From: Frigoribacterium faeni
GTDB taxonomy: Bacteria; Actinomycetota; Actinomycetes; Actinomycetales; Microbacteriaceae
Assembly (NCBI RefSeq): GCF_011761235.1
Contig: NZ_JAAOYW010000001.1
Location: 1,321,789 to 1,371,455 of the forward strand
Direction of reading: 5' to 3'
Length of the DNA: 49,667 nt
The notes under the pieces: generated by a model
Seen by the model: only the letters and a program-made list of their open reading frames with translations
Told to the model about the DNA's origin: nothing
Databases searched by the model: none
Made by a program: the position numbers and the translations under genes
Shown here: positions 1 to 49,667 of the stretch, piece after piece
How positions within the stretch are numbered: the stretch's first letter is position 1
Layout: the number at the start of each line of letters is the position of its first letter

Positions 1-218
1 GGCCCCCCCCCCCCCCCCCGGGCCCCCGGGCCCCCCCCCCCCCCCCCCCTTTGGCCCCCCCCCCCCCCCCCCCGCGGGGCCCACCCCCCACTTCGGGGTT
101 CGGCGGCGGGAAGGCCGACGGCGGGGCGGCGGCAAGGCGGACGGCGGGGCGGACGGCGGGGCGGCGGGCGACGCGACGACGCGCGGCCGGGCCGGGCCGC
201 GTCTGGCACCCTGGCGAG
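1..218. other. low-complexity G/C edge, no gene
   Basis: The first ~80 bases are nearly pure C and G runs, followed by GGCGG/GGACGGCGG repeats up to the first start codon. An open frame runs through this stretch but encodes only a Pro/Ala/Arg low-complexity string, so I do not treat it as coding. The composition looks like a sequence or assembly edge rather than a regulatory region. Confidence 0.6.
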
Positions 219-740
219 ATGAGCCCGCGCACCCCGAGCACCGTCACGATCCGCCGCACGACCGCCGACGATTGGGAGCGGGTGCGCGACCTGCGGCTCG
301 AGATGCTCGAGGACACCCCGCTCGCCTACGGCGAGACCCTCGCGACGGCCCTCACGCACGGCGAGCCCGAGTGGCGCTCGCGCGGAGCCCGAGGCCAGGC
401 CCCCCACAGCGTGCTGCTCGCGGCGATCGACGACGAGACGGGCGAGTGGGTCGGCACCATGGGCGGCTACCTCGACGCCCCCGGGGTGCCGATGCTGATC
501 GGCGTCTACGTGCGTCCGTCTCACCGAGGCAAGGAGGCGGGGGTCGCCGACGCCCTGCTCGACACGGTCGTCGAGTGGGCCCGGTCCGAGGGCACGTCGC
601 TGACGCTCCACGTGCACGAGGACAACCCGCGCGCGGTCGCCTACTACCGGCGCCGGGGCTTCGAGTCGACGGGCGTGACCGTGCCCTACGTGCTCGACCC
701 CGCGAGCCGCGAGCTCGAGCTGCGCCTGCCGCTCGGCTGA
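219..740 (+). CDS. GNAT family N-acetyltransferase
   Basis: Predicted cytosolic acetyl-CoA-dependent N-acetyltransferase of 173 residues; the acceptor cannot be told from sequence. The GNAT fold is visible from the early VRDLRLEMLEDTP helix region (a pattern common in GNATs that begin VRDLRLRAL), through the central beta4 VYVRPSHRGKEAGVADALL segment, where RGKEAG fits the acetyl-CoA pyrophosphate loop (R/Q-x-x-G-x-G/A), to the C-terminal NPRAVAYYRRRGFE motif. I chose ATG 219 because residues upstream of it in the same frame are Pro/Ala/Arg low complexity and the fold starts right after it. It stands alone, with about 200 bp before the next gene. Function at family level is well supported, substrate unknown. 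Confidence 0.85.
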   Translation: MSPRTPSTVTIRRTTADDWERVRDLRLEMLEDTPLAYGETLATALTHGEPEWRSRGARGQAPHSVLLAAIDDETGEWVGTMGGYLDAPGVPMLIGVYVRPSHRGKEAGVADALLDTVVEWARSEGTSLTLHVHEDNPRAVAYYRRRGFESTGVTVPYVLDPASRELELRLPLG

Positions 741-942
741 CCTGCTGCGGACGGGGGCGTCCCCAGGGGCTCGGCCCGCGCCTCCTCCCCAGGAGATCCC
801 CAGGTGCCGTCAGGGGTACAAATGAGGCAATCTCGTGGACATCGCCGGACCACGAGCGTAGAAAAGGGGCACAGCGGGACCAACCACCCCGTCGTCGGGC
901 CTCACGACCCGGCAGCAGCTCAGCGACCGAAGAAGGTGCGCC

Positions 943-2016
943 GTGGATCAGACGGCCGAGGGGACGACACGGCGACCCGCCGCGCTCTCCCTCGTGCGCC
1001 TCCTCGTGGTCTCCGGCCTGGCCGCGCTCGCGGTCGTCCTGCTGAGCTTGTTCTTCTCGTCGACCTCCGCGTCGGCCGCACCCGCCGCTCCCCCGGCCGA
1101 CCCGTCGCTGCTCGGCGGCGTCACGTCGGCCGTCGGCGGCGTCGCCCAGTCGCTCGACGCCCCCGTGGCCGCCGTCGGGACGACCGCAGGAGGCGCGGTG
1201 TCGTCGGTCACGCAGGTCGCGACGCAGGCCACCGCGGTGGCTCCCCCGGTGCAGCAGGTCGTCCAGGCCGTCGCTCCCGTGGTGCCGCAGGCCGTGCAGC
1301 AGGTGGCCGCCGCGGCTCCGGTCTCGCAGGTCGTGGCCCCGGTCGCGCAGGTCGTCGACTCCGTCGTCGCCGCCACCCCGGTCGTGCCCGCCGTCGTCGG
1401 CAAGGCGCCCGTCGGCACGGTGACGGCACCCGTCGCCGAGGTCGTCGACACGGCTGTCGGCAGCGTCGCCGACGCGGCCGACGCCGCCGCTCCCGGCCTT
1501 CCCCTCCCGCCCGTCACGACGCCGCTGCCCGGCACCTCGACCGGCGCCGTCGGCGACGGCACGACTCCCGCGACGCACGCTCCGGCGGGCCTCCAGGCGG
1601 GCCTGGCGGGCGACGACGTGACGGCCGCCGACCTCTCCGACACCGCCGCCGCACCGGCCGCGGACGTCGTGACCACCGACCCCGCGAGCGCCCTCCGCGC
1701 CGCGATCGCCGCGCACTCCGCCGGCTCGGCGCAGGGCGCCACGACCACCGGCGGCGCCTCGGCGCCTGCCGCCCCGATGCCCGCCGACCACCGCTCGCCC
1801 CTCGGCGACGACGGCCTGCCGGGCCTGCCCTCGGGCAGCACCGGCTCGGCCGGCTCGGGCTCCGCCGGCGCAGGTGCCGGCTCGGCGGGAGCCGTCGTCG
1901 GAGACGCGGCCCGCCCCTCCTCGCTCCCCGGTCTCGCCGTCTCGGCGGGCTCCGCGGACGGCGACGACGACCTCCCGTCGACGCCCACGTACGACACCGA
2001 CAGCTCCCCCGACTGA
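943..2016 (+). CDS. secreted Ala/Val-rich protein of unknown function
   Basis: 357 residues, GTG start at 943 with AGAAGG 6 nt upstream. The N-terminus has basic residues, then a hydrophobic stretch (~residues 18-40) ending in SASA-A, a plausible signal peptide. Residues ~45-190 are built of Ala/Val/Pro/Gln with repeated short units such as QVVQAVAPVV and QVVAPVAQVV, which could form amphipathic beta or helical layers. The C-terminal half is Ala/Gly/Ser/Asp-rich and probably disordered, ending in an acidic tail. I see no enzyme motif and no sorting signal. It lies 129 bp upstream of, and in the same direction as, the chaplin-like surface protein, so the two may work together at the cell surface. 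I do not recognise a family. Confidence 0.75.
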   Translation: MDQTAEGTTRRPAALSLVRLLVVSGLAALAVVLLSLFFSSTSASAAPAAPPADPSLLGGVTSAVGGVAQSLDAPVAAVGTTAGGAVSSVTQVATQATAVAPPVQQVVQAVAPVVPQAVQQVAAAAPVSQVVAPVAQVVDSVVAATPVVPAVVGKAPVGTVTAPVAEVVDTAVGSVADAADAAAPGLPLPPVTTPLPGTSTGAVGDGTTPATHAPAGLQAGLAGDDVTAADLSDTAAAPAADVVTTDPASALRAAIAAHSAGSAQGATTTGGASAPAAPMPADHRSPLGDDGLPGLPSGSTGSAGSGSAGAGAGSAGAVVGDAARPSSLPGLAVSAGSADGDDDLPSTPTYDTDSSPD

Positions 2017-2145
2017 GGTCGGTCGCGTCGTCAGGGCCCCGCTGCACCCGCAGCCGGCCCGAGACCTGGCACTCGCCGGTCGACGACACACGCGACCACG
2101 CCGCGAGACCGCGGCACCACACCTCATCTCATCTTGGAGTTCGTC

Positions 2146-4188
2146 ATGAACAAGCACGTCTCGAGAGGGCTCATGGGAGCGCTCTTCGTCGGGGGCATCT
2201 GGGCCCTCGGAACCACCGCCGCCAACGCGGCACCTGCCACCACCGGCGACGACGGGCTGCTCTCGGGCACCCAGGTCCAGGCCGTCGTCGACGCCCCCGT
2301 CTCGGCTCTCGGGAACGCGGTGTCCGTCGTCGGCGACAGCACGGCGGCAGCCCCGGTTGCTGCTCCGGCCCCGGCTCCGGCCGCGGCTCCGGCTCCGGCT
2401 CCGGCTGCTGCTGCGCCTGCCACCGCACCCGCGGCTGCACCGGCCGCTCCGGCGCCGGTCACGACCACCAGCGGAGACTCCGGCCTGCTCTCGGGCACCC
2501 AGAGCATCGTCTCGGTGGACGTCCCGATCACCGTCACCGACACCGCGATCTCGGTCCTCGGGGACGCGGCCAGCACGTCGGCAGCCCCGGCCGCTCCGGC
2601 AGCGCCCGCTGCACCCGCCGCGACCTCCTCGGGGAGCGACTCGGTCGGCGGGGGCTCGCAGGCCCTGGTCGACGCCAGCCTGCCGGTCACCGTGTCGGGC
2701 AACGCCCTCTCGGTGCTCGGCGACAGCGCGAGCACGGGAGCAGCCGCACCGGCGACGAGCGCCCCGGCGTCGTCGGCTCCGGCATCGGCCGGCTCGACGA
2801 CCACGGGTGAGGACGCCGTCCTCGGCGGCACGCAGATCGTCCCCGGCGTCTCGGTGCCGGTCACGGTCGGCGGCAACGCGATCAGCGTCCTCGGCGACAG
2901 CAGCTCCACCGGCACCGGCACGACCGGCACGGGCACCGCGCCCGCCGCCGGCACGGGCACCGGCGGCAGCACCTCGGGCGACGACGGCATCGCCGGCGGC
3001 ACCCAGGTGATCCCCGCCGTGGACGCTCCCGTCACGGTCGGCGGCAACGCGATCAGCGTCGTCGGCGACAGCAGCAGCACCGGCACGACCACCGGCAACG
3101 GCACCGGCACCACGCCCGCCGCCGGCACCGGCAGCACCACCACGGGCGACGACGGCATCGCCGGCGGCACCCAGATCATCCCCGTGATCACCGCACCCGT
3201 CACCGGAGGCGGCAACGCCGTCAGCGTCATCGGCGACAGCAGCAGCACCGGCACCACCACCGGCACGGGCACCAGCACCACGCCCGGCACCGGCAGCACC
3301 ACCACGGGCACCGACGGCATCGCCGGCGGCACCCAGATCATCCCCGTCATCACCGCACCCGTCACCGGAGGCGGCAACGCCGTCAGTGTCATCGGCGACA
3401 GCAGCAGCACCGGCACCACCACCGGCACGGGCACCAGCACCACGCCCGGCACCGGCACCGGCACCGGCACCGGCAGCACCACCACGGGCAACGACGGCAT
3501 CGCGGGCGGCACCCAGATCATCCCCGTGATCACCGCACCCGTCACCGGAGGCGGCAACGCCGTCAGCGTCATCGGCGACAGCAGCTCCACCGGCACCACC
3601 ACGGGCACCGGCACCACGCCCGGCACCGGCACCGGCACCGGCGGCACCACCACCGGCGAGGGCAGCATCGGCGGCGGCACGCAGATCGTGCCCGTCATCA
3701 CGGTGCCGATCGACCTCGGCGGCAACGCGGTGAGCGTCGTCGGCGACAGCGACACCACCGGCACCGGCACCGGCACCGACACCGGCACCGGCACCGAGCC
3801 GACGGACCCGACGGTCCCGACGGTCCCCGCCGTCCCGGTCGTCCCCGTCACCCCGGTCGTCCCCGTCGTCCCCGTCGTCCCCGTCACCCCCGCCACCCCG
3901 TCGGACCCCACCACCCCGACGACCGGTGACGACGGCGACGTCGTGACGATCGGCGGCGACGTCGCGACGACCGACACCGGCGCCGGCGTCGTGACCGCCT
4001 CGACGACGGGACGCACCGTGTCCGTCTCGACCGCCTCCTCGGCTTCGCAGCCGTTCACGACGGCGGCCGACTCCACCTCCCTCGCCTACACGGGCAGCGA
4101 GTCGACGGGCGGCCTCGCGGCGGCCCTGCTGGCCCTGCTCGCCGGCCTGGGACTGCTGCTGACGGCTCGTCGTCGGGCTCGCGCCTGA
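2146..4188 (+). CDS. chaplin-like repeat surface protein with LAYTG sorting signal
   Basis: 680 residues, ATG 2146 preceded by GGAG six bases upstream (an in-frame TTG at 2134 is less likely). Residues 1-29 form a signal peptide ending ANA-A. Nine repeats of ~32 residues follow, with the pattern GxxGGTQIxPVxxxPVTxGGNAVSVxGDS, separated by Thr/Gly or Ala/Pro spacers of varying length. The pattern resembles Streptomyces chaplin domains (LSGNxxQVPVxVPVNVCGNxVxVxG), but the repeats here lack cysteine. A Pro/Val/Thr stalk follows, then LAYTG at residues 646-650, a hydrophobic segment and an Arg-rich tail. LAxTG is the class E sortase signal, so cell-wall anchoring is inferred; no sortase is in the window. 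Repeats 6-8 are nearly identical, suggesting recent expansion. Confidence 0.85.
   Translation: MNKHVSRGLMGALFVGGIWALGTTAANAAPATTGDDGLLSGTQVQAVVDAPVSALGNAVSVVGDSTAAAPVAAPAPAPAAAPAPAPAAAAPATAPAAAPAAPAPVTTTSGDSGLLSGTQSIVSVDVPITVTDTAISVLGDAASTSAAPAAPAAPAAPAATSSGSDSVGGGSQALVDASLPVTVSGNALSVLGDSASTGAAAPATSAPASSAPASAGSTTTGEDAVLGGTQIVPGVSVPVTVGGNAISVLGDSSSTGTGTTGTGTAPAAGTGTGGSTSGDDGIAGGTQVIPAVDAPVTVGGNAISVVGDSSSTGTTTGNGTGTTPAAGTGSTTTGDDGIAGGTQIIPVITAPVTGGGNAVSVIGDSSSTGTTTGTGTSTTPGTGSTTTGTDGIAGGTQIIPVITAPVTGGGNAVSVIGDSSSTGTTTGTGTSTTPGTGTGTGTGSTTTGNDGIAGGTQIIPVITAPVTGGGNAVSVIGDSSSTGTTTGTGTTPGTGTGTGGTTTGEGSIGGGTQIVPVITVPIDLGGNAVSVVGDSDTTGTGTGTDTGTGTEPTDPTVPTVPAVPVVPVTPVVPVVPVVPVTPATPSDPTTPTTGDDGDVVTIGGDVATTDTGAGVVTASTTGRTVSVSTASSASQPFTTAADSTSLAYTGSESTGGLAAALLALLAGLGLLLTARRRARA
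2245..3750 (+). repeat. nine chaplin-like coding repeats
   Basis: Nine protein repeats encoded in frame. Repeats 1-3 are divergent (LLSGTQ, LLSGTQ, VGGGSQ), 4-5 intermediate, 6-8 almost identical also at DNA level, and 9 divergent again (GGGTQIVPVITVPIDL). Spacers contain ACCGGC/GGCACC microsatellites that encode Thr-Gly. The gradient suggests expansion in the middle of the array. Confidence 0.85.
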
Positions 4189-4219
4189 GCGGCGACGAGG
4201 CAGCCAGCCGCACGGCGGC

Positions 4220-4250
4220 GCACCGCAGACCGGTTCAGGGTCTGCGGTGC
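4220..4250 (+). terminator. hairpin after the surface-protein gene
   Basis: Perfect 12-bp inverted repeat (arms 4220-4231 and 4239-4250) with a 7-nt loop, extended by a few imperfect CGGCG pairs outside. It lies about 30 bp after the stop of the chaplin-like gene. No T-tract follows, as is common in very GC-rich actinobacteria. Confidence 0.6.
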
Positions 4251-4326
4251 GTCGCCGCGCGCGGGCGCTCGCGCTAGGTTGTCGACCAGCGCTCGACCGG
4301 GCGCGAGGGGACGACGCGGGGGACGC

Positions 4327-4725
4327 ATGGCCGACAGCAGCTACGACTACTTCTTCACCGGGCCGCACGACGAGTCGCGCCGGCTCGTCGACCACGTGGC
4401 CGGGTCGCTGGGCTTCCGGCTCGAGCAGATGCCGAACGGCAGCACGAAGGCCTCGCGGGGCGACCTCACGAAGACGCTGTTCCTCGGGGTGCTCGCGGGC
4501 AAGTCGTTCCACGTCACGCTCTGGCTGCAGTACTTCGTCGACGACGCGGGCCGCCTCGTCGTGCGGCTCAGCCGCGACCTCGGCACCGGCCTCGTCAAGG
4601 GCGGCGCGCTCGGCGCGGCCCGCTCACAGGAGGCGTTCGCCGAGCTCGCCCACGCCCTCGGCCGCGCGTCGACGGGCGGTCAGCTCGACCCCGGCGGGCA
4701 GCCTGGCGGCAGCGCGCAGGCCTAG
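4327..4725 (+). CDS. conserved hypothetical protein, 132 aa
   Basis: Small, probably cytosolic protein beginning MADSSYDYFF at ATG 4327, with a G-rich stretch just upstream as ribosome binding site; the in-frame extension to 4279 is Arg/Gly low complexity and unlikely. The first 105 residues are well-mixed alpha/beta sequence (GSLGFRLEQM, KSFHVTLWLQYFVDDAGRLVVRLS), and the last 20 are Gly/Gln-rich. No known catalytic motif is visible. It sits alone between the hairpin after the surface protein and the convergent YchJ-like gene. The codon pattern supports a real gene; the function is not recognised. Confidence 0.65.
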   Translation: MADSSYDYFFTGPHDESRRLVDHVAGSLGFRLEQMPNGSTKASRGDLTKTLFLGVLAGKSFHVTLWLQYFVDDAGRLVVRLSRDLGTGLVKGGALGAARSQEAFAELAHALGRASTGGQLDPGGQPGGSAQA

Positions 4726-4906
4726 TCGCACGGGTGGGGCGGACCAGCGGTCCGTCCGGTGCGGGCCGTGCCTGCGAGTGCGGCGGGTCGCCGTGGCCTA
4801 CGGCGGGCGGGCGCCCACCCGCCGGCGACGACGGGGACCCGCCGACACCGGGCACCGCGCCCCAGCACCCAGCACGCAGATCGACGCACCGCGCCCCGCA
4901 CCAGCC

Positions 4907-5296
4907 CTACCCCGCCACCCCGTCGACGTACAGCCACCGCCGCTCACGGTCCCGGACGAACCGGCTGACCTCGCGCTGCACCTCCGCGCGCCCGTCGACC
5001 CGGTGGTGGGCGGCGAACTCGACCACGCCGCGGTCGTCGAGCGGCCCGCCCCGCTCGGTCCGGAGCACGTCGAGCCGGTACCACCGCACCTCGGGGTCGA
5101 GCTCCAGCTCCTCCGGACGGGTCGACGGGTGCCACGTCTCGAGCAGCCACGCGACGTCGCCGACCACGAAGGCCGAGTACCGCGAGCGCATCAGCCGCTC
5201 GGCGGTCGGAGCGGGTGCACGATGCGCGTGCAGGGGGCCGCAGCACGCCCCGTAGGTCTCGCCGCTCAGGCAGGGGCAGCGCGCGGAGTCGTCCAT
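4907..5296 (-). CDS. YchJ-family (UPF0225) SEC-C metal-binding protein
   Basis: 129 residues from ATG 5296. The N-terminal CPCLSGETYGACCG pattern is the SEC-C type zinc-binding cluster that opens YchJ proteins, followed by LMRSRYSAFVVGDVAWLLETWHPS, the family's signature region, and a C-terminal DRGVVEFAAHHR and RWLYVDG segment of the NTF2-like fold. The cellular role of YchJ proteins is not established; metal binding is inferred from the cysteines. A longer in-frame ORF to 5404 only adds Gly/Arg low complexity. It is oriented the same way as the upstream VOC gene, with a 163-bp gap that contains a tandem duplication. Confidence 0.88.
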   Translation of the reverse strand: MDDSARCPCLSGETYGACCGPLHAHRAPAPTAERLMRSRYSAFVVGDVAWLLETWHPSTRPEELELDPEVRWYRLDVLRTERGGPLDDRGVVEFAAHHRVDGRAEVQREVSRFVRDRERRWLYVDGVAG

Positions 5297-5331
5297 CCCC
5301 CCATCATCCCCGAGCCCCGAGCCCCGCCGGG

Positions 5332-5461
5332 CGACCCACCGCAGGAGGCGCCGCGCATGCCCCAGCCGACCCGCACCTCCTCGGATCCCGCCGTCCCGAC
5401 CCACCGCAGGAGGCGCGGCGCACGCCCCAGCCGACCCGCACCTCCTCGGGTCCCCGCCGTC
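5332..5461. repeat. two tandem copies of a ~65-bp intergenic unit
   Basis: Positions 5332-5395 and 5397-5461 are near-identical direct repeats, differing at only a few positions. Each unit contains GCAGGAGGCGC near its start and ACCTCCTCGG near its end, so each can fold on itself. The second copy reaches the stop codon of the VOC gene, so these may be duplicated terminators of that gene. Confidence 0.75.
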
Positions 5462-5879
5462 AGGCCGCGGCGCCCCCGATGTTCACCATCCAGTGGATGC
5501 CCCAGCGGTCGTCGACCTGGCCGAAGCTGTCGCCCCACGGCGCCTGGGCGAGCGGCAGGTTCACCTGCCCGCCCTCGGCGAGCGCCGCGAACCAGCCGGT
5601 GAGGCGCTCGGAGTCGTCCGCGTCGCCGAAGAGCGACAGCGAGATCGCGTTCTCGCCCTCGAGCGGCACCGCGTCGGGCCGGTCGGCGGCCATCAGCACC
5701 AGCCCGTGCGGAGTCGCGAGGTGGCCGTGCATGACCTTGCCTCCCTCGTCGTCGCCGCCCATGCCGTACTGGGCGTAGGTGACGCAGGTCGGCTCGCCGC
5801 CGAAGACGGAGGCGTAGAAGTCGAGCGCCTCGCGCGTCTCCGAACGGAACGCGAGGTAGGGCGTGAGCTGGACGGTCAT
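5460..5879 (-). CDS. VOC family (PhnB/glyoxalase-like) protein
   Basis: 139 residues from ATG 5879, preceded by AGGGAG; an in-frame GTG at 5897 would add six residues. The sequence follows the PhnB-like/3-demethylubiquinone-9 methyltransferase-like branch of the vicinal oxygen chelate fold: TPYLAFRSETREALDFYASVFGGE at the start, then MHGHLATPHGLVLMAADRP, NAISLSLFGD and a closing PWGDSFGQVDDRWGIHWMVNI. The PWG-D-G-D-FG-W end is the most conserved part of this family. It probably binds a small ligand; the substrate is unknown and members often lack proven activity. It stands alone upstream of the YchJ-like gene on the same strand. Confidence 0.9.
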   Translation of the reverse strand: MTVQLTPYLAFRSETREALDFYASVFGGEPTCVTYAQYGMGGDDEGGKVMHGHLATPHGLVLMAADRPDAVPLEGENAISLSLFGDADDSERLTGWFAALAEGGQVNLPLAQAPWGDSFGQVDDRWGIHWMVNIGGAAA

Positions 5880-6127
5880 CGGGACTCCCTGGGGCACGAC
5901 GCCGGCGGGTCAGGTCGGCGGCGTGCACCGGCGACCACGCTGCCTCCCCGCATGATGGCACCGGCGAGGAGGCGGCACCAGCCCCGTCCGCACCCGCCGA
6001 CGACCCGAGGAGGCGCCCGTCGCCCCGGCGCCGCCGCCCACGCCCCTAGACAGGTCGCTCCACCCCTGCCCGGGTCGGCCCCGAACTGGGCGTCGCCGCA
6101 GCTCGGCTGTCCTGTCACAGTGGTCCG

Positions 6128-6544
6128 ATGACCACCCCTCCGCCCCCTGGCACCCACCCCGTGCTCGAGCCGGAGCTGGTGTTCGCGCACGAGCGGGCGC
6201 GCCTCGAGGCGAGCACGATCCACGGCGACCCGGGCGACGGCCGTCGTCGGCTGCCGCGGCTGTCGCGGTCGGCCACGGCGAAGGCGCTCACCGCGGGCGG
6301 GTTCCGCACGCTGACCGGGCTCAACGTCACGGCGTCCGACCTGAGCCGCGACGGCACGCAGTTCCTCGACGACACCGAGACGGTGCTGCTCGAGACCCTG
6401 GCGCTCGGTCGCCGCTTCTACGGCCTGTACGTCGAGCCGCAGAACCCGTCGCACGAGCAGTGGGACGCGGTCACGGCCATGTTCAGCGAGCTCGGCGCCA
6501 AGCTCGACGCGCGCCTCGGGCCCGTCGAGCAGTTCCTCGCGTAG
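6128..6544 (+). CDS. conserved hypothetical protein, 138 aa
   Basis: Starts at ATG 6128. After a Pro-rich N-terminus comes a charged helical region (ELVFAHERARLEASTIHGDPGDGRRRL) and a mixed alpha/beta remainder with GLNVTASDLSRDGTQFLDDTETVLLETLALGRRFYGLYVEPQNP and an ending that suggests two helices. No signal peptide or membrane segment is present, so it is probably cytosolic. The codon pattern supports coding on this strand. I cannot assign a family. It is followed after 50 bp by the 70-bp nested hairpin element, which probably ends its transcript. Confidence 0.6.
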   Translation: MTTPPPPGTHPVLEPELVFAHERARLEASTIHGDPGDGRRRLPRLSRSATAKALTAGGFRTLTGLNVTASDLSRDGTQFLDDTETVLLETLALGRRFYGLYVEPQNPSHEQWDAVTAMFSELGAKLDARLGPVEQFLA

Positions 6545-6593
6545 CGACCGTCGAGGGCGGGCGCGGCCTCGCCGTCCGCCGGTGCTTCACCGT

Positions 6594-6663
6594 CGAGGGC
6601 GGGTGTTCCGGGCCGAGGGCGGGTCGGCGGCGACCCGCCCTCGAGCCGGAAGACCCGCCCTCG
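6594..6663. repeat. 70-bp nested-hairpin repeat, copy 1
   Basis: Outer stem of 18 bp with one mismatch (6594-6611 with 6646-6663) encloses an inner perfect 13-bp stem (6614-6626 with 6631-6643, 4-nt loop). The same 70-bp element, same orientation and same outer mismatch, occurs at 48365-48434. It follows the stop at 6544, so a terminator role is plausible. Confidence 0.8.
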
Positions 6664-6701
6664 GCACCGGCCGGGGCCGCGCGCGCGGGTAGGGTCGGCG
6701 C

Positions 6702-7664
6702 ATGTTCGCCCTGCCGCCCGGATCGCTGCGCCTCGTCCACCTGAGCGACTCGCACCTGACCGGCGACGGCCGGCTGCACCAGGGCTCCGTCGACACGCTC
6801 GCCGCGCTCGACCGGGTCCTCGCCGAGGCGGCCCGCGTCGAGGGAGCCCGGCTGCTCGTCGGCTCGGGCGACCTGTCGGACGACGGGAGCACCGCCTCCT
6901 ACGCCCTGCTGCGCGACCGCCTCGAGGCGTGGGCTGCGGCACGGGCCGCGGCGCACACGCCCGACGCCGTGTCCGCGCCCGACGCAGCGCCCGCACCCGC
7001 ACCCGCACCGGCGCCCGCCGTCGTGCTCGTGCCCGGCAACCACGACCTGCGCGGCGGCTTCGTCGAGGTGCTCGGCGACGGCCACCTCACGCACCCGGAC
7101 TCCGACCGGCCCGGCCCCGACCCGGAGCACCCCGTCGACGGCGTCTCGCTCGTCGACGGCTGGCGGATCGTCACGCTCGACACCTCGGTGCCGGGTGCCG
7201 GCTACGGCCTGCTGCGCCCCGCCCAGCTCGAGGGGCTGCGCGACCTGCTCGCCGAGCCCGCCCCGCGAGGAACCGTGATCGTGCTGCACCACCCGCCGCT
7301 CCCCGCGCCGACGACCCTGCACGAGTCGCTCGCCCTGCAGACGCCGGAGGCGCTGGCCGCGGTGATCGAGGGCACCGACGTCCGCGTCGTCCTCGGCGGC
7401 CACTACCACCGCCACGTCGTCGGGTCGACGGCGGGCGTGCCCGTGCTCGTCGCGCCGGCGATCGCGAACGAGACCGACGTGTGCGCGCCCCACGGCACGG
7501 AGCGGGCCCTGCGCGGCTCGGGGTTCCTCGTCGTCGACCTGCTGGCCGACGGCACCGTCTGCTCGACTCCGGTGCGCGTGCACGACGAGCACGACGGCGA
7601 CGAGGTGTTCGTCCTCGACGAGGAGGCGGTGCTCGCGATCGCCGCCGCGGCCGGCGCCCCCTGA
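6702..7664 (+). CDS. calcineurin-like metallophosphoesterase (CpdA-like)
   Basis: 320 residues with the full dimetal phosphoesterase signature: LSDSHL at residues 14-19 (D-x-H), GSGDLSDDG near residue 56 (GD-x-x-x), PGNHD in the middle, LHHPP, and GGHYHRH (GH-x-H) towards the end. This order and length fit the class III cyclic nucleotide phosphodiesterase branch (CpdA/Rv0805-like), which hydrolyses cyclic nucleotides or other phosphodiesters in the cytosol; the true substrate is not shown by sequence. An Ala-Pro repeat (APAPAPAPAP, ~residues 97-107) is inserted just before GNHD and looks like a coding microsatellite. ATG 6702 precedes the motif closely. A strong hairpin follows the gene. Confidence 0.92.
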   Translation: MFALPPGSLRLVHLSDSHLTGDGRLHQGSVDTLAALDRVLAEAARVEGARLLVGSGDLSDDGSTASYALLRDRLEAWAAARAAAHTPDAVSAPDAAPAPAPAPAPAVVLVPGNHDLRGGFVEVLGDGHLTHPDSDRPGPDPEHPVDGVSLVDGWRIVTLDTSVPGAGYGLLRPAQLEGLRDLLAEPAPRGTVIVLHHPPLPAPTTLHESLALQTPEALAAVIEGTDVRVVLGGHYHRHVVGSTAGVPVLVAPAIANETDVCAPHGTERALRGSGFLVVDLLADGTVCSTPVRVHDEHDGDEVFVLDEEAVLAIAAAAGAP

Positions 7665-7741
7665 CCCCTGCCCGCCCTGCACCCGCACCCTCATCCCCTC
7701 CCGCACCCGCACGCACCCGCAGGCACGCCCGCACCAGGGAG

Positions 7742-7796
7742 GAGTTGCCCCGAACGGTCGCCTCGCCGCTTTGCCGGCGACCGTTCGGGGCAACTC
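7742..7796 (+). terminator. 21-bp perfect hairpin after the phosphoesterase gene
   Basis: Arms 7742-7762 and 7776-7796 are perfect reverse complements (GAGTTGCCCCGAACGGTCGC... ), with a 13-nt loop. Just after it come three copies of GATCGGGC (7801-7824). The ~330-bp stretch 7665-7995 holds no gene that I can see besides these elements and the leader of the SDR gene. Confidence 0.65.
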
Positions 7797-7995
7797 GGGC
7801 GATCGGGCGATCGGGCGATCGGGCGACCCGGGCAACTCGAGGCGGCCGGGGCGGCCGGCGACCGGGACGACTCGTCCTCGGGCCGACGGCGGGCCGCCGA
7901 TCAGGGGGGTCGCGTAGGGTCGAGACGACGTCCGGTCCGTGAGCACGGAGCGGCACGTCGACACCGTCCGAGAACCGTCCGAGGGAGCCCGCAGC

Positions 7996-9012
7996 ATGCG
8001 CGTGGTCGTCGTCGGAGCCACCGGCAACCTGGGCACCGCCCTGTTGACGCGGCTCCAGTCCGAACCGGCCGTCACCGAGCTGGTCGGCGTCGCCCGGCGC
8101 GCGCCGCGCACCGCCTCCCCGCCCTACGGCGACGTGCAGTGGTTCACGATCGACGTCGGCGCTGACGCGTCGCCCGCCCGCCTCGCCCGCGCCTTCGTCG
8201 GGGCCGACGCCGTCGTGCACCTCGGCTGGGCCCTGCAGCCCAGCCACGACCGCGACGCCATGTGGCGCACGAACGTCGTCGGCACGCGGCACGTGCTCGA
8301 CGCGGTCGCCCTGGCCGGGGTGCCGCACGTGCTCGTCGCGTCGTCCGTGGGCGCCTACAGCCGGGGGTCGAAGACCCGCCGCGTCACGGAGTCGCACAAG
8401 ACCAAGGGCGTCCGCCGGTCGAGCTACTCGCGGCACAAGTCGGTCAACGAGCGGCTGATGGACGCCTGGTCGGCGAAGCACCCCGACGTCGTGCTCACCC
8501 GCATGCGCCCCGGCCTCGTCTTCCAGCCCGCCGCCGCGAGCGAGATCATCGGGCTGTTCCTGGGCCGCTGGGTGCCGACGCGCTGGATGCAGCACCACCG
8601 CCTCCCCTTCCTGCCCCTCGCGCCGCGCTTCGTGTCGCAGGTCGTCCACGCCGACGACGTGGCCGACGCCTTCTGGCGTGCCATCGACCGTCACGTCGGC
8701 GGAGCGTTCAACCTCGCCGCCGAGCCCGTCGTCGACCCGCACATGGTCGCCGAGGCGTTCGGCACGCGGATGCTGCCCGTGCCCTACCGCGTCCTGCGCG
8801 CCGCCGCCCTGGTCACGTGGCTGCTCCGCCTGCAGCCCACCGAGCCCGGCTGGCTCGACATCGCCGCGAAGGTGCCCGTCATGTCGACGGACGCCGCGCG
8901 CGAGCAGCTCGGCTGGGCTCCGCGGCACAGCGCGGGCGAGACCCTGCGCGCCTTCGCGCGGGCGATCGGCCGCCGCGACTCGCACCCCGGGTCGCACCCC
9001 CTCAGCGGCTAG
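7996..9012 (+). CDS. NAD(P)-dependent epimerase/dehydratase-type SDR
   Basis: 338 residues. The first residues give a classic nucleotide-binding loop, MRVVVVGATGNLG, and the catalytic motif YSRHK (Y-x-x-x-K) occurs after SSVGAYS, as in extended or atypical short-chain dehydrogenases. A sugar-nucleotide epimerase-like fold is likely; the substrate is unknown. I chose ATG 7996, preceded by GAGGGAG, over an in-frame GTG at 7939, because the Rossmann strand normally begins within a few residues of the start. The C-terminal region (VPVMSTDAAREQLGWAPRHSAGETLRAF) is typical for these enzymes. It is a single-gene unit followed by two related hairpins. Confidence 0.9.
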   Translation: MRVVVVGATGNLGTALLTRLQSEPAVTELVGVARRAPRTASPPYGDVQWFTIDVGADASPARLARAFVGADAVVHLGWALQPSHDRDAMWRTNVVGTRHVLDAVALAGVPHVLVASSVGAYSRGSKTRRVTESHKTKGVRRSSYSRHKSVNERLMDAWSAKHPDVVLTRMRPGLVFQPAAASEIIGLFLGRWVPTRWMQHHRLPFLPLAPRFVSQVVHADDVADAFWRAIDRHVGGAFNLAAEPVVDPHMVAEAFGTRMLPVPYRVLRAAALVTWLLRLQPTEPGWLDIAAKVPVMSTDAAREQLGWAPRHSAGETLRAFARAIGRRDSHPGSHPLSG

Positions 9013-9080
9013 CCGCCGCGCCTGCTCGCCGCGCCCGCCCCGTACGTCCCCGCACCCGTGCGCGCCGCCCTGCACCTCCC

Positions 9081-9142
9081 GACACCGCCGAGTGAACGGA
9101 ACACCGCCGTAGTGGGCGGTGTCCGGTTCACTCCGCGGTGTC
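9081..9142. repeat. 62-bp hairpin family H4, copy 1
   Basis: Arms of 28 nt (9081-9108 and 9115-9142) pair at 25 of 28 positions around a 6-nt loop. Begins GACACCGCCGAGTGAACGG. It lies after the SDR gene. Two more copies are at 9208-9269 and 49420-49481. Confidence 0.8.
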
Positions 9143-9207
9143 AGCGCGCGGCGGCGTCGAACCGGGCTACTCGAGGCAGGCGCGCCGGCGCACGCGCTGC
9201 AGCTCCC

Positions 9208-9269
9208 GACACCGCCGAGTGAACGGAACACCGCCGTAGTGGGCGGTGTTCGGTTCACTCGACGGTGTC
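9208..9269. repeat. 62-bp hairpin family H4, copy 2
   Basis: Left arm identical to copy 1 (9208-9235), right arm 9242-9269, same loop. It stands only 65 bp after copy 1, between the convergent SDR and HAD genes, so the pair could act as back-to-back terminators. Confidence 0.8.
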
Positions 9270-9357
9270 AGCGTGCGGCGGGGCCGACGGGCCAGTCCGG
9301 CGAGCAGGCCCGGGCCGGTGGGTACAGGGCGGGCACTCGCGGCGCGCCCGCGCCGCG

Positions 9358-10026
9358 TCAGAGCGTGAGCGTCAGCAGCCCGTCGTCGGCGACGGCGACG
9401 CCCGCGCCGCGGTAGTCGGCGATGCGCGGCAGCCCCTCCGCCGCCGGCCCGTCGTGGTCGCCCACGACCACGACCTGGGCCCCGGAGGCGCGTGCGGCCC
9501 ACAGCCCCGCCTCCGCGTCCTCGAACACGACGACGTCGCCCGGGTCGACGCCCAGCAGCTCGGCGGCCCGCAGGTACCCGTCGGGCGCGGGCTTGCCGAC
9601 GGCGACGTCCTCGGAGGCGAGGACGACCGCGGGCAGGGCGACCCCGGCCACCGCCGTGCGGCTGTGGGCGATGCCCCCGGGCGCGCTCGTGACGAGCGCC
9701 ACCTGGGCCGCGGGCAGGGCGGCGACGAACGCGGCCGCTCCGGGGATCTCGACCACGCCGTCGGGGGCCGACCCCTCGACCGACAGCAGGGCGTCGACGT
9801 GCCGGAGCACCGCCTCCTCGTCCAGGTCGGGCTGGAAGCGCCGCACCGTGTCGGCCGTCTGGCGGCCGTGCGCGAAGGCGAGGACCTCGCCCGGGTCGAG
9901 GCCGAGCGGACCGCACCAGTCGGTCCAGATGCGCTCGACGAGGGCGGTCGAGTCGACGAGGGTGCCGTCCATGTCGAAGACGACCGCCCGGGCGGTCAGG
10001 GTCGTGGGACGCGGCTCGGGGCTCAT
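9358..10026 (-). CDS. HAD superfamily phosphatase (beta-phosphoglucomutase-like)
   Basis: 222 residues from ATG 10026. Motif I FDMDGTLVDS (Asp18 nucleophile, Asp20), motif II LVTSA, motif III Lys in VGKPAPDGYLRAAELLG and motif IV VVFEDAEAGLWAARASG identify a subfamily I HAD hydrolase with an alpha-helical cap (HGRQTADTVRRF region). The closest named relatives would be glycerol-3-phosphatase, 2-deoxyglucose-6-phosphatase and beta-phosphoglucomutase; substrate not determinable. An ORF extension upstream to 10218 is low complexity. It is convergent with the SDR gene across the two H4 hairpins. Confidence 0.92.
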   Translation of the reverse strand: MSPEPRPTTLTARAVVFDMDGTLVDSTALVERIWTDWCGPLGLDPGEVLAFAHGRQTADTVRRFQPDLDEEAVLRHVDALLSVEGSAPDGVVEIPGAAAFVAALPAAQVALVTSAPGGIAHSRTAVAGVALPAVVLASEDVAVGKPAPDGYLRAAELLGVDPGDVVVFEDAEAGLWAARASGAQVVVVGDHDGPAAEGLPRIADYRGAGVAVADDGLLTLTL

Positions 10027-10689
10027 GGCGACAGTCTGCCCCACGCGTCCGACGGGACCGCGGCCGGGCGCCGGACGCAGAGCCCATCCGACGGCGGACA
10101 GGAGGCCGCCCGACGGCAGACGACGAGCCGCCCCGACGGCGGACGACGGGGCCTCCCCGCGCGGGACGGGCGCACCGTCCGGGGCACATGCGTTCCTGTG
10201 CATGCCGTGCACGTTCACGGACCCCCGTCCGGGGGCTACGGCGACACGCGTAGCCTTGCCTCGTGGGGGCCTTCACCGGCCCCGCACGGTGTCGGCCGTC
10301 GCGAGCGTCCCTGCCCGTGAAGCTCAGGTTCGCGACCCGGCACCGGGGCCGCGCCCCTCCTCGGGGGGCGTGGCCCGCCTCCGGTCGCCCGCCCCTCCGG
10401 ACACGACACGGAGGAGGGGGACGGAGCAGTTCGTCGTGACTCCCCGCAGCGAACGTCCCTGCGTGAAGCTCCGACGGAGCGGAGAGCCACGTGCCTGCAC
10501 GAGGCGGGCTCCGCCAGCCTACGACGGCGAGGCCCCCGCCGACAGGGGTTGACTCCTCCCGAAAAGGCTGGTCAGCATCCGTTTTCGCTAGACAGTCTCG
10601 CTACCTGCGCAGGCGGGCGGCGGCGCTGCTAGCGTCGGGTCGTCGCGCCCCGGCCGGGGCCCGCGCCCCGCCTGCCCGATGAGGACCCC
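10027..10689. other. 663-bp stretch without a recognisable gene
   Basis: Between the divergent HAD and aminotransferase genes I find no convincing ORF, tRNA or known RNA motif. It contains several CCGACGGC(G)GAC words (10075-10150), a palindromic patch at 10190-10215, and two spaced occurrences of CGTCCCTGC...GTGAAGCTC (about 10308-10325 and 10454-10470). It presumably holds both promoters; a small RNA is possible but unsupported. Confidence 0.5.
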
Positions 10690-11592
10690 ATGACCGACGC
10701 CCCGCCTCCCGTTCTCGTCGTCATCGACCGGGCCGCCGCCGGCGGGCCCCCGCTCGGCCCGGGCGAGACCGGCTTCCGGGTCGTCGACCCGGCCGCCCCG
10801 ACGATCCACGTCACCGACCTGGGCGTCACGCGCGGCGACGGCATCTTCGAGGGCCTCGGCGTCTCGCACGGGTCGATCCAGGCGCTCGAGCCGCACCTCG
10901 CCCGCCTCGCCCGCTCGGCCGCGCTGCTCGACCTGCCCGAGCTCGACCTCGACGTGATCCGCGCCGCGTGCCTCGAGTCGGCCCGGCTGCACGAGCCCGC
11001 GCCGCTCCTCCTGCAGAAGCTCGTCGTCACGCGGGGCGTCGAGGGCGGCGACGGCTCCCCCACGGCCTGGGTGCGCACCGAGCTGATGCCCGACCACGAC
11101 CGGGAGCGCCGCGAGGGCATCCGCGTCGTCTCGCTCGACCGCGGCTACCGGCACGACGTCGCGCAGACGTCGCCGTGGCTGCTGCAGGGCGCGAAGACGC
11201 TCTCGTACGCCGTCAACAAGAGCGTGCTGCGCGAGGCCGCCCGCCGAGGCGCCGACGACGTGCTCTTCGTGAGCAGCGACGGGTACGCCCTCGAGGGGCC
11301 CTCGGCCTCGCTCGTCGCCCGCGTCGACGGCCGCTACCTCACGCCGCGCACCGACCAGGGCATCCTCGAGGGCACGACGCAGGCCGACGCCTTCGAGGTG
11401 CTGCGCTCGCTCGGGCACGACGTCGCGGAGGAGCTGCTGCCGATGGACGTCGTCCGCCGGGCCGACGCCCTCTGGCTGCTCTCGAGCGGCCGGCTGATCG
11501 CGCCCGTCTCGGCGCTCGACGACGTGCCCGTCGCGATCGACGCCGAGCTGACCCGACAGCTCGGCGACGCGCTGGTCGACCGGCGGGCCTGA
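10690..11592 (+). CDS. class IV PLP aminotransferase, probable 4-amino-4-deoxychorismate lyase
   Basis: 300 residues. Fold type IV PLP signatures are present: VTRGDGIFEGL near residue 50, the Schiff-base lysine K169 in GAKTLSYAVN, EGPSAS near residue 205, and GILEGTTQ in the phosphate-binding region. Length and motif form suit PabC, which splits aminodeoxychorismate to p-aminobenzoate and pyruvate for folate synthesis, but branched-chain or D-amino-acid aminotransferases share the fold. No pabA/pabB lies nearby to settle this. ATG 10690 is close to a GAGG-containing leader. Cytosolic, single gene. Confidence 0.85.
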   Translation: MTDAPPPVLVVIDRAAAGGPPLGPGETGFRVVDPAAPTIHVTDLGVTRGDGIFEGLGVSHGSIQALEPHLARLARSAALLDLPELDLDVIRAACLESARLHEPAPLLLQKLVVTRGVEGGDGSPTAWVRTELMPDHDRERREGIRVVSLDRGYRHDVAQTSPWLLQGAKTLSYAVNKSVLREAARRGADDVLFVSSDGYALEGPSASLVARVDGRYLTPRTDQGILEGTTQADAFEVLRSLGHDVAEELLPMDVVRRADALWLLSSGRLIAPVSALDDVPVAIDAELTRQLGDALVDRRA

Positions 11593-11829
11593 CCGGCGGG
11601 CCTGACCGGCGGGCCTGAGCGGCGCGAGCGGCGTGCCCGACGGGCGCGCCGCCCCGGACGCGAGACGCCCTCACGTGGTAGTGGACGGTATCCGCCACGC
11701 GAACAGTAGTTAGGCGAGCTAGACACCTGCCGGTGCGGCTGCGACAGTGAGACCGTGCCGATTCACGGCGGCACGACCATCATCCGCAGTTCGATCAGGC
11801 GTTCGCAGGGCGCCAGGAATGAGCCGAAC

Positions 11830-12105
11830 ATGAACACCGACGCACCCCGTCCCACCGTCCGATCCGTGTCCGCCCGCGAGCTCGCAGGCCTCGGCGCGGA
11901 GCAGCTCGTCGAGCACGTCCGCAGCCGGGTCGACGTGACCAGCGGCAGCTCCTACCAGCGGCAGTCCGGCGTGCCGGCCGCCCGGGTCGGCGCGTACCCC
12001 AAGCGCCGTCGCACCTCGACGGCGCCCCGCGTGCCCGTCGTCTCCGAGGGCCCCTCGTACGCCGACTTCTTCGTCGAGCCGGCCCGACAGCTCGTCTCGG
12101 CCTGA
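11830..12105 (+). CDS. small hypothetical protein, 91 aa
   Basis: Begins MNTDAPRPTVRSVSARELAGL at ATG 11830; an in-frame GTG at 11755 would add 25 residues and cannot be excluded. The sequence is charged and well mixed (AEQLVEHVRSRVDVTSG, then a basic linker, ending GPSYADFFVEPARQLVSA), without membrane segment or known motif. The two moderately conserved-looking ends joined by a basic linker suggest a small regulatory or adaptor protein, but that is a guess. It is followed by a strong hairpin terminator, which supports that this strand is transcribed. Confidence 0.55.
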   Translation: MNTDAPRPTVRSVSARELAGLGAEQLVEHVRSRVDVTSGSSYQRQSGVPAARVGAYPKRRRTSTAPRVPVVSEGPSYADFFVEPARQLVSA

Positions 12106-12133
12106 CCGCCGCGGGCCAGCCCCGACACCGCCG

Positions 12134-12164
12134 GAGGGCGGGCACCGATCCGGTGCCCGCCCTC
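12134..12164 (+). terminator. 14-bp perfect hairpin after the small gene
   Basis: Arms 12134-12147 (GAGGGCGGGCACCG) and 12151-12164 with a 3-nt loop, 28 bp after the stop, followed by CTCGTCGTCTC. Good factor-independent terminator candidate for a GC-rich host. Confidence 0.7.
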
Positions 12165-12218
12165 TCGTCGTCTCAGCCCTCGACCGTCCGCCCGGCTCCC
12201 GACGCCCGCTGACCGGAG

Positions 12219-12245
12219 CCGAGGAGGCGACGCGCGCCTCCTCGG
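12219..12245 (-). terminator. hairpin downstream of glgX
   Basis: Arms CCGAGGAGGCG (12219-12229) and its reverse complement (12235-12245), 5-nt loop. It lies 58 bp beyond the stop of glgX and is made of the AGGAGGCG word that recurs in this window. Confidence 0.6.
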
Positions 12246-12302
12246 GTCCGGCCTGCCGCCTCCCCCGGTCCCGTCCTGCGTCCGGTCGGGCCCGGGTCGT
12301 GC

Positions 12303-14366
<2,064 letters not shown>

Positions 14367-14533
14367 GCCTCAGACATACAGGAACCCCGGAGGCGCGGGC
14401 CAAGCTGAGCGCCCCTCCGCCGCCCCGTACCCCGCGCCGCGCGCCGCGCGCCCCGGGCGCCGCCCCCGCCGCCCGCCGCGCGCCCGCCGCCCCCGCGCCC
14501 GCCGCCCGCCGCCCGCCGCCCACCGCCGGCATC

Positions 14534-14593
14534 GAACCCCGTTCCGTTCAAAGAACCACGTTGCACGGTGGTTCTTTGAACGGAACGGGGTTC
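14534..14593. repeat. 60-bp perfect hairpin family H6, copy 1
   Basis: Two 26-bp arms (14534-14559 and 14568-14593) are exact reverse complements, 8-nt loop. The right edge overlaps the stop codon of the AbiEi/DUF559 gene (14592-14594). Begins GAACCCCGTTCCGTTCAAAG. A second copy with identical arms and a different loop is at 15736-15795. Confidence 0.85.
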
Positions 14594-15638
14594 AGAGCGG
14601 TCTGGCGGCGAAGCGACGGGCCGCCGCGCGCACGGAGTGCGTCACTCGACGCGGATCCACCGTGACGCCGGCTCGGCGCAGATGACCCGTCAGTCGCTCG
14701 GGGTGGACCACGTCGTCGTACTCGCAGTGCACCACCCGCCGTACGGACGGCGCAGCGAGGAGGCGCTGGTCACGTCGGTTCTGATCACGAGCTGCCTCGG
14801 CAGGCGTGCGTCCGGCGAGCATGGCCGGATCGGTCAGCTTGACGAAGCCGTCGAGCTCGACGGCCGTGTCGTGGTCCTCGAGGAAGGCGTCGACGCGACC
14901 GGCCGCACGACCGCCGACCCTCACGACGCGCTGCAGGGTCACCTCACCGACTCCGAGTTCGTGCAGGACGATCCGGAGCAGGGACTCGCCCCCGTTCTCG
15001 GCCCACGGCGAGGCGAAGGCGAGGGCACGACGTGCCGAGGTCCCGCCACGGCGCCCGGGAGGGCCCAGCCGGTCGCCGAGGACGCCCCGCCATCTCGCGA
15101 GACGTGCCTCGACGGCGGCGCCCTCCGCGTGGCCGCGGGGCAGGACCAACCGACGCAGGACGCCGTCCAGGCAGAGCACGGCCTGCTCGAACGACGCGGT
15201 GAGCGCGACGTCGGTCGCCGTCCGGACCAGCGACGTGACCTTGATCTCGCCGACCCGTTCGACCTCGTCGGCGGGCACGGTGCCCGGCCTACGCCGGAGA
15301 TGGGTCGAGACGCGAACGGTCTCACGGCGCGGGTCGACGACGTCGACGACGCTCGCGGGCGGGTGCACGCGCGGCAGGCCCAGGGCCTCCACCGCCGACG
15401 CGTGCGAGACGACGCACCGTGGTCCGAGGGCGGCGACGACGGCCCGGCAGAGCAGCACGTGGCGCCCCCGCGGGTCGAGGGCGGCCACGTCCGGCGCAGG
15501 CGCGTAGACGCCACGGTGGACCCTCACCAACGCGCCGCCGGCAGACCCCCGACGCAGGGCGAGCGTCTCCTTCGCTCCGTCCCCGTGGGTCGCGGCGAAG
15601 GACAAGGGGACGCGGAGGGGATCCGGAGCGGACGGCAT
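14592..15638 (-). CDS. AbiEi-antitoxin-like / DUF559 nuclease-fold protein
   Basis: 348 residues. The N-terminal ~110 residues (LVRVHRGVYAP, VVSHASAVEALGLPR) look like the region after the winged helix in type IV toxin-antitoxin AbiEi-like proteins, common in actinobacteria. The C-terminal half resembles DUF559/Vsr-like PD-(D/E)xK folds: E218 in GESLLR, D250 in GRVDAFLED, E261 in VELDG and K267. A nuclease or DNA-binding role in stress or defence is inferred, not shown; many actinobacterial homologues are orphans, and no AbiEii toxin is adjacent here. It is bracketed by two copies of an identical-armed 60-bp hairpin, unlike any other gene in the window, which suggests either duplicated terminators or a moveable unit. 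Confidence 0.75.
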   Translation of the reverse strand: MPSAPDPLRVPLSFAATHGDGAKETLALRRGSAGGALVRVHRGVYAPAPDVAALDPRGRHVLLCRAVVAALGPRCVVSHASAVEALGLPRVHPPASVVDVVDPRRETVRVSTHLRRRPGTVPADEVERVGEIKVTSLVRTATDVALTASFEQAVLCLDGVLRRLVLPRGHAEGAAVEARLARWRGVLGDRLGPPGRRGGTSARRALAFASPWAENGGESLLRIVLHELGVGEVTLQRVVRVGGRAAGRVDAFLEDHDTAVELDGFVKLTDPAMLAGRTPAEAARDQNRRDQRLLAAPSVRRVVHCEYDDVVHPERLTGHLRRAGVTVDPRRVTHSVRAAARRFAARPL

Positions 15639-15735
15639 GCCCCGAGCATGGCGACGGTGGTCCCTCGGAGGCGACGACCGCCTCCGTGGCCTGTCGACAG
15701 CTCGGCCGTCGCCGGCCCTGTGGAGGAGCGGCGAT

Positions 15736-15795
15736 GAACCCCGTTCCGTTCAAAGAACCACGAAGGAACGTGGTTCTTTGAACGGAACGGGGTTC
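15736..15795. repeat. 60-bp perfect hairpin family H6, copy 2
   Basis: Arms 15736-15761 and 15770-15795 are identical to those of copy 1; only the 8-nt loop differs. It lies between the stop of the APC permease (15831, minus strand) and the start of the AbiEi/DUF559 gene (15638), where a terminator of the permease would be expected. Confidence 0.85.
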
Positions 15796-15830
15796 TCTGC
15801 GGCGCGGGGCGCGGCGGCGGCCCGGGCGGG

Positions 15831-17816
15831 CTAACTGACGTGCACGTCGGGGCGGCGCGAGCGGTGCGGCTCCGCCTGCCGCAGCACCTCGCGCGTCACG
15901 GGCGCCACCTCGCCGGCCCCCGTCACGAGGAACCGCCCCATGTTCGACAGCGGGCTGCCCTCGGTCCACTCGAAGTAGACGTCGGGCACGACCCCGGTCT
16001 CGTCGCGCACCGCGAGCAGCACCGAGGCGATCGTGTTCGGCACGGCCCCGCTCGTCACCCGGAGCACGCGGTAGCCGTGCACGACGCAGCCGGTGACGAC
16101 GAGGTCCTCCTCGAAGTCGGACGAGTCGCCGGGGTGCACCTCGAGGAAGATCACGGGCGACCGCTGCGGGATGCCGCTGTACTTGCGCTCCGCGCTGAGC
16201 TTCTTCTTGTAGATCTCGGCGACCTCGCGGCCCGGCTCGTGGGCGATGACGCGGATCGAGCCGTACTCGTCGGCGTCCTCGCGCACGTAGCCGAGCGCCG
16301 TGTCGTCGAACGAGATCGACGTCGCGCGCAGCTGGAAGGACCGCCGCACCCGCGAGACCAGCGACACCGCCATGATGCCGACGATGAAGATCGCGGCGAT
16401 GCGGACGCCGTCGGGCCGCTCGACCACGTTGACGACGGTCGTGTAGACGAACACGAGCGCGATGACGCCGAAGGCGACGGTCCGCTTGCGCTGGCGCGCA
16501 CGTCGCGCCGAGAGCGTGACGGCCACGGAGGCGCTGGTGATCAGCACGAGCACTCCCGTCGCGTAGGCCCCGCCCTGGGCGTCCACGTCGGCGTCGAACA
16601 CGATGGTGATGACGAACGCGATCGCGGTGAAGACCAGCACGAGCGGCCGCACCGCCCGGGCCCACTGCGGCGCCATGCCGTAGCGGGGCAGGTAGCGCGG
16701 CACGATGTTGAGCAGGCCGGCCATCGCGGAGGCGCCCGCGAACCACAGGATGCAGATCGTCGCGACGTCGTAGAGGGTGCCGAACCCGTCGCCCAGGTAG
16801 GCGTGCGCGAGGTAGGCGAGGGCACGGCCGTTCGCCTCGCCTCCTGCCTGGAACTCCTCCTGCGGGATCAGCAGCGTCGTCGCGAAGCTCGACAGGATGA
16901 GGAACGAGCTCATGATGATGGCGGCCGACGTCAGGAGGCGACGTGCGCCGCGGATGCGCCCGACCGGCTGCTGCGGGGTGTCGCTCGCGTCGCCGGTGAT
17001 CTGCGGCATGACGGCGACGCCGGTCTCGAAGCCGGACAGGCCGAGCGCCAGCTTCGGGAACACGATCAGGGCGATGCCGACCATCACGAGCGGGTTGCCG
17101 TGCTGCACGGTGAGCGCCTGCCACCAGTCGCCGATGACGACCGGGTTCTCGGCGACGTGGGCGAGCGACACGGCGATCACGACGAGGTTGAGCGCCAGGA
17201 ACACGCCGACCAGGACGACGGCGATGCCGATCGCCTCCTTGAACCCGCGCAGGAACACGGCGGCCAGCAGCGCGACGAGGAACAGCGTGAGCGGCACCTC
17301 CGCCCCGTGGAACCAGGCGGGCGCGAAGGGGTTCTCGACGGCGTGGGCGGTGGCGTCCGCCGCCGACAGCGTGATGGTGATCATGAAGTCGGTCGCGGCG
17401 AAGCCGAGCAGCACGAGCACGAACACCTTGCCGCCCCACCAGGGCAGCAGCCGCTCGAGCATCGCGATCGAGCCCTCGCCGCGGGGGCTCTCGCGGGCGA
17501 CGCGCCGGTACACCGGCAGGGCGCCGAACAGCGTCAGCAGCACGAGCACGATGGTCGCGAGCGGCGACAGCAGGCCGGCCGCGACGGCGGCGATCGCCGG
17601 CTGGTAGCCGAGGGTCGAGAAGTAGTCGACGCCGGTGAGGCACATCACGCGCCACCACGAGTGCGTCTTCTCGACGGTGCTGGCGTGGGGGCCCTGGTGG
17701 GCGCCGCTGTTCTCGGTGAGGCCGCCCAGCAGCCAGCCACGGAGGCGCGATCCCGACGTGCGGGAGAGCTGCGGTTCCAGCGCGTCGGCGTCGCGCTGCT
17801 CGGACGTCGTGGACAC
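15831..17816 (-). CDS. APC superfamily permease, probable potassium transporter
   Basis: 661 residues with about 12 transmembrane segments over residues ~50-480 and a ~180-residue cytosolic C-terminal domain. The first segment carries [17 protein letters not shown], typical for this actinobacterial APC branch, and [16 protein letters not shown] is the usual unwound-helix GFE region. Annotations of relatives usually read amino-acid permease, but the architecture (APC core plus long cytosolic tail) resembles KimA-type K+ importers. Its place directly downstream of kdpE, with a shared upstream operator-like element, makes K+ transport my preferred inference; amino-acid uptake remains possible. 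Start ATG 17816 gives a short acidic/polar N-tail before the membrane. Confidence 0.85.
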
Positions 17817-17900
17817 GGTGACCTCTCGTCGCTCGTCGCGCTCGGGACGGCACGACGGAGCAACGGTACGCCCGCCGCGACGCCGTCAGGGGCGTCGGGC

Positions 17901-17922
17901 GTAAGGATGTCGTGAGGATGTC
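17901..17922 (-). promoter_or_regulatory. tandem 11-bp repeat, candidate KdpE site for the permease
   Basis: On the plus strand GTAAGGATGTC is followed immediately by GTGAGGATGTC: two direct 11-bp repeats, the spacing expected for an OmpR-family response regulator dimer. It lies 85-106 bp upstream of the permease start. A very similar double repeat precedes kdpE at 18746-18767. Regulation by KdpE is inferred. Confidence 0.55.
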
Positions 17923-17995
17923 GCGCGGCGGCGCGGCGAGCCCCGCCTGCGGGGTCTCGACCCGCGGCGCAGCCCGGCACCCAGGCGACCGGTGC

Positions 17996-18691
17996 TCAGG
18001 AGGCGGGGGCGCCTCCGTCCGGCACGAAGCGGTAGCCCATGCCCAGCTCGGTGACGAGGTAGCGCGGCTCGGCCGGCACGGGCTCGAGCTTCTTGCGCAG
18101 CTGGGCGAAGTAGAGGCGGAGGTAGCCGGTGTCCTTCGCGTGGAACGCGCCCCACACCTGCGTCAGCAGCGTCTCGCGCGTGACGAGCTTGCCCGGGCTC
18201 TGCAGCAGCAGCTCGAGCACGCGCCACTCGGTCGGCGTGAGCCGCACCACCTCGCCGGCGCGGACGACGGTCGTCGCCGACAGGTCGACCCGCACGTCGC
18301 CGAACTCGACGACCGGCGAGTCGTCGTCGCCCGGCGCGAGGCGGCGGGTGAGGGCGCGGATGCGGGCGAGCAGCTCCTCCATGGCGAACGGCTTGGTCAC
18401 GTAGTCGTCGGCGCCCGCGTCGAGCGCCTCGACCTTGTCGGCGGCGTCGGTGCGTCCCGAGACGACGAGCACGGGGGCCGTCGACCAACCGCGCAGGCCC
18501 GCGATCACCTCGACGCCGTCGAGCCGCGGCATGCCGAGGTCGAGCATGACGAGGTCGGGGTGCTGCGTCATCGCGAGGTCGAGCGCCTCTCGACCGTCGG
18601 CCGCGGTCACGATCTCGTAGCCGTGGGCGCCGAGGGTCACCTTGAGCGCCCGCAGGATCTGCGGGTCGTCGTCGGCGATCAGGATCTTCAC
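17996..18691 (-). CDS. kdpE: OmpR/PhoB-family response regulator KdpE
   Basis: 231 residues. Receiver domain residues 1-115 with acidic pocket DDD at 7-9, phospho-acceptor D51 (VMLD) and the switch lysine in YVTKPF; winged-helix output domain from ~residue 125 (VVRLTPTEWRVLELLLQSPGKLVTRETLLTQVWG... YLRLYFAQLRKKLE ... MGYRF). The YLRLYFAQLRKKLEP form of the recognition region and partner KdpD are characteristic of KdpE. KdpD phosphorylates it and it controls potassium uptake genes. It is separated from the upstream kdpD by 229 bp holding its own candidate operator, so it is probably transcribed from its own promoter. No kdpFABC genes are present here. Confidence 0.93.
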   Translation of the reverse strand: MKILIADDDPQILRALKVTLGAHGYEIVTAADGREALDLAMTQHPDLVMLDLGMPRLDGVEVIAGLRGWSTAPVLVVSGRTDAADKVEALDAGADDYVTKPFAMEELLARIRALTRRLAPGDDDSPVVEFGDVRVDLSATTVVRAGEVVRLTPTEWRVLELLLQSPGKLVTRETLLTQVWGAFHAKDTGYLRLYFAQLRKKLEPVPAEPRYLVTELGMGYRFVPDGGAPAS

Positions 18692-18745
18692 GTGCCCTCC
18701 TCGACGACGGTACCGCCCCGAGGAGGCGCGGCGCAGGCCCCCGGC

Positions 18746-18767
18746 GTAGGGATCCCGTCAGGATGCG
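18746..18767 (-). promoter_or_regulatory. tandem 11-bp repeat, candidate KdpE autoregulatory site
   Basis: Plus strand reads GTAGGGATCCC then GTCAGGATGCG, 55-76 bp upstream of kdpE. Over the 25-nt element including the next GCC, 19 positions match the element upstream of the permease (17901-17922 and flank). Two matching elements at two genes of one pathway favour a real operator. Confidence 0.55.
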
Positions 18768-18920
18768 GCGCGAGCCCCCGGCGCCGTGGCTGAGGCCGTG
18801 GCTGAGGCCGGGGCTGCGGGCCCGCGCCGGGCGGACGCCGGTTCCGCGATCCAGGAACCCGGCCGCCCGCGCTGCTGGACCGTGCACGGCTCAGGACCGA
18901 GCGTCCGATCCGGGCACGGA

Positions 18921-21515
18921 TCAGGACGCGGGTTCCTGAACGAGGAGAGCGGCGACGGGGGCCTCGGGGAGCGAGACGACCATCGTGAGGCCGCCGCCCG
19001 GGGTGTCGTCGAGCGACAGGGTGCCGCCCATCGCCTCGACGAAGCCCTTGCTCAGGGCCAGTCCGAGGCCGAGGCCGGTCGCGTTGTCGGTGTCGCCGAG
19101 CCGCTGGAACGCCACCATGATCTCGTCCCGGCGCTCGGGGGGCACGCCCGGTCCGCGGTCGACGACCCGCACCTCCACCCGGCCCCCGAAGCCGCTCGTC
19201 GAGATGCGCACGAGGGTGCCGTCGGGCGAGTGGCGCAGGGCGTTGTCGAGCAGGTTGACGAGCACCCGCTGCAGCAGCACGGCGTCGGCGAGCACGGGCG
19301 GCACGGAGGTGCGCAGGGCGAGCTCGACGTCGGCGGGGCCCAGCCCGAGCTCGTCGAGCGTACCGAGCACCACGTCGTCGACGTCGACCACGGCGGTCGT
19401 CACGGCGAGCGCGCCTGCCTGCACGCGGCTGACGTCGAGCAGGTTGGTGACGAGCGTCGACAGCGACTCGAGGCTCTCCCACGCGGTGGCGAGCAGCTCG
19501 TCGCGGTCGGCGTCGCTCCACTCGACGTCCTGCTGGCGGAGGCCGCTCACGGAGGCGGTCGCGGCGGCGAGCGGACGGCGCAGGTCGTGCCCGACGGCGG
19601 CGAGCAGGGCGCTGCGCATCCGGTCGACCTCGGCGAGCGGCGCCACCTGGCCGGCGGCCCTCGTCAGCGCGGAGTGCTCGAGGGCGGCCTCGACCTGGGC
19701 GGCGACGACGGCGAGGAGGCGTCGGTCGCCCGCCTGCAGCGGCTCGCCCGTCAGCTCGAGCACGCCGTCGTCGCCGGCGGGCAGGGTCGTCACGCCCACG
19801 CCCACGCCAGCGCCAGCGCCCGAGCCCGCGCCCGCGCCCGAGCCCGTGCCCGTGCCCGTGCCTGCGCCCGCGCCCGGCCCCGCGCCGGCTCCCCCGTCGG
19901 CCCCGCTGTCGCCCAGCACCTCGTCGCCCGACAGCACGCGCACGCGCGTCAGCCCGAAGGCCTCGCGGGTGCGGGCGACGAGCGCCTGCAGCGCGTCCTG
20001 CCCGCGCAGCACGCTGCCCGACACGGTGGCGAGCAGCTCGGTCTCGGCGAGGGCGCGTGCTGCCGCCCGGCTGCGCCGGGCCGCCTGGTCGACGACCCAG
20101 CTGACGATGGCGGCGTTGAGCACGTAGAGCACGAGCGCCAGCAGGTGCAGCGGCTCGGCGATGGTCACGCTGTAGATCGGCGCGATGAAGAACAGGTCGA
20201 GCGTCACGCCCGAGAGCAGCGCGGCGAAGAGCGCCGGCCAGACCCCGCCCGTCACCGCCACCACGACGACCAGCAGCTGGAACAGCAGCACGGTGCCCGC
20301 GATGCCGTCCTCGCTGCGGTGGTCGGCGAGCAGCCAGGTGAGCAGCGGGCCGACGACCGCGGCGAGCACGAAGCCGGCCGCGACGCGCGAGCGGGACAGC
20401 GCCCCGCCGAGCTTCGGCAGCGACCAGCCCCGCCCCGCGGCCGAGTGCGTGACGATGTGCACGTCGAGCTGCCCCGACTCGCGGATGACCGTCGCCCCGA
20501 TGCCCGGCCCGCTGACCAGCGAGGCCAGTCGGCCGCGTCGGCTGACGCCGATGACCAGCTGGGAGGCGTCGGCCCCCTTGGCGAAGTCGACCAGCGCCCG
20601 CGGCACGTCCGACCCCACGACCTGGTGGTAGCTGCCGCCGAGCTTCTCGACCAGGGCGCGCTGCGCGGCGAGGGCGCCGGGGGCGCCCTGGCGGAGGCCG
20701 TCGGGCGTGCTGACGTGCACGGCGACGAGCTCGCCGCCGGCGCTGCGGGCCGCGATGCGCGCGGCGCGACGGATCAGCGTCTCGCCCTCCGCGCCTCCGG
20801 TGAGGGCCACGACGACGCGCTCCCTGGCCTCCCAGGCGCTGTCGATGCCGTGCTCGACGCGGTAGGCGCGCAGGGCGCTGTCGACCTCGTCGGCGAGCCA
20901 CAGCAGGGCGAGCTCGCGCAGCGCGGTGAGGTTGCCGAGGCGGAAGTAGTTCGACAGCGCGGCGTCGACCCGCGCCGCCGGGTAGACGTCGCCGGCCGCG
21001 AGCCGGTCGCGCAGGGCCTGCGGGGCGAGGTCGACGACCTCGATCTGGTCGGCCCCCCGCAGCACCGAGTCGGGCACCGTCTCGCGCTGGGCGGCCCCGG
21101 TGATCTGCTCGACGACGTCGGCGAGGGACTCGACGTGCTGCACGTTGACGGTCGAGACGACCGAGATGCCGGCCTCGAGCAGCGCCTGCACGTCGCGCCA
21201 CCGCTTGTCGTGGCGGGCGCCCGGGGCGTTGCTGTGCGCGAGCTCGTCGACGAGGGCGACCTGCGGCGCCCGGGCGAGCACCGCCTCCAGGTCCATCTCG
21301 TCGAGCTCGACGCCGCGGTGCACGTGCACGGCACGCGGCACCACCTCGAGGTCGCCGAGCCGGGCGGCGGTGGCGGCCCGGCCGTGGGTCTCGACGACGG
21401 CGACGACGACGTCCTTGCCCTCGTCGCGCAGGCGCGCGCCCTCCTCGAGCATGGTGAAGGTCTTGCCGACGCCGGGGGCGGCGCCGAGCAGCACCCGCAG
21501 TCGCCCTCGTGTCAT
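18921..21515 (-). CDS. kdpD: osmosensitive K+ channel sensor histidine kinase KdpD
   Basis: 864 residues from ATG 21515; the longer ORF reading into the tRNA is not real. Order: KdpD sensor domain beginning MTRGRLRVLLGAAPGVGKT (Walker A-like, residues 11-19), a universal-stress-protein domain, four transmembrane helices (DUF4118) around residues 370-470, a GAF-like region, then HisKA with H643 in GHDLRRPLA and HATPase with NLLDNALRHSP, DRGPGVPPE and GLGLGLALSKG. It senses low K+/ionic stress at the membrane and phosphorylates KdpE. Odd feature: a ~35-residue Gly-Ala/Gly-Thr/Gly-Ser string (19797-19905) inside the GAF-like region, a coding microsatellite. tRNA-Ser(GCU) and a strong terminator lie upstream. 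Confidence 0.95.
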   Translation of the reverse strand: MTRGRLRVLLGAAPGVGKTFTMLEEGARLRDEGKDVVVAVVETHGRAATAARLGDLEVVPRAVHVHRGVELDEMDLEAVLARAPQVALVDELAHSNAPGARHDKRWRDVQALLEAGISVVSTVNVQHVESLADVVEQITGAAQRETVPDSVLRGADQIEVVDLAPQALRDRLAAGDVYPAARVDAALSNYFRLGNLTALRELALLWLADEVDSALRAYRVEHGIDSAWEARERVVVALTGGAEGETLIRRAARIAARSAGGELVAVHVSTPDGLRQGAPGALAAQRALVEKLGGSYHQVVGSDVPRALVDFAKGADASQLVIGVSRRGRLASLVSGPGIGATVIRESGQLDVHIVTHSAAGRGWSLPKLGGALSRSRVAAGFVLAAVVGPLLTWLLADHRSEDGIAGTVLLFQLLVVVVAVTGGVWPALFAALLSGVTLDLFFIAPIYSVTIAEPLHLLALVLYVLNAAIVSWVVDQAARRSRAAARALAETELLATVSGSVLRGQDALQALVARTREAFGLTRVRVLSGDEVLGDSGADGGAGAGPGAGAGTGTGTGSGAGAGSGAGAGVGVGVTTLPAGDDGVLELTGEPLQAGDRRLLAVVAAQVEAALEHSALTRAAGQVAPLAEVDRMRSALLAAVGHDLRRPLAAATASVSGLRQQDVEWSDADRDELLATAWESLESLSTLVTNLLDVSRVQAGALAVTTAVVDVDDVVLGTLDELGLGPADVELALRTSVPPVLADAVLLQRVLVNLLDNALRHSPDGTLVRISTSGFGGRVEVRVVDRGPGVPPERRDEIMVAFQRLGDTDNATGLGLGLALSKGFVEAMGGTLSLDDTPGGGLTMVVSLPEAPVAALLVQEPAS

Positions 21516-21627
21516 GCGCTCAGCTTGGCACGCGCCGACGACACCGCCGGGGCGGGGATCGCGAGCACCCCCGGGGCCGGGGGAAGGACACTGCCCGTGG
21601 GAGGAAACGGGCCCGGAAAAGGAAAAA

Positions 21628-21670
21628 GGCCCCGTGCACTGATCTGGCGAGATCACAACGCGACGGGGCC
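21628..21670 (-). terminator. intrinsic terminator of tRNA-Ser(GCU)
   Basis: Read on the minus strand: stem GGCCCCGT/ACGGGGCC (arms 21663-21670 and 21628-21635) with an inner GATCT/AGATC stem, followed by TTTTTCCTTTTCC. This is the only terminator in the window with a clear T-tract, directly after the tRNA. Confidence 0.85.
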
Positions 21671-21673
21671 CCG

Positions 21674-21763
21674 CGGAGCCGGTGGGATTTGAACCCACGG
21701 TTCCCACAAAGGGAACTCCACCTTAGCAGGGTGGTGCACTAGGCCGAACTATGCGACGGCTCC
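21674..21763 (-). tRNA. tRNA-Ser (anticodon GCU)
   Basis: 90-nt tRNA on the minus strand. Acceptor arms GGAGCCG/CGGCTCC pair perfectly with discriminator G, as serine tRNAs require. The anticodon loop is CTGCTAA (anticodon GCT in DNA), there is a long variable arm (GAGTTCCCTTTGTGGGAACC), and the T-loop GGTTCAAATCC is standard. The 3' CCA is not encoded. Decodes AGC/AGU. Confidence 0.95.
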
Positions 21764-21925
21764 CTGCGCCGACTCGTGCGGGACGTGACGACGCACCCAC
21801 GATCATAGCGGGCCGGACGCGATCTGCCGAACCGCACCTCCGCGACGGGCCGGCGGGCGCCTCCTCGGCGGGGCCGCTCACCCGTAGTTCACCCGGTCCT
21901 CCCCCGTTCGGGGGGCGTCGCGCCC

Positions 21926-21954
21926 TTGTCGGCAAATATGCGGACTCATAGAGT
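21926..21954 (+). promoter_or_regulatory. sigma-70-type promoter candidate
   Basis: TTGTCG (21926-21931), 17-nt spacer, TAGAGT (21949-21954), in an AT-richer island within very GC-rich DNA. No plus-strand gene follows it; see the downstream candidate RNA. Confidence 0.5.
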
Positions 21955-21960
21955 ACCCCT

Positions 21961-22246
21961 GGCGCCGAAGACGGCAGAGGTCGTGCACCACCCGACAGCA
22001 CGGGTGCGTCCACGGACGCAGCGACTCCCCCTGATCGGCGCCGACAGCCCTCCGACATCCTTCCCGACGGACCGCCGCGACCCCCGCGGCACCGGTCGGA
22101 GGCACACACGCCGACGACGACGTCGACATCACGCCCCCTGCGGCGCCGAACCCCTGATCCCGGCACCGCAGGGCCCCCTGCGGCGCGTTCGGGCGCCCGC
22201 ACGGGGATCCCCGGTCGCCCCGGCGAGCTGGTTACTCGCCGGGGCG
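21961..22246 (+). ncRNA. candidate non-coding transcript
   Basis: The 730-bp stretch 21764-22493 has no convincing gene. Within it, the promoter candidate at 21926-21954 and the perfect hairpin at 22216-22246 would delimit a ~285-nt plus-strand RNA. I recognise no SRP RNA, tmRNA, RNase P or riboswitch signature. The rest of the stretch (22280-22400) holds two copies of a ~24-bp direct repeat (22286 and 22322) and CTGCGA/GCAGCG microsatellites. Confidence 0.3.
22216..22246 (+). terminator. 12-bp perfect hairpin
   Basis: Arms CGCCCCGGCGAG and CTCGCCGGGGCG with a 7-nt loop, followed by CCCTCTCCCT. Could end the candidate RNA on the plus strand. Confidence 0.55.
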
Positions 22247-22451
22247 CCCTCTCCCTGCGCACGTCGTGCGCCGCCGCGAGAGCGACCGCGGGATCAGCTG
22301 CGGCTGCGAGAGCCGCTGCGCCCGCGGGATCAGCTGCGGCTGCGACTGCGACTGCGGCAGCGGCAGCGGCAGCGACAGCGGGACCGAAAGCGAGAGCATT
22401 CCGCCCGCGATCGGCACGACACCGCAGGAGGCGCAGCGCCGGGACCAGGAA

Positions 22452-22471
22452 CGCTCTCGAATCCGAGAGCG
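22452..22471 (-). terminator. short hairpin after the LCP gene
   Basis: CGCTCTCG-AATC-CGAGAGCG, 23 bp downstream of the LCP stop on the minus strand. Confidence 0.5.
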
Positions 22472-22493
22472 CGCCCCGCCCCGGGCCCAGCCC

Positions 22494-23957
22494 CTACTTC
22501 TTCTTCAGGAACCCGACCGAGCAGGTCTGCTCCGACGCCGACTGGCCCGTCAGGCCCGAGATGACCTCGGGGCCGGCCGGCGCCTCGGCGGCCGGAGCGG
22601 TCGCGGCGTCGGTCGGGGCCGCCGCGTCGGCCGGAGCCGCCGGAGCGGACGTGGCGGGAGCCGCAGGTGCGGACGTGGCGGGCGTCTCGGGAGCCGCAGC
22701 CGCGCCTCCTGCAGCAGCGTCGCCGGTCGCCGCGTCGGCCGCGGCGGCAGATGCCGCGCCGAGGCCCTCGCTGCCCGCCTCGAGCGTGAACGGCTGGTCG
22801 GCGCGGATCGCGTCGAAGAGGCGCGTCGCGACCGACGTGACCGGCTGCACCTTGCCCTCGTAGACCCCGGAGCCGCCCGTGCTGCCCGGGTACTGGACGA
22901 AGTTGACCTGGTCGAGCGGGAGGTCCTTCAGGGCCGACCCGATCTGCACCATGGTGTTGACGTCGGTGAGACCCTCCGAGAGGGTCATGTTGCTCGCCGC
23001 CGCGCGCGCCAGCGAGTAGAGCTTGGTGGGGTTCGTGAGGGTGTCGGCGCTCTTCACCGTGCGCAGCAGCGACGACAGGTAGACCTGCTGGCTGCTGATG
23101 CGGCCGAGGTCCGAGCCGTCGCCGACGCCGTGCCGGGTGCGGAGGAACTGCAGCGCCTGCTGGCCCTGCAGCACCGTCTCGCCGGCCTCGATGTCGAGGC
23201 CGGTGTACTTGTCCTTGATCGGGGTGGCCGCGCAGACCGGCACGCCGCCGACCGCGTTCGACATCTCGATGACGCCGTTGAACGAGATCATGCCGGCGAA
23301 GGGGATCTCGAGGCCGGTCAGCTCGGACACGGTCGAGACGACGCAGCTGAGGCCGCCGTACGAGTAGGCCTCGTTCATCGGGCGGGCCGACATGGCCGAG
23401 TAGTAGCCGGAGCCGTCCTCGCGGGCACAGGCGGGGATCGGCACGACCATGTCGCGCGGGATGCTCACGGCCGTCGCGTTCGAGTGGTCGGCCGAGACGT
23501 GCAGCAGGATGTTGACGTCGTTGAGGGTGGCGTCGCGCTCGCCGTACTCGTCCTCGTCCTGCGCCTCGTCGTTGTCGGTGCCGACGATCAACACGTTGAA
23601 GCCGCCGGGGTAGGCGTCGATCGAGGGCGGCGAGGCGACGACCGACTTCTGGCCCTTGGCCGCGGGCAGGGCGACGCCCGTGCCGAGGTCGGAGCGCACC
23701 TGGTAGGCGGCGATCGCGCCGACGGAGGCGCCGCTCACGAGCACCACGGCGAGCGCCCCGGCGAGCACCTTGCCGACGGTGCCCAGCGGGCCGGTCGTGC
23801 GGAGGCGCCCGTGCCGGGCCACCCCCTTGCCCGACGCCTCGGCGGCACGACGCGACGTGCGGCTCGCGGGGGCGGCGACGCCGTCGGGGGCGCCGGCGGT
23901 ACCGGTGGTGCCGGTGGTGCGGTCGCTGCGGGCGGTGCGGTCGCGGTGGTCGCTCAC
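22494..23957 (-). CDS. LytR-CpsA-Psr (LCP) family protein
   Basis: 487 residues from GTG 23957, preceded by GAGAGGA. Layout: a ~60-residue cytosolic tail rich in Ser/Thr/Arg, one membrane helix (residues ~61-85), then the extracellular LCP domain starting near FNVLIVGTDND, with the conserved SIPRDMVVPIP segment, TLNDVNILLHVS, and FLRTRHGVGDGSDLGRISSQQ, whose Arg residues bind the polyprenyl pyrophosphate. LCP enzymes attach polymers such as arabinogalactan-like or teichoic glycans to peptidoglycan. The last ~100 residues are Ala/Pro/Thr-rich and end in CSVGFLKKK. It lies downstream of a mannosyltransferase-like gene on the same strand, consistent with envelope glycan work. Confidence 0.93.
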   Translation of the reverse strand: MSDHRDRTARSDRTTGTTGTAGAPDGVAAPASRTSRRAAEASGKGVARHGRLRTTGPLGTVGKVLAGALAVVLVSGASVGAIAAYQVRSDLGTGVALPAAKGQKSVVASPPSIDAYPGGFNVLIVGTDNDEAQDEDEYGERDATLNDVNILLHVSADHSNATAVSIPRDMVVPIPACAREDGSGYYSAMSARPMNEAYSYGGLSCVVSTVSELTGLEIPFAGMISFNGVIEMSNAVGGVPVCAATPIKDKYTGLDIEAGETVLQGQQALQFLRTRHGVGDGSDLGRISSQQVYLSSLLRTVKSADTLTNPTKLYSLARAAASNMTLSEGLTDVNTMVQIGSALKDLPLDQVNFVQYPGSTGGSGVYEGKVQPVTSVATRLFDAIRADQPFTLEAGSEGLGAASAAAADAATGDAAAGGAAAAPETPATSAPAAPATSAPAAPADAAAPTDAATAPAAEAPAGPEVISGLTGQSASEQTCSVGFLKKK

Positions 23958-24115
23958 GCGGAGTCCTCTCGGTCGACGCGGGCACGCCGACGACCCGGTG
24001 ACGGTCGACGGGGAGGTGCCTGCGCGCTGGGCGGGCAGAACGGCATCGTAACTGGTAGGGCTCCACGAATCGGTGGGTCGCCCAGAACGGGGGGCCTCGG
24101 CGGGCGGGCCGCGGG

Positions 24116-25309
24116 CTAGGGGTACCCCACGAACCAGAGCAGCACGACGGCCACCGGCTGCAGGGCGATCCCGGCCCCGAGCAGCAGCCAGCGGAGGCGC
24201 GGCACGGCCACGATCCCGGGGTGGCCGAGCAACGGCGCGACGGGCAGCAGCAGGCGCGGCAGGCTCTGCTGCGGCAGGAACACGGCGACGAGGTAGAGCA
24301 GGTAGCCGCCGGAGTACGAGACGACCTCGACGCCCAGCGAGCGGGTCGAGCGCCGGGTGAACCACCACGCGACGACGCCGAGCAGCACGCCGACGAGCAC
24401 GACGCCGGCGACCCCGAGCCAGGTGCCGGCCATCACGAACCACGGCGTCAGCGGGGCGAAGTGCTGCCGCCCGACGAAGCCGACCCACCACGACAGCTCG
24501 GTGTCGAGGTACGCGCCCGGCCGCCCGGTCACGTGGTCGGCGATCACCGGCCACGCGAGGCCCGCCGCCGAGATCAGCAGCCCGGCCACGACGAGCGAGG
24601 CCCGCTCGCGCCTCCGGAACCCTCGCCCCTCGCGGCGCAGCCGCACGACGCCCGTCACGGCGAGCGCCAGCGCCAGCGCGAGCACGCCCGGTCGGGTGAA
24701 GGCCGCGACGACGCCGAGCGACGCGGTCACGAGGTAGCGGTGCCGCAGGGCGGCGAGCAGCGCCCCGAAGACGAGCAGCAGCATGAGGCTCTCGGCGTAG
24801 GCGACCTGCAGCACGAACGAGAGCGGGCCGAAGCAGAACAGGGCGGCGGCCCAGAGCGCGCTCTGCGGGCCGGACGTCTCGAGGACGATCCGGTGCAGCA
24901 GCACGGTCGCACCGCCTCCTGCGACGACCGCGACGACGAGGCCGATCGCGAAGAAGGCGTTGCCGGCGAGGTCGACGCCGAGCACCGCGGCGACGCCGCG
25001 CACGAGCCCGGGGAACACCGGCAGGAACGCCCACGGGTTGGGCAGCACGTGTCCGTCGTCGTCGAGGGGCAGCTCGGTCGGGTAGCCCTGCTGGGCGATG
25101 GTCCGGTAGAAGCTGGCGTCCCACGATCCCGAGAAGGAGGCGAAGCTCGGGTCGGCGCGATGGCTCGCGAAGGCCCAGCCCTGCGAGGTCGCGAGCGAGA
25201 ACAGGCCGCCGAGCCAGGCGCTCGACACGAGCCGCGAGAGCGCGTACAGCACGAGCACGACGACCACGGGAGGGGCGGCCTGCAGTCGGGTCGCGGGTCG
25301 CAGGCGCAC
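24116..25309 (-). CDS. PIG-V-like membrane mannosyltransferase (GT-C fold)
   Basis: 397 residues with about 10 hydrophobic helices. The first extracytoplasmic loop carries SGSWDASFYRTIAQQGYP (D64 as the likely catalytic or metal-binding acid) and then NPWAFLPVFPGL, the arrangement of PIG-V/GPI mannosyltransferase-2-like proteins found in actinobacteria. Such GT-C enzymes use polyprenyl-phosphate mannose at the outer face of the membrane; acceptor here unknown. The C-terminal part FLPQQSLPRLLLPVAPLLG is also typical. It is 158 bp upstream of the LCP gene and oriented the same way, so both may serve surface-glycan assembly. Divergent from the sugar isomerase gene. Confidence 0.8.
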   Translation of the reverse strand: MRLRPATRLQAAPPVVVVLVLYALSRLVSSAWLGGLFSLATSQGWAFASHRADPSFASFSGSWDASFYRTIAQQGYPTELPLDDDGHVLPNPWAFLPVFPGLVRGVAAVLGVDLAGNAFFAIGLVVAVVAGGGATVLLHRIVLETSGPQSALWAAALFCFGPLSFVLQVAYAESLMLLLVFGALLAALRHRYLVTASLGVVAAFTRPGVLALALALAVTGVVRLRREGRGFRRRERASLVVAGLLISAAGLAWPVIADHVTGRPGAYLDTELSWWVGFVGRQHFAPLTPWFVMAGTWLGVAGVVLVGVLLGVVAWWFTRRSTRSLGVEVVSYSGGYLLYLVAVFLPQQSLPRLLLPVAPLLGHPGIVAVPRLRWLLLGAGIALQPVAVVLLWFVGYP

Positions 25310-25372
25310 CTGCCCAGCCTAGGAGGCGCCTCCTCGACACGAGGACCGGCCCTGTCGATCGTCGTAGATCTT

Positions 25373-25401
25373 TTGTCACGGGTCGACAGAAGTGGCAGAG
25401 T
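25373..25401 (+). promoter_or_regulatory. promoter candidate of the sugar isomerase operon
   Basis: TTGTCA (25373-25378), 17-nt spacer, CAGAGT (25396-25401), 100 bp before the isomerase start. An inverted repeat CTGTCGA...TCGACAG surrounds the -35 region (about 25352-25389) and could be an operator. Confidence 0.45.
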
Positions 25402-25500
25402 TGGCCTGCACGCCCCGCACCACCCCGCCGCAGGGCGGGACGGTCCCCCGCTCAGCTGCCCGGGCCCTCGCCGAGATCCACCACGACAAAGGAGTTCGCC

Positions 25501-26304
25501 ATGACCTCGTCACCCTCCGTCCAGCTCTACACGGTCAGGGACGCCATCTCGGCAGACCTGCAGGGCGCCGTCGCCCGCGTCGCCGAGATCGGCTTCACCA
25601 AGGTCGAGCCCTACGACTTCGTCGCCCGTGCCGACGAGCTCGAGAAGGCGTTCGCCGCCTCGGGCGTCACGGCCCCCTCGGCGCACGCCCCCGTCATCGA
25701 CTCGGCCGAGCCGGAGCGTGCCTTCGCGGCCGCGGCCCAGCTCGGGGTGCAGACGGTGATCGACCCGTTCATCCCCAGCGACCGCTGGCAGACCGCCGAC
25801 GACGCCCGGGCCATCGCCGACCGCGTCAACGAGCTGCAGGTGCTGGCCGCCGCCTCGGGGCTGGGCTTCGGCTACCACAACCACCAGTGGGAGTTCGCGA
25901 ACACGGTCGACGGGCGACCCGTGTACGAGTTCTTCCTCGAGCGCCTGGACGACGACGTCGTGCTCGAGATCGACACCTTCTGGTCGACCGTCGGCGGCAT
26001 GGACACCCCGGCGCTGCTGCGTCGGCTGGGCGACCGCGTGCAGTTCCTCCACGTCAAGGACGGCGCGATCTCGGGCGACATCGCCACCGCGCTGCCGAGC
26101 AGCGAGAGCGCCCTCGAGGTGCCCGACGCCCTCGCCGCGGCGTTCAAGGACCAGGTGCCGGCGGGGCAGGGCGACGTCGACGTCGCCGCCGTGCTCGCCG
26201 CCGCCCCGCACGCGCTGCGTGTCGTCGAGTTCGACGACTACGCCCTCGACGTGTTCGACGGCATCGCGGCGTCGCTCGCCTGGCTCGCGGAGAACGACAA
26301 GTGA
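25501..26304 (+). CDS. sugar phosphate isomerase/epimerase (xylose isomerase-like TIM barrel)
   Basis: 267 residues, ATG 25501 with AAAGGAG seven bases upstream. The TIM-barrel pattern of the AP_endonuc_2/IolE-like family is visible: LYTVRD at the start, GFTKVEPYDF, SAHAPVI, GLGFGYHNHQWEF, LEIDTFWSTVGGMD, VQFLHVKDG and VVEFDDYALD, with metal-binding Glu/His/Asp at strand ends. Relatives isomerise or epimerise sugars and inositol derivatives; the substrate is unknown. Its stop overlaps the start of the Gfo/Idh/MocA oxidoreductase by four bases, so they form a coupled pair. Confidence 0.92.
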   Translation: MTSSPSVQLYTVRDAISADLQGAVARVAEIGFTKVEPYDFVARADELEKAFAASGVTAPSAHAPVIDSAEPERAFAAAAQLGVQTVIDPFIPSDRWQTADDARAIADRVNELQVLAAASGLGFGYHNHQWEFANTVDGRPVYEFFLERLDDDVVLEIDTFWSTVGGMDTPALLRRLGDRVQFLHVKDGAISGDIATALPSSESALEVPDALAAAFKDQVPAGQGDVDVAAVLAAAPHALRVVEFDDYALDVFDGIAASLAWLAENDK

Positions 26305-27470
26305 CGGGTGGCGAGGCGGGCGCGGGGCGCCCGGGTGCGGGCGCGGGGGCCGGCCGCACGGGGGCCGGCCGCACGGGGCGCGTCGGCGTCGGGGTGATCG
26401 GGGCGGGCGTCATCAGCGGCACCTACCTCGAGAACATGACGTCGTTCCCCGACCTCGAGGTGCTGTTCGTGGCCGACCTGATCCCCGAGCGCGCGCGCTC
26501 GCGGGCCGAGGAGCACGGCGTGCCCGGCCACGGCACCGTCGACGAGCTGCTCGCGATCGACGAGATCGAGATCGTGGTCAACCTCACGATCCCCGCCGTG
26601 CACGCCGAGGTGGGTCGCCGCATCGTCGCCGCCGGCAAGAGCGTGTGGAGCGAGAAGCCCCTCGCCCTCGACCACGCCTCGGGCAGCGACCTGCTCGCCG
26701 CGGCCGACGCCGCCGGGGTGCGGGTCGCCTGCGCGCCCGACACCGTGCTCGGCGCGGGCGTCCAGACGGCGATGCGTGCGATCGCCCGGGGCGACATCGG
26801 CGAGCCGCTGACCGCGACGACGCTGTTCCACGTGCCGGGTCCCGACGCGTGGCACCCGGACCCGGAGTTCCTCTTCGCGAAGGGCGCCGGCCCTCTGTTC
26901 GACATGGGCCCCTACTACGTGACGACGCTGGTGCACGCGTTCGGCGCCGCGAGCTCGGTCAGCGCCGTCTCGTCGACCGCGCGCACGACGCGCACCATCG
27001 GCAGCGGCCCGCGGGCCGGCACCGACTTCGCCGTCGAGGTGCCCACGCACCACGCGGCGATCGTCTCGTTCGAGGGCGGGCAGTCGGCGCAGTCGACCTT
27101 CTCGTTCCAGAACGCGCTGCCCCGCATGGGCTTCGTCGAGATCAGCGGCACCGAGGGCACGCTCGTGCTGCCCGACCCGAACACGTTCGACGGCGACTCG
27201 ACGCTCTGGCGCCTCGGCGAGGACGAGCCGACCACCCTCACGGCCGCCGGCTCGACATGGGGACGCGGCTCGGGCGTGCTCGACCTCGCCCGTGCGCTGC
27301 GCGGCGGCGACGCCGAGCGGGCGAGCGGCGCCGTCGCGTCGCACGTGCTCGACGTGCTGCTCGCGATCAGCGAGGCCGCCGAGTCCCGCACGGTCGTCGA
27401 CGTCGCCTCGACGGTCGCGCAGCCGCAGCCGCTCGCCGAGGGCTGGGATCCGTCGGAGGCCACGCTCTAG
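26301..27470 (+). CDS. Gfo/Idh/MocA family oxidoreductase
   Basis: 389 residues from a GTG that overlaps the upstream stop (GTGA), indicating translational coupling. After a Gly/Ala-rich leader of ~26 residues comes the NAD(P)-binding VGVGVIGAGVISG, then VNLTIPAVH and EKPLA (E118-K119-P120, the family's catalytic/cofactor Lys), and the C-terminal beta-sheet domain (FDMGPYYVTTLVHAFG, EISGTEGTLVLPDPNTF). Such enzymes oxidise or reduce sugars and inositols. The low-complexity leader (GAGRPGAGAGAGRTGAGRTG) may be removed or the real start may lie further in. Works with the upstream isomerase in a carbohydrate pathway that I cannot name. Confidence 0.93.
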   Translation: MTGGEAGAGRPGAGAGAGRTGAGRTGRVGVGVIGAGVISGTYLENMTSFPDLEVLFVADLIPERARSRAEEHGVPGHGTVDELLAIDEIEIVVNLTIPAVHAEVGRRIVAAGKSVWSEKPLALDHASGSDLLAAADAAGVRVACAPDTVLGAGVQTAMRAIARGDIGEPLTATTLFHVPGPDAWHPDPEFLFAKGAGPLFDMGPYYVTTLVHAFGAASSVSAVSSTARTTRTIGSGPRAGTDFAVEVPTHHAAIVSFEGGQSAQSTFSFQNALPRMGFVEISGTEGTLVLPDPNTFDGDSTLWRLGEDEPTTLTAAGSTWGRGSGVLDLARALRGGDAERASGAVASHVLDVLLAISEAAESRTVVDVASTVAQPQPLAEGWDPSEATL

Positions 27471-27518
27471 CCCGGCCGACCGAGCCCGGGCGGCCCCGCG
27501 GGGGCCACCCGACCGCCT

Positions 27519-27561
27519 GCAGGAGGCGCGGTGCGAGCAGGTCTCGCACCGCGCCTCCTGC
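27519..27561 (+). terminator. 19-bp perfect hairpin after the isomerase/oxidoreductase operon
   Basis: Arms 27519-27537 and 27543-27561 are exact reverse complements with a 5-nt loop; the stem contains GCAGGAGGCGCGG. The gap 27471-28006 has no gene: it holds this hairpin, a 7-bp tandem array and low-complexity sequence up to the end of the GH6 gene. Confidence 0.75.
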
Positions 27562-27629
27562 GCGTCTGCCCTCCGAGACGCCTGCTCCCTCTGCCGCGCC
27601 CGCCCCTGCCCGCGCCCGCGTCCGCGTCC

Positions 27630-27706
27630 GCTGCCCGCTGCCCGCTGCCCGCTGCCCGCTGCCCGCTGCCCGCTGCCCGCTGCCCGCTGCCCGCTGCCCG
27701 CTGCCC
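27630..27706. repeat. eleven tandem GCTGCCC units
   Basis: Perfect 7-bp array, 11 copies, in the intergenic region between two convergent units. Seven bases per unit means it could not keep frame in a gene; copy number probably varies between strains. Confidence 0.9.
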
Positions 27707-28006
27707 GCCATACCCCCTGCACATGCCGACCGCGCGCCCTGTAATACGCGCTTTTCCCGGTACGTTCGGGCCCTCACGCCGCGTGTTGTCGGGTTCTGCA
27801 GCTCGGACGTCCCCGGCGACGAGACCCGGGCCCGTCCCGACTCGTCCTGCCCCGTCCCGCCTCGTCCCGTCCCGGTGTCCCCCCGAATTTGAGAGCGATC
27901 CGGCGTCGGCGGCGCCCAGCGCCCGCCCGTCACGGCCGCGCGCGGACGGAATGCTCTCGTCCTGCGCGAGGGCTCGGCACGCCCACGCCCACGCCCACGC
28001 CCGCGC

Positions 28007-29305
28007 TCAGCGCCGGTTCGCCACCAGTGCGGTCGCGTACTCCGGGAACCACACCCCCGCGGCAGGCCCGCCGTTGCAGGTGCCGTCGCTCGCGCCGGGA
28101 GTCTTGACCCAGAGCAGGGCGTCGAGGCGCGTCGCGCCCGAGGTGGCGACGCGCGGGGTCTGGCCGAGACCCGCTCCGGGAGCGTTGCACCACGTGCCCT
28201 TCCAGCCGCGCCCGTTGCGCGACACGTCGATCACGTAGCGCGCCCCGCCCGTCGCGGCGGAGACCTGCTCGGCGTACGTCCGCTCCTGGTCGACGGGGTA
28301 GTAGTTCGCGACGTTCGTGAAGAACCCGCGGGCCTGGTCGACGCCGGCCGCGCGCAGCCGGGCGGCCATGTCGGCGGGCTTGACCCAGTTCGAGTTGCCT
28401 CCGTCGAGGTAGGCGGGGACCCCGGCCCGCGAGAACGCCCCGACGGCCGCCGCCAGGGTGGCGGTGCGCGTCGCCGTCATGGCCGGGCACGCGTCGAGGT
28501 GGCCCAGCGAGTCGGGCTCGACCAGCACGACGGCCCGGTGTCCGGCGAGGGCCGACGCGACCTTGCCGTTCCACGCGAGGTACGCGGCGTCGCTCGCCGC
28601 GCCTCCTGCGGAGTACCCGCCGCAGTCGCGACCGGGGATGTCGTACGTGACGAAGACGGGCGTGGTGCCCTTCTTCTCGGCGGCGGCGACCGTCCGTTTG
28701 ATCACCGTGACCAGCATCGCGTCGTCGTACCAGGAGCCGAGCCAGACCGCGATCGGCTGCGCCGCGATCGTGCGGGCCGCGGCGGCGTCGGCGGTGCGGC
28801 CCTGCGCGGCGAGCTGGGACGCGGCGGTGGCTGCGGCGCCCTGCTGCTCCACGTGCAGCCCGCCCGCGTAGACGGTCGCCGGCGGCGCGGTGCGGATGGT
28901 CGAGGAGGTGGTGGTGGCGGTCGTGCGCGGGGCCGCGGTCGGGCGTGCGGTCGCGGACGCGGTCGGGCGCGGGGTCGCGGTCGGGCGCGGGGTCGCGGTC
29001 GGGCGCGGGGTCGCGGTCGGGCGCGGGGTCGCGGTCGGGCGCGCGGTCGCGCTCGTGCGCGGGGCCGCGGTCGGGCGTGCGGCGGCCGACGCGCTCGGGC
29101 GGCTCGCCGCGGTGGCACGGCCGGCGGGCGCCGTCGGAGCGGCCGACGTCGTGCGGCCGGCAGGCGTCGAGGAGGCGGTGGTCGCGGTCGAGCGACCGCC
29201 CGCGGCCGAGGCGGTGGACGAGGAGGCGGCAGGCGCGACGACGAGACCGGCCGCGAGCGCGACGACGGCCCCGGCGACGACGCCCGTGCGGGCGAGGTCG
29301 AACAC
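28007..29305 (-). CDS. secreted GH6 family cellulase (endoglucanase/cellobiohydrolase)
   Basis: 432 residues from GTG 29305, with AAGGA seven bases upstream. An N-terminal hydrophobic signal (~residues 6-28) is followed by a ~100-residue Ser/Thr/Ala/Pro linker containing ATPRPT repeats, then a GH6 domain. GH6 signatures: YDIPGRDC with D222 and the proton-donor candidate D227, and VLVEPDSLG with E263/D265; later GARYVIDVSRNG, KGTWCNAPGAGLG and WVKTPGASDG are also typical. It hydrolyses beta-1,4-glucan with inversion outside the cell. The linker precedes the catalytic domain without a recognisable carbohydrate-binding module, which is unusual because such linkers normally connect two folded domains. 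Upstream lie two H5 hairpins. Confidence 0.92.
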   Translation of the reverse strand: MFDLARTGVVAGAVVALAAGLVVAPAASSSTASAAGGRSTATTASSTPAGRTTSAAPTAPAGRATAASRPSASAAARPTAAPRTSATARPTATPRPTATPRPTATPRPTATPRPTASATARPTAAPRTTATTTSSTIRTAPPATVYAGGLHVEQQGAAATAASQLAAQGRTADAAAARTIAAQPIAVWLGSWYDDAMLVTVIKRTVAAAEKKGTTPVFVTYDIPGRDCGGYSAGGAASDAAYLAWNGKVASALAGHRAVVLVEPDSLGHLDACPAMTATRTATLAAAVGAFSRAGVPAYLDGGNSNWVKPADMAARLRAAGVDQARGFFTNVANYYPVDQERTYAEQVSAATGGARYVIDVSRNGRGWKGTWCNAPGAGLGQTPRVATSGATRLDALLWVKTPGASDGTCNGGPAAGVWFPEYATALVANRR

Positions 29306-29603
29306 GGGCAGGTCCTTCGGGGTGGAGGGCGGAGAGGTGCAGGCGGCGAGGGAGCGGCTCCGGCGCCGTGGCGGCGTCAGGCTGCGACGGCCGGTCGGTC
29401 GGCGGGGCCGGACCGGCCTCCCCTGCGACGGGACCCAGTGCACCACGACGTCGACGTCGCTCCCACCCCCCGTCCGGAGGCGGTCGCCGCCCGTCTTCGG
29501 GGGCCGGGGTACGGCGCCGGTCCCCGGCGCTGCGGACCGCCCGCCCGGGGTCGCCCGCCCCCGCCGCGCCCGCGCCCCGCAACGCGCCGACCAACTCGCA
29601 CGC

Positions 29604-29670
29604 CGAACACCCCGAAGTGGACGAAACACCCCGTCGTTTCGGGGTGTTTCGTCCACTCCGGGGTGTTTCG
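29604..29670. repeat. hairpin family H5, copy 1
   Basis: Inverted repeat of ~29 bp with the loop GTCGTTTC; left arm starts CGAACACCCCGAAGTGGACG. The 649-bp gap 29306-29954 carries no gene, but this element, a second copy, and a GCGGC microsatellite (29879-29935). Confidence 0.8.
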
Positions 29671-29799
29671 GTGGAGCAGACCGGCGCAGGCAGCGCGGGT
29701 CACCGGCCAGCCGCGCGGCCGCAGCGACGCTGGCGACGCTGCCAGAGTCGCCCTCACCCGCAGCCACACCCGCGCGACGCATCGGCGCACTTGCACGCC

Positions 29800-29866
29800 C
29801 GAACACCCCGAGGTGGACGAAACACCCCGTCGTTTCGGGGTGTTTCGTCCACTCCGGGGTGTTCCG
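29800..29866. repeat. hairpin family H5, copy 2
   Basis: Same arms and loop as copy 1 with two or three substitutions, 196 bp downstream. It lies between the MBL gene end (29955, minus strand) and the GH6 start. A third copy is at 49544-49604. Confidence 0.8.
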
Positions 29867-29954
29867 GCAGGCGGCAGCGCAGCGCGGCGGCGCGGCGCGG
29901 CGGCGCGGCGCGGCGGCGCGGCGCGGCGCGGCGCGCTAGCGGAGCGCGCGACGC

Positions 29955-30671
29955 CTACTGCGCGGCAGCCGCCCGCACGGCGTCGACCGCCGCCGCCACG
30001 CCGCCGCCCCAGGGCGCCCCGTGCCCGGGCAGCACCCACGTCGCGCCCGTGCCGACCAGCGCCTGCAGCGAGTCGAGCGCCCGCCCGGGCTCGTCGGTGA
30101 ACGGCGCCGGCTGGGGGCCCTCGACTCCGGTGAGCACGTGGCGCGTCGTGAGCGCGTCGCCGACGAAGACGGCGTCGACGAGGGGCACGTGCACGGCCAC
30201 GCTGCCCTCCGAGTGCCCGGGGACGCAGATGATCCGCGGCGAGCCGGGCAGGTCGAGCACGTCGCCGTCGTGCACCTCGACGACCTCGGTGAGCCACGTC
30301 GTCCGTGCGCCGCCCTTGCGCACGAAGTACGAGAGGAACCCGAGCATCGCGCCGATCCTCATCTGCTGCTTCAGCCCGGCGGGCTTGCCGCCTCCCTTCG
30401 CGCGGGAGGCGTCGGCCGCGTGGACGTGCACGGGCACCCCGTGCTCCCTCCGCAGCCACTCGGCGAAGCCGACGTGGTCGGAGTCGCCGTGCGTGAGAAC
30501 GACGCCCTTCACGTCGGCGGGCCCGAGGCCGAGCGAGGCGAGCTCGGCGAGCAGCTCACGGCGGTGGGCCGGGAGGCCGGCGTCGACGACGGTGACGCCC
30601 TCGGGCGCGACGACGAGGTAGGCGGCGACGACGGCGTTGCCGATGCGGTGGAGGTTCTCGCTGAGCTTCAT
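29955..30671 (-). CDS. MBL-fold metallo-hydrolase
   Basis: 238 residues. Metallo-beta-lactamase fold with THGDSDHVG at residues 60-68: the usual H-x-H-x-D-H reads H61-x-D63-x-D65-H66, so the second ligand is Asp, a variant seen in some hydrolases of this fold. Further ligands are in VPGHSEGSV, FVGDAL and LPGHGAPW. The SEGSVAVHVP pattern suits glyoxalase II-like or lactonase-like enzymes; substrate unknown. No signal peptide. It is divergent from a TetR gene, and the ATG at 30671 lies inside the shared palindrome, so it is most likely a TetR-controlled detoxification enzyme. Confidence 0.9.
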   Translation of the reverse strand: MKLSENLHRIGNAVVAAYLVVAPEGVTVVDAGLPAHRRELLAELASLGLGPADVKGVVLTHGDSDHVGFAEWLRREHGVPVHVHAADASRAKGGGKPAGLKQQMRIGAMLGFLSYFVRKGGARTTWLTEVVEVHDGDVLDLPGSPRIICVPGHSEGSVAVHVPLVDAVFVGDALTTRHVLTGVEGPQPAPFTDEPGRALDSLQALVGTGATWVLPGHGAPWGGGVAAAVDAVRAAAAQ

Positions 30672-30708
30672 GATGGCTACGATACATAGCCATCATGGCT
30701 ACGGTCAA
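30670..30708. promoter_or_regulatory. shared operator and overlapping divergent promoters
   Basis: Inverted repeat ATGATGGCTA-N7-TAGCCATCAT (30670-30696), overlapped by a second palindrome TAGCCAT-C-ATGGCTA (30687-30701). Minus strand promoter: TTGACC (30708-30703), 18-nt spacer, TATCGT (30684-30679). Plus strand candidate: TTCTCG (30655-30660), 17 nt, TACGAT (30678-30683). Both -10 regions fall in the operator, so the TetR protein probably represses both genes. MBL transcript is likely leaderless. Confidence 0.7.
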
Positions 30709-30724
30709 TAGGTATGGTGGACGG

Positions 30725-31288
30725 ATGCCGACTCCTGAGCGCACCTCCCTCGAGGCCATCGTGACCGCAGCCCGCGACCTGCTCGAGACGGAAGGGCTGC
30801 CGGGCCTGACCATGCAGGCGGTGGCCGAGCGCGTGGGAGTCCGTGCCCCCTCCTTGTACAAGCGGGTGCAGGGGCGCGACCAGCTCGTGCAGCTCGTCGC
30901 GGAGGCGACGCTCGTCGAGGTGGCCGAGCGGCTCGAGGCGAGCACCGACCTCGTCGACCTGGTCGACCGGTTCCGGGCGTTCGGGCACGAGCGGCCGGCG
31001 GCGTTCCAGCTGGTCATGACGCCGGGCCCGGGTGTGCCGACCGCGCGGCCCGAGTTCGGGGCGGCGACGAGCGGGCCGATCCTGCGGCACGCGGGGGCCC
31101 TCGCGGGCGAGTCCGAGGCGCTGGAGGCGGCACGCACGGTGACCGCATGGGCTGCGGGATTCGTCAGCATGGAGCTCACGGGCGGGTTCGGCCTCGGCGG
31201 CGACGTCGACGCCGCGTGGCGCTTCGGCGCGGAGCGGATCGTGGCGGCGGTGGGCTCGGGGGCCCAGGGTCGCGACCCCGTGTCGTGA
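30725..31288 (+). CDS. TetR family transcriptional regulator
   Basis: 187 residues from ATG 30725 (GGTGG just upstream); an in-frame ATG at 30695 sits in the operator and is the alternative start. The N-terminal helix-turn-helix is standard: AARDLLETEGLPGLTMQAVAERVGVRAPSLYKRVQGRDQL. The rest forms the ligand-binding domain, with the HERPAAFQLVMTPG and AAGFVSMELTGGFGLGG parts similar to TetR_C_33/WHG-type C-domains. A dimer is expected to bind the 30670-30701 palindromes and release upon binding a small molecule, thereby controlling the MBL hydrolase and itself. Confidence 0.92.
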   Translation: MPTPERTSLEAIVTAARDLLETEGLPGLTMQAVAERVGVRAPSLYKRVQGRDQLVQLVAEATLVEVAERLEASTDLVDLVDRFRAFGHERPAAFQLVMTPGPGVPTARPEFGAATSGPILRHAGALAGESEALEAARTVTAWAAGFVSMELTGGFGLGGDVDAAWRFGAERIVAAVGSGAQGRDPVS

Positions 31289-31304
31289 CGCGACTGGTCG
31301 CCGA

Positions 31305-31434
31305 CCGGGGTCGTCACCGCTCCGGGCCGTGACCGCTCGGGGTCGTGACCGCACGGGTCGTGACCGCTCGGGGTCGTGACCGCTCGGGGTCGTGACCGCT
31401 CGGTCGTGACCTCTCGGGGTTGTGACCGCTCGGG
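31305..31434. repeat. eight-unit tandem array, consensus CGGGGTCGTGACCGCT
   Basis: Eight imperfect 14-17-bp units directly after the TetR gene; each contains GGTC-GT-GACC, a short inverted repeat. Unit length variation comes from the G run. Confidence 0.85.
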
Positions 31435-31486
31435 CACGCAGCCAAGATGAGCGCGGGCGGGGGCACCACGACGAGAGGACGACACC

Positions 31487-31939
31487 ATGGCATCCACGGA
31501 CGAGGGCTTCAGCAAGGAGGAGCGCGCCGCGATGAAGCAGCGCGCGGCCGAGCTGCGGGCCGAGGCGAAGCGGCAGAAGTCTGCCGACAAGGCCGCCGCC
31601 GACCTGCAGTCGGTGCTCGACGCGTTCGCCGCCATGCCCGAGGAGGAGCGGGTCGTCGCCGAGGGACTGCACGCGCTGGTCCTGGAGCACGCCCCGATGC
31701 TCGCCCCCAAGACCTGGTACGGGTTCCCGTCGTACGCGGACGAGGCAGGCAAGGTCGTGGTGTTCTTCCAGCCGGGCTCGAAGTTCGGCGGGCGCTACTC
31801 GACCCTGGGGTTCCAGGACGCGGCGCAGCTCGACGACGGCGACATGTGGCCCACGTCGTACGCCCTGGCGAGCGTCGACGAGACGACGAGCCCGGCGATC
31901 GCGGCACTGCTGCGGAAGGCGACGGGGCAGGCGGAGTAG
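31487..31939 (+). CDS. DUF1801/YdhG-like protein
   Basis: 150 residues from ATG 31487. The N-terminal ~45 residues are a highly charged helix (EERAAMKQRAAELRAEAKRQKSADK), probably coiled coil. The remainder resembles the DUF1801 (YdhG-like, sometimes called iron chaperone/frataxin-like) fold: LHALVLEHAPMLAPKTWYGFPSYADEAGKVVVFFQPG and the YSTLGFQDAAQLDDGDMWPTSYAL segment. The biochemical role of this family is unsettled. Cytosolic, single gene. A start further upstream is out of frame with the family. Confidence 0.82.
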   Translation: MASTDEGFSKEERAAMKQRAAELRAEAKRQKSADKAAADLQSVLDAFAAMPEEERVVAEGLHALVLEHAPMLAPKTWYGFPSYADEAGKVVVFFQPGSKFGGRYSTLGFQDAAQLDDGDMWPTSYALASVDETTSPAIAALLRKATGQAE

Positions 31940-32290
31940 CCCAGGCCGCGGGGGCCGCGCCTCGCGGGCGTCGACGCCCCGCCGCCCCCGAACGGGGGGC
32001 CAACCGGGCGGGCTGTCAGACCGAACAACTGATGGGGGTGGGGACCCCCGCGAGCGGCAACCGCGGGTTCGGGCCCGCGTCGCTCCCCGCCGGTGCGTCA
32101 CGGAGCAGAGCCCGTGGCGGGCCGGCGGTCTCCCCTGCGCTCCGGGCGGGTGAGCCCGGGGAGTCCGGCGGATGAGCCCGGGGAGTCCGGGCGCAGGCGC
32201 AGGTGCAGGTGCGGCAGCGGGTGCAGGTGCAGGTGCGGCAGCAGGTGCAGGCGCGGCGGCGGGCCCGTGGCCGCGTGCGATGCTGAGGGC
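31940..32290. other. 351-bp intergenic stretch with tandem repeats
   Basis: No gene seen. Contains a duplicated GAGCCCGGGGAGTCCGG unit (about 32152-32188) and a GGTGCAGGTGCGGCAG-type array (about 32190-32270) that runs almost to the arfB start, so that array must act in, or lie in, its leader. Confidence 0.6.
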
Positions 32291-32713
32291 ATGGACCTCG
32301 TCGTGTCGCGTGCGCTCACCGTGCCCGCGGCTGAGCTCGTCTGGCGCTTCTCGCGCTCGTCGGGTCCCGGAGGTCAGCACGTGAACACGTCGGACAGCCG
32401 GGTGCAGCTCTCGTGGGACGTCACCACCTCGCTCGCCCTGACCGACGCCCAGCGGGCCCGGCTGCTCGAGCGCCTCGGCGGCCGGCTCGTCGACGGGGTG
32501 CTGACGGTCTCGTCGTCCGAGCAGCGGTCGCAGCTGCGAAACCGCGAGACGGCGCTCGCCAAGCTCGCCGACGTCGTCGCCACGGCGCTCGCCCCCGATG
32601 CGGCACCGCGCCGGCCGACCCGGCGCACGCGCGGCTCGGACCGCCGCCGCCTCTCCGCCAAGAACGAGCGCTCGGCCACGAAGCAGCAACGCCGCCGGCC
32701 GACCGACGACTAG
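32291..32713 (+). CDS. arfB: alternative ribosome-rescue factor ArfB (peptidyl-tRNA hydrolase)
   Basis: 140 residues from ATG 32291. The catalytic GGQ is at residues 27-29 in SSGPGGQHVNTSDSRVQL, the hallmark of class I release-factor-like proteins without a codon-recognition domain. The C-terminal tail is strongly basic (RRPTRRTRGSDRRRLSAKN... KQQRRRPTDD), which in ArfB/YaeJ enters the mRNA channel of stalled ribosomes. It hydrolyses peptidyl-tRNA on non-stop complexes. ORF upstream of the ATG is a repeat array and not coding. Convergent with tRNA-Ser(UGA), 25 bp away. Confidence 0.94.
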   Translation: MDLVVSRALTVPAAELVWRFSRSSGPGGQHVNTSDSRVQLSWDVTTSLALTDAQRARLLERLGGRLVDGVLTVSSSEQRSQLRNRETALAKLADVVATALAPDAAPRRPTRRTRGSDRRRLSAKNERSATKQQRRRPTDD

Positions 32714-32737
32714 CTCGCGAGCCTCAGCTCGCCGTGG

Positions 32738-32822
32738 CGGAGGGCGTGGGATTCGAACCCACGAGACATCTCTGCCCACTTGTTTTCAAGACAAGCTCCA
32801 TCGGCCGCTCGGACAGCCCTCC
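32738..32822 (-). tRNA. tRNA-Ser (anticodon UGA)
   Basis: 85 nt on the minus strand. Acceptor stem GGAGGGC/GCCCTCC with discriminator G; anticodon stem-loop CTTGT-CTTGAAA-ACAAG with anticodon TGA; long variable arm; T-loop GTTCGAATCC. CCA is not encoded. Decodes UCA/UCN. It is 153 bp past the end of the HAD/serS unit. Confidence 0.95.
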
Positions 32823-32975
32823 CGGTGCACCTGCCGGAGCCGGTGCGACCGCGCCGAGTCTAGCCGAGGCGCTCCGCCCGCCGACGAAGCGACGAGACGA
32901 CGCAGAAGGCTCTCGGGCGGCCCCGGAAGAGCCGTTCTCGTCGGCTCACGCCCCCGGAGGGAGCACAGAGCCGGG

Positions 32976-33878
32976 TCAGAGCCTCGCCAGCGCCTCCGCC
33001 AGCCCGTCGTCGAGGTCGGTGCCGGTGCGCTCGTTGGCGACCTCGTGCACGTCGTCGGGCGCCTGGCCCATCGAGACCCCGCGGCCCTCGACGGCGGCCC
33101 ACTGCAGCATGGCCGTGTCGTTGCGCCCGTCTCCCACGGCGAGCACGCGGTCGCGCGGGATGTCGAGGTGCTCGCGCACGCGCTCGAGCGCCGTCGCCTT
33201 CGTGACGCCGTCGGGCGCGATGTCGAGCCACGCCGTCCAGCCGACGTTGTAGTTCACCTTCTGCAGGCCCATCCGCTCGACGACCTCGAGGAAGTCGTCG
33301 GTGTCGTGCGACGGCGACACGACGACGACGCGGGTCGCCGCGACCTCGAAGAGCTGCTCGAACTCGACCTTCTCGGCTCCGCCGGTGTGCTCGACCTGCG
33401 GGAACGAGCCGCAGTAGCGCATGACGCCGTCGCGGTCTTCGACCGCGTACGCCGCCTCGTGGAGCCCCTCACGGATCGTGGTCAGCACGTCGGTCGGGTC
33501 GAACTCCTCGACGTGGGCCTGCGAGTAGCCCGTCGGCGCCGACTCGTCACGCCCGAGCGTGATCGCGCCGTTCGCGCAGACGACGTACTCGGAGACGAGC
33601 CCCAGGCGGTCCATCACGGGCAGGGTCATCGACACCGACCGCCCGGTGGCGATCATGACGGCGTGCCCCTGGGAGGCGAGCCTGCCGATCTGCTCGGCCA
33701 CCGCCTCCGAGATGGTGCCGCCCTCTTGCATGATCGTGCCGTCGACGTCGAGCGCGACGAGCCAGCGCTCGTCGGCCGACACGGCCGACCCCGCCGAGAC
33801 GGTCGACGCAGCCGACCCCGCCTCAGGGCCCACGCCCGGGCTCACGAACTCCCCCGTCACCACGTCGCCCCCGCTCAC
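32976..33878 (-). CDS. Cof-type HAD hydrolase, coupled to serS
   Basis: 300 residues if started at GTG 33878, which overlaps the serS stop by four bases (GTGA). Motif I is [10 protein letters not shown] (~residue 38), motif [10 protein letters not shown], motif III Lys in [16 protein letters not shown] and motif [14 protein letters not shown], i.e. a Cof/IIB-cap HAD phosphatase acting on sugar phosphates or nucleotides such as flavin precursors. The ~30 residues before motif I are Ser/Ala-rich, so a start at a later GTG (e.g. the VTGEF position) is possible. Cytosolic; function in an operon with seryl-tRNA synthetase is unexplained but common in actinobacteria. Confidence 0.9.
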
Positions 33879-35140
33879 GCGACGGGCTCGATGACCTCGA
33901 GGCCGCCCAGCCACGGACGCAGCGCCTCGGGCACCACGACCGAGCCGTCGGCCTGCTGGTGCGTCTCGAGGATCGCCACCAGCCACCGCGTCGTCGCGAG
34001 CGTGCCGTTCAGCGTGGCGACGGGCGCCGTCTTGCCCGACTCGGTGCGGTAGCGGGTGTCGAGGCGGCGGGCCTGGAAGGTGGTGCAGTTCGAGGTGCTG
34101 CTGAGCTCGCGGTAGGTGCCCTGCGTCGGCACCCACGCCTCGATGTCGAACTTGCGCGCGGCGCTCGAGCCGAGGTCGCCGGCCGCGACGTCGATCACGC
34201 GGTAGTTGAGGCCGAGCGCCTGCATCATCGACTCTTGCAGGGCGACGAGCGCGTCGTGCTCGCGCTCGGCCTGGTCGGGGTGCACGTAGCTGAACATCTC
34301 GAGCTTGTTGAACTGGTGGACCCGCAGGATGCCCCGGTTGTCCTTGCCTGCGGCGCCCGCCTCGCGGCGGTAGCAGGTCGACCAGCCGGCATAGCGGATC
34401 GGGCCGTCGGCGACGTCGAGGATCTCGTCGGAGTGGTACCCGGCGAGCGCGACCTCGCTCGTGCCCGTGAGGTACAGGTCGTCGGCCGGCAGGTGGTAGA
34501 CCTCGTCGGAGTGCGAGCCGAGGAACCCGGTGCCCGCCATGATCTCGGGCCGCACCAGCGTCGGCGTGATCAGCGGCGTGAAGTCGTTCTCGACTGCCTT
34601 GTCGAGCGCCATGTTCATCAACGCCAGCTCGAGCCGCGCACCGATGCCGCGGAGGAAGTAGAAGCGCGAGCCCGACACCTTCGTGCCCCGCTTGATGTCG
34701 ATCGCGCCGAGCTTCTCGCCGAGGTCGGCGTGGTCGAGGGGCTCGAAGTCGAAGGAGGGGCGGGTGCCGACCTCGCGGAGCGTCGCGAAGTTCTCCTCAC
34801 CGCCGGCGGGCACGCCGTCGACGACGACGTTGCCCAGCGACCGGACGGCCCTGTCGAAGACCGCGTCGGCCTCGGAGGACGCGGCCTGCGCCTCCTTCAC
34901 CTTCGCGGCCAGCTGCTGGGCCTGCGCGACCAGAGCCGCCTTCTCGGCCTTCGGGGCCTTCGCGACCGTCTTGCCGAAGGCGTTCTGCTCGGCCCGCAGC
35001 TCTTCGAAGGCGGCGATCGCGGCACGGCGGGCGGAGTCGGCCGCGACCGCGTCGTCGACCAGGGACTCGGACTCACCCCGGGCACGCTGGCTCGTCTTGA
35101 TCACGTCGGGGGCATCGCGCAGCAGCTGGGGATCGATCAC
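33875..35140 (-). CDS. serS: seryl-tRNA synthetase
   Basis: 421 residues, class II synthetase charging tRNA-Ser. The N-terminal coiled-coil arm (residues ~30-110, [30 protein letters not shown]) recognises the long variable arm of the tRNA. The catalytic core follows: [25 protein letters not shown], motif 2 [18 protein letters not shown] and motif 3 near the C-terminus ([18 protein letters not shown]). The GTG start at 35140 has a -10-like TAAGAT six bases upstream, so the mRNA is probably leaderless. Two serine tRNA genes lie in the same window, one just beyond its operon. Confidence 0.97.
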
Positions 35141-35146
35141 GGGTCC

Positions 35147-35152
35147 ATCTTA
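35147..35152 (-). promoter_or_regulatory. -10 element of a probable leaderless serS promoter
   Basis: Minus strand TAAGAT, six bases before the GTG start; a weak -35 (TGCTGA) is 17 nt upstream. Transcription would begin at or within one base of the start codon. Confidence 0.45.
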
Positions 35153-35266
35153 TGGACGGCCCCCGACGCTCAGCACTCTCCCCAGGCGCGGGCGCGCACG
35201 GCGCGTCCGTCCACAGGCCCACGGGGAGGCGCGCCCCGCGTCGTCCCCGCCGGTTACGGTGGGCGG

Positions 35267-36286
35267 ATGACGACCTCCCCCGCCGCCTCGCCCGCCGAGT
35301 CCTCCTCGACGCCCGACGCCGCGACGGCCCTGAAGACGGCCGCCGTCGTCTACAACCCGATCAAGGTCGACGTCGCGGCGGTCCGCGCCTCGGTGAAGCG
35401 CCACGAGGCCGAGGCGGGCTGGGGGCCGAGCCGCTTCTACGAGACGAGCGTCGACGACCCGGGCGGCGGGCTGACCGCGCGGGCCGTGGCCGAGGGCGCC
35501 GACGTCGTCATCGCGGCGGGCGGCGACGGCACCGTCCGCGCGGTCGCCGAGGCCCTGCGCGGCTCGCACGCGGCGCTGGCCCTGCTGCCGAGCGGCACGG
35601 GCAACCTGCTGGCCCGCAACCTCGACCTCACCCTCGACCACCTCGACGGCTCGGTCGCGACGGCGTTCCGGGGCCGCGACCGCGCCATCGACCTCGGCAT
35701 CGTCGACGTCGAGCGCGAGAACGGCGAACGCGAGCGCTTCGCCTTCGTCGTCATGGCCGGCATCGGCCTCGACGCGAAGATGCTCGCCAACACGAACCCG
35801 AAGCTCAAGGCCCGCGTCGGCTGGCTGGCCTACGTCGACGCGATCGCCCGGTCGCTGCGCGACGACAACAGCATGGTCATCCGCTACGACCTCGACGGCC
35901 AGGGCCGCAGGACGATGCGCGCCCACACGGTGCTCGTGGGCAACTGCGGCCTGCTGCCCGGCAACATCATGCTGCTGCCCGACGCCGCGGTCGACGACGG
36001 CGTCTTCGACATCGTCGCCCTGCGCCCCGACGGCCTGCTCGGCTGGGTGCAGATCTGGGTCAAGATCGTCTGGGAGAACGGAGTCCTGCGTCGCAGCTCC
36101 GTCGGACGCAAGATCATGGCGCACAGCCGCGAGGTGCGCACGGTCCGCTACTCGAAGGGGCGCGAGATCGTCGTGCGCCTCGACGAGCCGCAGGACTTCG
36201 AGATGGACGGCGACTCGGTCGGCAAGGCCGTCGCCATCAAGACGTGGGTCGACCCCGGGGCCCTGACGGTGCGGGTCCCGGCCTGA
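35267..36286 (+). CDS. diacylglycerol kinase family lipid kinase
   Basis: 339 residues. The DAGK catalytic signature GGDGT is at residues 85-89, with AAVVYNPIK at the domain start and [12 protein letters not shown] (residues 108-119) as expected for DgkB/YegS-type enzymes, which phosphorylate diacylglycerol or related lipids at the membrane. The C-terminal beta-sandwich contains [27 protein letters not shown] and [15 protein letters not shown], also family hallmarks. ATG 35267 is the first start after the GC-rich leader shared divergently with serS. Ends in a bidirectional hairpin against pheA. Confidence 0.93.
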
Positions 36287-36287
36287 C

Positions 36288-36358
36288 GACCCGCGCCTCC
36301 TGCGGGGCGGGGGCCGGTCGCGACCGGCCCGTCACCGGCAGCCGAGGAGGCGCGGGTC
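36288..36358. terminator. bidirectional hairpin between convergent lipid kinase and pheA
   Basis: Outer 13-bp perfect arms (36288-36300 and 36346-36358, GACCCGCGCCTCC) enclose an 18-bp perfect palindrome GGCCGGTCGCGACCGGCC at 36311-36328. It touches both stop codons, so it can end both transcripts. Contains the GAGGAGGCGCG word. Confidence 0.75.
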
Positions 36359-37307
36359 AGGCCCCCGAGACCAGCCCGCGCAGCCAGTCGCGAGCGTCGA
36401 CGAACGCCTCGTCGTCGTAGCGCGGCACGACGCTGACCGGGCGGCCGTCGGCGCGCGGGTACGAGCCGAGGAACATCACGTTCGGGCTGAACCGCTTCAG
36501 GCCGAGCAGGGCGTCGGCGACGCGCTCGTCGAGCACGTGGCCCTCGAGGTCGATGACGAACCGGTACCGGCCGAGGGCGTCCCCGATCGGCCGCGACTGG
36601 ATGAGGCTCAGGTTGATGCCGCGCGTCGCGAACTGCTCGAGCATGTCGACCAGGGCCCCCGCGCCGTCCTCGGGCAGCTCGACGATGATGCTCGTCTTGT
36701 CGGCCCCGGTCGCGGGCGGCACGGGCACGGTGCGGCTGACGAGCACGAAGCGGGTCACCGCGTTGCGGTTGTCGCCGATCTCGCGGGCGAGCACCTCGAC
36801 GTCGTGGTGCTCGGTGATGGTCGGCGGGGCCACGGCGGCGTCGGCGCGGCCGGCGCCGGACGGCCCGGTGAGCAGGTCGGCCGCCGCGGCGACGTTGGAG
36901 GTGGCGGGCAGGTGGCCGTGCCCGGGCAGGTTGGCCTCGAGCCAGAGGTGGGTCTGGGCGTAGGCGACCGGGTGCGCGTTGACGACCCGCACCTCCTCGA
37001 GGCGGGTGCCGGGCCGGGCGACGAGCACGAAGTCGACGGCGACCAGGTGCTCGCCGACGATGCGCAGCCCGGGGACGGTGGCGAGGGCGTCCTGCGTGGC
37101 CGAGACGCCGCCCTCGACGCTGTTCTCGATGGCGATCATGGCGGCGACGCTGCGGCCGGACACGACGTCCGCCAGGGCCTCGCCCACGTTGTTCACGCTG
37201 CGCCACTCGGCGCCCGCGGCCTCGGGCACCTGCTTGAGGGCCGCCTCCGTGAAGGTGCCGGCCGGGCCGAGGTAGCTGTAGGTCGACGAGGAGGCGGGGG
37301 TCGGCAT
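36357..37307 (-). CDS. pheA: prephenate dehydratase
   Basis: 316 residues from ATG 37307. Converts prephenate to phenylpyruvate in phenylalanine synthesis. The dehydratase domain (residues ~8-190) opens with [13 protein letters not shown] and has IENSVEGGV and [12 protein letters not shown], in which the T-R-F motif is catalytic. A C-terminal ACT regulatory domain starts at [24 protein letters not shown] (ESRP motif as QSRP), implying feedback control by phenylalanine. Monofunctional (no chorismate mutase domain), as is usual in actinobacteria. Divergent from pgm, with 69 bp between starts. Confidence 0.96.
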
Positions 37308-37376
37308 GTCCGAGAGCCTACTGAGCACCGTCGTCCGGTCGCGACGCGCGTCGGTGGCTGGTGCCAGGATGAGCGC

Positions 37377-38996
37377 ATGACCGATCGCGCAGGCACCCCC
37401 GCACTCGACAGCGACCTCATCGACACCGGTGAGCTCGTCGACGCCTACTACTCGCTCGTCCCCGACGTGTCGGTGCCCGAGCAGAGGGTCGTCTTCGGCA
37501 CCTCGGGCCACCGCGGGTCGTCGCTCGACACGGCGTTCAACGAGACCCACATCGCCGCCATCACGCAGGCGATCGTCGAGTACCGGGCCGGCCAGGGCAT
37601 CACCGGTCCCCTCTTCATCGGCCGCGACACGCACATGCTGAGCGCCCCCGCCGAGCGCACCGCCGTCGAGGTGCTCGTGGGCAACGGCGTGCACGTGCTC
37701 GCCGACGCCGACGGCGGCTACGTGCCCACGCCGGCCCTCAGCCACGCGATCCTCGTGCACAACGCCGACCCGGCGAACACCGAGAAGGCCGACGGCATCG
37801 TCGTCACCCCCAGCCACAACCCGCCCCGCGACGGCGGCTTCAAGTACAACCCGCCGCACGGCGGGCCTGCCGACAGCGACGCCACCACGTGGATCGCCGA
37901 CCGTGCCAACGAGATCATCGCGGCGGGCAACGTCGACGTCGTCAAGGCCGACGGCAGCGCCGGGCGCCACGACTTCCTGCGCGGCTACGTCGGCGACCTT
38001 GGCAACATCATCGACATGGACGCGATCAAGGCGGCCGGCGTCAAGATCGGCGCCGACCCGCTCGGCGGCGCGAGCGTCGAGTACTGGGGCGCCATCCGCG
38101 ACGTCTACGGCCTCGACCTCACGGTCACCAACCCGGGCGTCGACCCGACCTGGCGCTTCATGACGCTCGACTGGGACGGCAAGATCCGCATGGACCCGTC
38201 GAGCGCCTCGGCGATGGCGAGCGTCGTCCACCGCAAGGACGAGTTCGACGTGCTCACCGGCAACGACGCCGACGCCGACCGCCACGGCATCGTGACGCCC
38301 GACGGCGGCCTGATGAACCCCAACCACTACCTCGCGGTCGCCATCGACTACCTCTACACGCACCGCCCGCAGTGGCGCGACGACGCGGCCGTCGGCAAGA
38401 CGCTCGTGTCGTCGAGCATCATCGACAAGGTCGCCGAGAAGCACGGCCGCCGCCTGTGGGAGGTGCCGGTCGGCTTCAAGTGGTTCGTGCCCGGCCTGGT
38501 CGACGGCTCGGTCGCCTTCGGCGGCGAGGAGAGCGCGGGGGCGTCGTTCCTCCGCAAGGACGGCACGGTCTGGACGACCGATAAGGACGGCATCCTGCTC
38601 GCCCTGCTGGCCAGCGAGATCATCGCCGTCACCGGCAAGACCCCGACGCAGCTCTACGCCGAGCTGACCGCCGAGTTCGGCGACCCCGTCTACGAGCGGG
38701 TCGACGCCGCCGCCAGCAAAGAGCAGAAGGCGCGCCTCGGCAAGCTGAGCGGCGACGACATCACCGCGACCGAGCTGGCGGGCGACCCGATCACCGCGAA
38801 GCTGGCGGAGGCGCCCGGCAACGGGGCGTCCGTCGGCGGCCTCAAGGTGGTCACCGACAAGGCCTGGTTCGCCGCCCGGCCCAGCGGCACCGAAGACGTC
38901 TACAAGATCTACGCCGAGTCGTTCGAGGGCCCCGAGCACCTGAAGCGCGTGCAGGCCGAGGCCAAGCAGATCGTCGACGCCGCGCTCGGCGGCTAG
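37377..38996 (+). CDS. pgm: phosphoglucomutase (alpha-D-glucose phosphate-specific)
   Basis: 539 residues. Interconverts glucose-1- and glucose-6-phosphate. Four conserved loops are visible: the phospho-serine S146 in [16 protein letters not shown], the metal loop [12 protein letters not shown], the sugar-binding [10 protein letters not shown], and the phosphate loop [16 protein letters not shown]-terminal FGTSGHRG is typical for this Pgm branch. Start ATG 37377 gives the expected N-terminus. Linked functionally to glgX in the window through glycogen metabolism. A GGCCTGG repeat follows the gene. Confidence 0.97.
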
Positions 38997-39107
38997 CCGG
39001 CCGGGCCAGGCCTGGCCGGCCTGGCCCGGCCTGGCCGGCCTGGCCTGGCCTGGCCTGGCCAGGCCTGGCCTGGCCTGGCCTGGCCAGGCCTGGCCGGCGG
39101 CCAAGCC
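38997..39107. repeat. CCTGGC/GGCCTGGCC tandem array after pgm
   Basis: About 110 bp composed of overlapping GGCCTGGCC and CCTGGCCAGG units, each self-complementary. It could form many alternative small hairpins; likely variable in copy number. Confidence 0.85.
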
Positions 39108-39111
39108 CCAC

Positions 39112-39177
39112 ACGACGGGCGAGTTCGACGCCGACGGTCCCTCACGACGGACCGGACGCGACGAACTCGCCCGTCGT
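39112..39177 (-). terminator. hairpin between pgm and the VanY-like gene
   Basis: 16-bp perfect outer arms (39112-39127 and 39162-39177, ACGACGGGCGAGTTCG) with a partly paired interior. It lies between two convergent genes and can end either. Confidence 0.65.
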
Positions 39178-39190
39178 CGTCTCCAGGGGC

Positions 39191-40063
39191 CTAGCCGGCG
39201 TACGTCGGGGCGGCCGGCAGGCCGAAGAACTCCTCGAGGGTGGTGACGCCGGTGTCGTGCATCTCCGTGGCGAGCGGCACGCCCACGTACCGGAAGTGCC
39301 ACGGCTCGTAGGTGAACCCCGTGACGGCGGTCTTGTCGGCCGGGTAGCGCAGCAGCCAGCCGTAGCGCCAGGCGTTCGCCGCCAGCCACCGGCCCTGGGA
39401 GGTGTCGCCGAAGCACGCCTGCAGCGCGCAGCTCAGCGGCACCGGGCTGATGTCGGCGACGAGGCCCGTCTGGTGCTCGCTGTGCCCGGGCCTCGCGCTC
39501 TGGATGTCGGCCTGCGCCTGGCCGAGCTGTGACACCCACCCCTGGTACACGGAGACCTGGGTCGCGTACGAGCGGTAGGCGCTCTGCACCTGGAACGCGC
39601 CGGCGCCCTCCGCCTCGCCCGCGGCGAAGAGCGCGAGCAGCGCGTCGCCCGCCTCGCGACGGAACACGGGAGGGTTCTGCGACGCGACGTCGAGCGTGAC
39701 GAGGTCGGTCGGCGCGTAGTCGACCGGCTTCAGCGGCCGCAGCTTGTCGCTGACCACCCACAGGCTCGCGGGGTCGTCGATCGAGAGCGCGGTCTTGTCG
39801 AAGCCGGGGGCCGGAGCGGGTGGGGTCACGGGTGCGGGCTCCTCGGTGGCCGGGGCGGGCGCGGCCGTCGCGACGGGGTCGGTGGCGGAGGGCGACGGCG
39901 AAGGAGGCGCGGTGCGCGTCGCGGTCGGGCTCGCGTCCGGCGTCGAGCCCGAGTTGCACCCCGCGAGCACGGCGGTCACCAGCGCGAGCGCGAGCGCCGC
40001 GGCGGCGGGGCGCGTCGCCCGACGTCCGATCCGGGCAGGGGCGGGGCGACGGGGATGCGACAT
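39191..40063 (-). CDS. M15B (VanY-like) D-Ala-D-Ala carboxypeptidase lipoprotein
   Basis: 290 residues. A lipoprotein signal peptide ends VTAVLAGC with lipidated C36, followed by a Pro/Thr/Ala linker (~residues 40-85). The peptidase domain has FQVQSAYRSYATQVSVYQGW, the zinc motif SARPGHSEHQTGLVADI (S-x-H-x(6)-D type) and EPWHFRYVG with the second His. It trims peptidoglycan stem peptides outside the membrane; a role in vancomycin resistance is not implied. Divergent from the DHA2 exporter. Confidence 0.93.
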   Translation of the reverse strand: MSHPRRPAPARIGRRATRPAAAALALALVTAVLAGCNSGSTPDASPTATRTAPPSPSPSATDPVATAAPAPATEEPAPVTPPAPAPGFDKTALSIDDPASLWVVSDKLRPLKPVDYAPTDLVTLDVASQNPPVFRREAGDALLALFAAGEAEGAGAFQVQSAYRSYATQVSVYQGWVSQLGQAQADIQSARPGHSEHQTGLVADISPVPLSCALQACFGDTSQGRWLAANAWRYGWLLRYPADKTAVTGFTYEPWHFRYVGVPLATEMHDTGVTTLEEFFGLPAAPTYAG

Positions 40064-40273
40064 GTCACCAGGTTACGGCCCTCCCCGGGGCAGGGCGAGC
40101 CCGGGTCGTCCACAGGCTCGCCGCCACGCCTGGCGGAAGCGGTGCGCGTGCATTACTTTTGCGTCCTGCGCAGGTTCACCCGCGCCTCCTTCGGCTGCAG
40201 CGTCGCCGCCCGTCACCTCCCGTCTCCGCCCCCGTCACCGCTCCGCCTCGTGCCTCCCGAAGGACGCCGCACC

Positions 40274-42163
40274 ATGTCGAGAACCACCGCCTCCTCCTCC
40301 TCCCCTGCCGCCGCCTCCTCGGCGTCGTCGACCGCGCCGGCGGAACGGCAGGGGCTGATGACCCACCGGCAGATCCTGTTCGTGATCTTCGGCCTGATGG
40401 CGGGCATGTTCCTGTCCGCGCTCGACCAGACGATCGTCGGCACCTCGATGCGCACGATCGCCGACGACCTCGACGGGCTGAGCCTGCAGGCGTGGGTGAC
40501 CACCGCCTACCTGATCGTGTCGACGATCTCGACGCCGATCTACGGCAAGCTGTCTGACATCTTCGGCCGTCGGCCGCTGTTCCTGATCGCGATCTCGGTG
40601 TTCCTGCTGGGGTCGCTGCTGGCCGGGTTCTCGACGAGCATGTACCAGCTCGCGATCTTCCGCGCCGTGCAGGGCATGGGCGCCGGCGGGCTGATGGCCC
40701 TGCCGCTGACGATCATGGGCGACATCCTCGCCCCGCGCGAACGTGCCAAGTACCAGGGCTACTTCCTCGCGGTGTTCGGCGTCTCGAGCGTCATCGGGCC
40801 GCTGGTCGGCGGGCTCTTCGCCGGCGCCGACCAGATCCTCTTCGTCACCGGCTGGCGCTGGGTGTTCCTCGTCAACCTGCCGATCGGCGTCGTCGCGCTG
40901 GCTATCGTGGTGCGGTTCCTGCACATCCCCGGGCAGGTCAGGCGCGAGAACGTGCGGATCGACTGGTGGGGCGCGGCCTCGGTGATCGTCGCCGCCGTGC
41001 CGCTGCTGCTGGTCGCCGAGCAGGGCCGCGAGTGGGGCTGGGCCTCGCCCGGCGCCTTCGCCTGCTACGTGATCGGCGCCGCCGGCATCGTGACCTTCGT
41101 GTCGGTCGAGCGCGCGATGGGCGACGACGCGCTGATCCCCCTCAAGCTGTTCCGCAACGCGACGTTCGCCATGGCCACCGTGCTCGGCGTGCTCGTCGGC
41201 TTCGGCATGTTCGGCGCGCTGCTCACGGTGCCGCTGTACCTGCAGCTCGTGCTCGGCTCGACGCCGACCGAGAGCGGGTTCCAGATGCTGCCGATGATCG
41301 CCGGGCTGATGATCTCGTCGATCGTGTCGGGTCAGCTGATCGCCCGCACGGGCCGGTACCGGATCTTCCCGATCACGGGCACCGCCTTCATGTCGCTCGG
41401 CTTCTTCTGGTTCACGAACCTGTCGTACGACAAGCCCTACTGGTTCATGATGATCGGCATGCTGCTGATCGGCCTCGGGCTCGGTCAGCTGATGCAGACG
41501 CTGACCATCGCGTCGCAGAACTCCGTCGGGCCCCGCGACATCGGGGTCGCGACCTCGGCGTCGACGTTCTTCCGGCAGATCGGCGGAACGCTGGGCACGG
41601 CCGTGCTGTTCTCGGTGCTCTTCTCGCGGATCCCGCAGACGATCGCCGCGGCCTTCGCCGACCCTGCGCTGCAGCGCGACGCGCAGGCGGCCCTGGCCGA
41701 CCCGAGCGTCGCCTCCGACCCGGCGAACGCGAGCATCCTCGGCCTGTACCAGGCCGCGCAGAACGGCGACACGTCGGCGGTGGGCGGCGCCCTCGACGGC
41801 AACACGTCGTTCCTGAACACGGCCGACGGCCGACTCGCGGCGCCGTTCCTCGACGGCTTCGCCCAGGCCACCGTGACCGTGTTCTGGGTCGCCCTCGGCA
41901 TCGTGCTGATCGCCTTCGTGCTGAGCTTCTTCCTCAAGGCGGCCCCGCTGCGCCAGAAGTCGGCCATCGACGAGGCGAACGACGACCGGCTCGCCGCCGA
42001 GCTGTCGGCGCAGGAGGCGGCGGCCGGGTCGGGTGCGCTGGTCGCGCCGGACGCGGGCGGCGGCGCGGCGGGGAGCGGCGCGAGCAGCTCGGGTGCCGGC
42101 CACGCGGACGCCCACCAGGCGGCCGTCTCGACGAGCGACCAGGAGCGACCCGCCTCGTCGTGA
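40274..42163 (+). CDS. DHA2-family MFS multidrug exporter (EmrB/QacA type)
   Basis: 629 residues from ATG 40274 (GAAGGA upstream), 14 predicted transmembrane helices. DHA2 motifs: LSALDQTIVGTSM in helix 1, GKLSDIFGRRP in loop 2-3, and GVSSVIGPLVGG in helix 5 (motif C, antiporter). It probably exports toxic compounds against protons. A polar C-terminal tail of ~90 residues is Ala/Gly/Ser-rich. The N-terminal ~25 residues are Ser/Ala-rich. A MarR regulator follows on the same strand, 232 bp away, and may control both. Confidence 0.95.
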   Translation: MSRTTASSSSPAAASSASSTAPAERQGLMTHRQILFVIFGLMAGMFLSALDQTIVGTSMRTIADDLDGLSLQAWVTTAYLIVSTISTPIYGKLSDIFGRRPLFLIAISVFLLGSLLAGFSTSMYQLAIFRAVQGMGAGGLMALPLTIMGDILAPRERAKYQGYFLAVFGVSSVIGPLVGGLFAGADQILFVTGWRWVFLVNLPIGVVALAIVVRFLHIPGQVRRENVRIDWWGAASVIVAAVPLLLVAEQGREWGWASPGAFACYVIGAAGIVTFVSVERAMGDDALIPLKLFRNATFAMATVLGVLVGFGMFGALLTVPLYLQLVLGSTPTESGFQMLPMIAGLMISSIVSGQLIARTGRYRIFPITGTAFMSLGFFWFTNLSYDKPYWFMMIGMLLIGLGLGQLMQTLTIASQNSVGPRDIGVATSASTFFRQIGGTLGTAVLFSVLFSRIPQTIAAAFADPALQRDAQAALADPSVASDPANASILGLYQAAQNGDTSAVGGALDGNTSFLNTADGRLAAPFLDGFAQATVTVFWVALGIVLIAFVLSFFLKAAPLRQKSAIDEANDDRLAAELSAQEAAAGSGALVAPDAGGGAAGSGASSSGAGHADAHQAAVSTSDQERPASS

Positions 42164-42376
42164 GGCAGGCGGCCGCGCCGAGCGGTGCCGTCGCTCGCTG
42201 ACGGCGCCGGCGGCGCCGGGCGGCGCCGGGCGCGGCGGGCGGCGCCGGGCGCGGCGGGCGGCGCCGGGCGGCGTCGGGCACCGCCGGGCGCGCCGGGCAT
42301 CGCCAGGCGGCGTCGGCCTCGAAGTCGCTGGGAACCGCGCACGGGGGTACACCGTGGTCTGGAACTCCCTGAGCGC

Positions 42377-42395
42377 GTTAGCTAGAGTCTCTAAC
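42377..42395 (+). promoter_or_regulatory. MarR operator overlapping a leaderless promoter
   Basis: GTTAG(42377-42381)...CTAAC(42391-42395) contains the perfect palindrome TAGAGTCTCTA (42383-42393). TAGAGT (42383-42388) is also a -10 candidate, with TGGAAC 17 nt upstream and the ATG seven bases downstream. Autorepression is inferred. The stretch before it (42195-42320) is GGCGCC repeats without a gene. Confidence 0.6.
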
Positions 42396-43001
42396 ATGCC
42401 TCCCGAGCAGACTCGTCGCACGTACGACGCCACCGGCTACTGGTACGGCTCCAGCGCGAGCGAGCGCGGGGTCGCGGTGCTGAACGCCCTCCGTCGCTAC
42501 CGAGCCGCCGAGTCCGACATGCGCCGCCGCACGCGCGAGAGCATGAAGATGAACGAGACCGACCTCGCCGCCCTGCGGTTCCTCGTGCGGGCCGGGCGCA
42601 AGCACGAGCCCGTCAGCGCCAAGCTGCTCGCCGAGCACCTCGCCATCACCTCCGCGTCGACGTCGGTGCTCATCAACCGGCTCGTGTCGAGCGGCCACGT
42701 CGAGCGGCTGCCGCACCCCACCGACAAGCGCGGCGTGCTGCTCCGCGCGACCGAGGGCACCCACACCGAGGTCACCGACACCCTCTCGGGCATGCACGGC
42801 CGCATGATCACCGCCGCCCAGCAGCTCTCGCCCGACGAGACCGCCGCCGTCGTGTCGTTCCTCGAGTCGATGACGGCCGCGGTCGACGTCGACGACCACG
42901 CCCTCGCCGAGATCGCCCTGGCCGAGGCCCGCGCCGAGGCAGAGGCGGAGGCCGAGAACGCGCTGCGCGTGCCGTCCGACGAGGCCGCCGTCCGCGCCTG
43001 A
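42396..43001 (+). CDS. MarR family transcriptional regulator
   Basis: 201 residues from ATG 42396. The winged helix-turn-helix is clear: NETDLAALRFLVRAGRKHEPVSAKLLAEHLAITSASTSVLINRLVSSGHVERLPHPTDKRGVLL, with the wing D-K-R. Flanking helices for dimerisation lie on both sides; the C-terminal end is an acidic Ala/Glu helix. It probably senses phenolic or antibiotic-like compounds and represses the upstream DHA2 exporter and itself; an operator overlaps its start. Confidence 0.93.
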   Translation: MPPEQTRRTYDATGYWYGSSASERGVAVLNALRRYRAAESDMRRRTRESMKMNETDLAALRFLVRAGRKHEPVSAKLLAEHLAITSASTSVLINRLVSSGHVERLPHPTDKRGVLLRATEGTHTEVTDTLSGMHGRMITAAQQLSPDETAAVVSFLESMTAAVDVDDHALAEIALAEARAEAEAEAENALRVPSDEAAVRA

Positions 43002-43080
43002 CCGGCACTGCACCTCCTCGGCGGGCCCAGCCCCTGCACCCCCGGCCCCTGTGCCCCGGGTCCCCCTGCACCTCGTCGAG

Positions 43081-43128
43081 AGGCCCGAGATCGACCTCCC
43101 TGCCGGCAGGAGGGTCGATCTCGGGCCT
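43081..43128 (+). terminator. hairpin between MarR and the methyltransferase
   Basis: 16-bp perfect arms (43081-43096 and 43113-43128, AGGCCCGAGATCGACC) with an inner CTGCCGGCAG stem, between convergent genes. Confidence 0.7.
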
Positions 43129-43239
43129 CCGGACGGCACACCGGGCGGGGTGAACCGACGTGAATGGTCGTTCCTGGGGCCACGAACAGCCTTCTGCGTC
43201 GGCTCACGCCCCGCAGCTGGCCGGGGCCGGGAGCCCGCG

Positions 43240-44136
43240 TCAGCTGGCCGGGTCGCCAGGGACGGGCTCGGCCTGGACCACCTGCGCGTCGGGCAGCCGA
43301 CGGCGCATGACGGCCACCGCCTCCTCGTTGCTGTCGACCAGCACGTACCGCCGGCCCAGCGCCTCGGCCACGGCCCCCGTCGTGCCGCTGCCGGCGAAGA
43401 AGTCGAGCACCCAGTCGCCTTCGCGCGAGGACGCCTGCAGCATCCGACGGACGACGCCCTCGGGCTTCTGCGTCGGGTAGCCCGTCTTCTCGCGTCCGGT
43501 CGGCGACACGATGGTGTGCCACCAGACGTCGGTCGGCAGCTTGCCGCGGGCCACCTTCTCGGGCGTGACCAGCCCCGGAGCCATGTACGGCTCACGGTCG
43601 ACGGTCTCGGAGTCGAAGTAGTACCGCTTCGGGTCCTTGACGTAGACGAGGATCGTGTCGTGCTTCGTCGGCCACCGGTTGCGGCTCTTGGCGCCGTAGT
43701 CGTAGGCCCAGATGATCTCGTTGAGGAACGAGTCGCGCCCGAACAGCGCGTCGAGCAGCACCTTCGCGTAGTGCGCCTCGCGGTAGTCGAGATGCAGGTA
43801 GAGGGTGCCGTCGACGGCGAGCAGCCGCCACGCCTCGGCGAGCCGCGGCTCGAGGAACGACCAGTAGTCGTCGAACCGGTCGTCGTAGCGCATCAGGTCG
43901 CCGCGGATCCGCTCGTAGCCCAGGCCCTTGAAACCGGTCACGGCGGTCACCGACTCGGGCACGCTGCGCACGGACGTCGTCGACCGCCGCGTCTGCTGCC
44001 GCCCCGTGTTGAACGGCGGGTCGAGGTACACGACCGTGAACGCGCCGTCGGGCAGCGCCGCGGTCGCGTCGAGGTTGTCGCCGTGGACCACGAGACTCGA
44101 GGAGGAGCGGGTCCAGTCGACGGGCATGGTCGCCAT
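43240..44136 (-). CDS. site-specific DNA methyltransferase (beta class), orphan
   Basis: 298 residues. Catalytic motif IV is DPPF at residues 39-42 (VVYLDPPFNTGRQ), and the AdoMet motif I FFAGSGTTG is at residues 246-254, i.e. the beta-class order of N4/N6 amino-methyltransferases. The 4GEYPT-like KTGYPTQKPEGVVRRML region before motif I is also typical. Between them is a variable target-recognition region (EIIWAYDYGAKSRNRW). No restriction endonuclease or specificity subunit is adjacent, so it may be a solitary epigenetic modifier. ATG 44136 has an alternative ATG three codons later. Target sequence unknown. Confidence 0.93.
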   Translation of the reverse strand: MATMPVDWTRSSSSLVVHGDNLDATAALPDGAFTVVYLDPPFNTGRQQTRRSTTSVRSVPESVTAVTGFKGLGYERIRGDLMRYDDRFDDYWSFLEPRLAEAWRLLAVDGTLYLHLDYREAHYAKVLLDALFGRDSFLNEIIWAYDYGAKSRNRWPTKHDTILVYVKDPKRYYFDSETVDREPYMAPGLVTPEKVARGKLPTDVWWHTIVSPTGREKTGYPTQKPEGVVRRMLQASSREGDWVLDFFAGSGTTGAVAEALGRRYVLVDSNEEAVAVMRRRLPDAQVVQAEPVPGDPAS

Positions 44137-44186
44137 TCTCTCGTGCCCGCGGACAGGCCCCGAGCCACGCGGCGTACCGTGTCGGG

Positions 44187-44471
44187 ATGAGCACCGCAGT
44201 GGAGAACCGCCCCGAGCAGAACCAGTACGTCCTCGTCGAGGACGGCAGCACCATCGGCCTCGCCGCCTACGACGTCGTCGGCGGAGAGATCCGCTTCACC
44301 CACACCGAGATCGACCCCGACCGCCGGGGCGCCGGCCTGGGCGCCCAGCTCGTGCAGGGCGCCCTCGACGACGTGCGCGCCGAGACCTCGCTGCGCGTCG
44401 TGCCGATGTGCCCGTTCGTCGTCGACTGGGTCGACCAGCACGCCGACTACCAGGAGCTGCTCGCGCGCTAG
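44187..44471 (+). CDS. YjdJ-type mini-GNAT acetyltransferase
   Basis: 94 residues. The small single-domain GNAT of the YjdJ/GNAT_acetyltr_2 (Pfam Acetyltransf_CG) type: YVLVEDGSTIGLAAYDVVGGEIRFTHTEIDPDRRGAGLGAQLVQGALDDVRA, with RRGAGLG as acetyl-CoA loop, and the closing VPMCPFVVDWVDQHADYQELL, whose Cys-Pro-F motif is diagnostic. Its acceptor is unknown. It is divergent from the methyltransferase, with ~50 bp between starts. Confidence 0.93.
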   Translation: MSTAVENRPEQNQYVLVEDGSTIGLAAYDVVGGEIRFTHTEIDPDRRGAGLGAQLVQGALDDVRAETSLRVVPMCPFVVDWVDQHADYQELLAR

Positions 44472-44540
44472 CCCCGGGGCGGTCTGGCCCGGCCAGCCTG
44501 GCCCAGCCAGCCCGGCCCGGCCCGGCCCGCTCCGGCCCTG

Positions 44541-44598
44541 TCGAGTGGTCGGTTCGAGTCCTCCCCGGCCCGGCGGACGACCGGAACCGACCACTCGA
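44541..44598. terminator. hairpin between convergent GNAT and lipoate ligase
   Basis: 14-bp perfect arms TCGAGTGGTCGGTT (44541-44554) and its complement (44585-44598); 30-nt partly paired interior. A GGCCCGGCC-type repeat (44475-44540) precedes it. Confidence 0.65.
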
Positions 44599-44657
44599 TG
44601 CCCGTGGGCGCGAGCCCGAGCCCGTACCCGGGCCGGCCCCGACCCCGGCCCGGCCCG

Positions 44658-45707
44658 TCAGGGCACCCGGCGGAGCCACTCCGGCGTCGCGAACTTGGTC
44701 GTGACGAGCTGCTCGGCCTTCTCGAGCTCGTCGTCGGTGACGTGCCCGACCTCGGCGCCGTAGAGCCCCGCGAAGGTCTGCTTCATGCGCTCGATGATCT
44801 CGGCGCGGGGCAGCCCCGTCTGGCTGCGCAGCGGGTCGACGCGTTTGGCGGCGCTCGTCGTGCCCTTGTCGCTCATCTTCTCGCGGCCGATGCGCAGCAC
44901 CTTGACCATCTTGTCGCCGTCCATGTCGTACGACATCGTGGCGTGGTGCAGCAGGGCCCCGTTGCCGAGCCGCTTCTGGGCGGCCCCGCCGATCTTGCCC
45001 TTGGCGCTGGTGATGTCGTTGAGCGGCTGGTAGAACGCGTCGATGCCGAGCGACTTCAGCGCCGTGATGACCCACTCGTCGAGGTAGGCGTAGCTGTCGG
45101 CGAAGCTCATGCCCTGCACGAGCTCGCCGGGCGCGTAGAGCGAGTAGGTGACGATCGACTGGGCGTCCATGAACATGGCGCCGCCCCCGCTGATGCGGCG
45201 CACGACCTCGAACCCGTGCTCGGCCGCGGCGTCGAGGTCGACCTCGTTGCGCAGCGACTGGAAGCTGCCGATGACGACGGCTGGCTGGTCCCACTCCCAG
45301 AAGCGCAGGGTCGGCCCGCGACGGCCGGCCCCGACCTCTTCGGTGAGCACCTGGTCGAGCGCGAGGTGCATGTTCGGCGAGACGGGCGCGTCGTGCACGA
45401 TCTGCCAGTCGTGGTCGCGCCAGTCGGTGGCCTTCGACAGGCTGCGCCGGATCGCGACGGCCACGGCGTCGGGCGAGAAGCCGAGCAGCACGGCGTCGTC
45501 GGGCAGCCCCGTCTTGATCGCGCCGGCGATCGAGGCGGCGTCGGACTCGACGGGCAGGCCGTTCACCGCCCGGTCGATGGCGTCGAGCGCCGTGTCGGGC
45601 TCGAGGAAGAAGTCGCCCGCGAGGCGGAAGTCGGCGATGCGACCGTCACGCACCTCGAGGTCGACCACCACGAGCTTGCCGCCAGGGACCTTGTACTCAC
45701 CGTGCAT
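44658..45707 (-). CDS. lipoate-protein ligase with permuted domain order
   Basis: 349 residues. The first ~95 residues match the accessory domain usually at the C-terminus of LplA (HGEYKVPGGKLVVVDLEV, FRLAGDFFLEPDTALDAIDRAV, GLPDDAVLLGF). The catalytic domain follows: VIGSFQSLRNEVD, RRISGGGAMF (the R-R-x-S/T-GGG adenylate loop; the usual His is replaced, reading GGGAMFMDAQ) and GKIGGAAQKR with the catalytic Lys. It attaches lipoyl groups to E2 or GcvH proteins. The domain order is reversed relative to E. coli LplA. Eleven bases downstream of the hydrolase stop, so co-transcribed with it. Confidence 0.88.
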   Translation of the reverse strand: MHGEYKVPGGKLVVVDLEVRDGRIADFRLAGDFFLEPDTALDAIDRAVNGLPVESDAASIAGAIKTGLPDDAVLLGFSPDAVAVAIRRSLSKATDWRDHDWQIVHDAPVSPNMHLALDQVLTEEVGAGRRGPTLRFWEWDQPAVVIGSFQSLRNEVDLDAAAEHGFEVVRRISGGGAMFMDAQSIVTYSLYAPGELVQGMSFADSYAYLDEWVITALKSLGIDAFYQPLNDITSAKGKIGGAAQKRLGNGALLHHATMSYDMDGDKMVKVLRIGREKMSDKGTTSAAKRVDPLRSQTGLPRAEIIERMKQTFAGLYGAEVGHVTDDELEKAEQLVTTKFATPEWLRRVP

Positions 45708-45716
45708 GGCAGCAGC

Positions 45717-46592
45717 CTATGCCTGGCCCCCGACGCGGTCGTCGAGCCAGCTCACCAGGTCGGCCACGACCTCGTCGCGGTTCGTCTCGTTGAGCACCTC
45801 GTGCCGCGCGCCCCGGTAGACCACGAGCTCGACGTCGCTCAGCCGGCTGCGCCGCAGGTAGGCCTCGGCGAGCTTGCGGGCGCTGTCCTCGCCTCCTAGG
45901 GGGTCGTCGTCGCCGACCATGATCAGCACGGGCAGGTCGCTGGCCAGCCTCCGCGACGGCCGGCCGACGAGGCGCAGGGTGTCGGCCGGGCCGAACAGCT
46001 GCGCCGCGGTGGCCTGCACCGCCAGGGGGTCGGCGGCCATCGCGGCGACGACGGAGGCGTCGCGGCTGAGCCACTCGTAGCCGGTGTCGCCGAGGTGCGC
46101 GTGCCGGGCGTTGAGGTCGCCGCCGTTCATGCTGCCCGGCAGGCGGTACGCCGTGCCGGTGAGGACGACGGCGTCGAAGCGGTCCGATCCCTGGTCGACG
46201 AGCTTCTGCGCCATCAGCGACCCCCACGAGTGCCCGAGCAGCACGAGGGGCAGGCCGGGGTTCCGTGACCGGGCGAGTCCCGTGAGCCGGACCACCGCCT
46301 CCATCGCTCCCCGCAGCCCCGACGGGCCGAGCCGTCCGAGCTTCGTGCGGTCGCCGCCCCACTGCCCGAGCCCGGTCTCGCCGTGGCCGAGGTGGTCGTC
46401 GGCCCAGACGCTGTAGCCGGCGCGGACCAGGTCCTGTGCGAGGGCCTCGTAGCGCAGCGCGTGCTCGCCGAGGCCGTGGGCGATCTGCACGACCGCCTTG
46501 GGCGTCGCGGCCTCCCACACGTAGTAGTGCACGGTGACGCCGTGCGCGTCGGTGAACTCGTGGTCGGCGCGGGCGGCGGAGAAGGTCGGCAT
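45717..46592 (-). CDS. alpha/beta hydrolase (monoacylglycerol lipase-like, S33)
   Basis: 291 residues from ATG 46592. Serine hydrolase of the Hydrolase_4/monoacylglycerol lipase type: VQIAHGLGEHALRYEALAQDL at the oxyanion loop, WADDHLGHGETG, nucleophile S122 in LLGHSWGSL, acid in IMVGDDDPLGG and His in VYRGARHEVLNETNRDEV. The cytosolic enzyme probably releases fatty acids from monoacylglycerols or related esters. An ORF extension upstream enters a repeat array and is not coding. First gene of a two-gene unit with the lipoate ligase. Confidence 0.93.
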   Translation of the reverse strand: MPTFSAARADHEFTDAHGVTVHYYVWEAATPKAVVQIAHGLGEHALRYEALAQDLVRAGYSVWADDHLGHGETGLGQWGGDRTKLGRLGPSGLRGAMEAVVRLTGLARSRNPGLPLVLLGHSWGSLMAQKLVDQGSDRFDAVVLTGTAYRLPGSMNGGDLNARHAHLGDTGYEWLSRDASVVAAMAADPLAVQATAAQLFGPADTLRLVGRPSRRLASDLPVLIMVGDDDPLGGEDSARKLAEAYLRRSRLSDVELVVYRGARHEVLNETNRDEVVADLVSWLDDRVGGQA

Positions 46593-46639
46593 CGGGCCAG
46601 TGTCCCATCCAGGGGGCCGTGCCGGGCGGACTGCGCCTC

Positions 46640-46742
46640 CCTGGTCACCGAGGAGGCGCCTCCCGCGTCCCTGGGGAGGGGGCACCGAGGAGGCGCCTCC
46701 CGCGTCCCTGGGGAGGGAGCACCGAGGAGGCGCCTCCCGCGC
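46640..46742. repeat. three-unit array of ~39 bp built on GAGGAGGCGCCTC
   Basis: Three copies of CACCGAGGAGGCGCCTCCCG... spaced ~39 bp apart, joined by CGTCCCTGGGGAGGG; each contains the palindrome GAGGCGCCTC. Located between two genes of the same strand (stop at 46743), where terminators are expected. Confidence 0.85.
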
Positions 46743-48170
46743 TCAGGAGGCGGGCCCGCCCTGGGCAGGTGCCTCGCGCCCGCGGGACCGCAGGGCCATG
46801 CGATCGGCCGCGGCGCCCACCAGGCGCTCGAGGGGGCCCCGGCCCACGAGGAGCGACCAGATCGTCGCGGCCACGAGGAGCCCTGTCCAGATGCTGGACC
46901 ACACCGGAGTGCCCGACCCGATGTCGACCCAGCCCGCCTCCGTGGCGCTGGCCCACGCGGAGAGGCCGACGGCGTGCAGGACGTAGGCGGTGAGGGAGCA
47001 GCTGCCGAGCGCGGCGAGCGGCCAGACGACCCAGCGCAGGGGGCGCGCGACGAGCAGGCAGAGGCCGATGACGGCCAGCGCGACGCCCCCGGAGCCCACG
47101 ATCTCCGCAGTTCCCGTCGAGTGCGGCGACGGGTCGACGAGCGCGGTGCCGGCGGCCTCGAGGTGCCCGGCGTCGAACAGGTCGAGGACGGTGGGCACGT
47201 GGAACGTCGCGTTCCCGGAGTCGCCGGCCGACGTGCACGTGATCGTGCCGAGGTCGTCCGTGCAGAGCTCGCCCTCGAGGTCGAGCTGATCCGCGGGGAC
47301 GGGTCCGAGCGGGTCGACCGAGCCCTCCTCGCCCGAACTGATCGAGGTGATGGAGTCCGACTGGCCGAGGGCCGGGTGGTCGGGGGCGGCGAGGGTCCCG
47401 ACGCCGTAGCCCGCCCCGGCGAGGACGGCACCGACGACGACGAGCACCACCCCGGTGCGGGCGTTCAGCGCGCTGCGCCCGATGACCATCCCCACGAGCA
47501 CCAGGACCAGCCACTCCGTGACCGGGTAGCCGCCGACGAGGGCGACGGCGGCGGCGGCCCCCTCACCGAGGCCCGCGTCGGCGAAGAGAGCGAGGACGGG
47601 CGGGCAAACCACGGCCCCGACGGCGGCTGCCACGAGGAGGCGGCGCCGAGACCACGTGACGACCGGGATCACGGCCACGAAGGCGAGGCCGTACGTCGTG
47701 AGGACGACGGAGATCGGGGCGTTCAGCAGCTCCATGAGGACGCCGATCGTGAACACGGCCGCGCCGCGACCGACCAGGCCCAGCCGGATCGCACGCAGCT
47801 GCTCGACCGACGCCTCCCGGGCGCGGGCCGTGACGAACGCGACGGAGATGCCCGCCACCACGGCGAACAGGATGGACGACCGGCCGTGGACCACGGCGCT
47901 CCAGGTCGACGGGTCGCCCGCGTCGAAGACGTATGAGGCGCCGGCGTGCGCGCCGATCATGCCGATGATCGCCAGGGCCCGGGCGACGTCGATCGCGATG
48001 ACCCGGGGCTCCTGCCAGTGGCGGGCGATGCGGTCGCGGAGCGAGCCGGCCGGCGTGCGTCGGCCCCTCCCCCGCGCGGGAGGCTGCTCGGGCAGCGGCG
48101 GACGGGGCGAGGTGTCGCCGAACGGGGGCGCCTGCGAGGGCGTGGTCGACGTGGTGGTGATGTTCTGCAT
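46743..48170 (-). CDS. multi-pass membrane protein, DUF418/DUF1624-like
   Basis: 475 residues with about 10 transmembrane helices. After a ~55-residue Pro/Thr/Arg cytosolic tail comes RVIAIDVARALAIIGMIGAH, the first-helix signature of heparan-alpha-glucosaminide N-acetyltransferase-like (DUF1624) and DUF418 proteins, and VVHGRSSILFAVVAGIS, typical of the next helix. A ~110-residue soluble loop (~285-370) contains two cysteines (ELCTDDLGTITC). The C-terminal helices (AALGSCSLTAYVLHAVGLSAW) also match the DUF418 end. It probably transfers acyl groups across the membrane to a surface glycan; not proven. Confidence 0.85.
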   Translation of the reverse strand: MQNITTTSTTPSQAPPFGDTSPRPPLPEQPPARGRGRRTPAGSLRDRIARHWQEPRVIAIDVARALAIIGMIGAHAGASYVFDAGDPSTWSAVVHGRSSILFAVVAGISVAFVTARAREASVEQLRAIRLGLVGRGAAVFTIGVLMELLNAPISVVLTTYGLAFVAVIPVVTWSRRRLLVAAAVGAVVCPPVLALFADAGLGEGAAAAVALVGGYPVTEWLVLVLVGMVIGRSALNARTGVVLVVVGAVLAGAGYGVGTLAAPDHPALGQSDSITSISSGEEGSVDPLGPVPADQLDLEGELCTDDLGTITCTSAGDSGNATFHVPTVLDLFDAGHLEAAGTALVDPSPHSTGTAEIVGSGGVALAVIGLCLLVARPLRWVVWPLAALGSCSLTAYVLHAVGLSAWASATEAGWVDIGSGTPVWSSIWTGLLVAATIWSLLVGRGPLERLVGAAADRMALRSRGREAPAQGGPAS

Positions 48171-48536
48171 GTCACCAGAGTGGCAGCGGCAGCTCGGGGG
48201 CACGAGGTCCGGACGTACCGTCGTCCTCGTCCCCGGGCACGAGCGGGGTCATCCTCGCGGCGGACGCCGACGCGCGGCGGGCCACGCCGCGCGGCGGGTC
48301 ACGCCGCGCGGCGGGTCGCGCCGCGCTGCGGGTCGCGCCGTGCTGCAGGCCGCTGCCCGAGGGCCGAGGGCGGGTGTTCCGGGCCGAGGGCGGGTCAGCG
48401 ACGTCCCGCCGTCGAACCGGAAGACCCGCCCTCGACAGGACGAGAGCGGGTCGGGCGGGTCGGGGCGGGTCGGGGCGGGGCGGGGCGGGGCGGGGCGGGC
48501 CGGGGCGGACGAGGAGGCGCGCCCCGCCCCCGCAGG
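48171..48536. other. 366-bp intergenic stretch of repeats
   Basis: No gene seen. Contains four 17-bp units GCGCGGCGGGTCACGCC (48272-48339) plus a decayed fifth, copy 2 of the 70-bp nested hairpin (48365-48434), and GGGGCGGGTC repeats (48445-48500). Confidence 0.7.
48365..48434. repeat. 70-bp nested-hairpin repeat, copy 2
   Basis: Outer 18-nt arms (48365-48382 and 48417-48434) are identical to copy 1 at 6594-6663, including the single G mismatch; the inner stem has decayed (two to three changes). Confidence 0.8.
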
Positions 48537-49265
48537 TCAGCGCCGGTCGTCGACGTCGGTGCGGAGCACGGCGAAGGAGGCGTCGAGATCGACGTCGACC
48601 TCGGTCCCGTCGTCGAGGCGCACGTCGACCTCGTAGGCCACGTCGCCGTCGTCGCTGCGGTCGGCGTCGGTCACGGTGCCGCCGCCGGCCGCGGCGATCG
48701 AGGCAGCCGCGGCCTGGTCGTAGTCGGCGCCGACGAGCTCGTCGTCCGAGCTTGAGGCGCTGCCCGAGGTGCTGCTCGAGCCCGGCGTCGCGGTCGAGTC
48801 GTCGGAGAGGTCGTCGTCGCCTCGGCCGTCCCGGCCCGAGCGGTTGTCGCCCGAGTCGTCGTCGCTGCCGCGGTCGTCGCCGCCACGGTCGTCGCTGCCG
48901 GCTCGGTCGTCGCGACCCGAGCCGTCGCGACCGGAGCGGTCGTCGCCCGAGCGGTCGTCGTCGTCGACGCGCGACGACGTCACGCCGAAGTCGTCGCCCA
49001 GCAGCACCGTGCTCTCGCGGCCGTCGGGCAGCACGACGTCGACCTCGTAGCCGGGGAGGCCGTCGTCGAGACGGTCGACGTCGGTGACGGTGCCTCCGCC
49101 GGTCTCGGCGAGCGCCGCCTCCTTCGCCTGGTCGGCGGCCTGTCCGCCGATGCGGTCGTCGCCCAGGGTCGACGCGACGGCGACGCCGCCGCCGCCCAGG
49201 ACGAGGACGCCGACGACGCCTCCCGCGAGGAGGAGGGCCTTCTTGTTCTTCAGGACGTTCTTCAC
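48537..49265 (-). CDS. membrane-anchored protein with two PepSY-like domains
   Basis: 242 residues from GTG 49265 (GGAG just upstream). One membrane helix near residues 8-28 (KKALLLAGGVVGVLVLGGGGVAVA), then two similar ~50-residue PepSY-like units, A(x)AALAETGGGTVTDVDRLDDGLPGYEVDVVLPDG and AAAASIAAAGGGTVTDADRSDDGDVAYEVDVRLDDG, joined by a ~85-residue Asp/Ser/Arg/Gly linker. PepSY domains can inhibit proteases or bind partners outside the membrane. The linker encodes GGTCGTCGCC-like DNA repeats and is probably disordered, possibly Ca2+-binding because of its Asp density. No neighbouring histidine kinase is in the window. Confidence 0.85.
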   Translation of the reverse strand: MKNVLKNKKALLLAGGVVGVLVLGGGGVAVASTLGDDRIGGQAADQAKEAALAETGGGTVTDVDRLDDGLPGYEVDVVLPDGRESTVLLGDDFGVTSSRVDDDDRSGDDRSGRDGSGRDDRAGSDDRGGDDRGSDDDSGDNRSGRDGRGDDDLSDDSTATPGSSSTSGSASSSDDELVGADYDQAAAASIAAAGGGTVTDADRSDDGDVAYEVDVRLDDGTEVDVDLDASFAVLRTDVDDRR

Positions 49266-49419
49266 GGTGTCTCCGATCGTGGGCCGCGGTGCGGCGGGGT
49301 GGTGCTCTCTCGAGCGATGACCCCACTGTCTCGGGGAGGCGCTGAAGCGCCCCTGAAGCGACCTGAAGGATCGTTCAGCGGGGCGGGCGCGCCTCCGCTC
49401 GGCCCCGCCCCGCCCCGCT

Positions 49420-49481
49420 GACACCGCCGAGTGGACGGAACACCGTGCACTGAGGCGGTGTTCGGTTCACTCGGCGGTGTC
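49420..49481. repeat. 62-bp hairpin family H4, copy 3
   Basis: Near-identical to 9081-9142 and 9208-9269 in the outer stem (GACACCGCCGAGTG), with GTGGACGGAACACC in place of GTGAACGGAACACC and a different loop. The 402-bp terminal stretch 49266-49667 has no gene and holds this copy, an H5 copy and low-complexity sequence. Confidence 0.8.
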
Positions 49482-49543
49482 GGGAGGGGGCACTGCCGCG
49501 CGCATGCCCGGCGGGGCGCGGGCATGCCGGGCGCGGGCGCGCC

Positions 49544-49604
49544 GGAACACCCCGGAGTGGACGATGCACCCCGTCGTTTCGGGGTGCATCGTCCACTTCG
49601 GGGG
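49544..49604. repeat. hairpin family H5, copy 3
   Basis: Arms GAACACCCCGGAGTGGACG... with the conserved loop GTCGTTTC; shares architecture with 29604-29670 and 29800-29866 but the inner stem carries ATGCACCCC instead of AAACACCCC, with compensatory change on the right arm. Confidence 0.8.
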
Positions 49605-49667
49605 GCGGGGGGGGGGGCGGCGGGGCCGGCGGGCCGCCGCCCGGGCTACTAGGCGCCGGGGCGGCGG
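49605..49667. other. G-rich low-complexity edge
   Basis: Mostly G runs and GGCGG; mirrors the start of the window and is probably an unreliable sequence edge. Confidence 0.6.

Follow-up and report, generated by a model that had tools for sequence, protein, structure and literature searches.

A tandem operator element probably links a KimA-like permease to the KdpDE system alongside the Kdp pump in Frigoribacterium faeni

Introduction

KdpE is usually described as the regulator of a single operon. In the 49,667-nt stretch of the Frigoribacterium faeni genome analyzed here (the window), genes encoding the sensor kinase KdpD and the response regulator KdpE lie next to a permease gene, which raises the question of what this KdpDE system controls. 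The preliminary description of the locus proposed that KdpDE, lacking kdpFABC, drives a KimA-like potassium importer in its place through an operator shared by the permease and kdpE. We favor, at a probability of roughly 70%, a reading in which one KdpDE would command two K+ importers, with a probable KimA-like symporter as an added output beside the Kdp pump; that KdpE binds, that its targets are induced, and that the permease transports K+ we infer from sequence and structure comparisons.

Results and Discussion

The KdpD and KdpE proteins

The genes for KdpD, KdpE, and the permease are all located where they had been placed (Table 1). The domain make-up of a KdpD/KdpE two-component system is present, with KdpD sensor, Usp, DUF4118, and kinase domains in KdpD and an OmpR-type KdpE. 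The NCBIfam equivalog models for KdpE and KdpD were the top matches to the two proteins, yet the scores fall under the curated cut-offs (227 of 325 bits and 474 of 1123 bits, respectively). The best PDB match of the kdpE product is E. coli KdpE (4kny), and the recognition-helix and wing stretches of the E. coli protein are conserved in Frigoribacterium KdpE; residues R193, R200, and T215 of E. coli KdpE are named in the available text of PMC3264566. Among 24 matches to KdpE in the genome no second KdpE was found, the next-best match being 42% identical.

Table 1. Features of the permease-kdpDE locus, in window coordinates
Feature	Position	Strand	Description
KimA-like APC-fold permease	15831..17816	-	661 aa, GTG start
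Candidate -10-like hexamer TACCGT, permease	17863..17868	-	31 nt past permease box
Putative KdpE box of permease	17900..17918	-	TCCTCACG-ACA-TCCTTACG, two direct half-sites, 11-bp spacing
Permease-side repeat pair	17901..17922	+	GTAAGGATGTC GTGAGGATGTC
kdpE	17996..18691	-	OmpR/PhoB-family response regulator, 231 aa; Pfam PF00072 and PF00486
Candidate -10-like hexamer TACCGT, kdpE	18707..18712	-	32 nt past kdpE box
Putative KdpE box of kdpE (proposed autoregulation)	18745..18763	-	TCCTGACG-GGA-TCCCTACG
kdpE-side repeat pair	18746..18767	+	GTAGGGATCCC GTCAGGATGCG
kdpD	18921..21515	-	Sensor histidine kinase, 864 aa; KdpD, Usp, DUF4118, HisKA, HATPase domains

Identity of the permease

No Pfam family matched the permease at E ≤10, and NCBIfam returned one irrelevant sub-threshold match, with no curated family model reached. 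Its relatives are labeled "APC family permease" or "amino acid transporter" in the databases. KimA was the sole PDB sequence match to the permease (phmmer, E 8e-4); a 12-row profile gave E 0.07, and a 42-row profile search of the PDB returned nothing at E ≤1. KimA was also the top match by hhalign, at 95.6% against a 4-row KimA set. The permease structure was modeled from 42 rows with a pLDDT of 67.6, falling below 50 over TM1, and this model was used in preference to a single-sequence model with a pLDDT of 42.5. Foldseek ranks 1 to 3 by E-value were KimA (~1e-10), about four orders of magnitude ahead of amino-acid transporters; TM-scores do not separate the two, at 0.46 for KimA (query length) versus 0.43-0.45 for amino-acid transporters, ApcT among them.

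KimA (YdaO) of B. subtilis is described as a K+/H+ symporter of the KUP subfamily that is inactivated by c-di-AMP, in the available text of PMC6994465 and PMC10284832. The permease resembles KimA in its APC/LeuT-type fold, as judged by Foldseek, and in the residues at KimA D36, Y43, T121, S125, and Y377. Four of these positions correspond to permease D64, Y71, T147, and Y418 (M = 1 numbering; KimA D36, Y43, T121, and Y377), each conserved in 42/42 rows, with the mapping taken from hhalign for TM1, TM3, and TM10 and from two further sequence alignments. Permease E264 (42/42 rows) aligns with KimA E233 in one alignment only, TM6 being shifted in hhalign. The two proteins are ~15-21% identical, KimA T230 is Ser in the permease, and both end in an alpha/beta domain that may be equivalent. 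The term KimA-like refers to the top sequence and fold match and to the retention of most KimA functional residues, for a relationship that is remote. Streptomyces KimA-like proteins, also from Actinomycetota and of the same fold class, are 39-42% identical to KimA (PMC10117811); the Frigoribacterium permease family is far more distant from KimA than these and is not named in the available text of that paper. By sequence and fold, the permease is probably a KimA-like K+ importer, predicted to take K+ as its substrate and to couple it to H+ as a K+/H+ symporter.

Alternatively, the KdpE-controlled permease could carry not K+ but an amino acid or polyamine that acts as an osmolyte or counter-ion. 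Such a cargo would be consistent with the APC fold, with Foldseek matches to AdiC, ApcT, and CAT structures at TM-scores similar to that of KimA, with the name "amino acid transporter" carried by database relatives, and with E. coli, where adeP is one of the direct KdpE targets (PMC7657598). The lead of KimA in Foldseek E-value, its position as the sole PDB sequence match, the functional residues that are kept, and linkage to kdp across several actinobacterial genera argue against a different cargo, which we consider rather unlikely. A kdp gene is found within ~5 kb of the permease in 19/80 named loci, from Frigoribacterium to Streptomyces, a count that omits L228 and L246, which have 29-30% kdpB matches, and L238, which has a lone reversed 55% regulator.

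The permease occurs in 75/199 genomes surveyed, excluding G047, where the match is a 37-residue fragment. The family to which it belongs, possibly a new KimA/KUP subfamily, is spread over many actinobacterial genera, where its members are labeled as amino-acid permeases.

A tandem element upstream of the permease and kdpE

The repeats reported in the preliminary description are found ahead of both genes, at 85-106 bp from the start of the permease (17816) and at 55-76 bp from that of kdpE (18691), and by eye the two 25-mers are identical at 19/25 positions. The half-site proposed there, GT-x-x-GGAT-x-x-C, fits three of the four half-sites and fails in the fourth. In the 3.2-Mb genome, GTNNGGATNNNGTNNGGAT has exactly two perfect matches, the permease and kdpE copies, and at ≤2 mismatches it has 87 matches against 21 for a reversed-pattern control. 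The refined pattern TCCTNACGNNNTCCYNACG likewise matches perfectly only at the permease and kdpE copies, with 37 matches against 8 in the control at ≤2 mismatches across the whole genome. The excess of the element over the control is more than chance. An operator with 11-bp spacing would have the consensus TCCTNACG-N3-TCCYNACG.

Within Frigoribacterium, a box with ≤1 mismatch precedes the permease in 16/16 loci (shuffle mean 0.2) and kdpF in 16/16 loci (shuffle mean 0.1); 26/29 other loci of the family also have it before kdpF (shuffle mean 0.6). TANNNT is located 31-32 nt downstream of the box in all 16 Frigoribacterium permease promoters, whose flanks have diverged, and at 32 nt in 8/8 kdpE promoters of the genus that have a kdpE box. 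With the box at this distance from a TANNNT -10, KdpE would activate just upstream of the -35 at both genes. The kdpE box is found at -72 in 8/14 testable Frigoribacterium loci, L059 and L066 being excluded. In genome G204 (L059), a perfect site was assigned to kdpE by position. Riboswitch control was considered and rejected, since Rfam models at the gathering threshold identified nothing but a tRNA across the window and the kdpFABC locus.

It had been suggested that the proposal would fail if the repeats were not conserved in related genomes. They clearly are within the genus; yet outside Frigoribacterium the box (≤1 mismatch) precedes the permease in 13/72 loci and is lacking in 59/72, so the link between box and permease is not universal. 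This count includes L036 and L182, both with a perfect box, and leaves out the partial permease matches of G101, G022, and G047, as well as G044 and the L074 and L075 permeases. The latter two are divergent from kdpF, L074 with 2-mismatch copies only and L075 with 1-mismatch copies.

Perfect sites in the genus number 28, spread over 15/16 genomes, with no control matches; 12 are at the permease, 8 at kdpE, 6 at kdpF, and 2 at corA-type genes. Perfect sites follow the presence of KdpD, occurring in 53/106 KdpD-positive versus 7/93 KdpD-negative genomes (Fisher p 2e-11), such that half of the KdpD-positive genomes have none. Family-wide, 29/76 perfect sites lie elsewhere (21 of these 29 were read), and the reversed control totals 11.

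Comparison with known KdpE sites

The KdpE site mapped in M. smegmatis, upstream of kdpF, spans 22 bp and contains an 11-bp repeat (PMC5401905). This site matches 10/14 consensus positions in register, a fit equaled by 16 of 20,000 letter shuffles, and, provided that the paper prints the coding strand, its orientation to kdpF is the same as here. In the available text kdpFABC is the described target and KdpE was observed not to bind the kdpDE promoter, in contrast to the box found at kdpE here. E. coli KdpE recognizes direct half-sites 11 bp apart, TTTATA-N5-TTTACA, with a footprint from -72 to -50, as given in the available portions of PMC3264566 and PMC7657598. The two half-sites, their 11-bp spacing, and the recognition helix are alike in E. 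coli and Frigoribacterium, whereas the E. coli motif is AT-rich. The direct KdpE regulon of E. coli is given as kdpABC together with three metabolic or transport genes, adeP, uxaA, and uxaC, and no second K+ importer is described, in the available text of PMC7657598.

The box might belong to another OmpR-family regulator of the MtrA, PhoP, or RegX3 type, with KdpE as a bystander, since other response regulators are encoded in the genome and direct repeats are bound by many such proteins. The association of perfect sites with KdpD, their positions at kdpF, kdpE, and the permease, and the fit of the M. smegmatis KdpE site make this improbable. Taken together, conservation at kdpF and the permease, promoter geometry, enrichment in KdpD-positive genomes, and the M. 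smegmatis fit bear out the earlier suggestion of a shared operator, and identification of the tandem element as a KdpE operator, with binding predicted from sequence, is strongly supported.

kdpFABC and the gene neighborhood

The window contains no kdpFABC, as noted previously, but the operon is present in the same genome ~200 kb from the window's kdpDE, at a locus that carries a second kdpD without a kdpE. Its promoter has two imperfect box copies 32 bp apart, which depart from the refined pattern at one and two positions, so that kdpFABC does exist elsewhere, as had been raised as a possible objection, but with weaker rather than stronger copies of the element. Since the kdpFABC locus lacks a kdpE and the genome search gave only the one KdpE of the window, this KdpE most likely drives both kdpFABC and the permease.

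The gene order is constant in the genus: in 16/16 loci kdpDE and the permease are neighbors, the permease following kdpE in the same orientation, while kdpA adjoins the permease in only 5/16; kdpA and the permease are each found in 16/16 genomes. The first proposal, a KdpDE system that no longer has KdpFABC and controls the permease in its place, would agree with this adjacency and with the window, but the sequence contradicts it: kdpFABC is present in this genome and kdpA in every genome of the genus, with the box upstream of kdpF, which leaves that idea very little room. It is similarly doubtful in the extreme that the permease box is a functionless relic of an ancestral kdpFABC-kdpDE-permease cluster, which survives as a contiguous cluster in relatives L069, L070, and L073, since the box and its 31-32 nt spacing are kept in all 16 genus loci despite diverged flanks, and the box is also found in other genera at permeases distant from kdpA (L035 and L046, same contig, >1 Mb off; L175, other contig).

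Permease relatives occur in 37 plasmid records, six of which, from Deinococcus, Thermus, and Streptomyces, were read. In these six, no kdpFABC neighbors the permease and KdpD matches are limited to the kinase domain, at 28-34%; one Streptomyces plasmid has a KdpE-like regulator (50-51% identical) beside the permease and a 1-mismatch box.

Proposed regulation

In the model that we favor, of one KdpDE serving both the pump and the permease, KdpD would sense K+ limitation or osmotic stress and phosphorylate KdpE. KdpE~P would then bind the tandem operator at the kdpFABC, kdpE, and permease promoters, acting as an activator at the latter two, and the permease would import K+, probably with H+. With one operator at three promoters, a single starvation signal would increase two importers at once, a pump that runs on ATP and an H+-coupled importer that costs the cell less. 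In Arthrobacter sp. Helios under PEG, kdp genes were induced and the "APC family permease" ArtHe_11200 was up 7-fold, according to the available text of PMC9608346; ArtHe_11200, a possible member of the permease family, forms no part of the case made here. No report of a KdpE link to a KimA-like permease was found in searches of a collection of open-access papers.

We give about even odds to a broader interpretation, in which the actinobacterial KdpDE regulon is wider and an operator of strict geometry couples the Kdp pump to an H+-driven, unnamed KimA/KUP subfamily, in Frigoribacterium the constant neighbor of kdpDE; a corA-type branch may also exist. A KdpE box at a KimA-like importer would place two energetically different K+ uptake routes under one sensor, and would supply a GC-rich KdpE consensus that could serve for one actinobacterial family or more. 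For a large family labeled "amino acid permease", with at least 594 relatives confirmed in a single scan, it would also suggest a substrate that can be tested.

KdpDE, kdpFABC and an apparently single KdpE in Frigoribacterium faeni

Window genes kdpD, kdpE and the permease follow one another in this order on the minus strand (C1:1321789-1371455 of the 3.2-Mb genome). kdpE lies upstream of the permease on the same strand in 16/16 Frigoribacterium loci, one of which (L066) holds only the kdpE end, and among the matches listed the permease relatives with 87-97% identity are five loci, all Frigoribacterium, followed by Rathayibacter at 83%. Two near-identical long palindromes occur at window positions 14536-14591 and 15738-15793, one directly 3' of the permease, and might act as bidirectional terminators or belong to a small family of repeats.

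It had been proposed that KdpDE acts here without kdpFABC; this is contradicted by a kdpA-kdpB-kdpC-kdpD operon at C1:1128-1136 kb, ~200 kb from the window locus, in which Pfam identified KdpA, P-type ATPase, KdpC and KdpD. Small ORFs precede kdpA, one of them likely kdpF. No kdpE was found beside this operon, where a convergent CorA-type gene comes next instead. The two KdpDs are 69% identical; the window KdpD has a low-complexity insert rich in Gly, Ala and Thr (GAGAGPGAGAGTGTGTGSG..., ~19790-19900) that is mostly absent from the second. A whole-genome KdpE search returned the window copy and otherwise only matches of ≤42% identity, and therefore the two KdpDs seem to have a single KdpE in common, which presumably serves both loci. 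Each of the 16 Frigoribacterium genomes searched contains both kdpA and the permease, adjoining by position in five, and kdpFABC-kdpDE-permease is contiguous in three fully read loci (L069 and L070 of Frigoribacterium, L073 of another genus).

Features of the kdp and permease loci (L, loci read; L002, kdpFABC locus of the window's genome; box, proposed KdpE operator)
Feature	Position	Strand	Remarks
kdpD	window 18921-21515	minus	ORF and Pfam
kdpE	window 17996-18691	minus	ORF and Pfam
Permease, 661 aa	window 15831-17816	minus	ORF
Permease box	window 17900-17918		TCCTCACG-ACA-TCCTTACG (coding strand)
kdpE box	window 18745-18763		TCCTGACG-GGA-TCCCTACG (coding strand)
Second kdpD	L002:2316-4817 (C1 ~1128.3-1130.8 kb)	minus	last gene of kdpFABC operon, without kdpE
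CorA-type gene	L002:1529-2296	+	PF01544, only C-terminal part of CorA model matched
KdpE-like boxes before CorA-type gene	L002:1440-1490	+	two imperfect copies, 32 bp apart
Box before CorA-type (PF01544) gene	L141:1501-1519		perfect, ~80 bp upstream
Box before CorA-type (PF01544) gene	L159:1501-1519		perfect, ~470 bp upstream
Permease and KdpE-like regulator	L324:6547-9906		Streptomyces erythrochromogenes plasmid; regulator 50-51% identical, follows permease
Boxed permeases outside Frigoribacterium	L031-L033; L035+L046; L036+L038+L039; L037; L175; L178+L182; L192		13 loci, seven genera

The permease as a probable relative of KimA

The permease has no Pfam family and no usable NCBIfam family. 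Its sole PDB sequence match was KimA, the B. subtilis K+/H+ symporter (E 8e-4 at full length, 9e-5 for residues 45-260 alone). The first three Foldseek matches of a moderate structural model (pLDDT 67.6, below 50 in the TM1 region; pTM 0.59) were also KimA, with E about 1e-10; cation-chloride cotransporters and amino-acid transporters followed from E 7e-7 onward, with TM-scores no worse than those of KimA. Alignment by hhalign to four KimA relatives, the first of them close to KimA (E 4e-266), gave 95.6% and E 1e-8 across residues 49-495; effective sequences were few on either side. This alignment places KimA D36 and Y43 at permease D64 and Y71, within the common pattern D-x-x-S-[ST]-x-x-Y. 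KimA D117, T121 and S125 correspond to D143, T147 and S151, and Y377 to Y418; T230 and E233 fall on S261 and E264 in one alignment, a mapping that hhalign does not reproduce. Each mapped permease residue is conserved in 42/42 alignment rows (D143 in 40/42; numbering in that alignment is one lower). In the available text of PMC6994465, changes to KimA D36, Y43 or E233 abolished uptake. K+ is therefore the likely substrate of the permease.

Proposed KdpE boxes and promoter geometry

The preliminary description had placed a tandem element upstream of both the permease and kdpE, and both were recovered exactly there. Under either form of the pattern the genome has no other perfect match, and at ≤2 mismatches the two patterns gave 87 and 37 matches versus 21 and 8 for reversed controls. 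The possibility that kdpFABC elsewhere carries stronger boxes was borne out as to the operon but not the boxes, as this genome's two kdpF copies deviate from the refined pattern by 1 and 2 mismatches. A further pair of imperfect boxes, also spaced by 32 bp, was seen at L005:1470-1520 (C1:1414.7 kb), ahead of a serine hydrolase gene (Beta-lactamase family, PF00144) and an apparently divergent gene.

At ≤1 mismatch, TCCNNACGNNNTCCNNACG occurs upstream of kdpF in 16/16 Frigoribacterium and 26/29 other family loci (shuffle means 0.1 and 0.6; reversed pattern 0 and 1). These matches share one strand, at 258-426 bp ahead of the kdpA start, and are often paired 32 bp apart; L075 has one more on the opposite strand. 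By eye, a GTGTYTACT/GTGTTGACT element is conserved in many family loci ~22 nt beyond the proximal kdpF box, and may represent the kdpF promoter's -35.

The permease box was found at ≤1 mismatch in 16/16 Frigoribacterium loci and is perfect in 12 of them, against a mean of 0.2 in shuffles and none with the reversed pattern. In these 16 promoters a single TANNNT occurs within 70 nt 3' of the box, beginning 31 or 32 nt from it; the distance is 32 nt in 8/8 Frigoribacterium loci having the kdpE box. The latter is missing from 6/14 testable Frigoribacterium loci which makes it less conserved than the copy at the permease. Taking TANNNT as the -10 would put the permease box at about -63 to -44, similar to E. 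coli, where the available text of PMC3264566 gives TTTATA-N5-TTTACA with half-sites 11 bp apart and a footprint of -72 to -50. The 11-bp spacing is common to both, and the window KdpE matches E. coli KdpE (4kny; E 5e-60), its recognition-helix and wing stretches being conserved. Independently supporting the box as a putative KdpE operator, the M. smegmatis KdpE site, CCGTAAAGAAACCATCAAGGCC, agrees with the reverse-strand consensus CGTNAGGA-N3-CGTNAGGA at 10/14 positions, best in the correct register, a fit equalled by 16/20,000 letter shuffles; its authors, in the text available, saw no noticeable similarity to KdpE sites known then (PMC5401905). Reported KdpE targets, in the portions of the sources available, are kdpFABC in M. 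smegmatis (PMC5401905) and, in E. coli, kdpABC together with three additional genes (PMC7657598). Our search of open-access literature found no paper tying KdpE to a KimA-like importer.

Specificity of perfect sites

Perfect TCCYNACGNNNTCCYNACG sites number 28 in 15/16 Frigoribacterium genomes (control 0). Assigned by position, 12 are at the permease, 8 at kdpE and 6 at kdpF, and the remaining 2 precede a CorA-type gene. Family-wide there are 76 in 60/199 genomes, with 11 control matches; by position, 32 precede kdpA, 12 the permease and 3 kdpE, and 29 lie elsewhere. A perfect site occurs in 53/106 genomes with KdpD versus 7/93 without (Fisher p 1.8e-11, phylogeny ignored), compared with 8 versus 3 control matches. 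Two of those seven (G130, G170) have the box at a permease and only a partial kdpA; their assemblies may therefore have missed KdpD.

Twenty-one of the 29 sites elsewhere were read, and several sit within long ORFs (L315, L317, L318). A perfect box (L300:1736, L301:1805, L311:1716) stands ~40 nt ahead of a small protein of ~157 aa in three other genera; the three proteins are related (44-54% identical), and no Pfam family was found for them. CorA-type genes are preceded by KdpE-like boxes in three Frigoribacterium genomes. In Arthrobacter, one permease locus (L243) likewise combines a CorA-like gene (40%) with a box at 2 mismatches.

Distribution of the permease and its box

A scan of named genomes confirmed at least 594 permease relatives. 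Among the best 80 loci, 19 have a kdp gene within ~5 kb (Frigoribacterium, Amnibacterium, Arthrobacter/Pseudarthrobacter, Streptacidiphilus and Streptomyces). Across 199 family genomes, 59 have both permease and kdpA, 16 the permease only, 48 kdpA only and 76 neither (p 4e-8, phylogeny ignored). Five plasmid copies (Deinococcus, Thermus) have no kdpFABC or KdpE-like (>35%) neighbour, which counts against KdpE control of the permease. The S. erythrochromogenes plasmid permease has a 1-mismatch box upstream, and neither kdpFABC nor kdpD matches were found inside 7 kb.

Outside Frigoribacterium, a scan of 71 family loci at ≤1 mismatch found the permease box in 11, with a perfect copy in six, against 0.3 in shuffles on average and 2 with the reversed pattern; the count becomes 13/72 once the perfect boxes of L036 and L182 are added; it is in opposite orientation at L031-L033, L036, L038 and L039. 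Conservation in relatives therefore holds throughout the genus but not for most permeases beyond it. Because most non-Frigoribacterium permeases are without the box, KdpE control of the permease, as predicted from sequence, would characterise some lineages (eight genera including Frigoribacterium) rather than the whole permease family.
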